Below, piece by piece: positions 1 through 60,621 of a DNA stretch of 60,621 bases; positions within the stretch are counted from its first letter, which is position 1; each line of letters opens with the position of its first letter. Made by a program: the position numbers and the translations under genes. Below the pieces are notes generated by a model, which saw only the letters and a program-made list of their open reading frames with translations, searched no databases and was not told where the DNA came from. The stretch comes from Alkalihalobacillus bogoriensis ATCC BAA-922 (lineage in GTDB: Bacteria > Bacillota > Bacilli > Bacillales > Bacillaceae_F), in NCBI RefSeq assembly GCF_000621445.1, contig NZ_JHYI01000031.1, positions 1 through 60,621 on the forward strand, written 5' to 3'.

Positions 1-58
1 CGAGGAGGCTCGCCACCTCCCCGCGGAAAGCGAGTGGCTGTAGCGCAATGGAACGGAT
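1..58. repeat. Family 1 repeat, truncated by the contig start
   Basis: This is the 3' part of the GC-rich repeat seen complete at 4236-4356 and at the window end. It carries the CGAGTGGC arm and the trailing GCAATGGAACG. Its first 44 bases are identical to the last 44 bases of the window, which is what an assembly break inside a repeat produces. Confidence 0.85.
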
Positions 59-100
59 ATGTTATTTGTGCTAACTAGAAGCTAGGTAAGAATTAGACCT

Positions 101-247
101 GTGGATATATTTGCAACGCCAGTGACGTTGGTTCCGTTAAATCCCCAAAAACAGAGGGGTTTATCCTCTTTTTTACTCAATAACGGAACACCTATCCGAT
201 AAATCTAGAAAGCGGTTGTTTTTCATAAAATAGCGGCACAGTTGTCC
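101..247. repeat. Family 3 element, locus A (three-unit derivative)
   Basis: One forward unit (123-139) is followed by two reverse units (181-197 and 231-247). Spacings are 58 and 50, against 51-58-51 in intact copies. The flank at 101-120 matches the reverse complement of the flank outside the last unit at 58961-58981. One 51-bp forward repeat has therefore probably been lost. The element ends 13 bases from the dapF stop codon. Confidence 0.75.
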
Positions 248-259
248 GTAACAGTTTCG

Positions 260-1108
260 TTATCGTCGGTAGTCCCCTTCACAAATCGTTTCTGCTGGGC
301 CTTTCATTAAAACTCGGTTTTCTGTAGTCCATGTAATTGTCAAATCCCCACCTAATAAATGAACAATAACAGGTTCTCCTTTTTGTGCCTTTTGGTTTAA
401 AACAGCAGCAACTACAGCGGCACATGCACCTGTCCCACATGCCTGTGTTATGCCTGAACCTCGTTCCCATACACGAAAATGAAGTTCGTTTCGACTGACC
501 ACTTCAACAAACTCTACATTAACCCATTCTGGGAATAGTTCATGTTTTTCTAAAAGAGGTCCTACCGTTGTGACAGGAGCTTCCCCAATATGGTCCACAA
601 AAATGACCGCATGTGGGTTTCCCATAGAAACAGCGGTTAATGCCACTGTCTCACCTTCTATAGTGACTACTTCTGAGATAACATAATCGATATCGTGCCC
701 TTTCATCGGTATTTCACTTCTTTTCAGTTGAGGAACACCCATATCAACAGTCACTTCCGGTACTGTTCCATCTGTATTTGGATGGACCGTTGCCAAAACA
801 ATCCCACCCAAAGTTTCAATTTCAAACTGTGTTGACGTGACATAGCCATGTTCAAAGGCATATTTTGCCACACACCGAAGACCGTTTCCACAATTTTTCG
901 CTTCTGATCCATCATTGTTAAAGACACGCATTTTTACAGGCGCTTTTTCAGACGGGCAAATTAAAATTAATCCATCTGACCCGATTCCTTTATTTTTGTT
1001 AGCGACTTTTACCGCTAACGATGGCAATTCCTCTTCACGTAATGATTCTTTAAATAAGTCAACATAAATATAACTGTTCCCTAACCCATGCATTTTTGTA
1101 AATTTCAT
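260..1108 (-). CDS. dapF: Diaminopimelate epimerase DapF
   Basis: Interconverts LL- and meso-diaminopimelate, the cytoplasmic step supplying meso-DAP for peptidoglycan and lysine. The 282-residue protein starts with the family signature [11 protein letters not shown] and carries both catalytic cysteines: Cys73 in NCGNGLR and Cys224 in ACGTGAC. I chose the ATG at 1108 because GAGG lies 6 bases upstream. An ATG at 1120 overlaps the upstream stop as ATGA and is an alternative adding four residues. It follows a small zinc-ribbon gene and is likely translationally coupled to it. No ordinary terminator follows; a family 3 repeat begins 13 bases past the stop. Confidence 0.96.
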
Positions 1109-1116
1109 TTTTGTCC

Positions 1117-1356
1117 TCATTTCCTAAGCTTTTCATTTGTCCAAAAATAATCTGAATCTGCTTCAAGAATGGTCATTTTTGAATGACAACATGGCATAAT
1201 TAAAATCGTCTTAAACCCTTCAAGAGCATGCTCCAATTCTCTCGGTTTCATATGAGTTAACACATTATCCTTGCCACAATACGGACAAGTGTGAAAATAA
1301 ATATCACCCATCACTTTATCGTATGGCCATGTATTTTCAAAAGGAATGATTTTCAC
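1117..1356 (-). CDS. Small Cys-rich protein (zinc-ribbon-like), dapF partner
   Basis: A 79-residue protein with a CPYCG pair near residue 24 and a second PCCH cluster near residue 53, suggesting a structural metal site. I do not recognise the family. The start is a GTG at 1356 with AAGGAG 8 bases upstream. The reading frame stays open further upstream, but only through a family 2 repeat, so a longer N-terminus would be spurious. Its stop overlaps a possible dapF start as ATGA, pointing to co-expression. The family 2 repeat lies immediately upstream, so its promoter must be within or beyond the repeat. Confidence 0.7.
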
Positions 1357-1383
1357 GAGACTAATCTCCTTATCATTGTTATT

Positions 1384-1543
1384 AAGAAAAACGCGGAGCG
1401 TCTTTTCTTTCAAGCGAAGTGCGGAGCCCTGCCCGCTTTTAACAGTGAACCCCAAGTGCTCTTCTTGGGGTGAAACGCGCAGGTGCGCAGCCTTCGCTCT
1501 TCTTGAAAAAGCTTTCAAAACTTCACTGCTATACCAAAATTAT
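1384..1543 (+). repeat. Family 2 repeat, copy 1 (full length)
   Basis: Full-length copy. A 5' hairpin is followed by AGCGAAG (1413-1419) pairing with CTTCGCT (1492-1498). An inner hairpin CCCCAAG/CTTGGGG lies at 1450-1470, and the 3' end resembles AAGCTTTCAAAGCTT. It stops about 30 bases from the yuzB terminator. Confidence 0.8.
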
Positions 1544-1573
1544 TTTACATTCTTTTATGTGTTAAAAAACAAA

Positions 1574-1610
1574 AGGATGTCCATCAAAGACAGTGTCTTA
1601 GGGACATCCT
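1574..1610 (-). terminator. Rho-independent terminator of yuzB
   Basis: AGGATGTCC (1574-1582) pairs with GGACATCCT (1602-1610). Reading on the minus strand, a T-rich run follows. Confidence 0.85.
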
Positions 1611-1626
1611 ACTCCTTTTCGTGCCT

Positions 1627-1872
1627 TTAAAACATTGGATTTTCCTCTAAATATTGATAGATGTTTTCAACTAGCTGTTCGTTTGTTTCACCCGAAACAA
1701 ACTCACCATTCACAAGGGCAAAAGGAGTCACAGCACATTGTCCACAGCTCCCAAGACACCCGTACTCTATAATATCAAGATTCGGATCACGTTCTAGCTC
1801 TTCCATCGCCTTTTGTGTTCCGCTTGCTAAATTACTTAAGCAAAACTCTATGATTGGTCGCATTTGTTTCAC
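1627..1872 (-). CDS. yuzB: YuzB-like DUF1450 protein
   Basis: An 81-residue protein of the DUF1450 family, matching YuzB: it opens with [10 protein letters not shown] and has a CLGSCGQC cysteine cluster near residue 40. The layout resembles thioredoxin-fold ferredoxins, so a metal or redox site is plausible, but no biochemical function is established. AGGTG sits 5 bases before the ATG. It is a single gene divergent from the TetR-NADH dehydrogenase gene, with its own terminator; the neighbourhood dapF-yuzB-yutJ-yuzD-yutI matches B. subtilis. Confidence 0.88.
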
Positions 1873-1995
1873 CTCTAATCCTAGACATAATCCTACATCC
1901 TCCCCATTTAGAAGTCAATCATTTTCAAATGAAAAAGATTGTTTTTATTAGAAAATTCATAACTCTTTTACTTTTTACGAGTATTCACAAAATTG

Positions 1996-2024
1996 TTGAG
2001 AATTCGTCATCAAATCGTTATACT
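1996..2024 (+). promoter_or_regulatory. Sigma-A type promoter for the TetR-NDH gene
   Basis: TTGAGA (1996-2001), a 17-base spacer and TATACT (2019-2024), ending 36 bases before the start codon. Confidence 0.6.
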
Positions 2025-2030
2025 TTTAAC

Positions 2031-2042
2031 TGACCAGGGTCA
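2031..2042. promoter_or_regulatory. Dyad TGACCAGGGTCA, likely TetR autoregulatory operator
   Basis: A 12-base palindrome (arms TGACC/GGTCA) sits 7 bases after the -10 box, over the expected transcription start and before a TetR-family gene. TetR-family repressors commonly bind such dyads in their own promoters; binding here is inference. Confidence 0.6.
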
Positions 2043-2060
2043 TTTATAGGAGGGTAACTG

Positions 2061-3698
2061 ATGTCGCGAGTTAAGAAAGAAACAACAAAACAAAAAATTG
2101 TAAACGCTGCAATTAAGTTGTTTCAAGAAAAAGGGTTTGAAACGACAACAGTTCAAGAAATTACAGCAAAAGCAAATGTAGCAAAAGGAACTTTCTTTAA
2201 TTATTTCCCTACAAAGGATTCCATCATGCAATCGTTAGCATTAGAACGTATACAAGAAATAACAATGCAATTGGAAAATCCGAGCTTTTTTGATTCAACC
2301 TTCTTAGCAAATGTCCGAAAATTACTCGGAACCTTACTTACAGATTATGATAAAAATCCAGAACTTACAAAGCTTACTTGGTCGCAAAGAAATATAGAAC
2401 AATCATTATTGCTGGCCATTTGGGAAAAGCTATGTAAACAAGCAATCGAACGGAAAGAAATGTTCTCTTACATCAATATTACGGTGTGGAGTCATATTTT
2501 AAATAGTCAATTTTATTATAGCTTGACAATGTTTGGGAACAGCAACTCAAAAAAAGAATGTATCGATCATATGATGCAACTTATCTCAACTTGTGTATCA
2601 GGAATATTAGTAAAAAGGGGAAATCTTACAATGCAAAAACTAGTCATTTTAGGTGGCGGCTATGGCGGCATGCGGATATTACAACGACTGTTAACGAACG
2701 ACTTACCTACCGATGTTGAAGTTACACTTGTTGATAAAATGCCTTATCACTGCTTGAAAACCGAATATTATGCATTAGCAGCTGGCACAGAACCAGATTT
2801 ACACTTACGCGTTAATTATCCAAAAGACCCAAGATTAACGATCAAATTCGGCTTCATTACCTCTATCGATCTCGATTCAAAACTTGTTCATTTAAACAAC
2901 GAAGAGTCAATTCCATATGACACATTGATTGTTGGCTTAGGCTGTGAAGACAAATATCATAATGTGCCGGGTGCTCCTGAACACACATTTAGTATTCAAA
3001 GTATGGAAGCTACAAGAAGAACGTATGAACAATTAAGCAATGTCAGACCGAACGGAATTGTTTCAATTGTTGGGGCCGGGTTAAGCGGAGTTGAATTAGC
3101 AAGTGAGCTAAGAGAAAGCCGTTCAGATTTAACGATTAAATTGTTTGATCGTGGGGAAATCATTTTAAGTGCATTTCCTAAAAAACTAAGCAATTATGTT
3201 CAAAATTGGTTCCTTGACCATGGTGTCGAGGTCATTAATAAATCAAATATTACAAAAGTAGAGCCGAACGTGCTATATAACCATGATGAACCGGTTGAAT
3301 GTGACGCTATTATTTGGACCGCTGGAATTCAACCAAACAAAGTCGTTCGTGATCTTGATGTAGCGAAAGACCAACAAGGACGTGTCATTATCACACCACA
3401 TCATCATTTACCTACTGATGAGAATGTCTTTATCGTTGGTGACTGTGCAAGCTTACCACATGCGCCAAGTGCTCAACTTGCTGAAGGTCAAGGAGAACAA
3501 ATTGTCAGCGTTTTAAAAGCAAGATGGAACAATGAAACACTTCCTGACATTTTACCAAAAATTAAATTAAAAGGTGTCTTAGGTTCATTAGGAAAAAAAC
3601 ATGGCTTTGGATTAATGGGCGAAAGAACGTTAATCGGGCGGGTGCCGCGCGTTTTAAAAAGTGGTGTGCTATGGATGTACAAATATCATAGTGGGTAA
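2061..3698 (+). CDS. yutJ: TetR regulator fused in frame to YutJ-like NADH dehydrogenase
   Basis: Residues 1-190 are a complete TetR-family repressor, with the HTH around residues 25-50. Residues 191-545 are a type II NAD(P)H dehydrogenase-like flavoprotein matching YutJ: FAD motif GGGYGG near 198-203, second dinucleotide motif GAGLSG near 338-343, and VGDCA near 460. The second part has exactly the length of a free YutJ. It begins with ATG at 2631 behind AAGGGG at a 10-base spacing, so it may also be translated separately. Either this is a genuine repressor-oxidoreductase fusion or an ancestral stop codon was lost. Such dehydrogenases oxidise NADH at the membrane and pass electrons to quinone; YutJ's own role is unproven. 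Confidence 0.85.
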   Translation: MSRVKKETTKQKIVNAAIKLFQEKGFETTTVQEITAKANVAKGTFFNYFPTKDSIMQSLALERIQEITMQLENPSFFDSTFLANVRKLLGTLLTDYDKNPELTKLTWSQRNIEQSLLLAIWEKLCKQAIERKEMFSYINITVWSHILNSQFYYSLTMFGNSNSKKECIDHMMQLISTCVSGILVKRGNLTMQKLVILGGGYGGMRILQRLLTNDLPTDVEVTLVDKMPYHCLKTEYYALAAGTEPDLHLRVNYPKDPRLTIKFGFITSIDLDSKLVHLNNEESIPYDTLIVGLGCEDKYHNVPGAPEHTFSIQSMEATRRTYEQLSNVRPNGIVSIVGAGLSGVELASELRESRSDLTIKLFDRGEIILSAFPKKLSNYVQNWFLDHGVEVINKSNITKVEPNVLYNHDEPVECDAIIWTAGIQPNKVVRDLDVAKDQQGRVIITPHHHLPTDENVFIVGDCASLPHAPSAQLAEGQGEQIVSVLKARWNNETLPDILPKIKLKGVLGSLGKKHGFGLMGERTLIGRVPRVLKSGVLWMYKYHSG

Positions 3699-3788
3699 GA
3701 AAAACGCGGGAGCGTCTTTTCTTTAAAGCGAAGTGCGCTGCCTTCGCCCTTCTAGGATAAGCTTTCAAAGCTTTACTACTACACCAAA
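3697..3788 (+). repeat. Family 2 repeat, copy 2 (internally deleted)
   Basis: Same start and end as copy 1, but the inner CCCCAAG hairpin and its flanks are cleanly missing, leaving AGCGAAGTGCGC followed by TGCCTTCGC. It begins inside the stop codon of the TetR-NDH gene and ends about 24 bases before the next terminator stem. Confidence 0.8.
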
Positions 3789-3811
3789 TTTTTTCTCATC
3801 TTTTGAAAATG

Positions 3812-3837
3812 GGGCAACAATTGTTGCCCTCTTTTTG
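3812..3837 (+). terminator. Terminator after the TetR-NDH gene
   Basis: Perfect palindrome GGGCAACAATTGTTGCCC (3812-3829) followed by a T run. It lies between convergent genes and could also serve yuzD. Confidence 0.85.
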
Positions 3838-3850
3838 TTCCGCTTTTCGA

Positions 3851-4159
3851 TTATGCGTTTAACTTTTCATCGACTTTTTCATGAATTATACGCAATTTAG
3901 GACTTCCTTCAGCGACAACTTCTTCGTCGATAACAATTAGTGGATAAAAATAAACATCGTTTAAAATCGCATCTGCAAACCGCTTATCGATATCAGTAGC
4001 GGGCTCATAAATGTCAACGTATCGAATGGATAATGCATCATTTGGATATTTTCGTGATAAAGCTGCGTCTAACCACTCCATCGTGTCTTTTGAAGAAGGT
4101 AAGTTCACACAGCTCGCACATTTTTGTTCGGCGCCATATATTGTAATTTCTACACTCAA
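3851..4159 (-). CDS. yuzD: YuzD-like DUF1462 protein
   Basis: A 102-residue protein of the DUF1462 family: VYGAE-type start (here IYGAEQ), then C14-A-S-C17 and VNLPSSKDTMEWL, followed by a thioredoxin-like alpha/beta pattern with a cis-Pro-like YPLIVID. The CxxC suggests redox or metal chemistry, but function is unknown. It sits next to yutI (NifU-type) and YutJ as in B. subtilis. The start ATG has GGAGGAA 7 bases upstream. Confidence 0.9.
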   Translation of the reverse strand: MSVEITIYGAEQKCASCVNLPSSKDTMEWLDAALSRKYPNDALSIRYVDIYEPATDIDKRFADAILNDVYFYPLIVIDEEVVAEGSPKLRIIHEKVDEKLNA

Positions 4160-4235
4160 TTTCTCTTCCTCCTACAATACTCTTGATAAAAGCTGTTTTA
4201 CAACATGTTGGTTCTAGAATATGGTTTTCCTCTTA

Positions 4236-4356
4236 GTGGAGCGGAGGCCACTCGACTCCTGCTGGATAGAAAGAAAAGGCGAGACCCAACAGGCATAGCC
4301 GAGGAGGCTCGGCACCTTCCCGCGGAAAGCGAGTGGCTGGAGTGCAATGGAACGAA
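4236..4356. repeat. Family 1 repeat, internal copy
   Basis: Outer arms GCCACTCG (4247-4254) and CGAGTGGC (4330-4337) enclose inner pairings such as GCGAGACCC with GGCTCGGC. It fills the gap between yuzD and yutI; the rest of 4160-4547 is AT-rich with no gene. Confidence 0.8.
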
Positions 4357-4547
4357 CTCGTCGTTTTCCCACGAATCATTGTAATACGAAAACAGCATAT
4401 AAATTCATCATACTATTCTTGATTTAAACTAGCAAACTTTGGATATCCAACTGCTCCAACTTTCGCATAAAACTGACATTAGACCTTAAACATAGATTTT
4501 TTTCTGAATGGATATTATAATAAAAGAAGAGAAAGGAGTGTTTTAAT

Positions 4548-4784
4548 ATGGCTAATGAAGAAATGGTTGAACAAGTTCAGGAAGTTCTAGATAAGCTTCG
4601 TCCTTTCCTTCTTCGTGATGGTGGCGATGTGGAATTTGTAGATATTGAAGATGGCATTGTAAAAGTACGTCTTCTTGGGGCTTGTGGTTCATGCCCAAGT
4701 TCTACAATTACACTAAAAGCAGGGATTGAGCGCGCTTTACTTGAAGAAGTTCCTGGCGTAAAAGAAATTGAACAAGTATTTTAA
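4548..4784 (+). CDS. yutI: NifU C-terminal domain protein YutI
   Basis: A 78-residue NifU/Nfu-type domain with the [10 protein letters not shown] motif (Cys46, Cys49) that binds an Fe-S cluster as a homodimer. Family role is Fe-S cluster carriage; here it may receive clusters from the SUF system encoded further along the window (inference). GAAAGGAGTG precedes the ATG, and TATAAT at 4516-4521 is a likely -10 box. It is monocistronic and convergent with thrB, sharing a terminator. Confidence 0.92.
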
Positions 4785-4792
4785 TGAACGTT

Positions 4793-4820
4793 AAAAACCC
4801 CTGAGTTCAGGGGTTTTTTT
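4793..4820. terminator. Bidirectional terminator between yutI and thrB
   Basis: AAAAACCCCTGA and TCAGGGGTTTTT form a stem with A and T runs on both sides. The thrB stop codon lies directly at its edge (4821-4823). Confidence 0.92.
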
Positions 4821-5735
4821 TTATTCTATAACAAAAGGCAAACCTTCAACTGTTACTCCATTAGAGTCTGGCCTAACAAGGTCAGTTGAAAATTGCGGAA
4901 ACCGTTCATTTAATTTTTCAGCCAACCGTTGTCCATCTCCAATTTTCGTAAAGCATATAATCGCAGGACCCGCTCCACTTAAAGCTGCTCCATAGCCACC
5001 AAGCTCAACAATGGAATCCATTACATCTTCTAATCCTGGAACTAATGCTTTCCGATATGGATGGTGGAACACATCCTTTGTCATCATTTTCCCTGCTAAG
5101 CTCCAGTTCCCTTGTAAAATCGCAGCCACTAGTACATTCGATACACTACTACCTCTTATTGCTTGTGCAAAAGAGATGTCATTTGGAAGGACGCTACGGG
5201 CTTTTTTCGTCATTAACTCTTCATCAGGAACAAGCATGACAATATCGATTTCAGGTACGCCGCAATAGACAACATCGGTTTCATCTTCACTATGCGAACC
5301 AATAAGCAAACCACCGTATACGGATGGAGACACATTATCAGGATGACCTTCCCATACACTTGCGATCCGAACTTTCTCTTCATTCGATAAACGTAATGAA
5401 AGCAATTGATTTGCAAGCTCAATTCCAGCGATAATGGCAGAAGCACTACTTCCTAACCCACGAGCTAACGGAATCGTACTTTCCATTTCAACATGGCATG
5501 GTGGTAACTCTTTTTCATATTGATCCGCCACTTTTTTTGCCACTTGATAAATTAAGTTTGCTTCATCTTCTGGTACACCGTCCAACTCACTTGAAAGAGG
5601 GATAAACTTCCACTCATCATGATGACGAACCCGTAATGTTAAATACCGATTCACCGCAATTCCAATTGAATCAAAGCCAGGACCTAAATTTGCTGAACTT
5701 GCAGGAACGGTAATGACCATCCTTCCTTCACTCAC
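4821..5735 (-). CDS. thrB: Homoserine kinase ThrB
   Basis: Phosphorylates L-homoserine with ATP, the penultimate step to threonine. It is a 304-residue GHMP kinase with the ATP-binding loop [12 protein letters not shown] at residues 89-100 and a C-terminal [10 protein letters not shown] motif. The GTG start at 5735 overlaps the thrC stop as GTGA and has AAAGGTGG 9 bases upstream; an ATG five codons in has a poorly spaced site. Last gene of hom-thrC-thrB. Confidence 0.97.
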
Positions 5736-6796
5736 TCGTGAACACCACCTTTAATATGCGCTAAAAAGGCTTCTTCACTATTTGGAAGGACAGTTGGTTT
5801 CACTGAAATTGTATCAATGGCCGTATTCGGATCTTTTAAACCATTTCCAGTTAAAACACAAACAATTTTTGCTCCTTTCTTAATTTCTCCTGACTCTAAT
5901 TGTTTGATTAAGCCAGCAATCGACGCACAAGATGCCGGTTCTGCAAAAACACCTTCACGACTAGCAAGGAGTTGATACGCTGCAACAATTTCATCATCTG
6001 TAACATAATCAATTTTTCCATTTGATTCATTCGCTGCAGCAACAGCATAATCCCAACTTGCTGGATTTCCAATTCGAATCGCCGTAGCAATCGTTTCCGG
6101 TTCCTGAATCACTTCGTTACGAACAATTGCTGCTGCTCCTTCTGCTTCAAACCCTCTCATTTCAGGTAAGCCAGTTTGCTTTTTCTCATTGTATTCTTTA
6201 AATCCTTTCCAATACGCTGTAATATTCCCAGCATTACCAACAGGAATAGAAAGAACATCTGGAGCTTGACCTAATGCATCACATATTTCAAACGCCGCTG
6301 TTTTTTGACCTTCAATCCGGTATGGATTTACTGAGTTCACTAAAGTAATTGGCTCTTTTTCACTAATAGAACGAACAATATCTAATGCATTATCAAAATT
6401 CCCTTTAATCTCTAACACTTCAGCACCATACATGACGGCTTGTGCTAATTTCCCTAACGCAATTTTCCCTTCAGGAATGACTACGATGCAACGGAGGCCC
6501 GCTCTTGCACCATACGCGGCTGCAGCGGCAGATGTATTGCCTGTCGAAGCACAAATGATCGTCTTACTTCCTTCCTCTTTTGCTTTTGCCACTGCCATAA
6601 CCATCCCCCGGTCTTTAAAAGAACCTGTTGGGTTAGCTCCTTCTACTTTCACATACACTTCGACTCCCCACTCTTTTGATAAATTTTCAAGCGGGATTAA
6701 CGGTGTATTTCCTTCACGCAATGATAACAACGGCGTTTGTTCTGATACCGGCAAAAATTCCTTATATTCGTGTAATAAGCCTTTCCAACTACTCAT
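5732..6796 (-). CDS. thrC: Threonine synthase ThrC
   Basis: PLP enzyme converting O-phosphohomoserine to threonine. The 354-residue protein has the PLP lysine in GSFKDRG (Lys61), the phosphate-binding STGNTSA, and an [11 protein letters not shown] segment typical of the family. The ATG at 6796 follows GGGAGGAAAATAAA, which lies at the 3' end of hom, with 1 base between the genes. An upstream extension through hom would be spurious. Confidence 0.97.
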
Positions 6797-6797
6797 T

Positions 6798-8093
6798 TTA
6801 TTTTCCTCCCTCAACACGGTAACTACTTTCAACTGATTGTACAACATCTAATTCATTTAGTTTTTGATAAATGTCTTCATAGATTCGTTTCGTTGTTTTA
6901 TGTGTAATAATAATGATTTCTGCTACTTCTGTTCCTTCAATCGGAAGCTGTAATAGTTTTTCAAAGCTAACGTCATGGTCTGCAAATAATGACGTAATCG
7001 CGGAAAATGTACCGGCTTTGTCTAACACGTGCAAACGAATAAAATACTTTGATTGGATTTCAACATCTGTTTTTAATTGCTTCTCATATAATGGAGCCTT
7101 AATACTTCGACCTGTCACACCAAGTCTCATATTTTTCATAACGGTTACCACATCCGACATAACGGCTGTTGCTGTTGGTAATGAGCCTGCTCCTGGACCA
7201 TAAAACATCGTTTCTCCCACAGCTTCACCATACACATACACAGCATTATATTCATCATTAACAGCCGCCAACGGATGTTCATTTGGCAATAATGTTGGCT
7301 CTACACTGACTTCTACTCTTCCTTCATCTCGCTGCGCTAAGCCAATTAATTTCATTGTATAGCCTAGCTGTTCACAATAGTGTAAATCTTCTTCTGTCAC
7401 GGAAGAAATCCCACGAGCAGATACATCTTCTAAAAGAATATTCATTGAAAATCCTAATGACGCCAATATCGCCATCTTCCGAGCAGCATCCAATCCTTCC
7501 ACATCAGAAGTAGGATCACTTTCAGCATATCCTAATCGCTGTGCTTCTTGAAGCACATCTTCATATGAACTTCCTGCCTTGCTCATTTTCGTTAAAATAA
7601 AATTCGTTGTTCCATTGACGATACCCATCATTTTCTTAATTCGGTCAGAAGATAATCCTTCCACTAAACTACGAATAATTGGGATTCCGCCGGCAACGCT
7701 CGCTTCATAAAATAAATCACATTCATTTTCTTGTGCCACTTGGAGCAATTCTGCCCCGTGAAGAGCCACTAAGTCTTTGTTTGCTGTCACGACATTTTTC
7801 TTATGCTTTAACGCTTCTAATATCCATTCTTTTGCTTCTTCCACACCACCCATAACTTCAATGACTACATCAACATTTGGATTTGCGACGACCTCGAGTG
7901 GGTTTTCCGTTAATATATGTTCCTCAACGTCAACCGAACGTTTCTTTGCCATATCACGAACAAGTACTTTTTCTATATGAACAGGACATCCCACTTGATG
8001 TGTTAATTGTTCTTGATGTCCTTTAATAATTGTAATAACACCAGTTCCTACTGTTCCTAATCCTAATATGCCTACTGAAATTTTCTGTTCCAT
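6798..8093 (-). CDS. hom: Homoserine dehydrogenase Hom
   Basis: Reduces aspartate semialdehyde to homoserine, the branch point to threonine and methionine. The 431-residue protein has an N-terminal Rossmann fold (GLGTVG at 11-16), the conserved VTANKD segment, the catalytic domain ending near residue 340 and a C-terminal ACT domain ([14 protein letters not shown]), implying amino-acid feedback control. The ATG at 8093 has TAGGAG 8 bases upstream. First gene of the threonine operon. I found no T-box in its leader. Confidence 0.97.
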
Positions 8094-8278
8094 CGAAACC
8101 ACTCCTACCCTACACTCTTGTATACTGTTTTGTTTCCCCTAGAAAAACAATTGTATTTGTATAAAGGACATTATAGTCTTATTTTTTATTGTTTACAAGA
8201 AGAAATGAGAAAATTTCTATTTTTCCGCAAAAGTCTAAAAAAGCGCGTTAAAGGTAAGCGCTTTCTATATTTCGTAAC

Positions 8279-8455
8279 GGACATCTATTCCGCTATATCC
8301 ATAAAAAAAGGGCCGTTCACAATGTTATCGGACATCTGTTCCGCTAGTTTTCAATAATCAGCTTAATTACCACCCATCTACGTAAAATAACGGAATAGAT
8401 GTCCGAACGGTTGTACTAAAGCTTATGTTTTGCAATAATAACGAAACATACGTCC
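8279..8455. repeat. Family 3 element, locus B
   Basis: Four 17-bp units: forward GGACATCTATTCCGCTA at 8279 and GGACATCTGTTCCGCTA at 8330, then reverse units at 8388 and 8439. Start-to-start spacings are 51, 58 and 51. It lies upstream of hom. Confidence 0.85.
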
Positions 8456-8487
8456 GTTAGAGTTTACGGAAAGCACTCATTCCATTC

Positions 8488-8646
8488 AAAGAAAAACGCT
8501 TGATCACCTTTTCTTCAAGCGAAGTGCGGACCCCTGCCCACCTTTGACAGTGAACACCAAGTGCTCTTCGTTGGGTAGAACGAGCAGATGCACTGCCTTC
8601 GCTCTACTAGAATAAGCTTTCAAAGCTACACTGCTATGCTAAAATA
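8488..8646 (+). repeat. Family 2 repeat, copy 3 (diverged full length)
   Basis: Recognisable over its full length with many substitutions: the 5' GAAAAACGC, the AGCGAAGTGCGG arm, the inner CCAAGTGCTCTTCGTTGG hairpin and the AAGCTTTCAAAGCT end. It stops 10 bases from the yutH terminator stem. With locus B it fills 8094-8685, where no gene is seen. Confidence 0.75.
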
Positions 8647-8655
8647 TCAAAAAAA

Positions 8656-8677
8656 GCGTACCAACAACATGGTACGC
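8656..8677 (-). terminator. Terminator of yutH
   Basis: GCGTACC (8656-8662) pairs with GGTACGC (8671-8677); a run of seven Ts follows on the minus strand. Confidence 0.9.
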
Positions 8678-8685
8678 TCCTCTCT

Positions 8686-9708
8686 TTATAACCAATTCAC
8701 CTTTGGTATTCCACCTTGATACGAGCTTAACTGAAACTCCTCTAAAAACCGTTGTAAAAACTGTTCATTTTCTTTTTCCTTTTCTAACAACATAAGAAAT
8801 TCATTTGCATAATACGAACGACTTCCATGAATTTTACTTCGGTAAAAGCCTTCGATTGTCACGAAGTAATGTAACGGAAACAGGAGACGACTATACAACA
8901 TCCGCCAGCCATACCGAGAAAGCGGACGATATTGTTCATACCCATACAAGAAAGATTGAATGTCATAAAAAGAAGCACCTTCTTTTTTACTATGGCGAAT
9001 CCATTCAGCAAGATCTCGACTTGGATGGTCCACAATAAAGTGAGCTGGCAGTTTCACGTTCGAATCAGTACCGGCTTTTTGGCATAGCCACGTATAATCC
9101 GTAAACTGCTGATGACAAACAACCAGAGAATCTTTTCCACGATGCTGTTCATCTAAATCTGTATCCACAACGTATTGAATTGCATTTTCACATAGCCCCA
9201 TAAAATAAGGAAACGTAAAGACAAATGCTTCATCAATTTCCGTTTGAGGCTGTGCTACCACTTGTTGATACCAATCTTCTAGTTGCTTTAACCGCTGACT
9301 CCATAACTCATTCCACCTTGGGTAGCTCCGTTTATTTTGAAGTTGAATCCATTCTCCTCGTTCATGGAAAAACGAAAGCTCTTCTCCACATTTCAAAGGC
9401 CCCTCAGATGTCCTATGTGCCTCTTGTGGAGAAAGATTTGGCAACTTATATAAATATCCCTCCTGCCCATCAATATGGCCGACTGCCTCATTTTGAATCG
9501 TCCATATAAGCTCTGCTACTGTGATGTCTCCATTTCTTTGTAGATGTTCGACCATCGACATTTGTTCTGTAGGTGAATATCCACTTGCCTCATGAATCGG
9601 AAAAAATAAATACATATTTCCGGCAGATTCAAATGCTTCATACCCTTGAATTACAAAGCGCTCATCACAAAAAAGTTGATAATAATCGTATAGATGCCGT
9701 TCAAACAA
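8686..9708 (-). CDS. yutH: Spore coat-associated kinase-like protein YutH
   Basis: A 340-residue protein matching YutH of the CotS/aminoglycoside-phosphotransferase-like group. It lacks a clear full set of kinase catalytic motifs by eye; the segment HFIVDHPSRD around residue 200 sits where a degenerate catalytic loop could be. The TTG start at 9708 has GGAGG 8 bases upstream. A sigma-K-like promoter (CATAGACTA) precedes it, fitting late mother-cell expression. Function in the coat is inferred from family membership. Confidence 0.85.
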   Translation of the reverse strand: MFERHLYDYYQLFCDERFVIQGYEAFESAGNMYLFFPIHEASGYSPTEQMSMVEHLQRNGDITVAELIWTIQNEAVGHIDGQEGYLYKLPNLSPQEAHRTSEGPLKCGEELSFFHERGEWIQLQNKRSYPRWNELWSQRLKQLEDWYQQVVAQPQTEIDEAFVFTFPYFMGLCENAIQYVVDTDLDEQHRGKDSLVVCHQQFTDYTWLCQKAGTDSNVKLPAHFIVDHPSRDLAEWIRHSKKEGASFYDIQSFLYGYEQYRPLSRYGWRMLYSRLLFPLHYFVTIEGFYRSKIHGSRSYYANEFLMLLEKEKENEQFLQRFLEEFQLSSYQGGIPKVNWL

Positions 9709-9743
9709 GGTCCCTTCCTCCTAACATCTAACTCTTCTTTTTC

Positions 9744-9771
9744 TAGTCTATGACCTAGGTGTGAAAAAGTG
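9744..9771 (-). promoter_or_regulatory. Candidate sigma-K promoter of yutH
   Basis: On the minus strand CATAGACTA (9752-9744) matches the sigma-K -10 consensus CATANNNTA, and CAC lies 16 bases upstream as the -35 AC element. A spore-coat gene starts 36 bases beyond the -10 box. Confidence 0.55.
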
Positions 9772-9852
9772 TCCTTAGAAAGTTTACAGTATGATTGTGT
9801 GGACTTTTCCATAAACTAATGGTGAATGCCATAATTTGTGGAGGGATGAAAT

Positions 9853-10347
9853 ATGAGTGAAAAATGTAAAAATCTCGAAGAAAATGCAAGACAAGCGTTA
9901 ATCAATAGAGGAGTAACCATTGATGACATTGCAGAGCTTGTCTATTTTCTGCAAGTCAAATATCATCCAGATTTAGATATAGATCTATGCAAGACCCATG
10001 TGGATCAAGTATTGCGAAAAAGAGAGGTACAAAACGCAATATTAACGGGGATCCAATTGGATGTTTTAGCGGAGCAAAAAAAGCTAGATCAGCCTTTGCA
10101 AGATATCGTAGAACGTGACGAAAGCTTATATGGTGTCGATGAAATTATTGCATTAGGAATTGTTAATGTGTACGGGAGTATTGGTTTTACAAACTATGGG
10201 TATATCGATAAGCAAAAACCGGGAATTCTTGAAAAATTAAATGATAAATCATCCGGACAATGTCATACTTTCCTTGATGATATCGTAGGAGCGATCGCAG
10301 CCGCAGCATCTAGCCGTCTCGCCCATAGTGTAGCAGGGGTTGAATAG
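9853..10347 (+). CDS. yutG: Phosphatidylglycerophosphatase A-like protein YutG
   Basis: A 164-residue PgpA-family protein. PgpA enzymes dephosphorylate phosphatidylglycerophosphate to phosphatidylglycerol. Compared with the membrane-anchored proteobacterial enzyme it is soluble-looking, with an N-terminal helical region (residues 1-80) and a C-terminal core containing GIVNVYGSIGFTNYG and FLDDIVGAIAAA. The ATG has GGAGGG upstream. It is divergent from yutH. B. subtilis YutG is the ortholog by position and sequence. Confidence 0.88.
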   Translation: MSEKCKNLEENARQALINRGVTIDDIAELVYFLQVKYHPDLDIDLCKTHVDQVLRKREVQNAILTGIQLDVLAEQKKLDQPLQDIVERDESLYGVDEIIALGIVNVYGSIGFTNYGYIDKQKPGILEKLNDKSSGQCHTFLDDIVGAIAAAASSRLAHSVAGVE

Positions 10348-10371
10348 ATGTAGATGCTAACCGGTACTCTT

Positions 10372-10475
10372 TTATAAAGAGGAAAACGTAGTAACGGCAA
10401 AGGTGAGACCTCACTGTGCCAATCACAAGGAGGCTCACCTATCGCCAGTGGAAACCCAATATTTCCGTGCTCGTT
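10372..10475. repeat. Decayed family 1-like hairpin repeat
   Basis: AGGTGAG and CTCACCT arms flank a diverged centre, and CGCCAGTGGAAACCC resembles the family 1 3' part. It lies between convergent yutG and yutF. Confidence 0.4.
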
Positions 10476-10510
10476 TAAAAATTTAGTCATTCACATCTCC
10501 TCAAAAAAAC

Positions 10511-11275
10511 TTAAAACACCCACTCATCCAATGAAGGCACCGCATAAGTCGGTTGAATTTCTTTTTGTAGAAGCTGTTCTTTTGTCGTTACACCAGTATG
10601 TACTAACAAAGTATCAATCCCCGCTCGGATCCCGGCCGTAATATCGGTCTCATAATTATCACCGATTAATAATGTTGTTTCTTTTGGTGTTCCTAACCGC
10701 TCTCTTGCTTGTTCCACAATAATCGATTCTGGTTTACCAATAAACAATGGTTGGACACCCGTTGAAACAGATACCACTGATGTAATTGACCCATTCCCCG
10801 GTAAAAAACCTCTCTCACTTGGAAGTGCCACATCACTGTTTGTAGAAATAAACTTTGCACCTCCACGAACAAGCAAACATGCTTTTGCTAATTTTTCATA
10901 TGTAATTTGTCGGTCAATCCCAATAACAACAACATCTGCTTTTTCTTCCACGAGTTCAAATCCTTTTTCAAGCAACGCAACTTGAAGCCCTTCTTCGCCG
11001 ATCATATACACTCGTTTTCCTTTTTCCGTTTCTGAAATATACTGGGCCGTTGCCATACTTGTAGTAAATACATGATTTGCTGTTGTTGACACCCCCATGG
11101 AAATCAATTTCTCTGCAACGACCTCAGGTGTACTCGATGAATTATTCGTAACAAACAAATAAGGAAGACCACGCTTTTCTAATTCATTCACAAACGTAAC
11201 TGCTTCATTGATTTTTTCTGTTCCTCTATACATCGTGCCATCTAAATCAATTAAAAACCCTTCGTATGATTTCAT
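10511..11275 (-). CDS. yutF: HAD-family sugar phosphatase YutF (NagD-like)
   Basis: A 254-residue HAD hydrolase of the NagD subgroup. Motif I is FLIDLDGTMYRG near residue 8, motif II VTNNSS near residue 40, motif III lysine GKPES near 185, and motif IV IGDNYETDI near 208. Such enzymes dephosphorylate small sugar or nucleotide phosphates. The ATG at 11275 follows GGAGG by 5 bases. It lies 19 bases after the SufR-like gene and is probably co-transcribed with yutE and that gene. Confidence 0.92.
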   Translation of the reverse strand: MKSYEGFLIDLDGTMYRGTEKINEAVTFVNELEKRGLPYLFVTNNSSSTPEVVAEKLISMGVSTTANHVFTTSMATAQYISETEKGKRVYMIGEEGLQVALLEKGFELVEEKADVVVIGIDRQITYEKLAKACLLVRGGAKFISTNSDVALPSERGFLPGNGSITSVVSVSTGVQPLFIGKPESIIVEQARERLGTPKETTLLIGDNYETDITAGIRAGIDTLLVHTGVTTKEQLLQKEIQPTYAVPSLDEWVF

Positions 11276-11294
11276 AATCTCCTCCATCACTAAA

Positions 11295-11927
11295 CTATCG
11301 GTCTTTGTTTTTTTTCACTACATAATGACAATAACTCGTTTTGTCAATGGCCATACATTCTCTACAGCTGATTTCATCCGTTTCTAATAACTCTTGAAAC
11401 AGCTTTTTTTCACAAGAGCATGCAACAGGATATTGCTTTGCGATTTCTGAAATAGGACAGTTATATTCGGTGATATGATATTGTTCATCGTCTTCTTTTA
11501 CATCTACCATATACCCTTGCTCATTTTGTAATGACACAAGCTGTGACACTTTTTCTTGAAACGATTTCCCTTTAAACAATGGCTTGTACTCTACTAATAG
11601 ACGTTGTCTCCTTGATTCAAACAACTGGTCAATCATTTCTTTTCCAGCGACTTCTTCTACATCCTGTAAAATTCCAATTGTAAATGGAGCGTAACGTCTT
11701 GGAAACAAATGCTCCCCTTTCATCGTTAAAGAGTAAAATTGAGTCGGCCTTCCCATTGCTTGACGTACAAGCTTGGAAGTCACTACTTCTTCCTTTTGTA
11801 GTGAATGCAAATGACGACGGACAGCCATCTCAGTAATATCAAGTTTTTTTGCCAACTCGGTTACCGATAATTGTTGATGTCGTTTTAACAAATCAACAAT
11901 AATCTCTCTTGTTGAAGTGCCCGCCAC
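11295..11927 (-). CDS. SufR-like Fe-S winged-helix transcriptional regulator
   Basis: Residues 1-60 form a winged helix (LSVTELAKKLDITEMAVRRH). The C-terminal third holds a cysteine set resembling SufR: YNCPI, then ACSCEKKLFQELL, then SCRECMA and YCHYVV. In cyanobacteria and actinobacteria SufR binds an Fe-S cluster and represses suf operons. B. subtilis lacks this gene in the same place. I chose GTG at 11927, 6 bases after AAGGTGGTG. It sits between yutE and yutF. The suf operon 15 kb away is the obvious candidate target (inference). Confidence 0.75.
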   Translation of the reverse strand: MAGTSTREIIVDLLKRHQQLSVTELAKKLDITEMAVRRHLHSLQKEEVVTSKLVRQAMGRPTQFYSLTMKGEHLFPRRYAPFTIGILQDVEEVAGKEMIDQLFESRRQRLLVEYKPLFKGKSFQEKVSQLVSLQNEQGYMVDVKEDDEQYHITEYNCPISEIAKQYPVACSCEKKLFQELLETDEISCRECMAIDKTSYCHYVVKKNKDR

Positions 11928-11940
11928 AAGCTTCACCACC

Positions 11941-12387
11941 TTATTTTTGATTCGGTAAAAAAGCAGATACTGGACCTAACTCCTTTACAATATATGAACG
12001 CACTCGGGTTGGAAATGTCTTAATCGCTTTCTTATGCTCCCTCATTTTTTCATGCAACATCGAATGGTCAATATGAATATAGGATTGAACAACCATTTTT
12101 CTCAGCTTAATAAAGTCTCTTAGTGGCTCAGCTTCCTCTTTAGGAATAACGGTTTCATCTTCCAAAATATCAATTATATCCTCATAACTACCTGGATCTC
12201 TCATAATAAAACCATCAATCATCTGGTTTCCTACATCAAGAATACACTCAATGAAAAGATGAACTAATCGTTCTAATCCTAATTTTGCTATTTGTGACTC
12301 CCATTCTGAAGTCTCATCATATAAAGCAATACATTGCTCATAATAAACAAGAGTATCTTCTATTTTTTTTCGGTCAACAAAATACAA
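11941..12387 (-). CDS. yutE: YutE, DUF86/HepT-like protein
   Basis: A 148-residue all-helical DUF86 protein matching YutE. DUF86 includes HepT, the RNase toxin of MNT-HEPN pairs, whose active motif is RX4-6H. Here KLRKMVVQSYIHID around residues 104-117 has R-K-M-V-V-Q-S-Y-I-H, which is longer than the active motif, so toxin activity is doubtful. No MNT antitoxin is adjacent. The TTG at 12387 follows AGGTGA by 5 bases; a GTG at 12396 is an alternative. Confidence 0.85.
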   Translation of the reverse strand: MYFVDRKKIEDTLVYYEQCIALYDETSEWESQIAKLGLERLVHLFIECILDVGNQMIDGFIMRDPGSYEDIIDILEDETVIPKEEAEPLRDFIKLRKMVVQSYIHIDHSMLHEKMREHKKAIKTFPTRVRSYIVKELGPVSAFLPNQK

Positions 12388-12576
12388 CGTAATCACCTAC
12401 ATCCTTACTCATTGTTTTTTTATAGTATATCATGAATCAAAGCATTCTCTTATCATTCCCTATTAGTTTTCTAATTGTTCCCTTTTTGTTATGATGGAAT
12501 GTGAAGATTCGTGTAAGATCACATAAAGGATATTATATACAATGTGAATGGTTATAAAAATGAAGGAGTTGGAAGT

Positions 12577-12843
12577 ATGACAGAAAGATTTTATTTATAT
12601 GATGATACCGAACAAACAAAAACACGGTTTATTAGTTTTATGGGAGAAAATCAAAGGTTTGATTTAGCGATTACTTCAACAACAAAACATTACGGTAAAC
12701 ATTTAGTTCTTGATATGTTATCACACCGCTTTGCCATCATTGGACAAGATGATTTAGAGGAACCAGGATATTTAGAACATATTTACAAACTGAGTGAAGA
12801 AGATGCTGCCGAACTACGCTCCTTCTTATATGAAATAATTTAA
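12577..12843 (+). CDS. DUF3055 family protein
   Basis: An 88-residue soluble protein opening TERFYLYDDTEQTKTRF and continuing FMGENQRFDLAI, the pattern of Firmicutes DUF3055 proteins. Function unknown. The ATG at 12577 follows AAGGAG by 8 bases; an ATG 33 bases upstream has no site. It is divergent from yutE. The following hairpin could terminate it or control the next gene. Confidence 0.8.
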   Translation: MTERFYLYDDTEQTKTRFISFMGENQRFDLAITSTTKHYGKHLVLDMLSHRFAIIGQDDLEEPGYLEHIYKLSEEDAAELRSFLYEII

Positions 12844-12853
12844 CGGTGTAAAA

Positions 12854-12897
12854 ACCTCCTCCAACGGATATGTTAACGAAAAAGGAGGTGGTTTTTT
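12854..12897 (+). promoter_or_regulatory. Hairpin with T run that sequesters the next gene's Shine-Dalgarno
   Basis: ACCTCCT (12854-12860) is complementary to AGGAGGT (12883-12889), which is also the ribosome-binding site of the gene starting at 12899. A T8 run follows the stem, so the structure doubles as an intrinsic terminator or attenuator. Confidence 0.6.
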
Positions 12898-12898
12898 T

Positions 12899-13192
12899 AT
12901 GGAACGTAATCAGCATGAAGACAAAGAACATGAAAACTACACCGATTTTTCAAATGTTGAAACGATGAAAAATTATATTTTTCCTGAGACACTTCCTGAA
13001 GGTCCATATGGTTCACCAATCAACCGGAAACTAGGCAAGAGTACACCTTGGAAAGAAGGGCAACGTGCATATAGTGCCTTTACCTATGAATTTAAATCAC
13101 TTCACCAAAACTTACCAAGAAAGTTTCCAGGGGCCCATCCGACACATGATGACCCTTCAAAAAATGAAGAACCGCCATATACAAGTAAATAA
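12899..13192 (+). CDS. Conserved Bacillus small 'cytosolic protein'
   Basis: A 97-residue hydrophilic protein with the blocks YTDFSNVE, LPEGPYGS, STPWKEGQR and GAHPTHDDP, resembling an uncharacterised family in Bacillus. No signal peptide or membrane segment. It is reached only through the hairpin at 12854-12897, which covers its ribosome-binding site. Downstream is a family 2 repeat and a strong terminator. Function unknown. Confidence 0.8.
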   Translation: MERNQHEDKEHENYTDFSNVETMKNYIFPETLPEGPYGSPINRKLGKSTPWKEGQRAYSAFTYEFKSLHQNLPRKFPGAHPTHDDPSKNEEPPYTSK

Positions 13193-13198
13193 CTTAAT

Positions 13199-13356
13199 AA
13201 GAAAAACGCGGGAGCGTCTTTTCTTTCAAGCGAAGTGCGGAGCCCTGCCCGCTTTTACAGTGAACCCCAAGTGCTCTTCTTGGGGTGAAACGCGCAGGTG
13301 CGCAGCCTTCGCTCTTCTAGAATAAGCTTTCAAAGCTTCACTGCTACACCAAAATT
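13199..13356 (+). repeat. Family 2 repeat, copy 4 (full length)
   Basis: Nearly identical to copy 1 across its length, including the CCCCAAG/CTTGGGG inner hairpin and the AAGCTTTCAAAGCTT end. It ends about 28 bases from the terminator at 13384. Confidence 0.85.
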
Positions 13357-13383
13357 TTTATACCTTCTTATCTTATAAGAAAA

Positions 13384-13419
13384 ACTGAGTGAGGAAACCT
13401 ACCTCACTCAGTCCTTTTT
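13384..13419. terminator. Strong terminator (both directions)
   Basis: ACTGAGTGAGG (13384-13394) pairs with CCTCACTCAGT (13402-13412), with T5 on one side and A-rich sequence on the other. The stop codon of the pseudogene at 13404 lies inside the stem. Confidence 0.85.
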
Positions 13420-13616
13420 GTTTCCTGCAAATCTGAAAGCCTGTACTCTACTCCATGTACGCCTTTATCATACTCAGGATACATTTCTCCTCCACAAGTT
13501 TCACAGGAAAACATTGGTGGTGTCATTAGATCGCCACCATCCATTAAACCAAAATCTCTTACCATATCAAAATGTATCTTACTTTCTCATGACACACTAA
13601 ACAAACATAGCTGATA
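13404..13616 (-). pseudogene. Broken zinc-ribbon gene (5' truncated, frameshifted)
   Basis: Reading leftward, the DNA encodes ISYVCLVCHEK, then after a one-base frame change HFDMVRDFG, LMDGGDLMTP, SCETCGGEMYPEY and DKGVHGVEYRLSDL to a TGA at 13406-13404. Two CxxC pairs indicate a small zinc ribbon. There is no start codon; the 5' end abuts the GTCC hairpin array, which may have replaced it. The frameshift could be a sequencing error, but the lost start is not. Family not recognised. Confidence 0.6.
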
Positions 13617-13800
13617 GAAGCCTTCTATTGGACACTTCTCTCCAGGGGACCCATCTCATTTGTATGAAGGACACTTTCGCTTTGTTTTCTCCTCGCTTTG
13701 TCCTTCATCGCCTTTATGAAGGACACTTTGGCTTCATTTTCTCCACGTTTTGTCCTTCATCGCCTTTATGAAGGACACTTTCTCCTTATTTTGTCCCTCA
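13612..13800. repeat. Family 4 hairpin array, short (52-bp period)
   Basis: The array starts with an ATAGAA/TTCTATTGGAC hairpin at 13613-13633. ATGAAGGAC then occurs at 13664, 13716 and 13768, exactly 52 bases apart, and GTCCTTCAT left arms at 13700 and 13752 complete two hairpins. A partial GTCCCTCA closes it. Confidence 0.8.
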
Positions 13801-13875
13801 CCACTGTATTAATAACAACAGCTTGCATTTAACGAAGTTTGACGTATTCGTTTCATAATAAATATAAAATGCTTA

Positions 13876-13948
13876 AAGAAAAACGCGAGAGCGTCTTTTC
13901 GTTTCAAGCGAAGTGCGGAGCCCTGCCCGCTTTTTAAGTGAACCCCAA
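13876..13948 (+). repeat. Family 2 repeat, copy 5 (3' truncated)
   Basis: Only the first half is present, ending at GAACCCCAA, the left arm of the inner hairpin, 20 bases before the yutD terminator stem. Confidence 0.8.
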
Positions 13949-13967
13949 CTCTTATCTTTTTAAAAAA

Positions 13968-13990
13968 GGGATGTCCATGTAAGACATCCC
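13968..13990 (-). terminator. Terminator of yutD
   Basis: GGGATGTC (13968-13975) pairs with GACATCCC (13983-13990); a T6 run follows on the minus strand. Confidence 0.88.
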
Positions 13991-13997
13991 CTTTCTT

Positions 13998-14279
13998 TTA
14001 TGACTTGTTTTTCACTTTTTTTAATACAAAATAGGCACAACCAAAATTACAATACTCATACAAATACTCTGATAAAGAGCTTATTTTTGTATCAAAGGTT
14101 GCTTTACGGTTGACGTCTTCAAAAAAACCTCTCATCCGTAACTGACTGTATCCCCAATCTCCTACAATATAATCGTATTTATTAAAGACTTCACTGTACT
14201 TCGCTTTAAATTCCTCTTCATTCCATCCATCTTTTACATCTTCAATTAATTCAAATTGCATTCCTTGAACTTGAATCAT
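13998..14279 (-). CDS. yutD: YutD family protein (DUF1027)
   Basis: A 93-residue protein of the YutD/DUF1027 family, with the conserved blocks KYSEVFNKYDYIVGDWGYSQ and GFFEDVN near its middle and YEYCNFGCAYFVLKK at the end. Small, acidic at the N-terminus, no membrane segment; function unknown. The ATG follows GAGGTGGC by 6 bases. In B. subtilis it lies between yutE and yutC; here 1.6 kb of repeats and three small loci separate it from yutE. Confidence 0.9.
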   Translation of the reverse strand: MIQVQGMQFELIEDVKDGWNEEEFKAKYSEVFNKYDYIVGDWGYSQLRMRGFFEDVNRKATFDTKISSLSEYLYEYCNFGCAYFVLKKVKNKS

Positions 14280-14378
14280 CTACAAGCCACCTCACTCTTT
14301 TGCTCAACCATTATTTTACCACATTTATGTCACCCTAAGAAAAAAAGGATTTGTTTCTCTAATTTTCAACCTTTAATT

Positions 14379-14409
14379 TGCATTCACTTTGGTCAATCTA
14401 TGCATATAA
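14379..14409 (+). promoter_or_regulatory. Candidate sigma-G promoter of the yutC-like gene
   Basis: TGCATT (14379-14384), an 18-base spacer and CATATAA (14403-14409) resemble the forespore sigma-G consensus, and the gene product is a forespore-type lipoprotein. Confidence 0.4.
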
Positions 14410-14424
14410 GGGGAGGTTTTATCG

Positions 14425-15042
14425 ATGAAAAAATCAATTTTAGCTGGTGTTTGTATAACGTTACTAGCAACAGGCTGCCAAGCAGTGGGACAAAACGAAT
14501 CCCCTGCTACACAACGATACCAAAACCATACAACTTATAATCCAGCCGGTGGTACAGCAAGCATCCTCCAAGTTGAACGAGCAGACGAAACTGATGAAAG
14601 ACGAGCTCAATTCGGTTACGTTCGCCATCAAAGCGCGCAACTTGGGCAACACAGAGAGCCAGAAGCTGCTTATTTTGACCGGACATTATTAGCTGATACC
14701 ATTACAAAAATGGGCGTATTCCTTCCAGGTGTGGAAGAAATGGGGACCCTTGTCACCGATAAATACGCCATTATCGTGTATGAAGAAAGCCACAATAATA
14801 ATGCAGACAACTTAGAGGAGCAAGTTTATTTAACAGCTGCTTCGATTTTACCACGGTTTTATGATGTTTACGTTACGAATAATCCAGAAATGTTTGAAAA
14901 TATTGAACGGTTTGGCACATTAAGTTCCCGCACTCCAAACGTTGACCGATTTTTAGAAGCGACCATTCGTGAGCTTGAATCTGGTGACGGTGGACGTATG
15001 AATGAACCAATACCGGAGAATTCACCTCAGCCAAGAACGTAA
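14425..15042 (+). CDS. yutC: YhcN/YlaJ-family sporulation lipoprotein (YutC)
   Basis: A 205-residue secreted lipoprotein. A short signal peptide ends in the lipobox LLATGC (Cys18). The mature part is polar, with the YhcN/YlaJ pattern DRTLLADTITKMG around residue 85 and DKYAIIVYEE. Family members sit in the inner spore membrane and some affect germination. GGGGAGG precedes the ATG by 9 bases. It is convergent with lipA. Confidence 0.85.
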   Translation: MKKSILAGVCITLLATGCQAVGQNESPATQRYQNHTTYNPAGGTASILQVERADETDERRAQFGYVRHQSAQLGQHREPEAAYFDRTLLADTITKMGVFLPGVEEMGTLVTDKYAIIVYEESHNNNADNLEEQVYLTAASILPRFYDVYVTNNPEMFENIERFGTLSSRTPNVDRFLEATIRELESGDGGRMNEPIPENSPQPRT

Positions 15043-15059
15043 AATCTATATTTCATAAC

Positions 15060-15097
15060 AAAGGCATAAAGCAGCGCTTTATGCCTTTGTTACTTTT
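15060..15097. terminator. Shared terminator of yutC and lipA
   Basis: AAAGGCATAAAG and CTTTATGCCTTT form a 12-bp stem at 15060-15087, followed by GTTACTTTTTG. The lipA stop codon (15079-15081) is inside the stem. Confidence 0.85.
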
Positions 15098-15987
15098 TGT
15101 GCTTCTTGATTGACTTGAGCTTGGTTTACTTGTTCATCTGCATGATAAGAAGAACGGACAAGCGGACCTGCTTCACAATGACTAAATCCTTTTTCTAACG
15201 CAATCGCCTTTAATTCTTCAAACTCTTCTGGGCGGTAATATTTTACAACCTTCAAATGTTTTTTCGTCGGTTGTAAATATTGACCAATTGTCATAATATC
15301 AACATTATTTGCACGTAAATCATCCATCGTTTCGATGATCTCTTCTTTTGTCTCTCCTAACCCAATCATTAAACTCGACTTTGTCGGAATATCAGGATGA
15401 AGCTCTTTCGCGCGTCGTAAAAACTCTAATGAGCGTTCATATGTAGCTCGTGCTCTCACTCTCGGTGTTAATCGTTTTACCGTTTCGATATTATGATTTA
15501 ATATATTAGGTCTTGCATCCATTAACGTTTTTAAATTATCAAGTACACCCATCATATCTGAAGGCAATACTTCAATCGTTGTAAATGGATTTTTACGTCT
15601 TACAGCTCTAACCGTCTCTGCAAAAACTTGAGCTCCTCCATCTTTTAAATCGTCTCTAGCGACTGCAGTAATAACGGTATGCTTTAGTCCCATCGTTTCT
15701 ACAGATTCTGCCACACGTTCTGGCTCTTGTAAATCAAGTTCAGTGGGGAGCCCCGTTTTAACCGCACAAAATCGGCATGCCCGTGTACACACCGCTCCTA
15801 AAATCATAAACGTTGCTGTTTTGCGAACGGCCCAACATTCATGAATGTTAGGACATTTTGCCTCTTCACACACCGTGTTGAGCTTTTGGGTGCGCATCAT
15901 TTTCTTTAGCCCTGTATATGATTCATTTGTATTTAACTTAATTTTTAACCATTCGGGTTTTCTAACATATTCTTCTTTTTTTGTCAT
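15079..15987 (-). CDS. lipA: Lipoyl synthase LipA
   Basis: Radical SAM enzyme that inserts two sulfurs into octanoyl groups on lipoyl domains, such as GcvH encoded later in this window. The auxiliary-cluster cysteines are Cys40, Cys45 and Cys51 ([12 protein letters not shown]), and the radical SAM CX3CX2C is Cys67, Cys71 and Cys74. The RSSYHADEQ segment near the C-terminus supplies the conserved serine. 302 residues, slightly longer than usual because of a Gln/Ala-rich tail. GGAGTG precedes the ATG. Confidence 0.97.
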
Positions 15988-16158
15988 CGGTTGTTCACTC
16001 CATTTATCCTTTGACTATGCACTCATACACTAATGTAACATGTTTTCGTTGTTTTTACCAAACAACTCACTCAAATTCCCATCAATTTACTCCGATGTTT
16101 TTTAAAGAATTGCTACAAACTACAACTATTGACTATGTCAGAAAGGAGCTTTTTCATC

Positions 16159-17163
16159 GTGAGTAAAAAAAGTGCAATATGTTTTATTGTATTTTCACTT
16201 TTCATTCAAAGCTTAATGATTCAACCAACGTTTGCTAAAGAGGAGTTAAGTTATGAAGAAAAGCTAGAACAACGACAAGCCTTATATCAGAAGTATGAGA
16301 CAGTCACAAATGTACCTTGGACGTATTTAGCTGCTGTCGATGCATATGAAAGAGGATTGAGAAAAGCTCTTCGAGACAGACCGAAAGAATCTGGTGTCAT
16401 CGGCATTTATTTTTCAGATGAGCAATGGGCAGGACCAATAAATCCAAATAAAGAAGATACAAATCCTCTTTCCATAAGTATGTTCGGTGGGATTGGTCTT
16501 GATGGCAACGGTGACGGTATTGCCAGTCGAGAAGATGATGAAGATGTCCTTTATACGATGGCAAAGTATATCGAAACCTTTGGATATACAGAAGAAGATT
16601 TTAAAATTGCATTATGGGAACATTATCATCGTGAACAAACCGTCAACATTATTTCTGGACACGCTAAAGTGTACGAGCACTTTAATACTTTAGATGCGCA
16701 TGCCAATGCGTTCCCGATCCCTTTACAATATAACTACAGTTATAAAAACACTTGGGGAGACAGACGTGGATGGGGCGGTCGCCGGATCCACGAAGGAACG
16801 GATATTTTCGCTGGATATAATACTCCGATTCGAGCAACATCATATGGAGTCGTGGAAATTAAAGGCTGGAATAAATACGGAGGTTGGAGAATTGGTATCC
16901 GAGATCTAGATAATGTTTATCATTATTTTGCTCACTTAAGTGGATTTGAAAAAGGAATTGATGTCGGTTCAATAGTCGAGCCTGGGCAAGTCATCGGCTA
17001 TGTCGGAAGCTCTGGTTATGGTAAACCAGGTACACAAGGAAAGTTCCCACCCCACTTACACTATGGGATGTATCGTGACAACGGGAAAACAGAATGGTCT
17101 TTTGACCCTTATCCATCATTAAAATCATGGGAAAAGAAAGACAGAGCAAAAAGAAAAAAGTAA
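16159..17163 (+). CDS. lytH: Sporulation M23 endopeptidase LytH
   Basis: A 334-residue exported M23 metallopeptidase. A signal peptide (residues 3-25, ICFIVFSLFIQSL) is followed by a linker domain and a C-terminal LytM domain with the zinc motifs HEGTD and PHLHYG. In B. subtilis LytH is an L-Ala-D-Glu endopeptidase that shapes spore cortex. The GTG at 16159 follows AAAGGAG. CATACACTA at 16024-16032 matches a sigma-K -10 box, but I see no good -35. Divergent from lipA, as in B. subtilis. Confidence 0.9.
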   Translation: MSKKSAICFIVFSLFIQSLMIQPTFAKEELSYEEKLEQRQALYQKYETVTNVPWTYLAAVDAYERGLRKALRDRPKESGVIGIYFSDEQWAGPINPNKEDTNPLSISMFGGIGLDGNGDGIASREDDEDVLYTMAKYIETFGYTEEDFKIALWEHYHREQTVNIISGHAKVYEHFNTLDAHANAFPIPLQYNYSYKNTWGDRRGWGGRRIHEGTDIFAGYNTPIRATSYGVVEIKGWNKYGGWRIGIRDLDNVYHYFAHLSGFEKGIDVGSIVEPGQVIGYVGSSGYGKPGTQGKFPPHLHYGMYRDNGKTEWSFDPYPSLKSWEKKDRAKRKK

Positions 17164-17189
17164 ACATGAATCTTAGTTTAGAACATACG

Positions 17190-17280
17190 TAAACTCCAGC
17201 GGGAGCAAAGAAAAGGTGAGTCCCTCGTGCGTAAGCACGAAGAGACTCACCCGCCACCTGCGGAAAGAATAGTAAATGTA
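17190..17280. repeat. Diverged family 1 repeat
   Basis: GTGAGTC with CTCGTGC-GTAA-GCACGAAG and GACTCAC form a strong hairpin at 17216-17250. Flanks CTCCAGCGGGAG and CCACCTGCGGAAAG correspond to the family 1 layout. It lies between convergent lytH and yunB. Confidence 0.6.
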
Positions 17281-17314
17281 CATTTCCGACTCTTATTTTT
17301 ACAATCCCCATTTT

Positions 17315-18139
17315 TCAGTCATCGATAACATCGATCTCGTCCCTGTCATTTGTGTTTTGATTTGGATTTTGACTTGAAGGGAAAAATGCAGGTGATGGTC
17401 CTTCCCCACCAACATTATAAAACTCTGGGACATCTCCAGATATAAAAATATATCCAATCGGAATGGATGTCGGGACAACTTGTTTTTCCGTAGCAAATGG
17501 AATAATTACCCGAACATCAACTTCAATATCTAAATATAACGTAACCGCTGTATTGTTAATTCCAACGTATTCTGTTTCCGTTCTCATATCCGTAATGACA
17601 TTCCCAATTGCAGAAAATTTCACAGGTACGCTCGGTCCTAAATGGGCCAAAAGGGCATTATCTGTTGCTTGCCCGAGTGGGATATTGTGAATAATTCCTT
17701 CATCACTAAATGATTGATTGCCATTATTCCACTCAACATCAACCCCATCAGGTATCGCTAATTCGTGCATTCTTCCTTGTTCCATGAGGCGTAAATAATT
17801 TTGAGCTCGCATTGTAGCTTCTGCCATAATCCGAGTAGAAAGTTGCGTATTAATTCGCATCGATGAAATTCTCCCTGATTCATCACGGTCAATAATCATC
17901 AGTTCTTCTACATCAATTTCCTCTACTATTTTTTTATTAATGGCATCATTAATGGCAGCTGTTGCTAATGTTTGTGTTTCTGTCACTGCAATATACATCA
18001 ATGTCGGGCGAATCCCCTTTTCTACTAGCCACAACCCCTGGACCGTTAACAGGGTAAAAATAATAAATGATAACAAAAAAACATACCGGAATGGGAGAGG
18101 CCCTCTTTTCTTAGGTCTGGTCTTCTTGATCTTTAACAC
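17315..18139 (-). CDS. yunB: Sporulation protein YunB
   Basis: A 274-residue protein with a basic N-terminus and one membrane segment (residues 18-42, RYVFLLSFIIFTLL), the rest probably outside the membrane. It matches YunB, a sigma-E-controlled sporulation protein of unknown biochemical role. The C-terminal 30 residues are Asn/Pro-rich and acidic. The GTG start follows AAGGGGGG by 6 bases. It lies downstream of dfrA with its own likely sigma-E promoter. Confidence 0.88.
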   Translation of the reverse strand: MLKIKKTRPKKRGPLPFRYVFLLSFIIFTLLTVQGLWLVEKGIRPTLMYIAVTETQTLATAAINDAINKKIVEEIDVEELMIIDRDESGRISSMRINTQLSTRIMAEATMRAQNYLRLMEQGRMHELAIPDGVDVEWNNGNQSFSDEGIIHNIPLGQATDNALLAHLGPSVPVKFSAIGNVITDMRTETEYVGINNTAVTLYLDIEVDVRVIIPFATEKQVVPTSIPIGYIFISGDVPEFYNVGGEGPSPAFFPSSQNPNQNTNDRDEIDVIDD

Positions 18140-18160
18140 AAAAAACCCCCCTTCACATTA

Positions 18161-18189
18161 AATGTATGCAAAGGGAGGGACGGGTTGAC
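18161..18189 (-). promoter_or_regulatory. Candidate sigma-E promoter of yunB
   Basis: On the minus strand CATACATT (18168-18161) fits the sigma-E -10 box, and GTCAACC lies 14 bases upstream as a partial -35 match. Confidence 0.4.
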
Positions 18190-18197
18190 CTATTTTT

Positions 18198-18689
18198 TTA
18201 TTCTACACGGTCATATACTCGAAAATAATATTCATAGTTATTCTTTTCGTCTTGTACACCTTTTTCTTCTGTTTTTAGTAGCCAGTTATCTTCATCCCAT
18301 TCAGGGAAGTAAGTATCTCCCTCAAAAGAATCATTAATATACGTAATATACAACCTGTCAACGACATCAATCATTTCCTTAAATATGCCGGCTCCACCAA
18401 TAACAAAAATTTCTTCATCTGCATGTTCTTTTGCCCAAGTTACACACTCTTCAATTGAATGCATCACAGTGACTCCATCAGGACCGAAATCTTTGTTACG
18501 TGTAATAACAATATTCTCTCTTTTTGGTAATGGGCGACCAATTGAATCATACGTTTTTCTTCCCATTACTATCGGATGCCCAACAGTAATTTTTTTGAAG
18601 TAAGCTAAATCTGCTGGCAATCTCCAAGGTAAATCATTGTCTTTGCCAATGACACGGTTTTTATCCATTGCAACAATAAAAGAAATCAT
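18198..18689 (-). CDS. dfrA: Dihydrofolate reductase
   Basis: Reduces dihydrofolate with NADPH, regenerating the folate oxidised by thymidylate synthase. The 163-residue protein shows AMDKNRVIGKDNDLPW at the N-terminus, the substrate Asp27-equivalent in LPADLAYFK, VMGRKTYDSIG and FVIGGAGIF. It lies 12 bases after thyA, the standard functional pair. The ATG has GAGGTG upstream. Confidence 0.97.
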   Translation of the reverse strand: MISFIVAMDKNRVIGKDNDLPWRLPADLAYFKKITVGHPIVMGRKTYDSIGRPLPKRENIVITRNKDFGPDGVTVMHSIEECVTWAKEHADEEIFVIGGAGIFKEMIDVVDRLYITYINDSFEGDTYFPEWDEDNWLLKTEEKGVQDEKNNYEYYFRVYDRVE

Positions 18690-18701
18690 ACATTCACCTC
18701 A

Positions 18702-19658
18702 TTATACAGCTACTGGTGCTTTAATGGCAGGATGTGGGTTGTAATGTTCCACTGTAATGTCTTCCATTTCAATATCGAACACCGATACTGTATCTTTGTT
18801 GATTTTTAATGTTGGAAGCTCTCTAGGCTCTCTTGCTAATTGGGTTTTAATTTGCTCAATATGATTTAAATAAATATGAGCATCTCCTAACGTATGTATA
18901 AATTCTCCTACTTCTAATCCACACTCATGTGCAATTAAATGAGTTAACAACGCATAGCTGGCAATATTAAATGGAATGCCAAGGAAAATATCTGCGCTTC
19001 GCTGGTAAAGCTGACACGATAGTTTTCCTTCTGTTACGTAAAATTGAAATAACGTATGACAAGGTGGCAACGCCATCGTTGGGACATCTTCTGGGTTCCA
19101 TGCTGAAACGATTAACCTTCTCGACTCCGGATTTTTTTTAATCGTGTCAATCACATCTTTTAGCTGGTCAATGGTTTCACCTGTTGTCGTTTTCCACGCA
19201 CGCCATTGCTTCCCATACACATCTCCTAATTCACCATATGTAGTGGCAAACTGATCATCTTCTAAGATTAACGTTTTGAATTTTTCCATTTGCTCTTCAT
19301 ATTGAACGTTAAATTGTTTGTCTTCTTGTACTCGGAGACCAAAATTCGTCATATCGGGACCATCATAATCAGGACTCTCCACCCATTTTTTAAAGGCCCA
19401 CTCATTCCAAATATTATTGTTATGCTGCAAAAGATACCGAATATTTGTATCTCCTTTTATAAACCAAAGTAATTCACTAGCAATCAGACGAAATGGAATC
19501 CGCTTTGTCGTTAATAACGGAAAGCCTTCCTTTAAATTAAAACGCATTTGATAGCCAAATAAAGACTTCGTACCTGTTCCTGTTCGGTCTCCTTTTTCAA
19601 TTCCATTTTCTAATACATGCCGACACAATTGTAAATATACTTGTTCATTCCTTGTCAT
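18702..19658 (-). CDS. thyA: Thymidylate synthase ThyA
   Basis: Methylates dUMP to dTMP using methylenetetrahydrofolate. The 318-residue enzyme is the long form, with an extra ~50 residues (about 85-140) seen in several Firmicutes. The catalytic cysteine is in [10 protein letters not shown] near residue 200, followed by [13 protein letters not shown]. The ATG at 19658 follows AAGGGG by 8 bases; an upstream extension would run into the HD-GYP gene. Co-transcribed with dfrA and probably with the HD-GYP gene 13 bases upstream. Confidence 0.97.
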
Positions 19659-19671
19659 TTCCTTGTCCCCT

Positions 19672-20787
19672 TTATGAATTTGCAACTAATATTTTTTCGT
19701 CATTAAAGGCTTTTTCGCATGCAACGATCGTAACATTAAATTGAAGCAACATGTCAAGATCATATGGTTCAACTTTCCGCTCTCCATCTGCATAAATCCG
19801 CACAACTGGGCGCGAAAGGACTTCTTTATTTTGTTTTATAACAATTCCTATTCTTCCATCACTTAATCGTACGGAAAGCCCTTTTGGATAAATCGCACAA
19901 ACATTCCGTAATGCCTTAACTACTTCTCTGTCATATAGTGTAGCGTTCCCTGCGTATAACAACTCTAACCCTTCATGAGGTAACATCGCTTTCCGATAAG
20001 AACGATTTGATGTAATCGCATCAAACACATCACAAACAGCAATGATTTTTGCATATGGATGAATATCATTGCCCTTTCTTCCCATCGGATATCCTGACCC
20101 ATCCATGCGCTCATGATGCTGCAAGGCACAATGAGCAGAAACGAGTGCTAAATTAGGGATTTTTTTTATAATTTCATAACCAACTGTCGTATGAGATTTA
20201 ATTAAGGAAAACTCGTCCTCCGTTAAACGTCCTGGTTTGTTTAATATATGTAAAGGGATGACCATCTTCCCGACATCATGTAGCATAGCACCTAAGCCAA
20301 TTTCAAGAAGTTGTTTCTTGGAGTAATTTAAATAACTTGCCAGTCCAAGCGTATAAACAGTTACATTTAATGAATGCGAGAAGATGTACGAATCATATAT
20401 AATCGTTTCGGATAATAACGTTAACGCATCTTCGTTGTTTGTAATATCTTCTAAAATCTTACCAATAATAATAGTGAAATCCTTTGCAATGATATTATCG
20501 TTAAAGATTTTTTTTATAGTTATTTCATTTGTGATTTTGGAAAATTCGGAGCGAATGGCTGCAATTGCTCTTCTCCTAGTTTCTTCGGAAATTGATTGCT
20601 GTATCACTAAGTTTGCCGTTACATCATCTTGAATATAGATATAAGAAACCCCTAGTTCTTGAAGTCTTAAAATGATGCGGTCTGTTAGCTCAACACCTTC
20701 ATGAACTAAGATTGCATCATGATCATTATAAATGGCTTTTGCTAAACGACTCCCCACTTTTACAGACTTTGTCTCGACTAGTCTCAT
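19672..20787 (-). CDS. HD-GYP domain phosphodiesterase-like protein
   Basis: A 371-residue cytoplasmic protein. The HD-GYP domain covers about residues 130-290: [11 protein letters not shown], the metal pair in [18 protein letters not shown] (the GYP motif) and [12 protein letters not shown]. Such domains hydrolyse cyclic di-GMP. The flanks are unassigned: an N-terminal ~80-residue region and a C-terminal small beta domain ([13 protein letters not shown]). Its placement 13 bases before thyA is unusual functionally and may only reflect shared transcription. Substrate is unproven. Confidence 0.85.
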
Positions 20788-20896
20788 CTGATTTCCATCC
20801 TTCTATATTATGTATGTTCGGCTTTAGCGTAAATTTTATAAATCACATTAATATATTCACTGTATATACACTAGTTAAATTATACTGTAAGATCTA

Positions 20897-20925
20897 AAAA
20901 GAAACCATATTATTATGGTTTCTTT
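20897..20925 (-). terminator. Terminator of yunC
   Basis: AAAGAAACCATA and TATGGTTTCTTT form a 12-bp stem with a TTAT loop; Ts follow on the minus strand. Confidence 0.85.
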
Positions 20926-20933
20926 CCTTTATG

Positions 20934-21242
20934 TTATACCATTTTCAATAATGCGTCTTTGCCTTTCATTCCAACCGTTACCCCGAGTGCTTCAGCTTCT
21001 TTTGTTATTGATTCAAGTGGTGCTTCAAGCAGTTGATCAATCGTTCGAACACCTAGTGCCCGCCCTGCTACAATTTTACGTTCAAGCAATGCTTTATTTT
21101 CATTAAATAAAGCAACATCTAACGCGCCACACATAATATAGCCCTTTTCACTTGTTACTGCCATAAAGTTTGTTTTCGGTAGCTTAAGAGTTACTGCAAT
21201 AAACGTTTTGTCTTCAATTGTTATTGGTGTCATTTCTAGCAT
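20934..21242 (-). CDS. yunC: YunC family protein (DUF1805)
   Basis: A 102-residue DUF1805 protein closely matching YunC: PKTNFMAVTSEKGYIMCGALDVALFN, then GRALGVRTIDQLLEAPLESIT. Function unknown. The ATG at 21242 follows AAGGGAG by 9 bases; a longer N-terminus has no site. It is followed by its own terminator and preceded by yunD, as in B. subtilis. Confidence 0.9.
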   Translation of the reverse strand: MLEMTPITIEDKTFIAVTLKLPKTNFMAVTSEKGYIMCGALDVALFNENKALLERKIVAGRALGVRTIDQLLEAPLESITKEAEALGVTVGMKGKDALLKMV

Positions 21243-21327
21243 ATCTTCACACTCCCTTTCACTCACTGCTTCTTCCTTACTACTGTATGAAAAGAGCGAA
21301 AAAAAAGTGCAAATGTTAGTAGGACGC

Positions 21328-22704
21328 CTATAAAGATTGGAGTTTCCACATCAATACGTCTCGAAGCATTTCCGGTAACAAATATTCGATTTCAATCGCA
21401 TCAAGAATCGATGGGTATAGTTTCCCAAACGTAAACATATCTAAAGTAGCGATTCGATAATGTTCTTCTTCTTGTAGCACATTCCCTAGCACGGTAATAA
21501 TAGGGTCGCAATTTTCATGATTTGCAATTGTAATCCCTATGAACACCATTTTTCCGATTACTTTTCCACGAAATCCTAGCCCTTTTAATTTAAAGTTCAT
21601 CATTTCTTCTGATTGAGAACGATGAATGACTTCTTTTAGCTCTTTGCCACGAATCGTTATGACACATGGATTAATCGGGTGAGGACAAACCCGATGAATG
21701 TCTCCTTTCGTAATCGGACCTTCAGGAAGAGATTCTAACAATACACCTGCATTTAACATGCTTATGTCTGTTTGACACCATTCTTTCAGTGCTTCAGCTA
21801 AAAACTGAACACCTTCTGACTCAGCAAACCAATCTACATCCAATGGTTTGTGTAAAACTGTGATAGGCGAGGATGACCATGTTGTACTTTGTTCTTTTAA
21901 CTGAGCTAAGTATGCATCTGTTTCTTTGTCAGCTTTATCGTTACTCATGTTTTGTAAAAATGCTTGAGTTGAGACTAGTTGCTTCGTTTCCTTATCCACG
22001 ACCAATTCAACCGTCCCTACAAATTGACCAAATTTTCCGGTCTGACAAATCAACGTGTCCCTTACTCGCTTTCCATGTTCAAGGATGTGATGAGTATGCG
22101 CGCCTAATATGATATCAATTCCGTCCACTTCTTCTGCCAATTTTTCATCTAAATTTAATCCTAAGTGTGAAAGTAGAATGACGATATCGACCTTCTTTTT
22201 TACTTCATGAATAAGAGGTTGAAGCATCTGAAACGGTTCTTCTACTTTCCAGCCTAACTGTTCATAAATGCGTGTATATGGAAACGTCACACCGATGACA
22301 GCCGCTTTTACGCTAGCTTGTAACTCAATGATTTTATAAGGTTTTATCCATTTAGGACGTCTACCGTCTTTTTCATACAAGTTCGCAATTAAAATATCAA
22401 AGTTTGCTTCCTCATAAAATTCATCAAGTTGCTTTTTTGAAAACGTAATTCCTTCATTATTCCCAATCGTTATCGCACGAACGCCGGCTTTATTTAATAA
22501 GGTGACATTTGCTTTCCCCATCGTCGCTTCTGTTATTGGATGACAACGGTCAGCATGATCACCAATATCAAAATAAAAGTAATCTTCGCCTCTTTCTTGG
22601 TGATGTTGTCTTTTCTCCTCTAGATAAGAGACAATATTAGGCCAATATGTAAAATCACTGTGTAAATCATTCGTATGATAAAGATAACTTTTAACCAATG
22701 ACAA
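21328..22704 (-). CDS. yunD: YunD metallophosphoesterase / 5'-nucleotidase family
   Basis: A 458-residue protein. The N-terminal calcineurin-like phosphoesterase has HTNDLHS, DIGDHADR, GNNEG (where most families have GNHE), LLSHLG and GAHTHH. The C-terminal ~180 residues form a 5'-nucleotidase C domain. No signal peptide is visible, so it is likely cytoplasmic. The TTG at 22704 follows AGAGGTG by 6 bases; a GTG three codons upstream overlaps that site. Substrate unproven. Confidence 0.88.
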   Translation of the reverse strand: MSLVKSYLYHTNDLHSDFTYWPNIVSYLEEKRQHHQERGEDYFYFDIGDHADRCHPITEATMGKANVTLLNKAGVRAITIGNNEGITFSKKQLDEFYEEANFDILIANLYEKDGRRPKWIKPYKIIELQASVKAAVIGVTFPYTRIYEQLGWKVEEPFQMLQPLIHEVKKKVDIVILLSHLGLNLDEKLAEEVDGIDIILGAHTHHILEHGKRVRDTLICQTGKFGQFVGTVELVVDKETKQLVSTQAFLQNMSNDKADKETDAYLAQLKEQSTTWSSSPITVLHKPLDVDWFAESEGVQFLAEALKEWCQTDISMLNAGVLLESLPEGPITKGDIHRVCPHPINPCVITIRGKELKEVIHRSQSEEMMNFKLKGLGFRGKVIGKMVFIGITIANHENCDPIITVLGNVLQEEEHYRIATLDMFTFGKLYPSILDAIEIEYLLPEMLRDVLMWKLQSL

Positions 22705-22817
22705 CCGTTTCACCTCTATTATCTTTTAAAATCACTGTTTTCCACTAATGTTGTTTTTTGGCGACCCTATACTTTAGGAGGGAGTCGAGTGGCTTCCCAT
22801 TACCAAAACAGCGGATA

Positions 22818-23633
22818 CTATAAACCTTGCATCACTAAGCGTATCCCAATAAAGATAAGAAAAATGCGTAATAAAAATACAAGCGTATCACTCTTTATTC
22901 TCGCATTAATATAAGCACCTAATGTCCCACCTAACCATGCACCTGGAATAAGTGCTAAAGCCAATAACCAGTTTACATTTCCTAAAAAAATATGCGAAAC
23001 CGAACTTGCAATCGCCGAAAAGAAAATCATAAACATAGACGTTGCAACCGCAAAATGTGGTGGAAATCCAAACAATAGAATCATCGCAGGTACCATTAAT
23101 GAACCTCCGCCAATCCCAAATAAACCTGACAACATCCCAACAAGGAATGAAATTGATAAGGCTAAAAGTGGATGATAACCATACTGAATCTTCTCATTTT
23201 GTTCGTTTATGTACTCGCGCATCATCATGTAGCGTTTAAACTGAAGAGGCTTTAACTTGTCACGGACGAGAAATACAAAGGAAATGAAGATAATAAACAA
23301 TCCGAAGTACAACAAAAAGTCATCGACTTGGATACCTTTATTAATAAACACCCCTACAAAAGCTCCTGGTATACTCCCACATAAAAAGAACAAACCACTT
23401 TTCACATCAACTTTTTTTTGCTTAATATAAGCTAATGTAGAAGATAATCCTGTAAATATCATAATTAATAACGACGTACCGACCGCGACTTGTGGTGTCA
23501 CCCCATGTAATATGGCGATAGAATGACTAAATAAGAGCAATGCAGGAACAACAATTATACCACCACCAAGCCCCATTACACTCCCAATTGTGCCTGCTAA
23601 TAACCCAATGATAAGCAATAGAAGCCATTCCAT
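22818..23633 (-). CDS. yunE: TauE/SafE-family membrane permease YunE
   Basis: A 271-residue polytopic membrane protein with about eight segments in two related halves, each carrying the family glycine motif: GSVMGLGGGIIVVPAL near residue 17 and GLFGIGGGSLMVPAM near residue 170. Members export or import sulfonates, sulfite or sulfoacetate; the substrate here cannot be told. The ATG follows AAGAAGGG. It lies 26 bases after yunF and is likely co-transcribed with it. Confidence 0.88.
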   Translation of the reverse strand: MEWLLLLIIGLLAGTIGSVMGLGGGIIVVPALLLFSHSIAILHGVTPQVAVGTSLLIMIFTGLSSTLAYIKQKKVDVKSGLFFLCGSIPGAFVGVFINKGIQVDDFLLYFGLFIIFISFVFLVRDKLKPLQFKRYMMMREYINEQNEKIQYGYHPLLALSISFLVGMLSGLFGIGGGSLMVPAMILLFGFPPHFAVATSMFMIFFSAIASSVSHIFLGNVNWLLALALIPGAWLGGTLGAYINARIKSDTLVFLLRIFLIFIGIRLVMQGL

Positions 23634-23659
23634 CTTGAACCCTTCTTTCTTTGCTCTTA

Positions 23660-24511
23660 TTATTCCTCAAATAACGAAATTTGCCGTGGAGCAAATGTAC
23701 GCGGCGTTTCTCCAAATAAACGTTGGATTTCTTTCGCATTTTTAGCAGCGTCGCCACCTGAGTTATTATTAAATAACACATGTAGCTCATTTGTTTCTTT
23801 TTGTAATTCTTTTATCCAACGAGCCCATTCCGTTAATTCCTCTGTTGAGTAATCATATAAATAGCGGACATCTCGCCAAGACCCATCACCTGGGTCGACC
23901 CACCCATCTACATTTCGCCCGTGTAAACGAATCAATGTTTTATCCTGTCTTGTCACTTCTAATACCGTCGGAACCGACCCGAGACCTGCCTGCGGTTCAT
24001 CACAAATGCTATGAATCCACCCTTCTTCTTTCATAAACTGTAATGTTTGTTCACGATACTGTGGTAAAAACCAAGATTGATGGCGAAATTCTAGCGCAAG
24101 CGGAAGATGGCCGACAAAGCGTTTAACTTTTCGAAGCACATTCACACTTTCCTTCGTACATACAAACCATGGAGGGAATTGAAACAAAACTATCGCAAGC
24201 TTGTTTGCCTCTACTAATGGTTGTACAGATTGCTCAAAAGCACTAAACATTTCTTTTTCAGAAACAAACGGGATTTTTCCACGCTGATGCCCTGTCATCC
24301 CTTGATATGCTTTCACAACAAATTCAAAGCCATCCGGTGTTTCATGAACCCACTTTTCATAATTTCGAACCGGTTGGATCGCATAAAAAGAAGAATCCAC
24401 TTCAACAGTTTGGAAATGCTTACTATATTCTTTTAATTTTTCATGACTTGGTAAACGTTCTGGATAAAGGTCATCATGGTCACCCCACCCAGTTAACCCT
24501 ATCTTCATCAT
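23660..24511 (-). CDS. yunF: YunF, DUF72 family protein
   Basis: A 283-residue TIM-barrel-like DUF72 protein. Typical patterns are GLTGWGDHDDLYP at the start, FQTVEVDSSFYA, FEFVVKAYQGMTGH and LFNNNSGGDAAKNA. Function is unestablished. The ATG at 24511 follows TAAGGAG by 7 bases; seven residues further upstream have no site. First gene of a yunF-yunE unit. Confidence 0.9.
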   Translation of the reverse strand: MMKIGLTGWGDHDDLYPERLPSHEKLKEYSKHFQTVEVDSSFYAIQPVRNYEKWVHETPDGFEFVVKAYQGMTGHQRGKIPFVSEKEMFSAFEQSVQPLVEANKLAIVLFQFPPWFVCTKESVNVLRKVKRFVGHLPLALEFRHQSWFLPQYREQTLQFMKEEGWIHSICDEPQAGLGSVPTVLEVTRQDKTLIRLHGRNVDGWVDPGDGSWRDVRYLYDYSTEELTEWARWIKELQKETNELHVLFNNNSGGDAAKNAKEIQRLFGETPRTFAPRQISLFEE

Positions 24512-24591
24512 GCTAATACTCCTTACAGCCACTTTTTTTGCTATTATACCATAGGATGAATGAAGGCAAGAGCGCTGTTGCTCACTGTAAC

Positions 24592-24768
24592 GGACATCTA
24601 TTCCGCTATTTTTACAAAGCAGCCTTGTTTCTCAATCTTATCGGACATCTGTTCCGTTATTAACGCTGATTTCGGGTGTTTCTCCTCTATTTTGAGCAAA
24701 TAAAGGAATTGGTGTCCGAACGCAATTAAAAACAGCAGAAAATGACATCAATAACGGATTCAATGTCC
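24592..24768. repeat. Family 3 element, locus C
   Basis: Forward units at 24592 (GGACATCTATTCCGCTA) and 24643 (GGACATCTGTTCCGTTA), reverse units at 24701 and 24752. Spacings are exactly 51, 58 and 51. The last unit ends 22 bases from the stop of the lipoprotein gene, which has no other terminator. Confidence 0.88.
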
Positions 24769-24789
24769 GATATGATTTTACTTAGTTTC

Positions 24790-25374
24790 TTACTCCTTAC
24801 GGTCTAAATAATTCATATTATTGTCTTCACCGACAAAATTCATTTCTCCTGCAAATCCATAAATCTCCCAGTTCCCATCATCATTTTCTGTGAATATATA
24901 TTCTCTTACCCAGTCTTGTAATTTCGGATCATAACCTGTATATTCTTGCTTAATCGTTAAATATGTTTCATTGAAAAACTCATTCTCGTAATACGTTTTT
25001 TCGATAAAAGCATCAGTAACTGTAATACCTTCATGAAATACTGTTGGATAAAATGTATCTTCAATATAATAAAAATCCCCATTTGCATTTTTCTCTGACT
25101 CCAAGGAAATAAATATTCGAATAATCTCTTGTGCCTCTCGTCCAAACTCTTTAGAAAAAACTTGTTCATATTCCTTATATTCCTTAAGAGAAATGGTTTT
25201 TTTTGCTGATAATTCAATAATGAGCTCCTCTTTTTTCTTAATCATTTCCGTTGCAATTGCCATATCAAAATCCGTTTTCTCTTCTTTAATTGGCTTTATT
25301 TCCGATGAGTTACAGCCAGTCAAAAAAACAACCGACATAATAATCGTTACAAGCCATGATATAGACTGTTTCAT
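24790..25374 (-). CDS. Putative lipoprotein, unknown function
   Basis: A 194-residue protein with a signal peptide and lipobox FLTGC (Cys21), followed by a Lys/Glu-rich helical stretch (residues 28-95) and a mixed region ending ENDDGNWEIYGFAGEMNF. The predicted location is the outer face of the membrane. I do not recognise the family. There is no operon partner and no rho-independent terminator; a family 3 element follows within 22 bases. Confidence 0.7.
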   Translation of the reverse strand: MKQSISWLVTIIMSVVFLTGCNSSEIKPIKEEKTDFDMAIATEMIKKKEELIIELSAKKTISLKEYKEYEQVFSKEFGREAQEIIRIFISLESEKNANGDFYYIEDTFYPTVFHEGITVTDAFIEKTYYENEFFNETYLTIKQEYTGYDPKLQDWVREYIFTENDDGNWEIYGFAGEMNFVGEDNNMNYLDRKE

Positions 25375-25476
25375 TAGGTCTCCTCTTTTTCATTATCAGA
25401 TTGATTTATGTGCTATCATTATTTCAAATAATGTAAGTTTTTACAATTTATTTTTTTCAGACAGACACCAAAAAAA

Positions 25477-25498
25477 GACGAACTTCAAACGTTCGTCT
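25477..25498 (-). terminator. Terminator, near-identical to the sufB terminator
   Basis: AGACGAAC (25477-25484) pairs with GTTCGTCT (25491-25498), with A7 on the left. It differs at one base over 22 from the stem-loop at 26844-26866. It lies 158 bases past the quinone reductase gene; 25499-25655 is otherwise very AT-rich and empty. Confidence 0.75.
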
Positions 25499-25655
25499 CC
25501 TCCATAACTCGAACTTGATAAGCACACTTAAAAACAAACAAAAACACATTAATTAGTAGAAATATATATAACAATACTAAAAACTAATACACCGAAAAAC
25601 TGTTAATACATTTACTGGAAGTTGAATACTCCTTTAATAATACTCCCACTAACAA

Positions 25656-26240
25656 TTACGAGAAATGAGAATTAATTGTCTCTTCAACTTTGTTTAACAT
25701 TTCTTTATACGCTTCTTCATTAACTATACCAATGCTTCCAAATAGTAGATGCTCAATAGGTTCAATTCCGGAGAATTCAAAAATTCCAATGTCAGAGGTC
25801 ATTTTCAGACCTGCTGTCATACCAATCTCATCATACTCCTCAGTTGGAGTTCCATGAGTATTAATGATAAGTCCTTTTTTTCCTTTCAACAGTTTAATTA
25901 TACCTTCTTCACCAAAAGCATAAGCATATCCGTATGCAAATACTCGGTCTACATAACCTTTTAATATTGCTGGAAGACCCGTCCACCAGATAGGGTAAAT
26001 AAATGTTATGACATCTGCTTCATTAATAAATTCATGTTCCGTTCTGATATCCTTCGGAGTTTGACCTGCTTTCATTGCTACCGTATCTTTTGGTTGCAGC
26101 ACAGGTTGAAATTTTAGTTCATATAAATCACGTACAATAACCTCATGACCGTTCTTCTTTAGGGCACGAACTGTCGTATCCAATATAGCATGATTTAAAC
26201 TTTCAGGGTGTGGGTGTGCATAAACAATAAGATGTTTCAT
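25656..26240 (-). CDS. NAD(P)H:quinone oxidoreductase, flavodoxin-like
   Basis: A 194-residue protein of the Flavodoxin_2 family (YwrO/modulator-of-drug-activity type). VYAHPHPESLNHAI at the N-terminus, FIYPIWWTGLPAILKGYVDRV near residue 80 and a C-terminal region that closes the FMN/FAD site. Such enzymes reduce quinones by two electrons and protect against electrophiles. It is divergent from an HxlR regulator with 140 bases between. The surrounding DNA is more AT-rich than its neighbours, suggesting acquisition. Confidence 0.9.
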   Translation of the reverse strand: MKHLIVYAHPHPESLNHAILDTTVRALKKNGHEVIVRDLYELKFQPVLQPKDTVAMKAGQTPKDIRTEHEFINEADVITFIYPIWWTGLPAILKGYVDRVFAYGYAYAFGEEGIIKLLKGKKGLIINTHGTPTEEYDEIGMTAGLKMTSDIGIFEFSGIEPIEHLLFGSIGIVNEEAYKEMLNKVEETINSHFS

Positions 26241-26312
26241 TGTAAATTACCTCCAAATATTTTTATATTTAATTATCAAGCTAATTCAAATATTATAAGA
26301 TTAAGGAATTTA

Positions 26313-26345
26313 TTGTAAGTAGTCATTTTTTTGTAACATAGTCAT
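26313..26345. promoter_or_regulatory. Direct repeat TTGTAAgTAGTCAT / TTGTAAcaTAGTCAT, possible HxlR site
   Basis: Two near-identical 14-15 base direct repeats (26313-26326 and 26331-26345) lie in the divergent promoter region between the reductase and hxlR genes. Binding is inference from position. Confidence 0.35.
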
Positions 26346-26380
26346 AAAATTAGTACCTTTAAGGAAGAGAGGCGTTTGTT

Positions 26381-26722
26381 ATGGCAAGAAGTTGGTTTAG
26401 TGAGCCACCTGAGGAACAAAAAGAGATCTGTCCAATTACACTAACTCAAAACTTAATTGCAGGAAGATGGAAAATCATCATTCTATGGCATTTAAGTGTA
26501 CAGACTAGGCGATTTAATGAACTCCAAAGATTATTACCTAACATTTCAAAAGGAATACTAGCACGTCAGTTAAGAGAATTAGAAGAAGATCAAATGGTTC
26601 ACAGAGAAGTTTATAAAGAAGTCCCTCCAAAAGTGGAATATTCACTAACTCCTAAAGGAAAAAGCTTTATCCCTATATTGGAAAGTATGGGTGAGTGGGG
26701 TGAAAAACATATAATGAGCTAA
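26381..26722 (+). CDS. HxlR-family transcriptional regulator
   Basis: A 113-residue winged-helix protein of the HxlR (MarR-like) group: CPITLTQNLIAGRWKIIILWHL, RRFNELQRLLPNISKGILARQL and a wing ending YSLTPKGK. The conserved Cys17 before Pro-Ile sits where YodB- and HypR-type regulators sense disulfide or quinone stress. Divergent from a quinone reductase, the classic arrangement for such a sensor (inference). Confidence 0.9.
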   Translation: MARSWFSEPPEEQKEICPITLTQNLIAGRWKIIILWHLSVQTRRFNELQRLLPNISKGILARQLRELEEDQMVHREVYKEVPPKVEYSLTPKGKSFIPILESMGEWGEKHIMS

Positions 26723-26740
26723 GATTCGTCATCTTATTTA

Positions 26741-26774
26741 AAAGCTAAGACTTAAATTTTTCTTAGCTTTTTCG
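26741..26774 (+). terminator. Terminator of the hxlR gene
   Basis: AAAGCTAAGA (26741-26750) pairs with TCTTAGCTTT (26761-26770), followed by Ts. Confidence 0.8.
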
Positions 26775-26841
26775 GATGTATACAAAAAAGCGTTACTGCT
26801 AGACAGCAGATACTTTTTATTGATTACTGAAAAAAATAGAA

Positions 26842-26868
26842 GAAGACGAACTTCAAAAGTTCGTCTTC
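26842..26868 (-). terminator. Terminator of the suf operon
   Basis: GAAGACGAAC (26842-26851) pairs with GTTCGTCTTC (26859-26868); T-rich sequence follows on the minus strand. Confidence 0.85.
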
Positions 26869-26883
26869 TCCATTTCGTACTCA

Positions 26884-28281
26884 TTATCCAATAGACCCTT
26901 CCATCTCGAACTTGATTAAACGGTTCATTTCAACCGCATATTCCATTGGAAGTTCTTTTGTAAATGGCTCGATAAAGCCCATTACGATCATTTCTGTTGC
27001 TTCTTCCTCAGACAATCCACGACTCATGAGGTAGAACAATTGGTCCTCAGATACTTTTGAAACAGTCGCTTCATGTTCAAGTGTAATGTTGTTATTTAAA
27101 ATTTCGTTGTAAGGAATTGTATCAGACGTCGATTGGTTATCTAGAATTAACGTATCACACTCAATCTTCGCTTTAGAACCTTCTGATTTTCTTCCAAAGT
27201 GAGCAATTCCACGATATGTTACTTTACCACCATGTTTAGAAATGGATTTAGAAACAATCGTTGATGAACAATTTGGTGCAAGATGCATGACTTTTGCTCC
27301 TGCATCTTGGTGCTGGCCTTTTCCTGCAATCGCAATTGAAAGGATTGTTCCTTTTGCTCCTTCACCTTTCATAATAACGGCTGGATATTTCATCGTTAAT
27401 TTGGAACCGATGTTTCCATCGACCCATTCCATTGTTGCATTTTCATAGGCCACCGCACGTTTTGTAACAAGGTTATAAATGTTTGGAGCCCAGTTTTGAA
27501 TCGTCGTATAACGGCAATATGCGTTTTTCTTAACGATAATTTCAACAACCGCACTATGAAGTGAGTTTGTTGAGTAAACAGGCGCTGTACAACCTTCAAC
27601 ATAATGTACATGACTATCCTCATCTGCAATAATTAACGTACGCTCGAATTGTCCCATATTTTCAGAGTTAATACGGAAGTATGCTTGAAGTGGTGTTTCA
27701 CATTTTACTCCTTTAGGAATATAGATGAATGATCCACCAGACCATACCGCTGAATTTAACGCAGCAAATTTATTATCAGAAGGCGGAATAATTGTTCCAA
27801 AATGCTCTCTGAAAATTTCTTCATGCTCACGTAAAGCTGTATCAGTATCTTCAAAAACAATTCCTAAATCTTGAAGATCTTCTTTCATGTTATGGTAAAC
27901 AACTTCAGATTCATACTGAGCAGATACCCCAGCTAAATACTTTTGCTCTGCTTCTGGAATCCCTAACTTATCAAACGTATTTTTAATTTCTTCCGGAACT
28001 TCATCCCAAGACTTCTCGGACTTTTCAGACGGCTTAACATAATACGTAATGTCATCAAAGTTTAATTCAGCTAAATTACCTCCCCATTGAGGCATAGGCA
28101 TTTTATAAAACTGCTCCAACGATTTTAGACGGAAATCTAACATCCATTGTGGCTCTTTTTTCATGTTGGAAATTTCTTTCACGATCTCAGGTGTTAACCC
28201 TTTTTTTGAACGGAAAATCGATACATCTTTATCTCGAAACCCGTATTTATATTCACCGATTTCAGGCGCTTTCTTTGCCAT
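26884..28281 (-). CDS. sufB: Fe-S assembly scaffold subunit SufB
   Basis: Core scaffold of the SufBCD complex, on which clusters are built from sulfur supplied by SufS/SufU. The 465-residue protein has the family C-terminal beta-helix and the SufBD core, with Cys-containing [14 protein letters not shown] near 205, [15 protein letters not shown] near 345 and [16 protein letters not shown] precedes the ATG. Last gene of sufC-sufD-sufS-sufU-sufB, followed by a terminator. Confidence 0.97.
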
Positions 28282-28329
28282 GTGAAACCCTCCTTTTAGT
28301 TGTTGACCATTGACTATCCAGCTGTTCTC

Positions 28330-31296
<2,967 letters not shown>

Positions 31297-31315
31297 GAAT
31301 ATCCCTCCTTGCGGC

Positions 31316-32095
31316 CTATGCTTGAACTTTTTCGTCTTCGATTCCTAATTCTTCCTTAATCCAATCGTATCCTTCTGCTTCTAGACGCTCTGCTAACTCG
31401 GCACCACCTGATTTTACAATACGACCTTGCATCATAACATGGACTTTATCTGGCGTGATGTAATTTAATAGACGTTGGTAGTGAGTGATGATTAAGCAAC
31501 CAAACTCTTCTCCACGCATTTCATTAACACCTTTCGACACTACTTTTAATGCATCAATATCAAGACCTGAATCAATTTCATCTAATATCGCAATTTTTGG
31601 CTCAAGCATTAATAATTGTAAAATTTCATTTCTTTTCTTTTCTCCACCAGAAAACCCTTCGTTTAAATATCGTTGAGCAAATTCTTGATTCATTTCTAGT
31701 AAGTCCATTTTTTTATCAAGTTGACGAATAAATTTCATTAATGAAATTTCGTCTCCTTCTTCACGTTTAGCGTTGATTGCCGAACGTAAGAAGTCCGCGT
31801 TTGTAATTCCACTAATTTCACTTGGATATTGCATTGCTAAAAACAGTCCAGCTTGAGCACGCTCATCAACTTCCATTTCAAGTAAATCTTCTCCGTTAAA
31901 TATTACCGTACCACCTGTAATTTCATACTTTGGATGACCCATTAAAGCTGATGCTAATGTTGATTTACCAGTTCCATTTGGTCCCATAATTGCATGGATT
32001 TCTCCACCTTTAATTTCTAGATTGAAATCCTTTAAGATTTGTTTCCCTTCGATTTCGACTTGAAGATTTTCAATTTTTAAATACGGTGCTGACAT
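31316..32095 (-). CDS. sufC: Fe-S assembly ATPase SufC
   Basis: ABC-type ATPase that drives conformational change in SufBCD. 259 residues: Walker A GPNGTGKST near 39, signature FSGGEKKRNE near 148 and Walker B AILDEIDSGLD near 170. No membrane partner, as expected for SufC. First gene of the operon; GGAGGTAGTATCAA precedes the ATG. Confidence 0.97.
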   Translation of the reverse strand: MSAPYLKIENLQVEIEGKQILKDFNLEIKGGEIHAIMGPNGTGKSTLASALMGHPKYEITGGTVIFNGEDLLEMEVDERAQAGLFLAMQYPSEISGITNADFLRSAINAKREEGDEISLMKFIRQLDKKMDLLEMNQEFAQRYLNEGFSGGEKKRNEILQLLMLEPKIAILDEIDSGLDIDALKVVSKGVNEMRGEEFGCLIITHYQRLLNYITPDKVHVMMQGRIVKSGGAELAERLEAEGYDWIKEELGIEDEKVQA

Positions 32096-32164
32096 TTGAT
32101 ACTACCTCCAATTTTTATCATGAGTTTAGGCGTGACAACGGTTGTACACACTTCAATTTTAAAT

Positions 32165-32217
32165 TATTCTCATTCTATTCTCATTACAATCTTATACTAT
32201 TTCCAATGTTAGTTCAA
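32165..32217 (-). promoter_or_regulatory. suf operon promoter with tandem TATTCTCATT repeat
   Basis: On the minus strand TTGAAC (32217-32212) and TAAGAT (32194-32189) are 17 bases apart. Immediately downstream, over the expected start site, TATTCTCATT occurs twice (plus-strand 32165-32174 and 32176-32185) with an 11-base period. This is a likely repressor site; candidates are Fur or the SufR-like regulator encoded in this window. Confidence 0.5.
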
Positions 32218-32345
32218 GGCTTACGCTTTTCAGTTTACACTCTTTCTATAGTGTTAAGTATGTAAAACATAAAAATACTTAGACATATACTAGTCTCAAC
32301 ATTAAATTCCTTCCTCATTCAAAATCTTTTTTAAGTGAAAAAGAT

Positions 32346-32363
32346 GGTGCTAGTTACAGCACC
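32346..32363 (-). terminator. Terminator after the small gene at 32380
   Basis: GGTGCT (32346-32351) pairs with AGCACC (32358-32363); TTTTT follows on the minus strand. It lies 17 bases past a short open frame. Confidence 0.75.
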
Positions 32364-32379
32364 ACCTTTTCTGTTCATT

Positions 32380-32595
32380 TTATAATTGAGTTAGTATTTT
32401 TTTTGTTACTTCATACTCTTTATCCCGCTTTTTTTCTACTTCTAAGCGTTTCGTTAAGCTTCGGTTATACTCTGCATATCCCATACCGTGATTTCGTTGC
32501 ATTGCTTTTTCCATATCACTTGTGTACGTGGTCTTTATCAAGTTAGTAATCTGTACCAATCCCTTTCTTTTTTTGTACAGTAATAATCGTAACAT
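32380..32595 (-). CDS. Possible small basic protein, start uncertain
   Basis: A 71-codon frame whose second half looks protein-like: EKAMQRNHGMGYAEYNRSL, then a Lys/Glu-rich helix KRLEVEKKRDKEYEVTKK. A proper terminator follows directly, which favours a real gene. No start codon has a convincing ribosome-binding site; the ATG at 32514 would give 44 residues. No family recognised. The stretch 32096-32379 upstream of suf has no other gene. Confidence 0.4.
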   Translation of the reverse strand: MLRLLLYKKRKGLVQITNLIKTTYTSDMEKAMQRNHGMGYAEYNRSLTKRLEVEKKRDKEYEVTKKILTQL

Positions 32596-32718
32596 CTATA
32601 GATCTAACACCCAATCTCTATATAACGTCAGATTTTATACTATTTAGCGAAAGGTTGTGGTGAGAAAACCTAACATGGCGTTCTTCTACAATTGCTCTAC
32701 CATCCTGCTCAATTCTCT

Positions 32719-33090
32719 TTATTGTTTCATGTTTGAGGAATTAAGCTCACTAATCGCTTCCTGTACTAATGTCACGGCTTGACTCATAGCCGCTCCTCCA
32801 CCAAAGGCAGCTGTTACACCTACAGCCTCAAGAATTTCTTCTTCTGTACACCCTTGGTCTAAGCACCCTTTTGTATGATAAATGATGCAGTATTCATCTT
32901 GACCATAAATACTAATGCCAAGTGCAATTAATTGTTTTTCTTTTTTGGATAATTTACCTTCCGCAAAACAAGCTTCAGTAAAAGCATTGTATTGCTTTGC
33001 GATCTCTGGCATTTTTTGTGTGAATTGACCAAGTCCTTCTTTATAATCTTGTAGCGCCATTGTGATCATATTATCTTGTTGTTGTTCCAT
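32719..33090 (-). CDS. yurZ: Carboxymuconolactone decarboxylase-like protein YurZ (AhpD fold)
   Basis: A 123-residue AhpD-fold protein. The family core runs from residue 45: [40 protein letters not shown]. Cys-X3-His occupies the position of the AhpD redox motif CxxC, so peroxidase-type activity is possible but unproven. The ATG at 33090 follows GAGGTG by 6 bases. Position between suf and the met genes matches B. subtilis yurZ. Divergent from the DoxX gene. Confidence 0.88.
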
Positions 33091-33273
33091 CTGTATCACC
33101 TCATGTTTTTATTTACAACGATAGTATGGTTTAATTCAGTTTTTCTCATTACAGATTTTGGTTTATTTTTAAATATGTCGAAAATATGAAAAACCGTGTG
33201 AAGAAAAGTGTGACAAACCGTTGAACTCCATTCCCTTATTTGAGAAGTCACGCTACAATAAAACTATAGAAAA

Positions 33274-33311
33274 TGTGAATTGTTTCACAAGGACATGTGA
33301 AGTGCTTCACA
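33274..33311. promoter_or_regulatory. Twin Rex/FNR-type operators upstream of doxX
   Basis: TGTGAATTGTTTCACA (33274-33289) and TGTGAAGTGCTTCACA (33296-33311) are two perfect-armed dyads of the form TGTGAA-N4-TTCACA with centres 22 bases apart. This is the Rex consensus and also fits the FNR consensus TGTGA-N6-TCACA. A plausible -10 TATAGA (33265-33270) puts the first dyad over the start site. Confidence 0.7.
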
Positions 33312-33343
33312 GCTCTATAACTACTATCTTAGGAGGAATTCAT

Positions 33344-33880
33344 ATGTTTGGACAATTCTTACGTGAAAACAAATACGCTGCTATCATTTTATTCTTTATT
33401 CGTGTGTATCTCGGTTGGACTTGGTTAACAATTGGTTGGGGGAAAGTAACAGGTGATTTTAATGCCGCTGGTTATTTACAAGGGGCCGCTGCAAATCCAG
33501 TAATGCAAGGAGAAGCTGTTGTTTATCCTACGTATGTTGCATTTTTACAAAATTTCGCAATTCCAAATGCTGAGTTATTCAGCTTTATGGTTGCATGGGG
33601 TGAGCTATTAGTTGGATTAGGATTATTACTTGGCATTCTAACTACACCTGCTGCATTTTTCGGAGTCATGATGAACTTTGCCTTTATGTTTGCAGGAACT
33701 GTGTCTACTAACCCATGGATGATTTTACTTTCTATGTTTATTCTAGCTGCAGGGGCAAACGCAGGACGACTTGGCGGCGACCGTTATGTCATGCCTTATA
33801 TTAAAGAAAGAGTAAAAGCGATTCGTGAAAATAAAAAGAACAAACAACTACCAAAAGCTCCAACACCAATGGCGAGCTAA
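33344..33880 (+). CDS. DoxX-family membrane protein
   Basis: A 178-residue protein with four membrane segments (about residues 10-32, 72-95, 98-120, 122-142) of the DoxX/DoxD family. The relatives include the small subunit of thiosulfate:quinone oxidoreductase and uncharacterised redox-linked membrane proteins. A basic tail (KERVKAIRENKKNKQ) faces the cytoplasm. The ATG at 33344 follows AGGAGG; upstream codons overlap the operators and are spurious. The operators imply control by NADH/NAD or oxygen status. Confidence 0.85.
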   Translation: MFGQFLRENKYAAIILFFIRVYLGWTWLTIGWGKVTGDFNAAGYLQGAAANPVMQGEAVVYPTYVAFLQNFAIPNAELFSFMVAWGELLVGLGLLLGILTTPAAFFGVMMNFAFMFAGTVSTNPWMILLSMFILAAGANAGRLGGDRYVMPYIKERVKAIRENKKNKQLPKAPTPMAS

Positions 33881-33896
33881 TCAGGAAAAAACATGA

Positions 33897-33926
33897 AAAG
33901 ACTGAGTGATTTCTACTCAGTCTTTT
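33897..33926. terminator. Terminator between doxX and the next convergent gene
   Basis: AAAAGACTGAGT (33897-33908) pairs with ACTCAGTCTTTT (33915-33926); T runs lie on both sides. Confidence 0.88.
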
Positions 33927-33932
33927 TTGTGT

Positions 33933-34463
33933 TTACCAAGTTCCTTGCAATAGCGTCCGCTCTAAAATTGCAACGATGCTAGTTGTGATAACATTCGATA
34001 CTATAATAACAATCAGTAACCTTTTAGCGTTGGCGGCGTGTTTTTTAAGCAGATAATAAATAATTGGTGCTTCTATTATAATCGTTAAAAAAAGATATCC
34101 TAGTAACACAATATAATAGGGTCCTGATTGAAACGCTAAATACCAGGCATCAGCTAAATCAGTAGCAAACGGCTGCATTTCAAACATTCTCCAAACATAA
34201 GGAAAAAGAAATGACATAATATTTGCCAATATGATAAGTACAACCGCCTTTACTTTGATTGATAAGTCCTTTCCTAATGAACTTAAAAATAAAATGGCAA
34301 CAATTTCGATGAAAAGTGTAATACCAATTGCAAGGGGCAGTAATTCTTTCGGACTTGACGTTAACCATTGCCAAGATGAATTCGCATACACTGACACTTG
34401 AAAAATTAAAGTAAAAACACATAAGCACAAAACTACTTTAAGATTAAAACGATTCATTAACAT
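33933..34463 (-). CDS. Hypothetical integral membrane protein
   Basis: A 176-residue protein with about five hydrophobic segments, the first looking like a signal anchor (LKVVLCLCVFTLIFQV). Loops are short. No family motif recognised. I chose the ATG at 34463, 7 bases after AAGGTGG; the 32 codons upstream are basic and lack a site. It lies alone between doxX and the long hairpin array. Confidence 0.65.
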   Translation of the reverse strand: MLMNRFNLKVVLCLCVFTLIFQVSVYANSSWQWLTSSPKELLPLAIGITLFIEIVAILFLSSLGKDLSIKVKAVVLIILANIMSFLFPYVWRMFEMQPFATDLADAWYLAFQSGPYYIVLLGYLFLTIIIEAPIIYYLLKKHAANAKRLLIVIIVSNVITTSIVAILERTLLQGTW

Positions 34464-34699
34464 TTGTAGTCCACCTTTTTTGGTCGATGCGGTGGGTTTG
34501 ACGCATCTCTTCCTATGATATTTAGGAAAGAAGTGATAAACATGACAACGGTTTTGCATTCGTCAAATTTAAAACCAATTTTCCATATTAATATTGTGAT
34601 TTTACTCGATAGAACTACTTTTTTCTCGGGTATATTTACTTATTTTTCAAATTTAGTTATAAAAAGGGGTGATTTGATCTAGTTAGTCTGTATTCCGAT

Positions 34700-35110
34700 T
34701 AGTTTATGAACACTTTTCTTCGGGGTTTTCGCTCCTTTTGTTTAATAGCATTTTTCTATTGGACACTTCCCTCTGCTTTTGCCTTGTTTTGTCCTATAGA
34801 ACCCTTCTATTGGACACTTCTCTCACTTTCCGCTCCAATCTGTCCTTCATTAACTTTATGAAGAACACTTCTCCTCATTTTCCACTCGGTTTTGTCCTTC
34901 ATCGGCCTTATGAAGGACACTTCTCTTCATTTCCCGCTCCATTCTGTCCTTCATCGGCCTTATGAAGGACACTTTGCCTCATTTTCCACTCCATTTTGTC
35001 CTTCATCCACCTTATGAAGGACACTTCTCCTCATTTTCCACTCCATTTTGTCCTTCATCAGCCTTATGAAGGACACTTCTCCCCATTTCACACTTCATTT
35101 TGTCCTTCAT
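34700..35110. repeat. Family 4 hairpin array, long (52-bp period)
   Basis: GTCCTTCAT left arms start at 34842, 34894, 34946, 34998, 35050 and 35102, exactly 52 bases apart, each followed 7 bases later by ATGAAGGAC except the last. The array opens with the variant hairpin GTCCTATAGAA/TTCTATTGGAC (34791-34815). The 35-base spacers are themselves alike (CACTTCTCCTCATTTTCCAC type), so this is not CRISPR. 34464-34699 holds nothing recognisable. Confidence 0.9.
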
Positions 35111-35150
35111 AGAACAAAAACGCTCTCGCAACAGCTTTAAAAACAGCAAA

Positions 35151-35180
35151 AAACCCATTGGCATCATAACCAACGGGTTT
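35151..35180 (-). terminator. Terminator of the met transporter operon
   Basis: AAACCCATTGG (35151-35161) pairs with CCAACGGGTTT (35170-35180); a T run follows on the minus strand. Confidence 0.9.
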
Positions 35181-35191
35181 CAAGTCACAGA

Positions 35192-36046
35192 TTAGTCAAC
35201 CATGGGGATAACTGCACCGTTATATGTTTCGTTAATGAAGTTTACGATTTCTTCTGAACGTAATACTTCCACTAATGTTTGGAATTCTGGACGGTCTTTA
35301 TCTTCAGAACGAACAACAATTAAGTTCGGTTGAAGAACGTCTGCTCCCTCAAACGCAATACCGTATTTCTCGATGTCGACTCCGCCTTCAAGCGCGTAGT
35401 TCGTATTAATAACAACAGCATCGCCTTCACCATTTTCAAATGATGGTGCAAGAATTCTCGCTTCTACTAATGTAGAGAAATCAAGGTTTTTTGGATTTGC
35501 AACGATATTTTCTCTAGTCGCTAGTTCACCTTCAGCATTATCAAGCTCAATTAAACCTGCACGCTCAAAGATTGGCAAAATTCGGCCGTGGTCACTGATT
35601 GAATCACTCATGATAATTTTTGCTCCATCTGGAAGTTCATCTAAAGAACGATATTCTTTTGAATAAACACCAATTGGCTCTGCGTGGATCGCACCAACAC
35701 TTTCAAACTCATAACCATTTTCATCAATTTGCATTGCTAAATAGCCAGGTGTTTGGAAATAGTTTGCATCTAATTCACCATCACGTAATGTTTGGTTTGG
35801 TAAAATATAATCTTGGAATGTTTTAATTTCTAAATCAATGCCTTGTTCTGCTAGTAATGGTTTAGCTGCTTCTAACACTTCTGTATGAGGAACAGCTGAA
35901 GCACCTACTACTAATGTTACACGTTCTTCTTGCTCGCCTTCTCCTGCAGTATCACCTGCTTGTTGTTGTCCTTCATCATTTGCACCACACGCCACTAATG
36001 CGAGTGATAACGCTGCTGCTCCTACGAAACCAAATAGTTTCTTCAT
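35192..36046 (-). CDS. metQ: Methionine ABC transporter substrate-binding lipoprotein MetQ
   Basis: Captures methionine at the cell surface and hands it to MetN-MetP. The 284-residue NlpA-family protein has a signal peptide with lipobox ALVAC (Cys20), an acidic linker, and core motifs VVGASAVPHTEVLE, FQDYILPNQTL and ANYFQT. Last gene of metN-metP-metQ. Confidence 0.95.
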   Translation of the reverse strand: MKKLFGFVGAAALSLALVACGANDEGQQQAGDTAGEGEQEERVTLVVGASAVPHTEVLEAAKPLLAEQGIDLEIKTFQDYILPNQTLRDGELDANYFQTPGYLAMQIDENGYEFESVGAIHAEPIGVYSKEYRSLDELPDGAKIIMSDSISDHGRILPIFERAGLIELDNAEGELATRENIVANPKNLDFSTLVEARILAPSFENGEGDAVVINTNYALEGGVDIEKYGIAFEGADVLQPNLIVVRSEDKDRPEFQTLVEVLRSEEIVNFINETYNGAVIPMVD

Positions 36047-36064
36047 GAATAAATCCCCCTTAGG

Positions 36065-36742
36065 TTATCTTTTGTCTAATTTATTTGTGAAAAAATCACC
36101 AATCCATTGAATAATAAATACAACGATAAGGATTGCGATTGTTGCCACCAACGTCACTTGGAAGTTGTTCCGTTGAAATCCTTCCAAATAGGCAAAATGC
36201 CCGAGCCCCCCAGCTCCAATTACCCCTGCCATTGCCGTATAACTCACTAACGCAATGGCGGTTACCGTAATCCCTGAAATCAAAGCCGGTAATGATTCTG
36301 GAATGAGAACTTTCATTATAATTTGGCGATTTGTTGCGCCCATTGATTGGGCAGCTTCAATTACGCCTTTATCAATTTCTCGAAGGGCAATTTCAACCAT
36401 CCGGGCATAAAAAGGAGCTGCCCCGATAATTAATGCAGGTAACGCTGCATTTGCACCGAGAATTGATCCAACTACAAATCTTGTAAACGGAAATAATAAA
36501 ATAATTAAAATAATAAATGGGATCGAGCGAAAAATATTTACGACCGCTCCGATACAAGCATTGGCGATATCGTTTTCCCACAAATTCCCTTTCCCAGTTA
36601 AATAAAGAACGAGCCCAAGTAAAATTCCAAGAATAAAAGTAGCCAATACAGATATCGAGGTCATATACAACGTTTCAAGCGTCGCATCCCATAGTTGGTC
36701 CCATTTCATTTTGGCAAACCACTCAACGGTTGAATCAACCAT
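36065..36742 (-). CDS. metP: Methionine ABC transporter permease MetP (MetI)
   Basis: A 225-residue inner-membrane permease with five predicted segments. The cytoplasmic EAA loop is GVIEAAQSMGATNRQIIMKV near residue 140, which contacts MetN. The ATG follows GGAGGTGATCGAGA and overlaps the end of metN by 8 bases. Named metP in B. subtilis, metI elsewhere. Confidence 0.95.
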   Translation of the reverse strand: MVDSTVEWFAKMKWDQLWDATLETLYMTSISVLATFILGILLGLVLYLTGKGNLWENDIANACIGAVVNIFRSIPFIILIILLFPFTRFVVGSILGANAALPALIIGAAPFYARMVEIALREIDKGVIEAAQSMGATNRQIIMKVLIPESLPALISGITVTAIALVSYTAMAGVIGAGGLGHFAYLEGFQRNNFQVTLVATIAILIVVFIIQWIGDFFTNKLDKR

Positions 36743-37754
36743 TCTCGATCACCTCCACATTCACTTGATTTTTTATGAAAGTAATCGCGGCATTAATTTC
36801 TGCTTGTTCCCCGTCGATTTGAATAAATAATGTGCCGTATGAACCATCTTGGGTTTTCGTAATTTTCCCTTGGAGAATACTAATATCAACGTCAAATTGG
36901 CGAATGATTTTTGTAATTAACGGCTGTTCTGCTTCTTCACCAACAAACGTAATTTGCACAACTTTTCCTTTACCTTCACTGATGAAATGTTCAATCGTTT
37001 CTTTTGTTTCTTCAGGTTCGGTAATTTGTTTGACAAATTCTTTTGTAATATTTTGTTGTGGGTGGCGGAAAACATCAAGGACCTCGCCTTCCTCCACAAC
37101 TTTCCCAGCCTCCATCACAGCTACGCGATGGCAAATTTTTCGAATCACATGCATTTCATGTGTAATCAACACAACCGTTAACCCTAGTTTTTTATTAATA
37201 TCTACAAGCAGTTCTAAAATCGAGTCTGTTGTCTTCGGGTCAAGTGCTGATGTTGCTTCATCACAGAGTAATACTTTTGGTTTATTCGCTAGTGCCCTTG
37301 CGATACCGACACGCTGCTTTTGGCCCCCACTTAATTGGGAAGGATACGATTCCCCTCTCCCTTCTAAGCCAACTAACTTAATTAATTCATCTACACGTTT
37401 GATGCGTTCTTCTTTTTTTACACCTGCAATTTCTAATGGAAAAGAGATGTTCTCTCTTACTGTCCGTGACCATAACAAGTTAAAGTGTTGAAAGATCATA
37501 CTGATCTCTTGCCGTGCCTTTCGTAATTGATTGCCTTTTAACCGTGACATTTCACTTTCTCCGACTAGAACACTTCCTTCTGACGGACGCTCTAAGCTAT
37601 TTAACATTCGGATTAACGTGCTTTTCCCCGCACCGCTATACCCGATAATGCCATAAATTTCACCTTCTCGTATTTGTAAGTTCACTCCGTCAACCGCATG
37701 AACGATACCGTTTTTCGTATGAAACCATTTCCGAATATTTTGCAATGTAATCAT
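36735..37754 (-). CDS. metN: Methionine ABC transporter ATPase MetN
   Basis: A 339-residue ATPase: Walker A GYSGAGKST near 38, signature LSGGQKQR near 140, Walker B LLCDEATSALD near 160 and a C-terminal NIL domain (residues ~265-339) that in this family senses methionine and inhibits transport. The ATG at 37754 follows AAAGGAGG by 7 bases. First gene of the operon, behind an S-box riboswitch. Confidence 0.96.
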   Translation of the reverse strand: MITLQNIRKWFHTKNGIVHAVDGVNLQIREGEIYGIIGYSGAGKSTLIRMLNSLERPSEGSVLVGESEMSRLKGNQLRKARQEISMIFQHFNLLWSRTVRENISFPLEIAGVKKEERIKRVDELIKLVGLEGRGESYPSQLSGGQKQRVGIARALANKPKVLLCDEATSALDPKTTDSILELLVDINKKLGLTVVLITHEMHVIRKICHRVAVMEAGKVVEEGEVLDVFRHPQQNITKEFVKQITEPEETKETIEHFISEGKGKVVQITFVGEEAEQPLITKIIRQFDVDISILQGKITKTQDGSYGTLFIQIDGEQAEINAAITFIKNQVNVEVIENG

Positions 37755-37847
37755 CCGAAGTCCTCCTTTCAATCCGATATTTCCTATTTGTTTACTCTAT
37801 ATTAATCCGAAAAAAGTAGGCGTGTTATCGCCGAAGATTTTTTTTAT

Positions 37848-38003
37848 AAAAAAACCTTCCCGCAACTGAGCAGAAAGGTGTTCTTTTCCTTTCTCTCATC
37901 TACCAAAGCCAACGCTTTGCAGGAATTAGCACTTCTCTAGTTTGGTCAACTAAAGGTTGCTGGGTTTCATCGGGCCCGTCCCTCCACCTCTCTCGATAAG
38001 AGT
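37848..38003 (-). promoter_or_regulatory. SAM-I (S-box) riboswitch upstream of metN
   Basis: On the minus strand the aptamer shows CTCTTATCGAGAGAGG, GTGGAGGGACGGGCCC, GATGAAACCCAGCAACC, GTGCTAATTCCTGCAAAG and AGATGAGAGAA in the canonical order (38003 down to about 37891). It is followed by the terminator ACCTTTC/GGGAAGGT and T7 at 37848-37880. Expected action: SAM binding stabilises the terminator and shuts off methionine uptake. Confidence 0.96.
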
Positions 38004-38155
38004 TATATATAGTTAATCTTTCGTATATTATGTTACACGATTCGATACGCTAGTTCTTTAATTCATGAAAGAATAATAGCATGCTAGTTTTTTATCTGTC
38101 AATCACTTTACAACAAAGTTGAAAAAGTTTAACTAGTTTGAATAGTTAGTTAGTT

Positions 38156-39397
38156 CTATTTTATTTTTCGAAAAACAAGGTAGAAGTATACAGATCCAAT
38201 TAAATATAAACAGCCTGTAATGGAAAAAACGATCGCATAGCCATAATAGGAACCGTACATCATCACAATCGTCATTGAGACAGGACCCATAACAGCCCAC
38301 CCTAATTGGAACACCATTTGACCAACCGAGTTTGCTAAGCCTTTCATCGAATCATCAACACTTTTCATCATCAGTGACATTTGAATGGGATTACCAGCAT
38401 TCATTAGTGCTTGTCGGAATAAAAAACCTAATACCGCTAACCAAAGGTTTTCCGTATACGCTGTTAATAATAAAAACGGCAATGACGTTAATTGTAAAAT
38501 AACAACCGCTCTTACCTCACCGAACTTTTTAACAACAAGTGGTCCAATCATAAACGCAACAGCTGTCATCGCTTGCCCTAAAGAGACAATAATTCCAACG
38601 AGTGACTTTGAAATCTCAAAACGGTCAGTAAAATAAAGATTTAAGTAAGGAATAACAAGGCCCGATCCAAATCCGATAATTAATTGAGCGACGGCAAAAA
38701 GAAGAATAATTTTAACTCCAGCTTTATGAGTCGTGAACAATTTTTTAAATGAGACTGATGCTGTTTTTTCCGTTTTCAGTTTCCTATTTTCATTGATTTT
38801 AAATAGTGGAAATAGCGAGGCAAAAAAGAACGCTGAACCGATCAATAACGTAATTCGAATACTTGTTAATGCAGAAACACCAAACAAATACTGAAACGCA
38901 TCACTTAACGAACCTCCTAACACGTTTCCAATCACATTTGCCACCATAATTAAGGCAAAATTAAAACTAAACAAATGTACTCTTTCTTTTTCCGTTGAGT
39001 TTTCTGCGAGTAACGGAATCGAAGACACTTGAATAAATGACATAAAGACACCCGTTAAAAACGCAGTAAGTAATAACGTTGATTCTGGCACTAATAAAGA
39101 GCGACTTGTAAGTGTTAAAGCTGTAATTAAGGCACCAATAAAAATGATTTTTTTCCTTCCAAACTTGTCACTTAACAATCCGGCTGGTAATAATGCGATC
39201 GCCGATGCTGTTGCTTGCATCGCAATCACCTTCCCATTCACTTGGTCATCATATCCAAGCTCGCGAATATAATAATTATAAATGATCATAAAAATACCCA
39301 TACCAATATTTCCTAGTACAGATACCCATAAAAACATACGAACGTTTTGATTATAACCTTTTAATTGATTTTTCCAATCACCAATAAACTGAGTCAT
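38156..39397 (-). CDS. MFS transporter
   Basis: A 413-residue major facilitator with twelve predicted membrane segments. The loop 2-3 motif is LSDKFGRKKI near residue 75 and there is a long central loop near residue 205 (INENRKLKTEKTASVSFKKL). The substrate cannot be told; the sequence resembles drug or metabolite exporters. AGAAGGG precedes the ATG. It is monocistronic; 38004-38155 is AT-rich with no gene. Confidence 0.85.
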   Translation of the reverse strand: MTQFIGDWKNQLKGYNQNVRMFLWVSVLGNIGMGIFMIIYNYYIRELGYDDQVNGKVIAMQATASAIALLPAGLLSDKFGRKKIIFIGALITALTLTSRSLLVPESTLLLTAFLTGVFMSFIQVSSIPLLAENSTEKERVHLFSFNFALIMVANVIGNVLGGSLSDAFQYLFGVSALTSIRITLLIGSAFFFASLFPLFKINENRKLKTEKTASVSFKKLFTTHKAGVKIILLFAVAQLIIGFGSGLVIPYLNLYFTDRFEISKSLVGIIVSLGQAMTAVAFMIGPLVVKKFGEVRAVVILQLTSLPFLLLTAYTENLWLAVLGFLFRQALMNAGNPIQMSLMMKSVDDSMKGLANSVGQMVFQLGWAVMGPVSMTIVMMYGSYYGYAIVFSITGCLYLIGSVYFYLVFRKIK

Positions 39398-39508
39398 CGT
39401 AACCCTTCTCGCCGTATATATTTCGTATCCCTAAATAATAATAGTAGAAAATATAACATTTGAAAAGGGGTTTTTTAAAAGTTACAAAATTCTATACATT
39501 TAAAAAAA

Positions 39509-39537
39509 GCGAACAACTGGATTTCCAATTGTTCGCT
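39509..39537 (-). terminator. Terminator of the DUF4395 gene
   Basis: GCGAACAACTGG and CCAATTGTTCGC form a stem with an ATTT loop; T7 follows on the minus strand. Confidence 0.88.
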
Positions 39538-39541
39538 AGTC

Positions 39542-39955
39542 TTATTTCTTTAGTTGATATTTTAATTTCTTCAATTGGAAATAAAAGAAGCAACCAACAC
39601 AAAAGCCCGCTAATGCAACTGACGCAGCAATGGTCACCATCGCGATGAAGATCCAACCAAGCCAATGACCAAACAAAAGAATTATAAAACCGATGAAAAG
39701 AAGGCTTGCTGCAATGGTTTGGTTAAAACGTTGTAGCTCTGCTGCTTCTGTCTCTTCATTTGAACGATCTTTGTTATTTATCGTTTTCACCAATAAAAAA
39801 GCAAGATTTGCCTTCGGACCAAAGATAAGTGCAATCGTAACAACTACAAAGGTAATACCAACGATAACTAAACTTTGAAAAAGGATGGCACTTAACGTTA
39901 ACAACACCATCATCCACTGGTTAGCTCGGACGAAAGAAACAGGAATCTCCTTCAA
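39542..39955 (-). CDS. DUF4395 family membrane protein
   Basis: A 137-residue protein with four membrane segments (two pairs, about residues 15-35, 36-55, 82-100, 103-125), opening KEIPVSFVRANQW and followed by FGPKANLAFLLVK, the DUF4395 pattern. Function unknown. The TTG at 39955 follows GAAGGAG by 8 bases; the longer frame has no site. Strong hairpins on both sides make it a single unit. Confidence 0.75.
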   Translation of the reverse strand: MKEIPVSFVRANQWMMVLLTLSAILFQSLVIVGITFVVVTIALIFGPKANLAFLLVKTINNKDRSNEETEAAELQRFNQTIAASLLFIGFIILLFGHWLGWIFIAMVTIAASVALAGFCVGCFFYFQLKKLKYQLKK

Positions 39956-40003
39956 CCTTATCACTCCTTCCTTCTCTCTATAACATAACACATGAAAGAA
40001 TAA

Positions 40004-40042
40004 GCTACACAATATCTGCTTGTAAAGCAGATATTGTGTAGC
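40004..40042 (-). terminator. Perfect 18-bp hairpin after yusG
   Basis: GCTACACAATATCTGCTT (40004-40021) and its exact complement (40025-40042) with a 3-base loop. The T run on the minus strand is weak (TTATTCTTT), so termination efficiency is uncertain. Confidence 0.65.
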
Positions 40043-40048
40043 CTAGAA

Positions 40049-40309
40049 TTAACACCAGCCCATATCGCAACCTTCTACATATTTATCTGGGTTTTTAGAT
40101 ACCCCTTTTTCATATCGAAAAATCTTATTGTTATCAAACTCAAACCCACGGGCCATTTCATACTTTGTTCCTTCATTTGTCTCTTTAATTTTTCCTATTC
40201 TTGAATCATCCATATACAAATTCATACAACCATTTTCAAACTTTCCTTCAACTTTTGCTGTTACCTCTACTTTTAAAGGTTCATTTTGACTTTGATTATC
40301 GTTCATCAT
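40049..40309 (-). CDS. yusG: YusG-like DUF2553 protein
   Basis: An 86-residue soluble protein: VTAKVEGKFENGCMNLYMDD, IGKIKETNEGTKYEMA and a C-terminal EGCDMGWC with two cysteines. It matches the DUF2553/YusG pattern and lies before gcvH as yusG does in B. subtilis. Function unknown. AAAGGAGG precedes the double ATG. Confidence 0.75.
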   Translation of the reverse strand: MMNDNQSQNEPLKVEVTAKVEGKFENGCMNLYMDDSRIGKIKETNEGTKYEMARGFEFDNNKIFRYEKGVSKNPDKYVEGCDMGWC

Positions 40310-40390
40310 GCAGACCTCCTTTGGGTAACATATTATTACTTTTCCCTAATGTAAAATGTGTACACGAATGAATCAATGGGAGAAAGAAAA

Positions 40391-40414
40391 GAACTTGACG
40401 ATAGCGTCAAGTTC
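40391..40414 (-). terminator. Terminator of gcvH
   Basis: GAACTTGACG (40391-40400) pairs with CGTCAAGTTC (40405-40414); T-rich sequence follows on the minus strand. Confidence 0.88.
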
Positions 40415-40423
40415 TTCCTTTTA

Positions 40424-40807
40424 TTAGTCTTCGTTTACCATTTCTTCGTATTGTTCAGCCGTCATTAACTTATCCACTTCTGACGCGTCAGAAGGCTCAA
40501 CAACAATCATCCAAGCTTTTTCATACGGAGATTCATTTACAAACTCTGGGGAATCGTCTAAGTCTTCATTTACTTCTACGACTTTCCCACTTACAGGTGC
40601 ATACAACTCAGACACCGTTTTAACAGATTCTACGCTACCGAATGGCTCGTCCGCTTCAATTTCATCTCCAACTTCAGGAAGCTCAACAAAGACGATATCT
40701 CCTAGTTCAGATTGAGCAAAATCAGTAATTCCGATACGGATTTTCCCATCTTCTTGTTTTACCCATTCATGCTCTTCTGAATATTTCAGTTCCTTTGGTA
40801 AATTCAC
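40424..40807 (-). CDS. gcvH: Glycine cleavage system H protein
   Basis: Carries the lipoyl arm that shuttles the aminomethyl group in glycine cleavage; in Bacillus it is also the entry point for lipoyl transfer to other complexes. 127 residues, with the lipoylated Lys63 in [11 protein letters not shown]. The GTG at 40807 follows GGAGGGG by 6 bases. Its partner enzyme LipA is at 15079. As in B. subtilis it stands apart from gcvT-gcvP. Confidence 0.96.
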
Positions 40808-40880
40808 TAATAACCCCTCCAACATTCATTCTAAATCTTATATTAAATATAATATAATTAGCATTATTTCTCAACTAATC

Positions 40881-41240
40881 TTATGATTTCCAAGCTTCTT
40901 CAAACTGGTCTTCTTTAAAGCCAACCGTCACTTTCGTTCCATCAGTAACGATTGGACGTTTAATTAACATTCCATCAGACGCTAACAACTGTAAAAGTTC
41001 CTCTTCTGTTGCAGTTGGAATCTTATCTTTAATCCCGAGTTCACGATATTTTTTTCCACTCGTATTAAAAAATTTCTTTAACTCTAGTCCACTTTTTTGA
41101 TAAAGCTCTTGTAAAACTTCTTTTGATGGTGGATGTTCAACAATATGTACTGGTTCAAAAGCAATGTCATTTGCTTCTAACCAAGATTTCGCTTTTTTAC
41201 AAGTTCCACAATTCGGATACCAGTAAAATGTAAGTGCCAT
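40881..41240 (-). CDS. yusI: ArsC/Spx-like protein YusI
   Basis: A 119-residue ArsC/Spx-family protein with a thioredoxin-type fold and the motif YPNCGTCKKA (Cys11, Cys14), then KRPIVTDGTKVTVGF near the C-terminus. Close relatives are YusI; arsenate reductase activity is not established. The ATG at 41240 follows AGAGGAGGG. Confidence 0.88.
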   Translation of the reverse strand: MALTFYWYPNCGTCKKAKSWLEANDIAFEPVHIVEHPPSKEVLQELYQKSGLELKKFFNTSGKKYRELGIKDKIPTATEEELLQLLASDGMLIKRPIVTDGTKVTVGFKEDQFEEAWKS

Positions 41241-41299
41241 GTTATCCCTCCTCTCTTCCCCCATTATTTCCGATTAGTTTAGATTTTACAACCCTTAGG

Positions 41300-41437
41300 C
41301 TATTGTTTTTCCGAGTTTCTTTCTTCATCCACTTCATACGCATCTTGAATCATTTCGAGCGTTGGATGTTTTTTGTCTTCTAAGTCCTCAACTCCCGTTA
41401 ATTCAGAAGTATAAATAATATGTTCTTTTTTCTTCAT
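41300..41437 (-). CDS. Small 45-residue protein
   Basis: A short frame with an excellent ribosome-binding site: AAGGGAGG 8 bases before the ATG at 41437. It encodes a charged, soluble peptide, MKKKEHIIYTSELTGVEDL followed by a helical acidic tail and EKQ, ending in TAG at 41302-41300. Too small for most gene finders. Codon use looks coding. Function unknown. Confidence 0.6.
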   Translation of the reverse strand: MKKKEHIIYTSELTGVEDLEDKKHPTLEMIQDAYEVDEERNSEKQ

Positions 41438-41527
41438 AAAAGAAACCTCCCTTATCATGTCTTACCGTTATTATTTGGGTGGCGACATTCTTCATACAAA
41501 TAATCAATGGCAAAACTGGAAAAAACC

Positions 41528-41558
41528 TAAAGAAGCTCCAATACGGAGCTCCTTTAGT
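41528..41558 (-). terminator. Second terminator after fadE
   Basis: CTAAAGAAGCTCC (41528-41540) pairs with GGAGCTCCTTTAG (41546-41558), with T6 on the minus strand. Confidence 0.85.
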
Positions 41559-41609
41559 CTTAGTAGAGAGGAGAATGCTTCTTCCTTTGTAGAAAGGAGG
41601 AATATTTTA

Positions 41610-41632
41610 TTTTTGAGACATTGTCTCAAAAA
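41610..41632 (-). terminator. First terminator-like hairpin after fadE
   Basis: TTTTTGAGAC (41610-41619) pairs with GTCTCAAAAA (41623-41632), 14 bases past the fadE stop. With the stem at 41528 it gives a tandem terminator. Confidence 0.65.
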
Positions 41633-41646
41633 GTGATAAACAGGTT

Positions 41647-43431
41647 TTACACGACATAGCTTTCTTCTGCTAGGACAACTTCAGCAATTTCACGTTTTTT
41701 CGTAATAACGTTAATTGGAGTGTGACGAGTTAATTTACGTAAAATTGAAATCATTGTACGTAAAGAGTCGCCTTCTTCCATTGCTACTAAAGATTCTTTC
41801 GCATGAGCTTCGATACGGTTAAACGCTTCTTGACAGAACACTTGAGTCATAAGAAGTTTTTGGTTATTTTTCTCTAAGCCTGTTTTACCAATCGCTTTTT
41901 CCGTACGAAGGATAACAGATTCCATAGAGAAAACTTCACTTACGATATCAGCTACATTTGACAAAATTTCTTGTTCATGTTGTAGTTTTTGCTGATATTT
42001 TTGAGCGCCAGTACCAGCTACCATCAAGAAGATTTTCTTCGCCATTTTTAATAAATACTTTTCTTGCTCTAACGGCTCAGTTCCAACTTCCTCAGGCATC
42101 ATCATCATAAGCTCTTCTTGTAGTTTCATCGCTTTTTCTAATAATGGAAGCTCGCCTTTCATTGCTTTACGAAGAATTGTTCCAGGTACTAGAAGGCGGT
42201 TAATTTCATTTGTACCTTCAAAAATACGGTTAATTCTTGAGTCACGGTAGATGCGTTCTACTTCGTACTCAGCCATGAAACCATAGCCACCATGGATTTG
42301 AACTGCTTCATCTGCACAATAGTCTAATGTTTCAGAACCAAATACTTTATTTAAAGAACACTCAATTGCGTATTCTGCAATTCCTTTTGCTACTTCACGA
42401 CCATCTTTTTGCTCTTCCTCAGAAAGTCCACCTAGACGGTCTTCAAACAATCCACCTGTACGGTAAATTGAGCTTTCTGCTGCATATGTTGCAGTTGCCA
42501 TGTTTGCTAATTTTTCTTGAATTAATGTGAAACGCGCAATTGGTTGCTTAAACTGCTTTCTTTCATTTGCATACTTCGCAGCTAACTCAAGCGCACGCTT
42601 TGAACCACCAATTGTACCGATTCCAAGCTTATAACGTCCTACATTTAAGATGTTAAAGGCAATAACGTGACCTTTACCAACTTCACCAAGAAGATTTTCT
42701 TTAGGTACTAATGCGTCCTCAAGAATAAGGGTACGAGTAGATGAACCTTTAATTCCCATTTTCTTTTCTTCTGGACCAGTAGAAACACCTTCATATTCTT
42801 TTTCCACAATAAATGCCGTGAAATGCTCACCATCAATTTTTGCATATACAACAAATACATCAGCGAATGCCGAGTTTGTAATCCATTGTTTTTCACCATT
42901 TAATACATAGTGAGTTCCAGCTTCATTTAATACTGCCGTCGTTTTGGCACCTAACGCATCTGATCCAGAGCCTGGCTCAGTTAACGCATAAGCTGCAATT
43001 TTTTCACCTGATGCTAATGAAGGCAAGTATTTGCTTTTTTGCTCATGGTTACCGAAAAATACAATTGGTAATGACCCGATACCGACATGAGCACCGTAAC
43101 TTAAAGAGAAAGCACCTGCACGCGCAAATTTTTCCGTAATAATGGAAGAACTAATTTTATCTAATCCTAGTCCACCGTATTCTTCTGGTACATCTGCTCC
43201 TAATAATCCAAGCTCTCCAGCTTCAGATAAAAGGCGACGAGAAATATCAAAATTGTGTTTTTCAATTTCTTCAATATGAGGACCTACTTCATTAATCACG
43301 AACTCCTCTGTCGTTTTTCCAATCATAATATGCTCTTCTGTGAAATCCTCCGGTGTAAATACACTTTCAGCAGCAACATCTTCAATTAAAAAGCTTCCGC
43401 CTTTTACAACTTCTTGTTTTGTTTCACTCAT
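41647..43431 (-). CDS. fadE: Acyl-CoA dehydrogenase FadE
   Basis: Flavoprotein that makes trans-2-enoyl-CoA in the first step of beta-oxidation. The 594-residue protein has the acyl-CoA dehydrogenase core (residues 30-420: YALTEPGSGSDALG near 150, KQWITNSAFAD near 180, QIHGGYGFMAEYEVER near 365) and an extra C-terminal helical domain of about 170 residues typical of the Bacillus FadE group. Last gene of fadN-fadA-fadE. Confidence 0.95.
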   Translation of the reverse strand: MSETKQEVVKGGSFLIEDVAAESVFTPEDFTEEHIMIGKTTEEFVINEVGPHIEEIEKHNFDISRRLLSEAGELGLLGADVPEEYGGLGLDKISSSIITEKFARAGAFSLSYGAHVGIGSLPIVFFGNHEQKSKYLPSLASGEKIAAYALTEPGSGSDALGAKTTAVLNEAGTHYVLNGEKQWITNSAFADVFVVYAKIDGEHFTAFIVEKEYEGVSTGPEEKKMGIKGSSTRTLILEDALVPKENLLGEVGKGHVIAFNILNVGRYKLGIGTIGGSKRALELAAKYANERKQFKQPIARFTLIQEKLANMATATYAAESSIYRTGGLFEDRLGGLSEEEQKDGREVAKGIAEYAIECSLNKVFGSETLDYCADEAVQIHGGYGFMAEYEVERIYRDSRINRIFEGTNEINRLLVPGTILRKAMKGELPLLEKAMKLQEELMMMMPEEVGTEPLEQEKYLLKMAKKIFLMVAGTGAQKYQQKLQHEQEILSNVADIVSEVFSMESVILRTEKAIGKTGLEKNNQKLLMTQVFCQEAFNRIEAHAKESLVAMEEGDSLRTMISILRKLTRHTPINVITKKREIAEVVLAEESYVV

Positions 43432-43455
43432 CGTTCATATCCCCCATTCTTTTAC

Positions 43456-44634
43456 TTAAATAAGTTCAAATACGCCAGCAGCACCCATACCGCCACCGAT
43501 ACACATCGTTACAACACCAAACTGCTCACCACGCCGTTTCATTTCATGCATTAATGTTAAGGTTAACTTTGTTCCAGAACATCCAAGTGGATGACCAAGA
43601 GCAATTGCTCCACCATTTACATTAACTTTACTTTGGTCAAGTCCTAAATGACGAATGACTTGAAGTGATTGTGAAGCGAACGCTTCATTTAATTCAAATA
43701 AACCAATATCCGATAATTCTAAACCAGCTAGTGCTATCGCTTTTGGAATCGCCTCCACTGGACCAATTCCCATAATTTCTGGCGGAACACCAGCAACAGC
43801 AAAGGAGCGGAATTTTATAATAGGTGTTAACCCATTTGCTTCTGCTTCTTCACGGTCCATGACGAGCACACTTGCAGCTCCATCACTCATTTGAGACGCG
43901 TTTCCAGCTGTAACCGATCCTTTTGGATGGAAAGCTGGTCGAAGTTTTGCTAATCCATCAACTGTCGTTCCAGGTCTGACCCCTTCGTCGACACTAAACT
44001 GCACTTTTTTCTCTTTTAACTTATTATCAGTACCAACAGAACGTAAAGTTACATCGACAGGTACGATTTCATCAGTAAATTTACCGTCTTTAATCGCCTG
44101 CTCTGCACGGCGATGACTTTCTACAGCGAAAGCATCTTGGTCTTGGCGACTTACACCAAATCGTGTTGCCACTTCTTCTGCTGTATATCCCATTCCCATA
44201 TAGTACTCTGGGGCATTCTCCACTAGAGATGGGTTCGGCGCAATCACATGGCCTCCCATTGGGATTAAGCTCATCGACTCGGCTCCTCCAGCTATAATTG
44301 CTTTTGAGTGGCCTAACATAATACGTTCTGATGCATAAGCAATACTTTGTAATCCAGATGAGCAATATCGGTTAATTGTAATCGCTGGGACTGTATCAGG
44401 AAGACCTGCTATTGCCCCAATATTACGAGCCATGTTCATACCTTGCTCTGCTTCCGGCATCGCACATCCAAAAATAATATCTTCTATTTTAGACGGGTCA
44501 AAGTCTCCGGCCCGTTTTAACGTTTCTTTTACTGTTAAGGCACCAAGATCATCGGGTCTTACATTGGCTAATGTTCCTCTTTTCGCTTTTCCGACTGGTG
44601 TTCTTGCACCAGCTACGATTACCGCTTCTCTCAA
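43456..44634 (-). CDS. fadA: Acetyl-CoA acyltransferase (thiolase) FadA
   Basis: Cleaves 3-ketoacyl-CoA with CoA in the last beta-oxidation step. 392 residues, with catalytic Cys91 (NRYCSSG), the histidine in NGGAIALGHPLGCSG and the second cysteine in TMCIGGGMG. The TTG at 44634 follows GGAGGG by 7 bases and aligns with the usual N-terminus REAVIVAGARTPVG. Confidence 0.96.
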   Translation of the reverse strand: MREAVIVAGARTPVGKAKRGTLANVRPDDLGALTVKETLKRAGDFDPSKIEDIIFGCAMPEAEQGMNMARNIGAIAGLPDTVPAITINRYCSSGLQSIAYASERIMLGHSKAIIAGGAESMSLIPMGGHVIAPNPSLVENAPEYYMGMGYTAEEVATRFGVSRQDQDAFAVESHRRAEQAIKDGKFTDEIVPVDVTLRSVGTDNKLKEKKVQFSVDEGVRPGTTVDGLAKLRPAFHPKGSVTAGNASQMSDGAASVLVMDREEAEANGLTPIIKFRSFAVAGVPPEIMGIGPVEAIPKAIALAGLELSDIGLFELNEAFASQSLQVIRHLGLDQSKVNVNGGAIALGHPLGCSGTKLTLTLMHEMKRRGEQFGVVTMCIGGGMGAAGVFELI

Positions 44635-44662
44635 CGCTCTTCCCTCCATTCAAGTTCCATTT

Positions 44663-47047
44663 CTAGTTACGTAACGGCTTTCCTTTTGTCAACATATGTT
44701 GCATACGTTGCTGTGACTTCGGCTCCGCAACAAGGCTTAGGAATGCTTCACGCTCTAGGTCTAATAAATATTGTTCATCAACATATGTTCCTTTTGGTAC
44801 ACGTCCACCAGCAATAACAAATGCCAGTTTCTCAGCAATTTTTAAATCATGGTCGGAAATCATTCCACCAAATTTCATTGTTTTTGCACCTAATAACATT
44901 GTTGCATATCCTGTTTCTCCAACAACTTGAATTTTACTTCGAGCTGGTGCTGTATACCCTTTATCATGCAAGTGGATAACTTGTTGTTTCGCTGCATGAA
45001 GATGATGATCACCATTCATTGTTACGCCGTCACGTTCACTTAAGAACCCGTTCGCTTTTGCTTCATGTGCAGAAGTAGCGACTTTTGCCATTGCGATCGT
45101 TTCGAACGTTTTATTGGCAATTGCTTGTAAGTCTATTGTTGTTCCTTGTGGCGCGCGCTCAAGATTACGAAGGTAAAGCTCTTTATTACCTCCACCACCA
45201 GGAATTAAACCAACACCGACTTCAACTAAGCCCATATATGTTTCAGAAGCTGCTTGAATGCTTGCGGATGGTAAACAAACCTCCGCTCCTCCACCTAATG
45301 TCATGGCGTGTGGTGCAGCAACAACTGGTTTTGAAGAATAACGAATTCTTGCCATTGCTTTTTGGAATTGGCGAATGACCATATCAAGCTCAAAGAAATT
45401 ATCATCCTGTGCTTCCATCAAAATCATCATTAAGTTGGCACCAACACAGAAGTTTTTCCCTTGGTTTCCGATAACAAGTCCTTTATAGTTCTTTTCCACT
45501 TCATCAATCGATTTTGAAATCATTTGAAGTACATCAAGACCAATGGAGTTGCTCGGTGAGTGGAATTCTAAACCAGCGACTCCATCTCCTAAGTCAATAA
45601 GGGAAGCCCCACTGTTTTTGAAAATCACTTTATCCTGCTCTTTAAGTGTTTTTAAATGAATGATTTTTTCATTTTCAACAATCGCCTTATATTCGCCATT
45701 GTGATAGTAGCTTTTCTCTTTATAGAAAGACTCATGTCCTGCTGCTAACATTTCTTTTACCCACTCAGGAACTGTTTCGCCTTCTGACTCCATTTTTTCT
45801 ACTGATTTGACAACGCCAATAGCATCCCATAACTCAAATGGTCCTTGTTCCCAGCCAAAGCCCCACTTCATAGCTTGGTCAACCGATAAAATGTCGCTTG
45901 CAATGTCATAGCACTGTTCAGCAGAATAAATGAGTACTGGCTTAAATAAATTCCAAATAAGCTCTCCTGCTCTGTCATCCGCATATGCGAGCGTTTTCAC
46001 TTTTGCTTTTAAGCCCTTCGCTTGCTTTGCGGCTTCAGTTGAAGCTGTTTTTAATTTTTTGCGCGGGCCATACTCTAATGTATTTGGATCAAGTTCAACG
46101 ATTTCGCTTCCGTTTTCCCCTTTTTTCTTCAAGAAAAATCCTTGACCTGCTTTACTTCCAATCCAACCTTTTTCAGCCATTTCTTTCATAAATGCTGGAG
46201 GATCGAATACTTCTTTTTCTCTTCCTTCAACTTTGTCATACACGTTTTTTGCAACATGTAAAAATGTATCTAAACCAACAACATCCAATGTACGGAATGT
46301 TGCACTTTTTGGTCTTCCAATGGCCGGACCTGTTACAGAATCAACTTCTCCAACTGAATATCCACCTTTTAACATTTGCTCTACTGTTACAAGCAATCCA
46401 TATGTTCCAATTCGGTTTGCAATGAAGTTTGGCGTATCTTTTGCTAATACAACCCCTTTTCCTAATGCATCTTCTGCAAACGCTGTCATAAATTCAACGA
46501 CTTCCGCATTTGTATGTTGTGTAGGGATAATTTCAAGCAATTTTAAATAACGTGGCGGGTTAAAGAAATGCGTTCCGAGAAAATGATGTTTAAAATCATC
46601 TGAACGACCCTCAACCATTGCTTCAACAGAAATACCTGATGTATTTGAGCTTACAATTGAACCTTGCTTACGATACTGATCAACTTGAGCAAATACTTTT
46701 TGTTTAATTTCAAGATTTTCAACAACAACCTCAATGATCCAATCAACTTCTGATAGTCGTTGCATATCGTCTTCAAAGTTACCTGCCTCAATTAAATCTT
46801 TGTTACTTTTTACTGTTAATGGAGCTGGCTTTTGCTTTAGCAATTTTTGAATTGCTGTTGTACTAATTTTGTTACGTACTTGTTTGTCTTCAAGTGTCAA
46901 TCCCTTTTTCGTTTCTTCCTCAGTTAGCTCCCGAGGGACAATGTCTAATAGGAGCGTTGGAATTCCTACATTCGCGAGATGAGCAGCAATCCCTGAACCC
47001 ATAACACCTGAGCCTAATACAGCTGCTTTTCGAATTTGACCAACCAT
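44663..47047 (-). CDS. fadN: 3-hydroxyacyl-CoA dehydrogenase / enoyl-CoA hydratase FadN
   Basis: Bifunctional beta-oxidation enzyme of 794 residues. The N-terminal half is the NAD-dependent dehydrogenase (GSGVMGSGIAAHLAN at 12-26, then HFFNPPRYLKLLEIIPT near 165). The C-terminal part is a crotonase-fold hydratase (GVAGLEFHSPSNSI near 485, GGGAEVCLP near 580, GLIPGGGG near 610). First gene of the operon, with GAAGGAGG before the ATG and a FadR box 25 bases upstream. Confidence 0.96.
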   Translation of the reverse strand: MVGQIRKAAVLGSGVMGSGIAAHLANVGIPTLLLDIVPRELTEEETKKGLTLEDKQVRNKISTTAIQKLLKQKPAPLTVKSNKDLIEAGNFEDDMQRLSEVDWIIEVVVENLEIKQKVFAQVDQYRKQGSIVSSNTSGISVEAMVEGRSDDFKHHFLGTHFFNPPRYLKLLEIIPTQHTNAEVVEFMTAFAEDALGKGVVLAKDTPNFIANRIGTYGLLVTVEQMLKGGYSVGEVDSVTGPAIGRPKSATFRTLDVVGLDTFLHVAKNVYDKVEGREKEVFDPPAFMKEMAEKGWIGSKAGQGFFLKKKGENGSEIVELDPNTLEYGPRKKLKTASTEAAKQAKGLKAKVKTLAYADDRAGELIWNLFKPVLIYSAEQCYDIASDILSVDQAMKWGFGWEQGPFELWDAIGVVKSVEKMESEGETVPEWVKEMLAAGHESFYKEKSYYHNGEYKAIVENEKIIHLKTLKEQDKVIFKNSGASLIDLGDGVAGLEFHSPSNSIGLDVLQMISKSIDEVEKNYKGLVIGNQGKNFCVGANLMMILMEAQDDNFFELDMVIRQFQKAMARIRYSSKPVVAAPHAMTLGGGAEVCLPSASIQAASETYMGLVEVGVGLIPGGGGNKELYLRNLERAPQGTTIDLQAIANKTFETIAMAKVATSAHEAKANGFLSERDGVTMNGDHHLHAAKQQVIHLHDKGYTAPARSKIQVVGETGYATMLLGAKTMKFGGMISDHDLKIAEKLAFVIAGGRVPKGTYVDEQYLLDLEREAFLSLVAEPKSQQRMQHMLTKGKPLRN

Positions 47048-47072
47048 ATATATCCTCCTTCTCCCAGATCCT

Positions 47073-47090
47073 TGAATGAATCCTCATTCA
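47073..47090. promoter_or_regulatory. FadR operator upstream of fadN
   Basis: TGAATGAATCCTCATTCA is an 18-base dyad with perfect 7-base arms, matching the B. subtilis FadR consensus TGAATGA-N4-TCATTCA. Long-chain acyl-CoA should release the repressor and induce fadNAE. No fadR gene is in the window. Confidence 0.9.
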
Positions 47091-47227
47091 TTTTTATGCG
47101 AAAAAAAATGACCGCATGAATTTTTTAAATTTATTTACTATACTCACTATAAAAGATTTTTGTCTTATTGGCAATAGAAATCTGAAAATTACTACTTATT
47201 TTTTCAATTGTTTTTTGTTATGTTCTT

Positions 47228-47309
47228 CATAATGTAGCAATACCTCTCTAGCATATGGAAAGTCTGATTTCCGTATGCTAAGTGATGTATCATTTAAAAA
47301 AAGTGATAC
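47228..47309 (+). promoter_or_regulatory. Coat-gene leader: sigma-K-like -10 and two hairpins
   Basis: CATAATGTA (47228-47236) fits the sigma-K -10 box, although I see no clear -35. It is followed by AGCATATGGAAA/TTTCCGTATGCT (47250-47279) and GTATCATTT/AAGTGATAC (47287-47309). The second hairpin ends 5 bases before the AAGGAGG of the coat-protein gene. Confidence 0.4.
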
Positions 47310-47329
47310 GTAAAAAGGAGGAATAACGA

Positions 47330-47602
47330 ATGCAGCAAACAATGATTAACCCAAACCAACAAAACCAGCAAACGATTATGCCTCAACCACCAAATGTCAT
47401 TACAACAAAAGACCATCTTTACATTTCTGATATGTTATCTTGGAACTTGTTAGCCATGAAAAAATGCCACCACACTGCCCAGCACTGCCAAGATCCAGAA
47501 ATTAAAGCGGTAATTGAAAAAGCCGGTCAAATGCACCAAAAGCATTATCAAATGATACTTCAACACCTCCAAAACCAAAATCAACCGACGCAAATTCAGT
47601 AA
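47330..47602 (+). CDS. CotF-like spore coat protein, first of a pair
   Basis: A 90-residue Gln/Asn-rich protein. A disordered N-terminus is followed by a helical core, ITTKDHLYISDMLSWNLLAMKKC, with histidines and cysteines (HHTAQHC) and a QNQNQPTQ tail. It resembles YusN/CotF-type coat proteins, whose position near fadN is conserved in B. subtilis. AAGGAGG lies 8 bases upstream. The partner gene starts 12 bases downstream. Confidence 0.75.
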   Translation: MQQTMINPNQQNQQTIMPQPPNVITTKDHLYISDMLSWNLLAMKKCHHTAQHCQDPEIKAVIEKAGQMHQKHYQMILQHLQNQNQPTQIQ

Positions 47603-47614
47603 GGAGGATTTCTC

Positions 47615-47938
47615 ATGAGCCAACAAACAAAAATCCAAAACCCTAAAACCCAAGTTCAGGAATCTCCACAAATGTCTGACCGAGATTTCATTAATGATAT
47701 TTTATCAACGGAAAAATATATAACAACTGCTTATAGTACAGCTTTAAACGAAGCGAGTCATGAAAGCTTGTATCAAACGATTAATACTGCCTTTAATGAA
47801 GCACAAAACTGCCAACGTGAATTGTTTAATACGATGTTTAGAAAAGGATGGTATAGCTTTGACGCTACACCACAACAAACAATTGATCAATCGTATCAAC
47901 AATTCTCAGGTTATAGTCAGCAGTTCCCTTACCAATAA
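47615..47938 (+). CDS. CotF-like spore coat protein, second of a pair
   Basis: A 107-residue protein with the CotF pattern SDRDFINDILSTEKYITTAY and a helical core ending in a Gln/Tyr-rich tail. It probably acts with the preceding coat protein, the two resembling N- and C-terminal portions of a CotF-type unit. AAGGAGG precedes the ATG, and a perfect terminator follows 2 bases after the stop. Confidence 0.75.
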   Translation: MSQQTKIQNPKTQVQESPQMSDRDFINDILSTEKYITTAYSTALNEASHESLYQTINTAFNEAQNCQRELFNTMFRKGWYSFDATPQQTIDQSYQQFSGYSQQFPYQ

Positions 47939-47940
47939 TA

Positions 47941-47977
47941 AAAGAGCTGAGTGAGGATTTTCCTCACTCAGCTCTTT
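47941..47977 (+). terminator. Terminator of the coat-protein pair
   Basis: A perfect 17-bp stem with a 3-base loop, from AAAGAGCTGAGTGAGGA to its complement, ending in CTTTCTG. Confidence 0.88.
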
Positions 47978-48038
47978 CTGTCGTCATACCGGACATCTTT
48001 TCACTTCATTGCAAATAGCTCCACGTTCACTTACAAAA

Positions 48039-48290
48039 TTATTTGTTCGTTCGCTTAAATGTAAATCTATAAAAAGGAAATAAAATGATATGCAATAAAG
48101 CGAAAAGTAAAACGACATTAAAAAATGAAGTGTTATAGAAAGTAAACCATTCAGTAAAAAGCTTGGTCTGTAGGATTTCATTTCCAAAACTTCCAAACTC
48201 AAAATCTGTAACAAAGGGTGTGTTATCAACAATTGCCAATACTAGTATAAGAACTAGAAAAAAACCAATATTAATGAACCAATTCCTCAT
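48039..48290 (-). CDS. Small membrane protein, YfzA-like
   Basis: An 83-residue protein with two hydrophobic segments (residues 6-24 and 57-76) around a polar loop, resembling YfzA-like proteins (assignment tentative). TAGGAGGG lies 7 bases before the ATG. It is 25 bases past the small-multidrug-export gene and probably co-transcribed with it. Function unknown. Confidence 0.6.
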   Translation of the reverse strand: MRNWFINIGFFLVLILVLAIVDNTPFVTDFEFGSFGNEILQTKLFTEWFTFYNTSFFNVVLLFALLHIILFPFYRFTFKRTNK

Positions 48291-48315
48291 TACTATACCC
48301 TCCTAACCCATAGTA

Positions 48316-48804
48316 TTACATTATTTCATAATGTAAAAAGGCACCTAAAAGTACTCCAACAATTGCCCATATTACAATACTAATAACATGCCAAAAGACA
48401 ACTTTCTTTTTATCTGCGCCTGCTGCTATGGAAACAAACGCTCCAATATGTCCTGAAGATACAACTGGAGCAATAAGGGCAACTCCTGGCACACCATATT
48501 TTTCATATCTTTCTCTTGCTTTACTTGCACGTTTAGAAATAAATCCTTTTCTCAATTTCCGCTTTTGAATTTTTTTAACGATAGCATTAAAAGGTATTAT
48601 AATCAGCATGATTGAAATCCAATTCCCAACTATACTTACTAACATAGATAAAAATATTGGAAGCCCAATTACTCCTGCTGCCGCTGTTGCACCAGGAGAT
48701 TCTACAAATGGAATAAAAGATAATAAAAAAATTCCAAGATACTGTAAAACTATATTTAACTCGTTTAATTGTAAAATAAATTCTTGTACCATTTCCCGAA
48801 ACAT
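48316..48804 (-). CDS. Small multi-drug export family membrane protein
   Basis: A 162-residue protein resembling the Sm_multidrug_ex family: hydrophobic helices near residues 20-40, 45-68 and 135-158, the loop FVESPGATAAAGVIGLP, the basic segment KKIQKRKLRKGF and VSSGHIGAFVSIAAGA. Transport activity in this family is poorly proven. The intergenic stretch 48805-49070 is AT-rich with nothing recognisable. Confidence 0.7.
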   Translation of the reverse strand: MFREMVQEFILQLNELNIVLQYLGIFLLSFIPFVESPGATAAAGVIGLPIFLSMLVSIVGNWISIMLIIIPFNAIVKKIQKRKLRKGFISKRASKARERYEKYGVPGVALIAPVVSSGHIGAFVSIAAGADKKKVVFWHVISIVIWAIVGVLLGAFLHYEIM

Positions 48805-49071
48805 AATCACTATTCTCCCCTAGAAAAGTTCATCATTCTAAATAAAAATAACATGTAAGTAGAGTCCTCAAAAAAATGGCACAGGACCAAAAATAGTATA
48901 GAAACAATATCAATATACGCTTCCTTGCACCAAAAATTACCAAAACACCACAAACTTGATGGGAACTTCTGAAGTTATTCAACTATTATTCTAATTTTAA
49001 CATTATATACCATAAATTCCATAAATAAATGCACTCTTAATTAATAAAGTAATTAGCATAAAAAAACAGAA

Positions 49072-49109
49072 GAAGCCTCAACATGGGTAGTTCATCATGT
49101 TAAGACTTC
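49072..49109 (-). terminator. Terminator of the yusU-like gene
   Basis: GAAGCCTCAACATG and CATGTTAAGACTTC form an imperfect stem; TTCTGTTTTTTT follows on the minus strand. Confidence 0.8.
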
Positions 49110-49115
49110 TTTTTC

Positions 49116-49367
49116 TCACTCGCTTTTTTCACGATTTTTCTTATTTAATTCTTGAATTTCGGACACTAATTCCTTCATCGCTTCTTTCGCATCGGGATAT
49201 TGTTCATTCCAATGTTTCGCAAGCGGAGGCATACTTTTGGAAATATGACTATACAATGCCCATATTTTCACTTTTTCTTTTAGCTCTTCATTTTCCTGAC
49301 CAAGTAATAATTCAGTATACTTTGTTATTAACCCGTCTAATTGCTGTTGCAATTTTGCATCCATCAT
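49116..49367 (-). CDS. yusU: YusU family protein (DUF2573)
   Basis: An 83-residue helical protein: QQLDGLITKYTELLLG, then KIWALYSHISKSMPPLAKHWNE and a charged tail, matching YusU/DUF2573. Function unknown. The ATG at 49367 follows AAGGGAG by 6 bases; the frame further upstream overlaps the cadA 3' end and is not coding. Confidence 0.85.
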   Translation of the reverse strand: MMDAKLQQQLDGLITKYTELLLGQENEELKEKVKIWALYSHISKSMPPLAKHWNEQYPDAKEAMKELVSEIQELNKKNREKSE

Positions 49368-49438
49368 GTAACGCTCCCTTATCTTTTGCTCTAGACTGAG
49401 TATAACATAACCTATTTTTAATTTTACATACGGTGCTT

Positions 49439-51532
49439 CTATTTTTTTACTTTTAACAAGCGCAGACCATTTAATGTAACGAGCAATGTCGCTCCCATAT
49501 CCGCTATAATCGCAATCCATAATGTTAACCAGCCTGGGATGACAAGCAATAGTGCTACAATTTTTAATACTAATGAAAGTGTAATATTTTGTTTAATGAT
49601 TCGAAGCGCCTTTTTACTTAACTTAATCGTAAATGGTAACTTCGATAAATCATCTTTCATCAGCACAACATCTGCTGTTTCTAAAGCAACATCCGTTCCT
49701 GCTCCACCCATCGCAATACCAACATTCGCTGTAGCTAAAGCGGGGGCATCATTCACGCCATCACCAACCATAGCAATTCGTTTTCCTTTTGCCATCGTGT
49801 CTTTCATATAGCTTAGTTTTCCATCTGGTAATAAATTTGATAAAACAGAGTCGACACCGACTTGTTTTGCAATAGCATTAGCCGTTTTTTCATGATCTCC
49901 CGTAAGCAAGACGGTCTCTCGAATACCAACTTTTTTCAATTGCTGTAATAAAGTTGGACTCTCTTTTCTCATTTGGTCTGCAAGTGTAAATAAACCAACA
50001 ATTTCAGTTTCATTCGCTAACACAACAACGGTTTTTGCCTCTTCCCGTAACCGGTCAATCTCAGCTTGGATCGTATTTGTAATTGTAACAAACTCTTCAA
50101 TATAACTCGGGCTTCCGATTCGATACGCGACGTCTCGGACAATCCCTCGAACCCCTTTTCCTGTATCGGAATGGAACTGTTCCACCTCATCCATTGTCCC
50201 TCGGTGTAGTTGTACAATCGCTTGGGCAAGCGGATGCTGAGAATGTTGTTCTAATGCAGCAGCAATTTGACATACTTCCTCTTCAGTAATGTTGGCTGTT
50301 GTTACAATATTCGTTACTTCTGGTTTTCCTTTTGTTAACGTACCTGTTTTATCAAACGCGATTACTTCTAAATGGCCAGCTTCTTCTAAGTGGACGCCAC
50401 CTTTTATTAACACACCTTGTTTGGCTGCACTGCCAATGGCCGTAACAATGGATACAGGTGTTGAAATGACGAGGGCACACGGACATCCGACAACTAAAAC
50501 AGCTAACCCTTGGTAAATCCACGTCATCCATTCCCCACCAAAAAACAGGGGCGGAACAATGGCTACACCGATCGCAATCGCAATGATTATCGGTGTATAA
50601 ACCGAAGCAAATTTATCGATAAATGCTTGTGATGGAGCTCGTTCTGCTTGTGCCTCTTCCACTAAATGAATCATCTTTGCTAATGTCGTATCTTCATGTG
50701 TTTTTGTTACTTCAATTTCAAGCATACCTTCTTCATTTAATGTCCCGGCATACACTGTTTCACCTGCAGTTTTGACAACTGGCATTGATTCACCTGTTAT
50801 CGCTGCTTGATTGACAGAAGATTGGCCAAGGCGAACCATTCCATCCATTGCGATTTTTTCTCCTGGGCGAACAACCATAACATCACCAATTTGAATGGCA
50901 TCTACAGGAACTTTCTCAAGTTTTTCACCTTTTTTTATTTTCGCTGTTTTCGGCGACATATCTACAAGCGATTCGATAGAACGGCGTGCTCGGTCCATTG
51001 CAAACGTTTCGAGTGCTTCACTAATCGCAAATAAAAAAACAACGACAGCTCCTTCTGGCAACTCACCAATGGCGACCGCTCCAAGTACAGCAATGGTCAT
51101 TAATGTTTTCATGTCAAATGTAAGTGAAAATAAGTTCTTCAACCCTTGCCAAAACAATGCGTAGCCACCAACGACCATTGATGTTAAAAATAGAGCATTT
51201 GTTGTTGGTGTTTGTGCTCCCATGTGGACGATGATGGTAAATGCAGCGACTAATAATATCCCAGAAATCGCAGTACGAATCGTCGGAACAGACTTCCACC
51301 ATGGAATTCTTACTTTTTCTTCTCCTTCTTTATAAAAACGGAGATTATCAAAAGCACCCGCCTTTTCCAGTTGCTGTTTCGTAATATCACCGACAACTGT
51401 AATTTTTGCTGCTTGAAAATTGACATCTACTTCTGTAACTTCTTTTATGTTTTTTACATTTTTCTCAAACTTCGCTGCGCAGTTTGTACAAGACAACCCT
51501 TGAATTTTATAAACATGCGTTTCATTAGCCAC
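49439..51532 (-). CDS. cadA: Cadmium/zinc-exporting P1B-type ATPase CadA
   Basis: Exports Cd, Zn or Pb from the cytoplasm using ATP. The 697-residue protein has an N-terminal heavy-metal domain (GLSCTNC, Cys15/Cys18), eight predicted membrane segments, the metal-site CPC (GCPCALVIS near 345), phosphorylation motif DKTGTLTKG near 385, the HP motif QHPLAQAI and GDGVNDAPAL near 580. The GTG at 51532 follows AAGGAG by 10 bases and overlaps cadC by 8 bases. Confidence 0.94.
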   Translation of the reverse strand: MANETHVYKIQGLSCTNCAAKFEKNVKNIKEVTEVDVNFQAAKITVVGDITKQQLEKAGAFDNLRFYKEGEEKVRIPWWKSVPTIRTAISGILLVAAFTIIVHMGAQTPTTNALFLTSMVVGGYALFWQGLKNLFSLTFDMKTLMTIAVLGAVAIGELPEGAVVVFLFAISEALETFAMDRARRSIESLVDMSPKTAKIKKGEKLEKVPVDAIQIGDVMVVRPGEKIAMDGMVRLGQSSVNQAAITGESMPVVKTAGETVYAGTLNEEGMLEIEVTKTHEDTTLAKMIHLVEEAQAERAPSQAFIDKFASVYTPIIIAIAIGVAIVPPLFFGGEWMTWIYQGLAVLVVGCPCALVISTPVSIVTAIGSAAKQGVLIKGGVHLEEAGHLEVIAFDKTGTLTKGKPEVTNIVTTANITEEEVCQIAAALEQHSQHPLAQAIVQLHRGTMDEVEQFHSDTGKGVRGIVRDVAYRIGSPSYIEEFVTITNTIQAEIDRLREEAKTVVVLANETEIVGLFTLADQMRKESPTLLQQLKKVGIRETVLLTGDHEKTANAIAKQVGVDSVLSNLLPDGKLSYMKDTMAKGKRIAMVGDGVNDAPALATANVGIAMGGAGTDVALETADVVLMKDDLSKLPFTIKLSKKALRIIKQNITLSLVLKIVALLLVIPGWLTLWIAIIADMGATLLVTLNGLRLLKVKK

Positions 51533-51893
51533 GATCAATCGTCTCCTTACCATGAACAAGTCCTGTTTCAATCAAGATTCGCACATGATCATCATCTAAA
51601 GAATAAAACACAAGCTTTCCTTCTTTTCGACTTTTTGCTAATCCTATATTACGAAGATGGCGAAGATGATGTGACGTTGTAGCTGTTGTCGCGCCAATAA
51701 TGGTTGCAACATCACATACACATAATTCATCTTCTTGGGATAGCGCATAGGCAATTTTCATTCTCGTTTCATCAGATAATGCTTTAAAAAGATTTGCAAC
51801 TTGGACAATCTCTTTTTGCTGTTTTTCTATTAAACTCGTAAGTTTATTGACTTTTCCTTCATCAAACTTAAATACTTCACAACGGTCTGTCAT
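51525..51893 (-). CDS. cadC: ArsR/SmtB metal sensor CadC
   Basis: A 122-residue repressor that leaves DNA on binding Cd, Pb or Zn. It carries the CadC sensor cysteines Cys58 and Cys60 (ELCVCDVA) and an N-terminal Cys5, plus the second-site residues Asp101, His103, His114 and Glu117 at the same numbers as the staphylococcal protein. HTH at about 62-84. Overlaps cadA; two operator dyads lie in its promoter. Confidence 0.93.
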   Translation of the reverse strand: MTDRCEVFKFDEGKVNKLTSLIEKQQKEIVQVANLFKALSDETRMKIAYALSQEDELCVCDVATIIGATTATTSHHLRHLRNIGLAKSRKEGKLVFYSLDDDHVRILIETGLVHGKETIDRG

Positions 51894-51911
51894 CTTTTTT
51901 CACTTCCTTAT

Positions 51912-51972
51912 TCAAATGTTCGTTTGATTATAGTATACCCTCAAATATTCTAATAATCAAATGAATATTTGA
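51912..51972 (-). promoter_or_regulatory. cadCA promoter with two TCAAA/TTTGA dyads
   Basis: On the minus strand TTGATT (51960-51955), 17 bases and TATACT (51937-51932). One dyad, TCAAATGAATATTTGA (51957-51972), covers the -35 side; the other, TCAAA-N6-TTTGA (51912-51927), covers the start site. The arms resemble known cad operators. Confidence 0.65.
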
Positions 51973-52101
51973 ATATTTTGTTAGGTCTTTTGACCTATTT
52001 AAAGTTATTACTTATGATTGATTACTAGTTATATTCATTTCCATTATAATAAATGGGTTGTTTTCAATTGGAAAACTCATACATTTTTAGGAGGATGAAA
52101 C

Positions 52102-53337
52102 ATGAAGAAATGGTTAGGAATTATGTCTTTATCTGTTGCTCTTGCATTAACAGGTTGTAACTCTGAAGAGACAACAAAAGATGAAGATAAAGATGTTGTA
52201 GATAACGAAGTAGAACAACCGGCCCCTGCTGAAGAGGAGGAACAAGAAGAACCGACGGAAACAGAAATTGAATCAAATGATGCAGGAGAATTGAATACAT
52301 ATATATCAGAATATACAGATGGAGAAGTAGAAATTATTTTTACAAATTCAAATCCTAACATCAATTATGACGCAGAAGGATTTAAGATGATTGTTGAACA
52401 ATATCAAATTGTACATGTAACAAATATGCATGCTTCCATTACAAGTTCTTTTAATGATAAAAATAGTGGTTATATTATTACGGCAAAAGTAACGATTGAT
52501 AATCAAACAGGACAAGATGCTTATTACACAACGAATACAATCATCCAAGGAAAAGATAATTACCATAGTCAAATGCCAAGACCGAATTTTGTTCGTGAAG
52601 GAGAAAGGCTAGGACCAAAGTCTTCTGATGATATCTCACATTATCAACCTGGTGAAAAAGTGACTGGACTAGTATCATTTACTTACTCCGAAGAAGAATT
52701 TGAAGAATTATTACAAACAAATCCTAAATTCCGTACTGGAACAGCAGCGGCAAATGAAGACTTTAGCGGTCAAATTGGACAAGATGGGGTATTTGACTTT
52801 CCTATAAATGAGGAAAGTTTGCAAGCCCTTTCTGAAAGACCAGACTTTATTGAAGATTTAATTGAAGCAAATAACTATGCGGAGAAAACATTACTTTCAG
52901 AAACAATGGATGTAAACGAAACAAAAACATTACACGATGTCGAAGTGACTTTGGAAGGCTTTCAAGTTACCGAAATTACACCAACAGAATCATATGAACA
53001 ATCGTTCGAAGATTTTGGTGATAAAGGAATTGTAGCTTTAACGATTCAATTAAATGTGAATAACAAAACGGATGATATAATAAGTGCTTATGGAACAAGC
53101 GGTATTCTTATTGTCGATGATAACCGCGCAAGATATTTGTCACAAGGAAATCTTGAGCCAAGAATAGGTGATGACCTTGAAGCAGGTAAAGAAGCAAAAC
53201 GAATTTTAGTGTATTTAATTAGAAAAGATGAATTTGAACTTTATGATAAATTTGAATTAGAATTTGGTCCTATTCGTGATTCACAATATCAAGATGTTTC
53301 TAAAGGTGAAACCCTTACATTTGAATTACCGAACTAA
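52102..53337 (+). CDS. Large lipoprotein, DUF5068-like
   Basis: A 411-residue lipoprotein: signal peptide with lipobox ALTGC (Cys19), a long acidic linker (residues 20-60, many Glu/Asp), then two beta-rich domains at about 75-200 and 270-405. The second holds the FEDFGDKGIVALTIQLNVNN pattern common to DUF4352/DUF5068 proteins. Role unknown; a surface protein is predicted. It is divergent from cadC with a 200-base AT-rich gap. Confidence 0.75.
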   Translation: MKKWLGIMSLSVALALTGCNSEETTKDEDKDVVDNEVEQPAPAEEEEQEEPTETEIESNDAGELNTYISEYTDGEVEIIFTNSNPNINYDAEGFKMIVEQYQIVHVTNMHASITSSFNDKNSGYIITAKVTIDNQTGQDAYYTTNTIIQGKDNYHSQMPRPNFVREGERLGPKSSDDISHYQPGEKVTGLVSFTYSEEEFEELLQTNPKFRTGTAAANEDFSGQIGQDGVFDFPINEESLQALSERPDFIEDLIEANNYAEKTLLSETMDVNETKTLHDVEVTLEGFQVTEITPTESYEQSFEDFGDKGIVALTIQLNVNNKTDDIISAYGTSGILIVDDNRARYLSQGNLEPRIGDDLEAGKEAKRILVYLIRKDEFELYDKFELEFGPIRDSQYQDVSKGETLTFELPN

Positions 53338-53345
53338 TGCTTAAG

Positions 53346-53408
53346 GCTAGGAACTAACGTGCTTAACTGTAATTTTTTCAGTTAATACACGTTTGCCCTA
53401 GCTTTTTT
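53346..53408. terminator. Long terminator between the lipoprotein gene and paiB
   Basis: GCTAGG, ACGTG and TAACTG pair successively with CAGTTA, CACGT and CCTAGC across 53346-53401, followed by T7. Confidence 0.8.
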
Positions 53409-54019
53409 TATTTCCCTATATTTCTTTTCATTAAAGCAGCTATTTGTTGCTCATCTGTTCTCGTAATTTGCTCTAGTTGTTTCACGACTAGCTCTTGCCG
53501 CTCTGTTGAATGGTTTTGACTTAACTTTGCTTTCCCTTCCAATTGATTAATTTTCATCTTAAAACTTTGAATGCCTTTGTTCATATTTGCGAGTAAATCT
53601 GAGTCTAGATTTTGTAATTGATAAGAACTGTTAGGCAATTCATATTTTAATACCATGTCGTGCAATGAACCAACTACTTCATTGTCATCTTCTATAAGCT
53701 CGACTTCTCCATACACATGAACAGCCACATAATTCCATGTAGGAACAGCTTGTTCTGTCTCATACCAGGATGGTGAAATATAACAGTGAGGACCATGAAA
53801 GACAGCTAGAGCGGTTTGTTTATTGATGTCTTTCCACTGCGAATTAGGACGGGCAAAGTGACCATATAAATGTGTTTGTTCTTCGTTTAAAAGTAAGGGT
53901 AAATGAGTAGCTACTGGCATGCCAGCATGTTGAGAAAAAAGCGTAGCAAAACTATTTTCTTTTATAATGTCGTAAGCTATTGCTTCATCTGTAATTTTAA
54001 ATGGAGCAGGTATGTACAT
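53408..54019 (-). CDS. paiB: PaiB-family FMN-binding protein
   Basis: A 203-residue protein of the PaiB split-barrel family: [41 protein letters not shown] and the [13 protein letters not shown] signature near 80-92, then [13 protein letters not shown]. In B. subtilis PaiB, with the acetyltransferase PaiA, affects protease and sporulation gene expression. No paiA is next to it here. The ATG at 54019 is the third of three consecutive ATGs, 6 bases after AAAGGTGG. Confidence 0.88.
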
Positions 54020-54091
54020 CATCATCCACCTTTCTTACATTGATTAGGCTGTCGATCCTTTTCGACAGCTTAATCATATCATAATTGTATC

Positions 54092-54268
54092 GGCCATCCG
54101 TTCCGCTATTTTCCGAAAAAAGCGCATTTCTCGAATGCTACCGGACATTGGTTCCGTTATATTCGATAATCACAAGTTTATCACGGCCAAGTCAATGAAA
54201 TAACGGCACAGATGTCCACTTGATATGAAAAAAACGTTATTTTCCTTAAAATAGCGGAACAAATGTCC
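54092..54268. repeat. Family 3 element, locus D
   Basis: Forward units at 54092 and 54143, reverse units at 54201 (TAACGGCACAGATGTCC) and 54252 (TAGCGGAACAAATGTCC). Spacings are 51, 58 and 51. It ends 37 bases from the stop of the ABC permease gene, which has no other terminator. Confidence 0.88.
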
Positions 54269-54304
54269 GTAACATTATTCACAATACAATCTGTAACCGA
54301 CCCT

Positions 54305-55078
54305 TTAGTACGCCTCATACCTCTTAAATGCAACGAACGCAAAAACAAACAAAGCTATCACAATTCCAATCGATGAGCTAAAAGCAATAAATGCCGTGTC
54401 ACTCCATGTTCCACTTAAGAAAAACGTCCCAATCTCTTGTGGAACCATAGAAGGTGACCATTTTGCATAATTTGGAAGAAAACTACTAAACACTGATAAT
54501 CCTGCTAATACTGCTAAACTAACAGCTGCCACTCCCCCGTTTTGTTTCAAGCAAACACTACATACTAGCGTCACGCTAATGACAAAAATAACCCATAAAC
54601 AATAGACAAACAAACTAAGTAAAAAGGTCGAAAACGCAATGTCACCGAACAATAAGACAGTGTAGTAATAAGCAAGCGTATAGCCAAGTCCAAACGATCC
54701 GACAGCTATAAAACATTGACTTATCCACTTACTTCCTAAATATTGCAACGCTGAGATAGGACGAACCATCACTAACGTTAGGGCACCGTTTCCTCTCTCA
54801 TTTGACACACTTCCCATCGAACTTAATACGAGTAATGCGGTTCCAAGTAAACCAAATTGCGAGAGAACACTTAAAAGAACCTCCTCACTCGTCGGTGTCG
54901 GTATCATTTCAACTACTTCTTTAGGAATGTCTCCTGCAACTTCTAATATTTGTGGCATGTAATAAGTAGTAATCGGTTCCATTACACCTAGTAACAAAAA
55001 GACAACCGGGAGCCAGATAATTTTCCCTGTCGATACACTTTCACGAATTTCTTTTATGATTAGCGTTTTTAGTTTCAT
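54305..55078 (-). CDS. yxlG: ABC-2 type permease, YxlG-like
   Basis: A 257-residue membrane protein with six predicted segments, a large extracytoplasmic loop after segment 1 (residues 35-70) and the conserved cytoplasmic ERGNGALTLVMVRPISALQYLGSKW. Partner of the ATPase immediately upstream; start and stop overlap as ATGA. Size, order and relatives match YxlG of the B. subtilis sigY operon. Substrate unknown. Confidence 0.8.
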   Translation of the reverse strand: MKLKTLIIKEIRESVSTGKIIWLPVVFLLLGVMEPITTYYMPQILEVAGDIPKEVVEMIPTPTSEEVLLSVLSQFGLLGTALLVLSSMGSVSNERGNGALTLVMVRPISALQYLGSKWISQCFIAVGSFGLGYTLAYYYTVLLFGDIAFSTFLLSLFVYCLWVIFVISVTLVCSVCLKQNGGVAAVSLAVLAGLSVFSSFLPNYAKWSPSMVPQEIGTFFLSGTWSDTAFIAFSSSIGIVIALFVFAFVAFKRYEAY

Positions 55079-55965
55079 GATTCCATCACCTTTAGATACA
55101 TGTCCTCTAACGTGTCTCTTTTTCTTTGAAACTGTAAAATTGTAACGGATAATTCCACACACTTTTGAATAAACTGTTGGCTCGCTTTCACATTGACAAA
55201 GGTCACATCTACTTTTCCCTTTTCATAATAATGAACAGATACGATGTCTTTCGCTTCTTGGATAACAGGTTCTAATGACGAGTCTGCTTCAATAAAAAAA
55301 GTGAGCTCCTCGTTCTCGGATTTTAGCTGCTCCAATGAACCTGACCATACAAGACTTCCCTCTCGTAACATCACGACAGAATCACATACTTGTTCGGCAT
55401 CATGTAACACATGAGTGGAAAACAAGATTGTCATTTTTTCTTTTAATTGAAATAGTAATTGCAACACTTCTCTTCGTCCTTCAGGATCTAGAGCGGACAC
55501 TGGTTCATCTAACAGCAACAGCGTTGGATTGTGTATAAGTGCTTGGGCTAATCCTAAACGCTGCTTCATCCCGCCAGAAAATCCTGATATTTTTCGCTTT
55601 CTCGCTTGTTCTAACCCCGTAAAAGAAAGAACCTCCGCTATTTTTTCTTTCAACACATTTTTTTTCACTTCAGAAAGAGAACCAACAAAATGTAAATATT
55701 GCTCTGCAGTCATCCACGAGAAAAATTGAGGGTATTGTGGTAAAAAGCCGATATGCTTTTTATCGATATACGGTTTACCCATAAACGAAACTTTCCCACT
55801 CGTTTGTTCAAGTAACCCTGCAATCATTTGTAATGTCGTTGTTTTTCCTGCTCCATTTCTTCCCAAAAGGGCAACACAAGAGCCTGGTTCAATACCAAAC
55901 GAAATCGATTCAACTGCGGTATGTTGCCGATATTTTTTTGTTAACTCCTCCACCTCAAATAACAT
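55075..55965 (-). CDS. yxlF: ABC transporter ATPase, YxlF-like
   Basis: A 296-residue ATPase: Walker A GRNGAGKTT near 35, Q-loop LPQYPQFF, signature FSGGMKQRLGLAQAL near 130, Walker B LLLLDEPVSALDPEG near 152 and H-loop STHVLHDAE. The C-terminal 80 residues are a beta-rich regulatory extension. It lies 12 bases after the YxlE-like gene. Confidence 0.88.
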   Translation of the reverse strand: MLFEVEELTKKYRQHTAVESISFGIEPGSCVALLGRNGAGKTTTLQMIAGLLEQTSGKVSFMGKPYIDKKHIGFLPQYPQFFSWMTAEQYLHFVGSLSEVKKNVLKEKIAEVLSFTGLEQARKRKISGFSGGMKQRLGLAQALIHNPTLLLLDEPVSALDPEGRREVLQLLFQLKEKMTILFSTHVLHDAEQVCDSVVMLREGSLVWSGSLEQLKSENEELTFFIEADSSLEPVIQEAKDIVSVHYYEKGKVDVTFVNVKASQQFIQKCVELSVTILQFQRKRDTLEDMYLKVMES

Positions 55966-55977
55966 GTACGTTCACCT

Positions 55978-56166
55978 CTAGTCTTTTTTTCTCCCAATGA
56001 GAAAATATAAAATGGGACCAATTAAATTTAAAAGCAAAATTAAAATAATCCATAGCCATTTCGGACCGTTTGTTTCTTCTTGTCGGATACAATGAATCAG
56101 GGCGGTAACAACTAAAATAAGTTGCAGGATGAGTATGGGCGCTAGTAATTGCCATGAGATTTCCAT
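55978..56166 (-). CDS. yxlE: YxlE-like small membrane protein (PLDc_N)
   Basis: A 62-residue protein with two membrane segments joined by NGPKWLWIILILLLNLIGPI and ending FLIGRKKD, the PLDc_N pattern of YxlE. In B. subtilis yxlC-G follow sigY, and YxlC to YxlE restrain SigY activity. Here sigY, yxlC and yxlD are absent. AAAGGAG lies 9 bases before the ATG at 56166. Confidence 0.82.
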   Translation of the reverse strand: MEISWQLLAPILILQLILVVTALIHCIRQEETNGPKWLWIILILLLNLIGPILYFLIGRKKD

Positions 56167-56387
56167 TTTTTCAGCTCCTTTGCTATTTTCATCATTAAGA
56201 CGTTTCACATCTCAAAATCGTTCAAAAAATTATTATTTATTTTAGTTTGTACATTAATGTCAAAAACCATGAAGACCTAAAAAAGAAAAGAGCAAATTCA
56301 AAGTTTGGACAGACGCGAATAAATAGTTTGTACAAACAATTAGGTTCTATTGATTCCACATCTCTCATTTTTGCGGTCAGAGCAGCC

Positions 56388-56538
56388 GTTATTTGTGAAC
56401 ATTATACGAGTTTCCGTTTTTTAGCGGCCACAGGAGCGCTTATTAACACAAAGGTAACTCTATTCCTAGCGATAAATTATGATTAACTGCTCCTGTGTCC
56501 ACCAATGTTCCAAAACGCTGGCAATGTTCACAGATAAC
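56388..56538. repeat. Nested inverted-repeat element
   Basis: Outer arms GTTATTTGTGAACATT (56388-56403) and AATGTTCACAGATAAC (56523-56538) and inner arms CACAGGAGC (56429-56437) and GCTCCTGTG (56489-56497) are separated by exactly 25 bases on each side around a 51-base centre. It looks like a miniature mobile element. A short frame across it has no ribosome-binding site. Confidence 0.55.
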
Positions 56539-56569
56539 CGTTTCCATGGCCGCTTAATCCATAACCTAC

Positions 56570-56665
56570 AAGAAAAACGTAGGAGCGTCTTTTCGTTTCA
56601 AGCGAAGTACGGAGCATTCGTTCTTCTAGAATAAACTTTCAAAACTTCTCTGCTAGACCAAAACT
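56570..56665 (+). repeat. Family 2 repeat, copy 6 (internally deleted)
   Basis: 5' hairpin, AAGCGAAGTACGGAG directly joined to CATTCGTTCTT and the AACTTTCAAAACTT end. The inner hairpin is missing, as in copy 2. It ends about 25 bases from the next terminator. Confidence 0.75.
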
Positions 56666-56689
56666 TTTATGCTATCTTTTCTTTCAAAA

Positions 56690-56735
56690 AAAAGATAGCT
56701 AGCGGATGAAATCATCCACCAACTATCTCTTTTTG
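56690..56735 (-). terminator. Terminator overlapping a stop codon
   Basis: AGATAG, GGATGA with TCATCC, CTATCT form a stem that includes the stop of the gene at 56712; eight Ts follow on the minus strand. Confidence 0.75.
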
Positions 56736-56966
56736 CTGTTGTTTTGTTTGAAGTTGCTCTTTGACCTCTAAAATATCTGTTGCCATTTGATTTTGCATTT
56801 GTAACAATTGTTGATTTGTTATCATTAACTCTTTCGTAAGCTTTTCTAGCTCCCGATTCTGAGATGTTTTTAATTTCGTCTGATATGCCTTAATGAGCAT
56901 GATAATAATGATGGTACCCATTGCACAAATCGCAACGGCTACAAACATTCCTGTTATTGCTTCCAT
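56712..56966 (-). CDS. Small membrane-anchored coiled-coil protein
   Basis: An 84-residue protein with one N-terminal membrane segment (residues 3-25, ITGMFVAVAICAMGTIIII) and a Gln/Leu-rich coiled coil (residues 30-80). It resembles PspB/small-envelope proteins in layout only; no family recognised. The ATG at 56966 follows AAGGAG by 8 bases. Confidence 0.65.
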   Translation of the reverse strand: MEAITGMFVAVAICAMGTIIIIMLIKAYQTKLKTSQNRELEKLTKELMITNQQLLQMQNQMATDILEVKEQLQTKQQQKEIVGG

Positions 56967-57059
56967 CGTACACTCTCCTTCCCTCACATACTTTTAAAAT
57001 AGCATGGGATGAGGAAGGCGTCTATCTCTTTTTTGCTTATTTTTCCATTAAATCAACTT

Positions 57060-58184
57060 TTACGACAATTTTACATCTTTTAATAAATCGAGTGCACGAG
57101 AAATCTCATTCTCTGTTGTATAACGCCCGACACTAAAACGAACCGCGCCCATTCCGACTTGTTCGGTGACGCCCATTGCCTTTAAAACGGGCGATAACTC
57201 CACGCCTCCTGCATGACAGGCCGATCCTGTGGAGGCTGCTATTTCAGGAACTTGATTTAATATTTGTTGCCCTTGAGTACCGACAAAAGCAACATTTAAT
57301 GTGTTCGGAAGACGATTTCTTGGATGTCCTTGAAGTTGAATTCTTTCATTAAACTGCTTTTTTAACCCTTCCCAAAAAAACTGTGTTAACTCATGTAGCC
57401 GCTTGCTTTCTTTTTCAATCTCATTGACAACTTCGCACGCCTGTCCGAGACCCACCGTTAAAAGAACATTTTCTGTACCCGCTCTTCTACCACTTTCATG
57501 TCCTGCACCGTGTATGAGGGATTCAATTTCGATTCCTTCTCGAATATATAACGCTCCAATTCCTTTTGGAGCATATAGTTTATGGCCCGCGATTGTTAAA
57601 AAATCAACTCCTAGTTGTTGAATATTGACATCGACTTTTCCAATAGATTGGGAGGCGTCCGTATGGAAAAGGACATGATGTTTTTTCGCGATTTCACTAA
57701 TTTCTTCGATAGGCTGAAGCGTACCGACTTCATTATTAGAATGCATAATTGAAATTAAAATCGTTTTTTCTGTTATCTCATTTTCAATGTCGGTTGGATT
57801 TACACTTCCATATTCGTCCACATCAACATAGGAAACTTTGATACCCTGCTTTTCAAGATAACGGCATGGGTTAAGTATTGCTGGGTGCTCGATTTTAGAC
57901 GTGATAATATGATTTCCTTTCTCTTTTAATGTTTCTGCAACGCCTTTTAATACATAATTGTTCGATTCACTTCCCCCACTTGTGAACATGATTTCCGTTG
58001 GTTTTGCGTGTAATAATGTCGCTACTTGTTTCCGCGCAAACTCAACAGCCACTCTCGCTTCTCTTCCCGCAAAATGAAGAGCCGATGGATTCCCGTAATG
58101 GTCTGTTAAGAAAGGGAGCATAGCTTGCTTTACTTCAGGAGCGATTGGTGTGCTTGCATTATAATCAAAATATATAGGTTCCAC
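57060..58184 (-). CDS. Cysteine desulfurase, NifS/IscS type (class I)
   Basis: PLP enzyme taking sulfur from cysteine. The 374-residue protein has IYFDYNASTP, the PLP lysine in IAGHKLYAPKG near 200 and the active cysteine in the long mobile loop STGSACHAGGVELSPVL near 323, the class I arrangement, unlike SufS in this window. No IscU, ThiI or MnmA gene is adjacent, so its sulfur acceptor is unclear. The GTG at 58184 follows AAAGGGTG by 6 bases. Confidence 0.9.
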   Translation of the reverse strand: MEPIYFDYNASTPIAPEVKQAMLPFLTDHYGNPSALHFAGREARVAVEFARKQVATLLHAKPTEIMFTSGGSESNNYVLKGVAETLKEKGNHIITSKIEHPAILNPCRYLEKQGIKVSYVDVDEYGSVNPTDIENEITEKTILISIMHSNNEVGTLQPIEEISEIAKKHHVLFHTDASQSIGKVDVNIQQLGVDFLTIAGHKLYAPKGIGALYIREGIEIESLIHGAGHESGRRAGTENVLLTVGLGQACEVVNEIEKESKRLHELTQFFWEGLKKQFNERIQLQGHPRNRLPNTLNVAFVGTQGQQILNQVPEIAASTGSACHAGGVELSPVLKAMGVTEQVGMGAVRFSVGRYTTENEISRALDLLKDVKLS

Positions 58185-58299
58185 TAAATTCACCCTTTAC
58201 CTACTATAGTTGTCAAAAGTGTATCATACATTACTATTTAGTTTGTATGAAAAAAAACATATAATAAAAGATACATCTACTTATACGAAGGAGAGTATT

Positions 58300-58764
58300 A
58301 TGAATATCACATACAGAAACGGCTATTCGCCTACTTATAGCTCCATCATTAGACAAATCCCAAAACATAAGGATCATGAATCATTTTGGGAAGCACTAAC
58401 AGAACATATAGTAAATAAAACAGAGTTGAGTGTGCATGAGTTTGCTGCACTTTACCACGGGACAGCCGTTGTGTTAAAAGCGTTAGAAGGACAGAACAAT
58501 AAAAAGGAAGCAACTGAAGCAGAATCATTGTTGCTTGATTTATATTATTCCTTAGTTATCGAGTCAGATGGAGAAGAATTTGCTGCTGGTTCAGATGAGT
58601 ATACGGTAGAGGATTATGAAATGTACTCACAAGCGATCGCAAATGAGCTTATTGAAATGAAGGCCATTGCCGAATTATATGTTGAAAATATCGAGAACTT
58701 CGAACCGATTTTATTTGTAACAAACAAAAATGAACTACCAGCGCGGTTTCAACGGGTTTTATAA
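58300..58764 (+). CDS. Hypothetical acidic protein
   Basis: A 154-residue soluble, helix-rich, acidic protein (pattern SVHEFAALYHGTAVVLKAL, EAESLLLDLYYSLVIE, DEYTVEDYEMYSQAIANELIEM). No family recognised. The ATG at 58300 follows AAGGAG by 6 bases. It is divergent from the cysteine desulfurase and ends 21 bases before a family 3 element, with no other terminator. Confidence 0.65.
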   Translation: MNITYRNGYSPTYSSIIRQIPKHKDHESFWEALTEHIVNKTELSVHEFAALYHGTAVVLKALEGQNNKKEATEAESLLLDLYYSLVIESDGEEFAAGSDEYTVEDYEMYSQAIANELIEMKAIAELYVENIENFEPILFVTNKNELPARFQRVL

Positions 58765-58784
58765 ATAACACCCGGGTAGCTATC

Positions 58785-58960
58785 TGACATCTGTTCCGCT
58801 ATTGAAGCGAAAATAGATTATTTTTCAATGTTAACGGACATCCATTCCGTTAACTGCCTAAGATTCAATGAAATAGTTGCTAAAACTACATGTAACGGAA
58901 CGTATGTCGACTAAGGTACGTAAAACATTGATTTCAAGCAAAATAACGGAACATACGTCA
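58785..58960. repeat. Family 3 element, locus E
   Basis: Forward units at 58785 (TGACATCTGTTCCGCTA) and 58836, reverse units at 58893 and 58944. Spacings are 51, 57 and 51. The flank after the last unit (TTGCAAATATATCCAC) recurs inverted at 101-117. Confidence 0.85.
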
Positions 58961-59130
58961 TTGGCCTTGCAAATATATCCACAATTGATGAAGAATATTA
59001 ATCAAGATTCACTTTGATTTAAAAATATAGAAAATATGTATAAATTTTACATTGAACTTTATGAGAAATGAGCAAAAAAGTTGAGGGGGCAGTATTTAAG
59101 CCATTCGTTATCTAAAATTTGTAAGTTTTA

Positions 59131-60363
59131 TCAGTTTTTATACTTTGCGGTTTTTGAACGTTTTTCTCCCACTGGTTTTACAACAGCCACACCGCCATCA
59201 TTTAACGGTTCTGGACTTCTTGGTTGATTCGTTTTTTTACGCCCTTGCGAGGTTTGTTTTGGTTGGCGGTGGAAGTTTTTTAAAAAATCAGCCCAAGTAT
59301 CTTTAGAATAGGTCCGAAGGAATCGTAAAGTTTTCCAAAGAGTCTTAGATGTATTCTCGCTTTTTTTTATGTACAAAACTAAACAGTAGGCTGTCATGGC
59401 AAATAAAATTTGATTCCAAATGCCTTGTGGCTTAGTACTTTGTAGTTTCACGAGTCTCAAGTGTTGCTTTACCCATTTAAAGAATATCTCAATTTGCCAA
59501 CGGCATTTATACAAGTCAGCTACATCTTCAGCACTTAAATCCCACCGATTCGTTATGATTCTGTAGAAACGACCATCGTCGTCTTGAAATTCTACTAACC
59601 TAACTGGATGTTTCATTGGCTTACGCCCTAATATAACTTTGGCATCTGTGATAATTTTATCAGAATCATGTTCAAGTGTTTCAATGACTTCTGCTTTGTG
59701 TTTATCATTAATCCGCATGGCGAAACGTAAGTTTCGACCGACCCAATTATCTATTTTAGAATAATCTACATACCCTCTATCAAAGAGATAGGTTGCATCT
59801 GGGTCAGTAACTAACTCCATGACTACTTCGCGTTCATCTACATTTCCCGTCGATGGAATGACCTTATCCGGATAAGCCTCATGTTTAGAAGCTATTACTA
59901 GACGAGTATGAAGTTTAACTTGATTTCGATTTTGTGTAACGTAAGCCCATTTCCCAAATGTTGGACCTAAATGAAGGCAAGAACCATCTATGATATGCAG
60001 CTTTCCAAAGCCTTTAAAAGTGCTATTTAATGTGGTAACTTCTTGTACTTTTTGTACAGCTAGTTGAAATAATCTTTCTACCATCGTTGATGGTAAAGTA
60101 TTCACGCGTCTGGATATTTGAGAACCACTAATACTCGATAGCCCAAATAATTCTTGCGAATCTTTTCTAGCCCTAATTTCCTCTTCTATTTGAGTATACG
60201 ATTCCCAATTTTGTAATTGAGAAGCGACGCAAATCCTTAGTAAATTAGCTGTCGTTAATTTCTTGACGCCCCAATCTAGAAAGCCAGAACGAAATGAATC
60301 GAATGGTAATAGAGATAAACATTTACTTAGTGTAGATTGATTTGATACAATTTTGTTATCCAT
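59131..60363 (-). CDS. IS4-family transposase (DDE)
   Basis: A 410-residue transposase, apparently full length. An N-terminal helical domain is followed by the DDE core: first Asp in LHIIDGSCLHLG near 125, second in YLFDRGYVDY near 194, and the IS4 YREK signature in YKCRWQIEIFFKWVKQHL near 288-305. A basic C-terminal tail ends it. A hairpin covering the ribosome-binding site precedes the gene. No frameshift or stop, so it may be active. Confidence 0.93.
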   Translation of the reverse strand: MDNKIVSNQSTLSKCLSLLPFDSFRSGFLDWGVKKLTTANLLRICVASQLQNWESYTQIEEEIRARKDSQELFGLSSISGSQISRRVNTLPSTMVERLFQLAVQKVQEVTTLNSTFKGFGKLHIIDGSCLHLGPTFGKWAYVTQNRNQVKLHTRLVIASKHEAYPDKVIPSTGNVDEREVVMELVTDPDATYLFDRGYVDYSKIDNWVGRNLRFAMRINDKHKAEVIETLEHDSDKIITDAKVILGRKPMKHPVRLVEFQDDDGRFYRIITNRWDLSAEDVADLYKCRWQIEIFFKWVKQHLRLVKLQSTKPQGIWNQILFAMTAYCLVLYIKKSENTSKTLWKTLRFLRTYSKDTWADFLKNFHRQPKQTSQGRKKTNQPRSPEPLNDGGVAVVKPVGEKRSKTAKYKN

Positions 60364-60427
60364 AAAATTCTCCTTATTGTAAAAGTCACGGATAACTTTG
60401 GCTTTGCTTTTACAATAGGAGAATTTT
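60364..60427 (-). promoter_or_regulatory. Hairpin sequestering the transposase ribosome-binding site
   Basis: About 20 bases at 60364-60385 pair with 60407-60427 (CTTTTACAATA and GGAGAATTTT arms, one bulged base). The AAGGAG before the start codon lies within the stem. Such hairpins in IS leaders block translation from read-through transcripts. Confidence 0.7.
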
Positions 60428-60501
60428 TTTTATTCGTCTAGTGTTTTCTTCAAATTTTCACTTTGTTAGTTGAAATGTAAAGCATAAAAATATAGTGATT
60501 C

Positions 60502-60621
60502 CACTGAGTGAAATGGAGCGAAAGCCACTCGACTCCTGCGGGAAAGAGAGGAGCGGCGAGACCCCACAGGCGTTAGCCGAGGAGGCTCGCCACCTCCCCG
60601 CGGAAAGCGAGTGGCTGTAGC
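60502..60621. repeat. Family 1 repeat, running off the contig end
   Basis: GCCACTCG (60524-60531) and CGAGTGGC (60608-60615) are the outer arms, with GCGAGACCC and GGCTCGCC inside. Its last 44 bases equal the first 44 of the window. Confidence 0.85.

Follow-up and report, generated by a model that had tools for sequence, protein, structure and literature searches.

A four-box intergenic element with nearly constant spacing in the genome of Alkalihalobacillus bogoriensis

Bacterial dispersed palindromic repeats are often taken for selfish remnants or for loose, multi-purpose sites. Among described systems, the closest to the element analysed here are the BIME and REP sequences of enterobacteria and pseudomonads, which are described as short extragenic palindromes occurring in both orientations, with regular spacing and in high copy number (PMC2817692, PMC3733652). 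REPINs consist of two REPs around one spacer (PMC8049555). The bcr1 MITE of the Bacillus cereus group is described as an intergenic, high-copy sequence of 147-167 bp (PMC2267715), and IS21 and Mu carry two direct protein sites per inverted end, with a spacing tied to the synaptic complex.

We analysed a 60,621-nucleotide stretch of A. bogoriensis ATCC BAA-922 (the window, which is contig C22 of the 5.0-Mb source genome, G000) that carries copies of a four-box element resembling each of these systems in some respects. With BIMEs and REPs it shares the properties listed above, but its regular extragenic palindromes, though found in both orientations, follow the order ++-- rather than a strict alternation. 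Also unlike them, it holds this order fixed at about 5-6-5 helical turns, has no GTAG/CGTC tag and no linkage to a RAYT (REP-associated tyrosine transposase), and its cores are constrained in place. We regard it as BIME-like in place and arrangement with a stricter architecture, and we claim no membership of the REP or REPIN families. Like a REPIN it is short, has inverted units at its ends and is copied as a piece; unlike one, it has two fixed-pitch units per end, and one element-rich genome has no RAYT match. It recalls bcr1 in being intergenic, abundant and of similar length, and is set apart by description, in that no target duplication was seen and its anatomy is one of four operators.

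Among the titles and abstract beginnings searched, the four-box layout was not found, and queries with five 13-letter forms of the unit returned unrelated subjects only (again titles and abstract beginnings); PMC6006769 yielded no passage on Bacillus, Firmicutes or Bacilli. In several families of a single order, the repeat preserves an architecture that is exact almost to the base pair over some sixteen turns of the helix. Because its constraint is measurable copy by copy, it can be used to test whether such repeats are chromosome architecture.

Anatomy and number of the four-box element

The unit is a 21-bp near-palindrome, TWWCGGACATNNNTTCCGYTA, centred on seven bases and fixed in orientation by CATNNNT. 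Four units, two facing each way (++--), form a whole element of about 186 bp with twofold symmetry, in which the dyad centres lie 51, 62 and 51 bp apart. At 10.2-10.5 bp per turn these spacings come to about 5, 6 and 5 helical turns, so that by established DNA geometry the four dyads should point to roughly the same side of the helix. A preliminary description of this DNA had given 51-58-51 for copies B, C and D; this is the same geometry counted from the starts of a 17-mer, and between dyads it becomes 51-62-51. The 17-mer itself, at up to 3 mismatches, has 12 matches in the window, against a mean of 0.05 and a maximum of 1 in 100 shuffles. The window contains the following copies, each given with the strands of its units:

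~100..251, locus A, decayed fifth copy: only the reverse units 181-201 and 231-251 still score (-- at 50)
8275..8459, copy B, complete: units 8275-8295 (+), 8326-8346 (+), 8388-8408 (-), 8439-8459 (-); spacing 51-62-51
24588..24772, copy C, complete: units 24588-24608 (+), 24639-24659 (+), 24701-24721 (-), 24752-24772 (-); spacing 51-62-51
54088..54272, copy D, complete: units 54088-54108 (+), 54139-54159 (+), 54201-54221 (-), 54252-54272 (-); spacing 51-62-51
58781..58964, copy E, units 3 and 4 degenerate: units 58781-58801 (+), 58832-58852 (+), 58893-58913 (-), 58944-58964 (-); spacing 51-61-51

Four of these had been called intact, which is true of B, C and D and only loosely of E with its degenerate units; the scan scores E as ++- (51, 61), and its fourth unit, below the scan threshold, was read by eye. 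In the sister species (G006), whose long alignments with G000 show roughly 90 to 98 percent identity, copies B and D have ++-- counterparts. The place aligned to copy C holds a ++-- element at 51, 62, 51, the counterpart of E is ++-- at 51, 63, 51, and that of the decayed locus A is a full ++-- element (51, 60, 51).

Across the whole genome, an 18-bp pattern allowing up to 3 mismatches matches 888 units (442 forward, 446 reverse), compared with 4 (1 + 3) for the same pattern reversed. Scanned with a weight matrix, 1.26 Mb of G000 yield 322 units, compared with 8 for the same DNA read backwards. These 1.26 Mb hold 90 clusters: 64 are ++--, 7 ++-, 3 +--, 2 -- and 2 +-, with 9 single units and 3 longer compounds. 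Extrapolating either from the pattern matches (888/4) or from the 64 elements per quarter genome, we estimate a genome total of about 220 to 250 elements.

Spacing within these clusters is nearly constant throughout the quarter of the genome examined, as the preliminary description had expected. Of the 75 ++ neighbours, 68 are 51 bp apart (5 at 50, 1 at 52, 1 at 56), as are 63 of the 73 -- neighbours (7 at 50, 2 at 52, 1 at 49). The 80 +- neighbours gather at 62 bp (52 cases) and 63 bp (17), with 5 at 61, 2 at 60 and four single cases at 43, 67, 92 and 95. Departures are nearly always of 1 or 2 bp, with few clusters further off (those at 56 and at 43, 67, 92 and 95), and no same-strand neighbours in the 1.26 Mb differ by one whole turn.

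In 30 elements with exact spacing, most spacer columns are near background, and to that extent the spacers are, as first described, not conserved. A- and T-tracts at fixed coordinates stand out from them. Each arm has A-runs at unit coordinates 28-32 (AAAAA) and 79-82 (AAAA), with a run of T (TTTTT) between them at 39-43. Measured inward from the outer dyad over 49 elements, stretches of four or more A or T are most frequent at 12, 20, 31 and 71 bp. A wedge model gives the elements a net curvature of 0.852, which is no greater than in other intergenic DNA (0.849, p 0.19) though slightly greater than in spacer shuffles (0.867, p 0.023). Strong intrinsic curvature from phased tracts is thus unsupported by the model, and we make no claim of strong bending.

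Constraint between sister species

Comparison with G006 allows constraint to be measured on elements in place. At the aligned G006 position, 27 ++-- elements of G000 have a cluster of at least three units. A both-flank test on 38 G000 clusters found 17 present and 3 absent in G006, with 18 unresolved; the 3 absences among the 20 resolved clusters indicate that single copies are dispensable.

Substitutions were counted in 21 orthologous elements, which are the survivors of an alignment filter that 11 of 32 failed. The GGACA core changed at 1 of 420 positions, TA at 1 of 167, T9 at 3 of 84, TTCCG at 11 of 420, TWWC at 11 of 336 and Y at 6 of 84, compared with 33 of 252 for NNN within the same unit (GGACA versus NNN, Fisher p 5e-14). 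Spacers changed at 186 of 2117 positions in all. Within the arms this comprises the T-tract (8/209), the A-tract (14/209) and other arm spacer (68/708), and within the middle stretch the A-tract (11/166) and the remainder (77/697). For comparison, coding sequence changed at 359 of 7902 positions and other intergenic DNA at 158 of 3621. The rate of change in spacers is thus about double that of other nearby intergenic DNA and far above that of the unit cores; NNN changes fastest of all. The free evolution of NNN inside the unit speaks against a gene-conversion origin of the conserved cores.

Spacing is constrained as well. Among copies that align across in both species, to which this comparison is limited, 5 of 63 unit-to-unit intervals differ in length; of 1083 intergenic 51-bp controls, 240 do (one-sided Fisher p 0.003; 23 further controls could not be mapped). 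Changes of at least 2 bp occurred in 1 of 63 unit intervals and in 101 of 1083 controls (one-sided Fisher p 0.018). The orthologues contain 15 spacer indels, all of 1 bp and balanced between the two directions (8 and 7), some of which may be alignment artefacts.

The preliminary description had proposed selection on geometry beyond recent copying, and this proposal is supported: spacing is kept across the genome and in orthologues, and cores change more slowly than spacers. Copying of whole elements also occurs, so descent contributes to the common spacing. In addition, modules of about 51 bp have been lost and tandem duplications have arisen between G000 and G006, which means that recombination, too, moves in steps of the pitch.

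Position at gene ends and possible modes of action

With genes called by a crude ORF rule, all but one of the 77 clusters that have three or more units are intergenic, and the exception falls within a short ORF. The 76 intergenic clusters are found between 27 convergent, 47 codirectional and 2 divergent gene pairs, as compared with 50 convergent, 199 codirectional and 59 divergent pairs among intergenic regions of at least 250 bp; divergent pairs are avoided (p 0.00016) and convergent pairs favoured (p 0.0004). On the stop-codon side, the median distance is 53 bp over 101 cases. In G006, the element lies about 43 bp past 5S rRNA in the two operon loci covered by the Rfam scan (L187, L190), and two more G006 loci share a similar spacer.

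We think it probable that the element acts at the DNA level, as a platform of four operators bound by protein. To a boundary role at transcription-unit ends, played together with the putative binding complex, we give perhaps half that weight. The alternatives below differ in whether the element works as RNA, as a mobile sequence or as a substrate of a familiar enzyme.

The first is a role in RNA, where a long 3′-end hairpin (unit 1 with 4, unit 2 with 3) would end transcription or shield the mRNA; we consider it unlikely. The element does sit directly past stop codons, and 31 of 56 element-adjoining gene ends have no terminator-like site of their own, as is also true of 125 of 266 gene ends without an element. 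Its RNA fold is strong: MFE averages about -62 kcal/mol, z averages -7.9 relative to mononucleotide shuffles (40 elements), and real spacers contribute on average 5.5 kcal/mol more than shuffled ones. The fold is strong because the two halves are inverted copies of one consensus. Against an RNA role, there is no covariation within elements: across 33 elements, spacer 1 matches the complement of spacer 3 no better in its own element (0.445) than in other elements (0.465, permutation p 0.94), and pairing of unit 1 with 4 (17.17 of 21 within elements, 17.18 between) and of unit 2 with 3 (16.00 within, 15.70 between) is much the same. The middle stretch, which is a free hairpin loop in the RNA model, keeps its length in 24 of 27 orthologous pairs and changes by 1 bp in the other 3. 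Furthermore, single-unit hairpins are weak, with medians of -3.1 kcal/mol in one sense and -3.7 in the other. The first terminator-like site falls inside the element at 1 of 56 ends, before it at 14 and after it at 10. The nested RNA fold once offered as an explanation of the geometry is thus disfavoured, both by the missing covariation and by the kept length of the middle stretch. Nor is an intrinsic terminator supported, given the weak unit hairpin (-3.1 kcal/mol) and the single end with a terminator-like site inside. In the window, an Rfam scan at gathering score matched only a SAM riboswitch (37893-38002), and nothing at the element.

An improbable alternative, in our judgement, is a REPIN- or BIME-like repeat whose unit is a single-stranded DNA REP hairpin moved by a domesticated RAYT. 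Such a repeat would account for extragenic inverted palindromic units in hundreds of copies, some of them copied without their flanks. Spacers of some element pairs are 74-85 percent identical (all-pair mean 56 percent) while their 100-bp flanks are near random (0.515), which indicates that the element is copied as a piece; in six groups aligned by eye, the likeness ends about 0-9 bp from the outer units. In some pairs one arm is more alike than the other, suggesting that arms recombine. RAYT matches occur in 50 of 54 chosen genomes, element-positive and element-negative alike. Inside the genus the pattern is one strong match apiece in G000 and G006, and weak, partial matches only in G005. RAYTs are described as single-copy and vertically inherited (PMC8049555).

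Several lines of evidence argue against this origin. First, none of 31 RAYT loci, taken with about 1.5 kb on either side, contains a spaced unit pair, and the locus of the source genome contains 0 units; a lone unit-like match recurs at one position within the gene region of three loci, and one locus carries two copies of TGTCC at a distance of 50 bp. Second, G270 has 51 pattern matches (some in tandem arrays) and no RAYT match, while all 13 tested congeners of G232 without the element do have a RAYT match. Third, element-positive genomes are scattered, except for two congener pairs, in a tree of 30 RAYTs (8 from positives) that leaves out the G278 row, G232, G094 and G141. Fourth, GTAG and CGTC tags are missing from the 30 elements analysed: just ahead of the outer unit stand four weak columns (commonest bases A, T, C and G, at 40-52 percent), and TTT comes after it. 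Finally, constraint in place between sister species is unexpected of a neutral repeat. Loci, distribution and tree leave a RAYT unsupported as the mobiliser, though the within-genus pattern fits. A stand-alone RAYT-like gene is present in the source genome (L034, contig C10, ORF 1468-2034), at 74.3 bits against an NCBIfam cut-off of 80; the gene adjoining it is, judging by eye, presumably fabZ.

More doubtful still is a miniature transposon with two transposase sites per end, as in IS21 and Mu, whose transpososome sets the spacing and whose copies decay neutrally. Direct site pairs at inverted ends recall L1/L2 and R1/R2 of IS21, but the IS21 repeats are 23 bp apart, compared with a pitch of 51 bp here (PMC10122671). 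As in a MITE, the outer units are inverted and one consensus is common to both arms (terminal inverted repeats), and copying of whole elements is seen. In contrast to IS21 and Mu, the ends are fixed 62 bp apart, a middle spacing that a transposon does not need, and no transposase was found. Between G000 and G006 there is no clean insertion; the 4 absences examined are ragged, with neither a target-site duplication nor a clean empty site. An unsystematic look among the unit clusters noticed no autonomous parent with a gene between the arms, viral contigs yielded no match to the exact two-unit pattern, and neither plasmids nor phages yielded one to the single element searched against them. Constraint on orthologous copies also speaks against neutral decay.

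Least likely, and very much so, is a strong DNA gyrase or topoisomerase site like E. coli BIME-2, which would suit the position past genes and 5S rRNA and require no new protein, but the element is patchy while gyrase is, to our knowledge, universal, and the element has no excess curvature. Gyrase cleavage has been reported in BIME-2, together with a gyrase motif that spans about 130 bp with phased G+C variation (PMC6379681); that motif is degenerate, in contrast to four sharp operators over 186 bp here.

The platform reading, which predicts a protein bound to the element, can be set out in steps. Each operator would bind a putative protein, probably a dimer, that may contact GGACA and the mirrored TCCG. 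Four such dimers could join in one compact complex looping or wrapping the element. With less weight, this complex might serve as a boundary at transcription-unit ends, for example against supercoils or a passing polymerase, a role that parallels a suggestion made for BIMEs.

Distribution and a second repeat family

A tandem unit pair at 51 bp, with up to 2 mismatches, occurs in 47 of 397 genomes of the order, from 11 families by tool labels. Of these genomes, 14 have at least 10 matches; low pair counts may be chance, and some matches (G270, G173, G015) are tandem arrays of the F2 kind described below. The distribution is patchy among close relatives. G257 has 37 pairs, its congener G212 has 8, and the other G257 congeners tested for RAYT have 0; pairs likewise number 0 in G005, of the source genome's own genus, and in 13 congeners of G232. 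With only 9 unit matches in G005 and no spaced pair in the G232 congeners, an essential role is unlikely. In a phylum sample of 199 genomes, 196 of them outside the order, the only genome matching at up to 1 mismatch is the source genome itself. Among 15 named loci, none has a unit pair 40-75 bp apart and two have a single unit.

At 35 loci from 27 other genomes, plain ++-- elements within 1 bp of 51-62-51 are present in 10 genomes; most of these loci were fetched for a ++ pair at 51, so that only the 62 and the second 51 are independent. The tracts recur in other families as well: 23 arms, drawn from 17 other genomes, have them at matching coordinates (A-tract 29-32, 74-91 percent; T-tract 40-43, 61-83 percent), with units selected by pattern and tracts not. 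Longer runs of chained elements, with 38-39 or about 50 bp from - to +, are seen at L119 (G248), L142 (G127) and in the L201-L216 region of G006.

In G257, nine of the ten copies fetched retain the four units at the element spacing. One copy is without its fourth unit and one is without part of its left side, and at all ten places (L177-L186) the element is embedded centrally in a larger mosaic repeat of some 680 bp. Since these copies sit within that repeat, and the tested G006 ones (2 loci) past 5S rRNA, we count neither as proof of recent transposition.

The window also contains two arrays of a second family, F2, whose relation to the four-box element we infer:

34726..35110, F2 tandem array of 51-52 bp units, GGACA core and inverted TGTCC in each period, no strand assigned
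13614..13812, second F2 tandem array, period 52, no strand assigned

F2 resembles the four-box element in its GGACA core and 51-52 bp pitch, and differs from it in forming direct tandem arrays of 2-9 units, with an inverted TGTCC in each period and no ++-- dyad. On both strands of the scanned part of G000, 36 GGACA runs of 2 to 9 repeats at 50-53 bp lack a full four-box unit; a given array may be counted once per strand, and the 15 two-repeat runs include chance matches or decayed four-box elements. The pitch is 52 bp in 96 of 110 F2 spacings. In 100-kb samples, 52 is the commonest intergenic repeat lag in G000, G006 and G005, and no such peak appears in three negative genomes. The word at this lag contains GGACA in G000 and G006 and is another word in G005. 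An array of 26 forward units at 51-52 bp is found in G313 (locus L146). The common core and pitch suggest that F2 and the four-box element may belong to one recognition system.

Tentatively, and as a possibility rather than an expectation, we propose a chromosome-organising system of the Bacillales that has so far gone undescribed. One patchy putative DNA-binding family would act on GGACA-type operators at a five-turn pitch, building either a closed four-operator complex or F2 filaments at hundreds of gene ends, including those of rRNA operons, and setting topological or transcriptional borders. Its sites would have spread as miniature elements and then been kept by selection.

Other features are also present in the window. 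A DDE transposase (PF01609, 59131-60363, minus strand) adjoins copy E. The same 44 bases stand at both contig ends (1-44 and 60578-60621) and a third copy, 91 percent identical, lies at 4300-4343, so the contig seems to end in a repeat. Another dispersed family, AAGAAAAACGCGGGAGCGTC..., occurs at 1382-1569, 3697-3819, 8487-8674, 13177-13384, 13876-13948 and 56570-56693, and repeats of this type are found at dozens of places in G006 at 80-92 percent identity.
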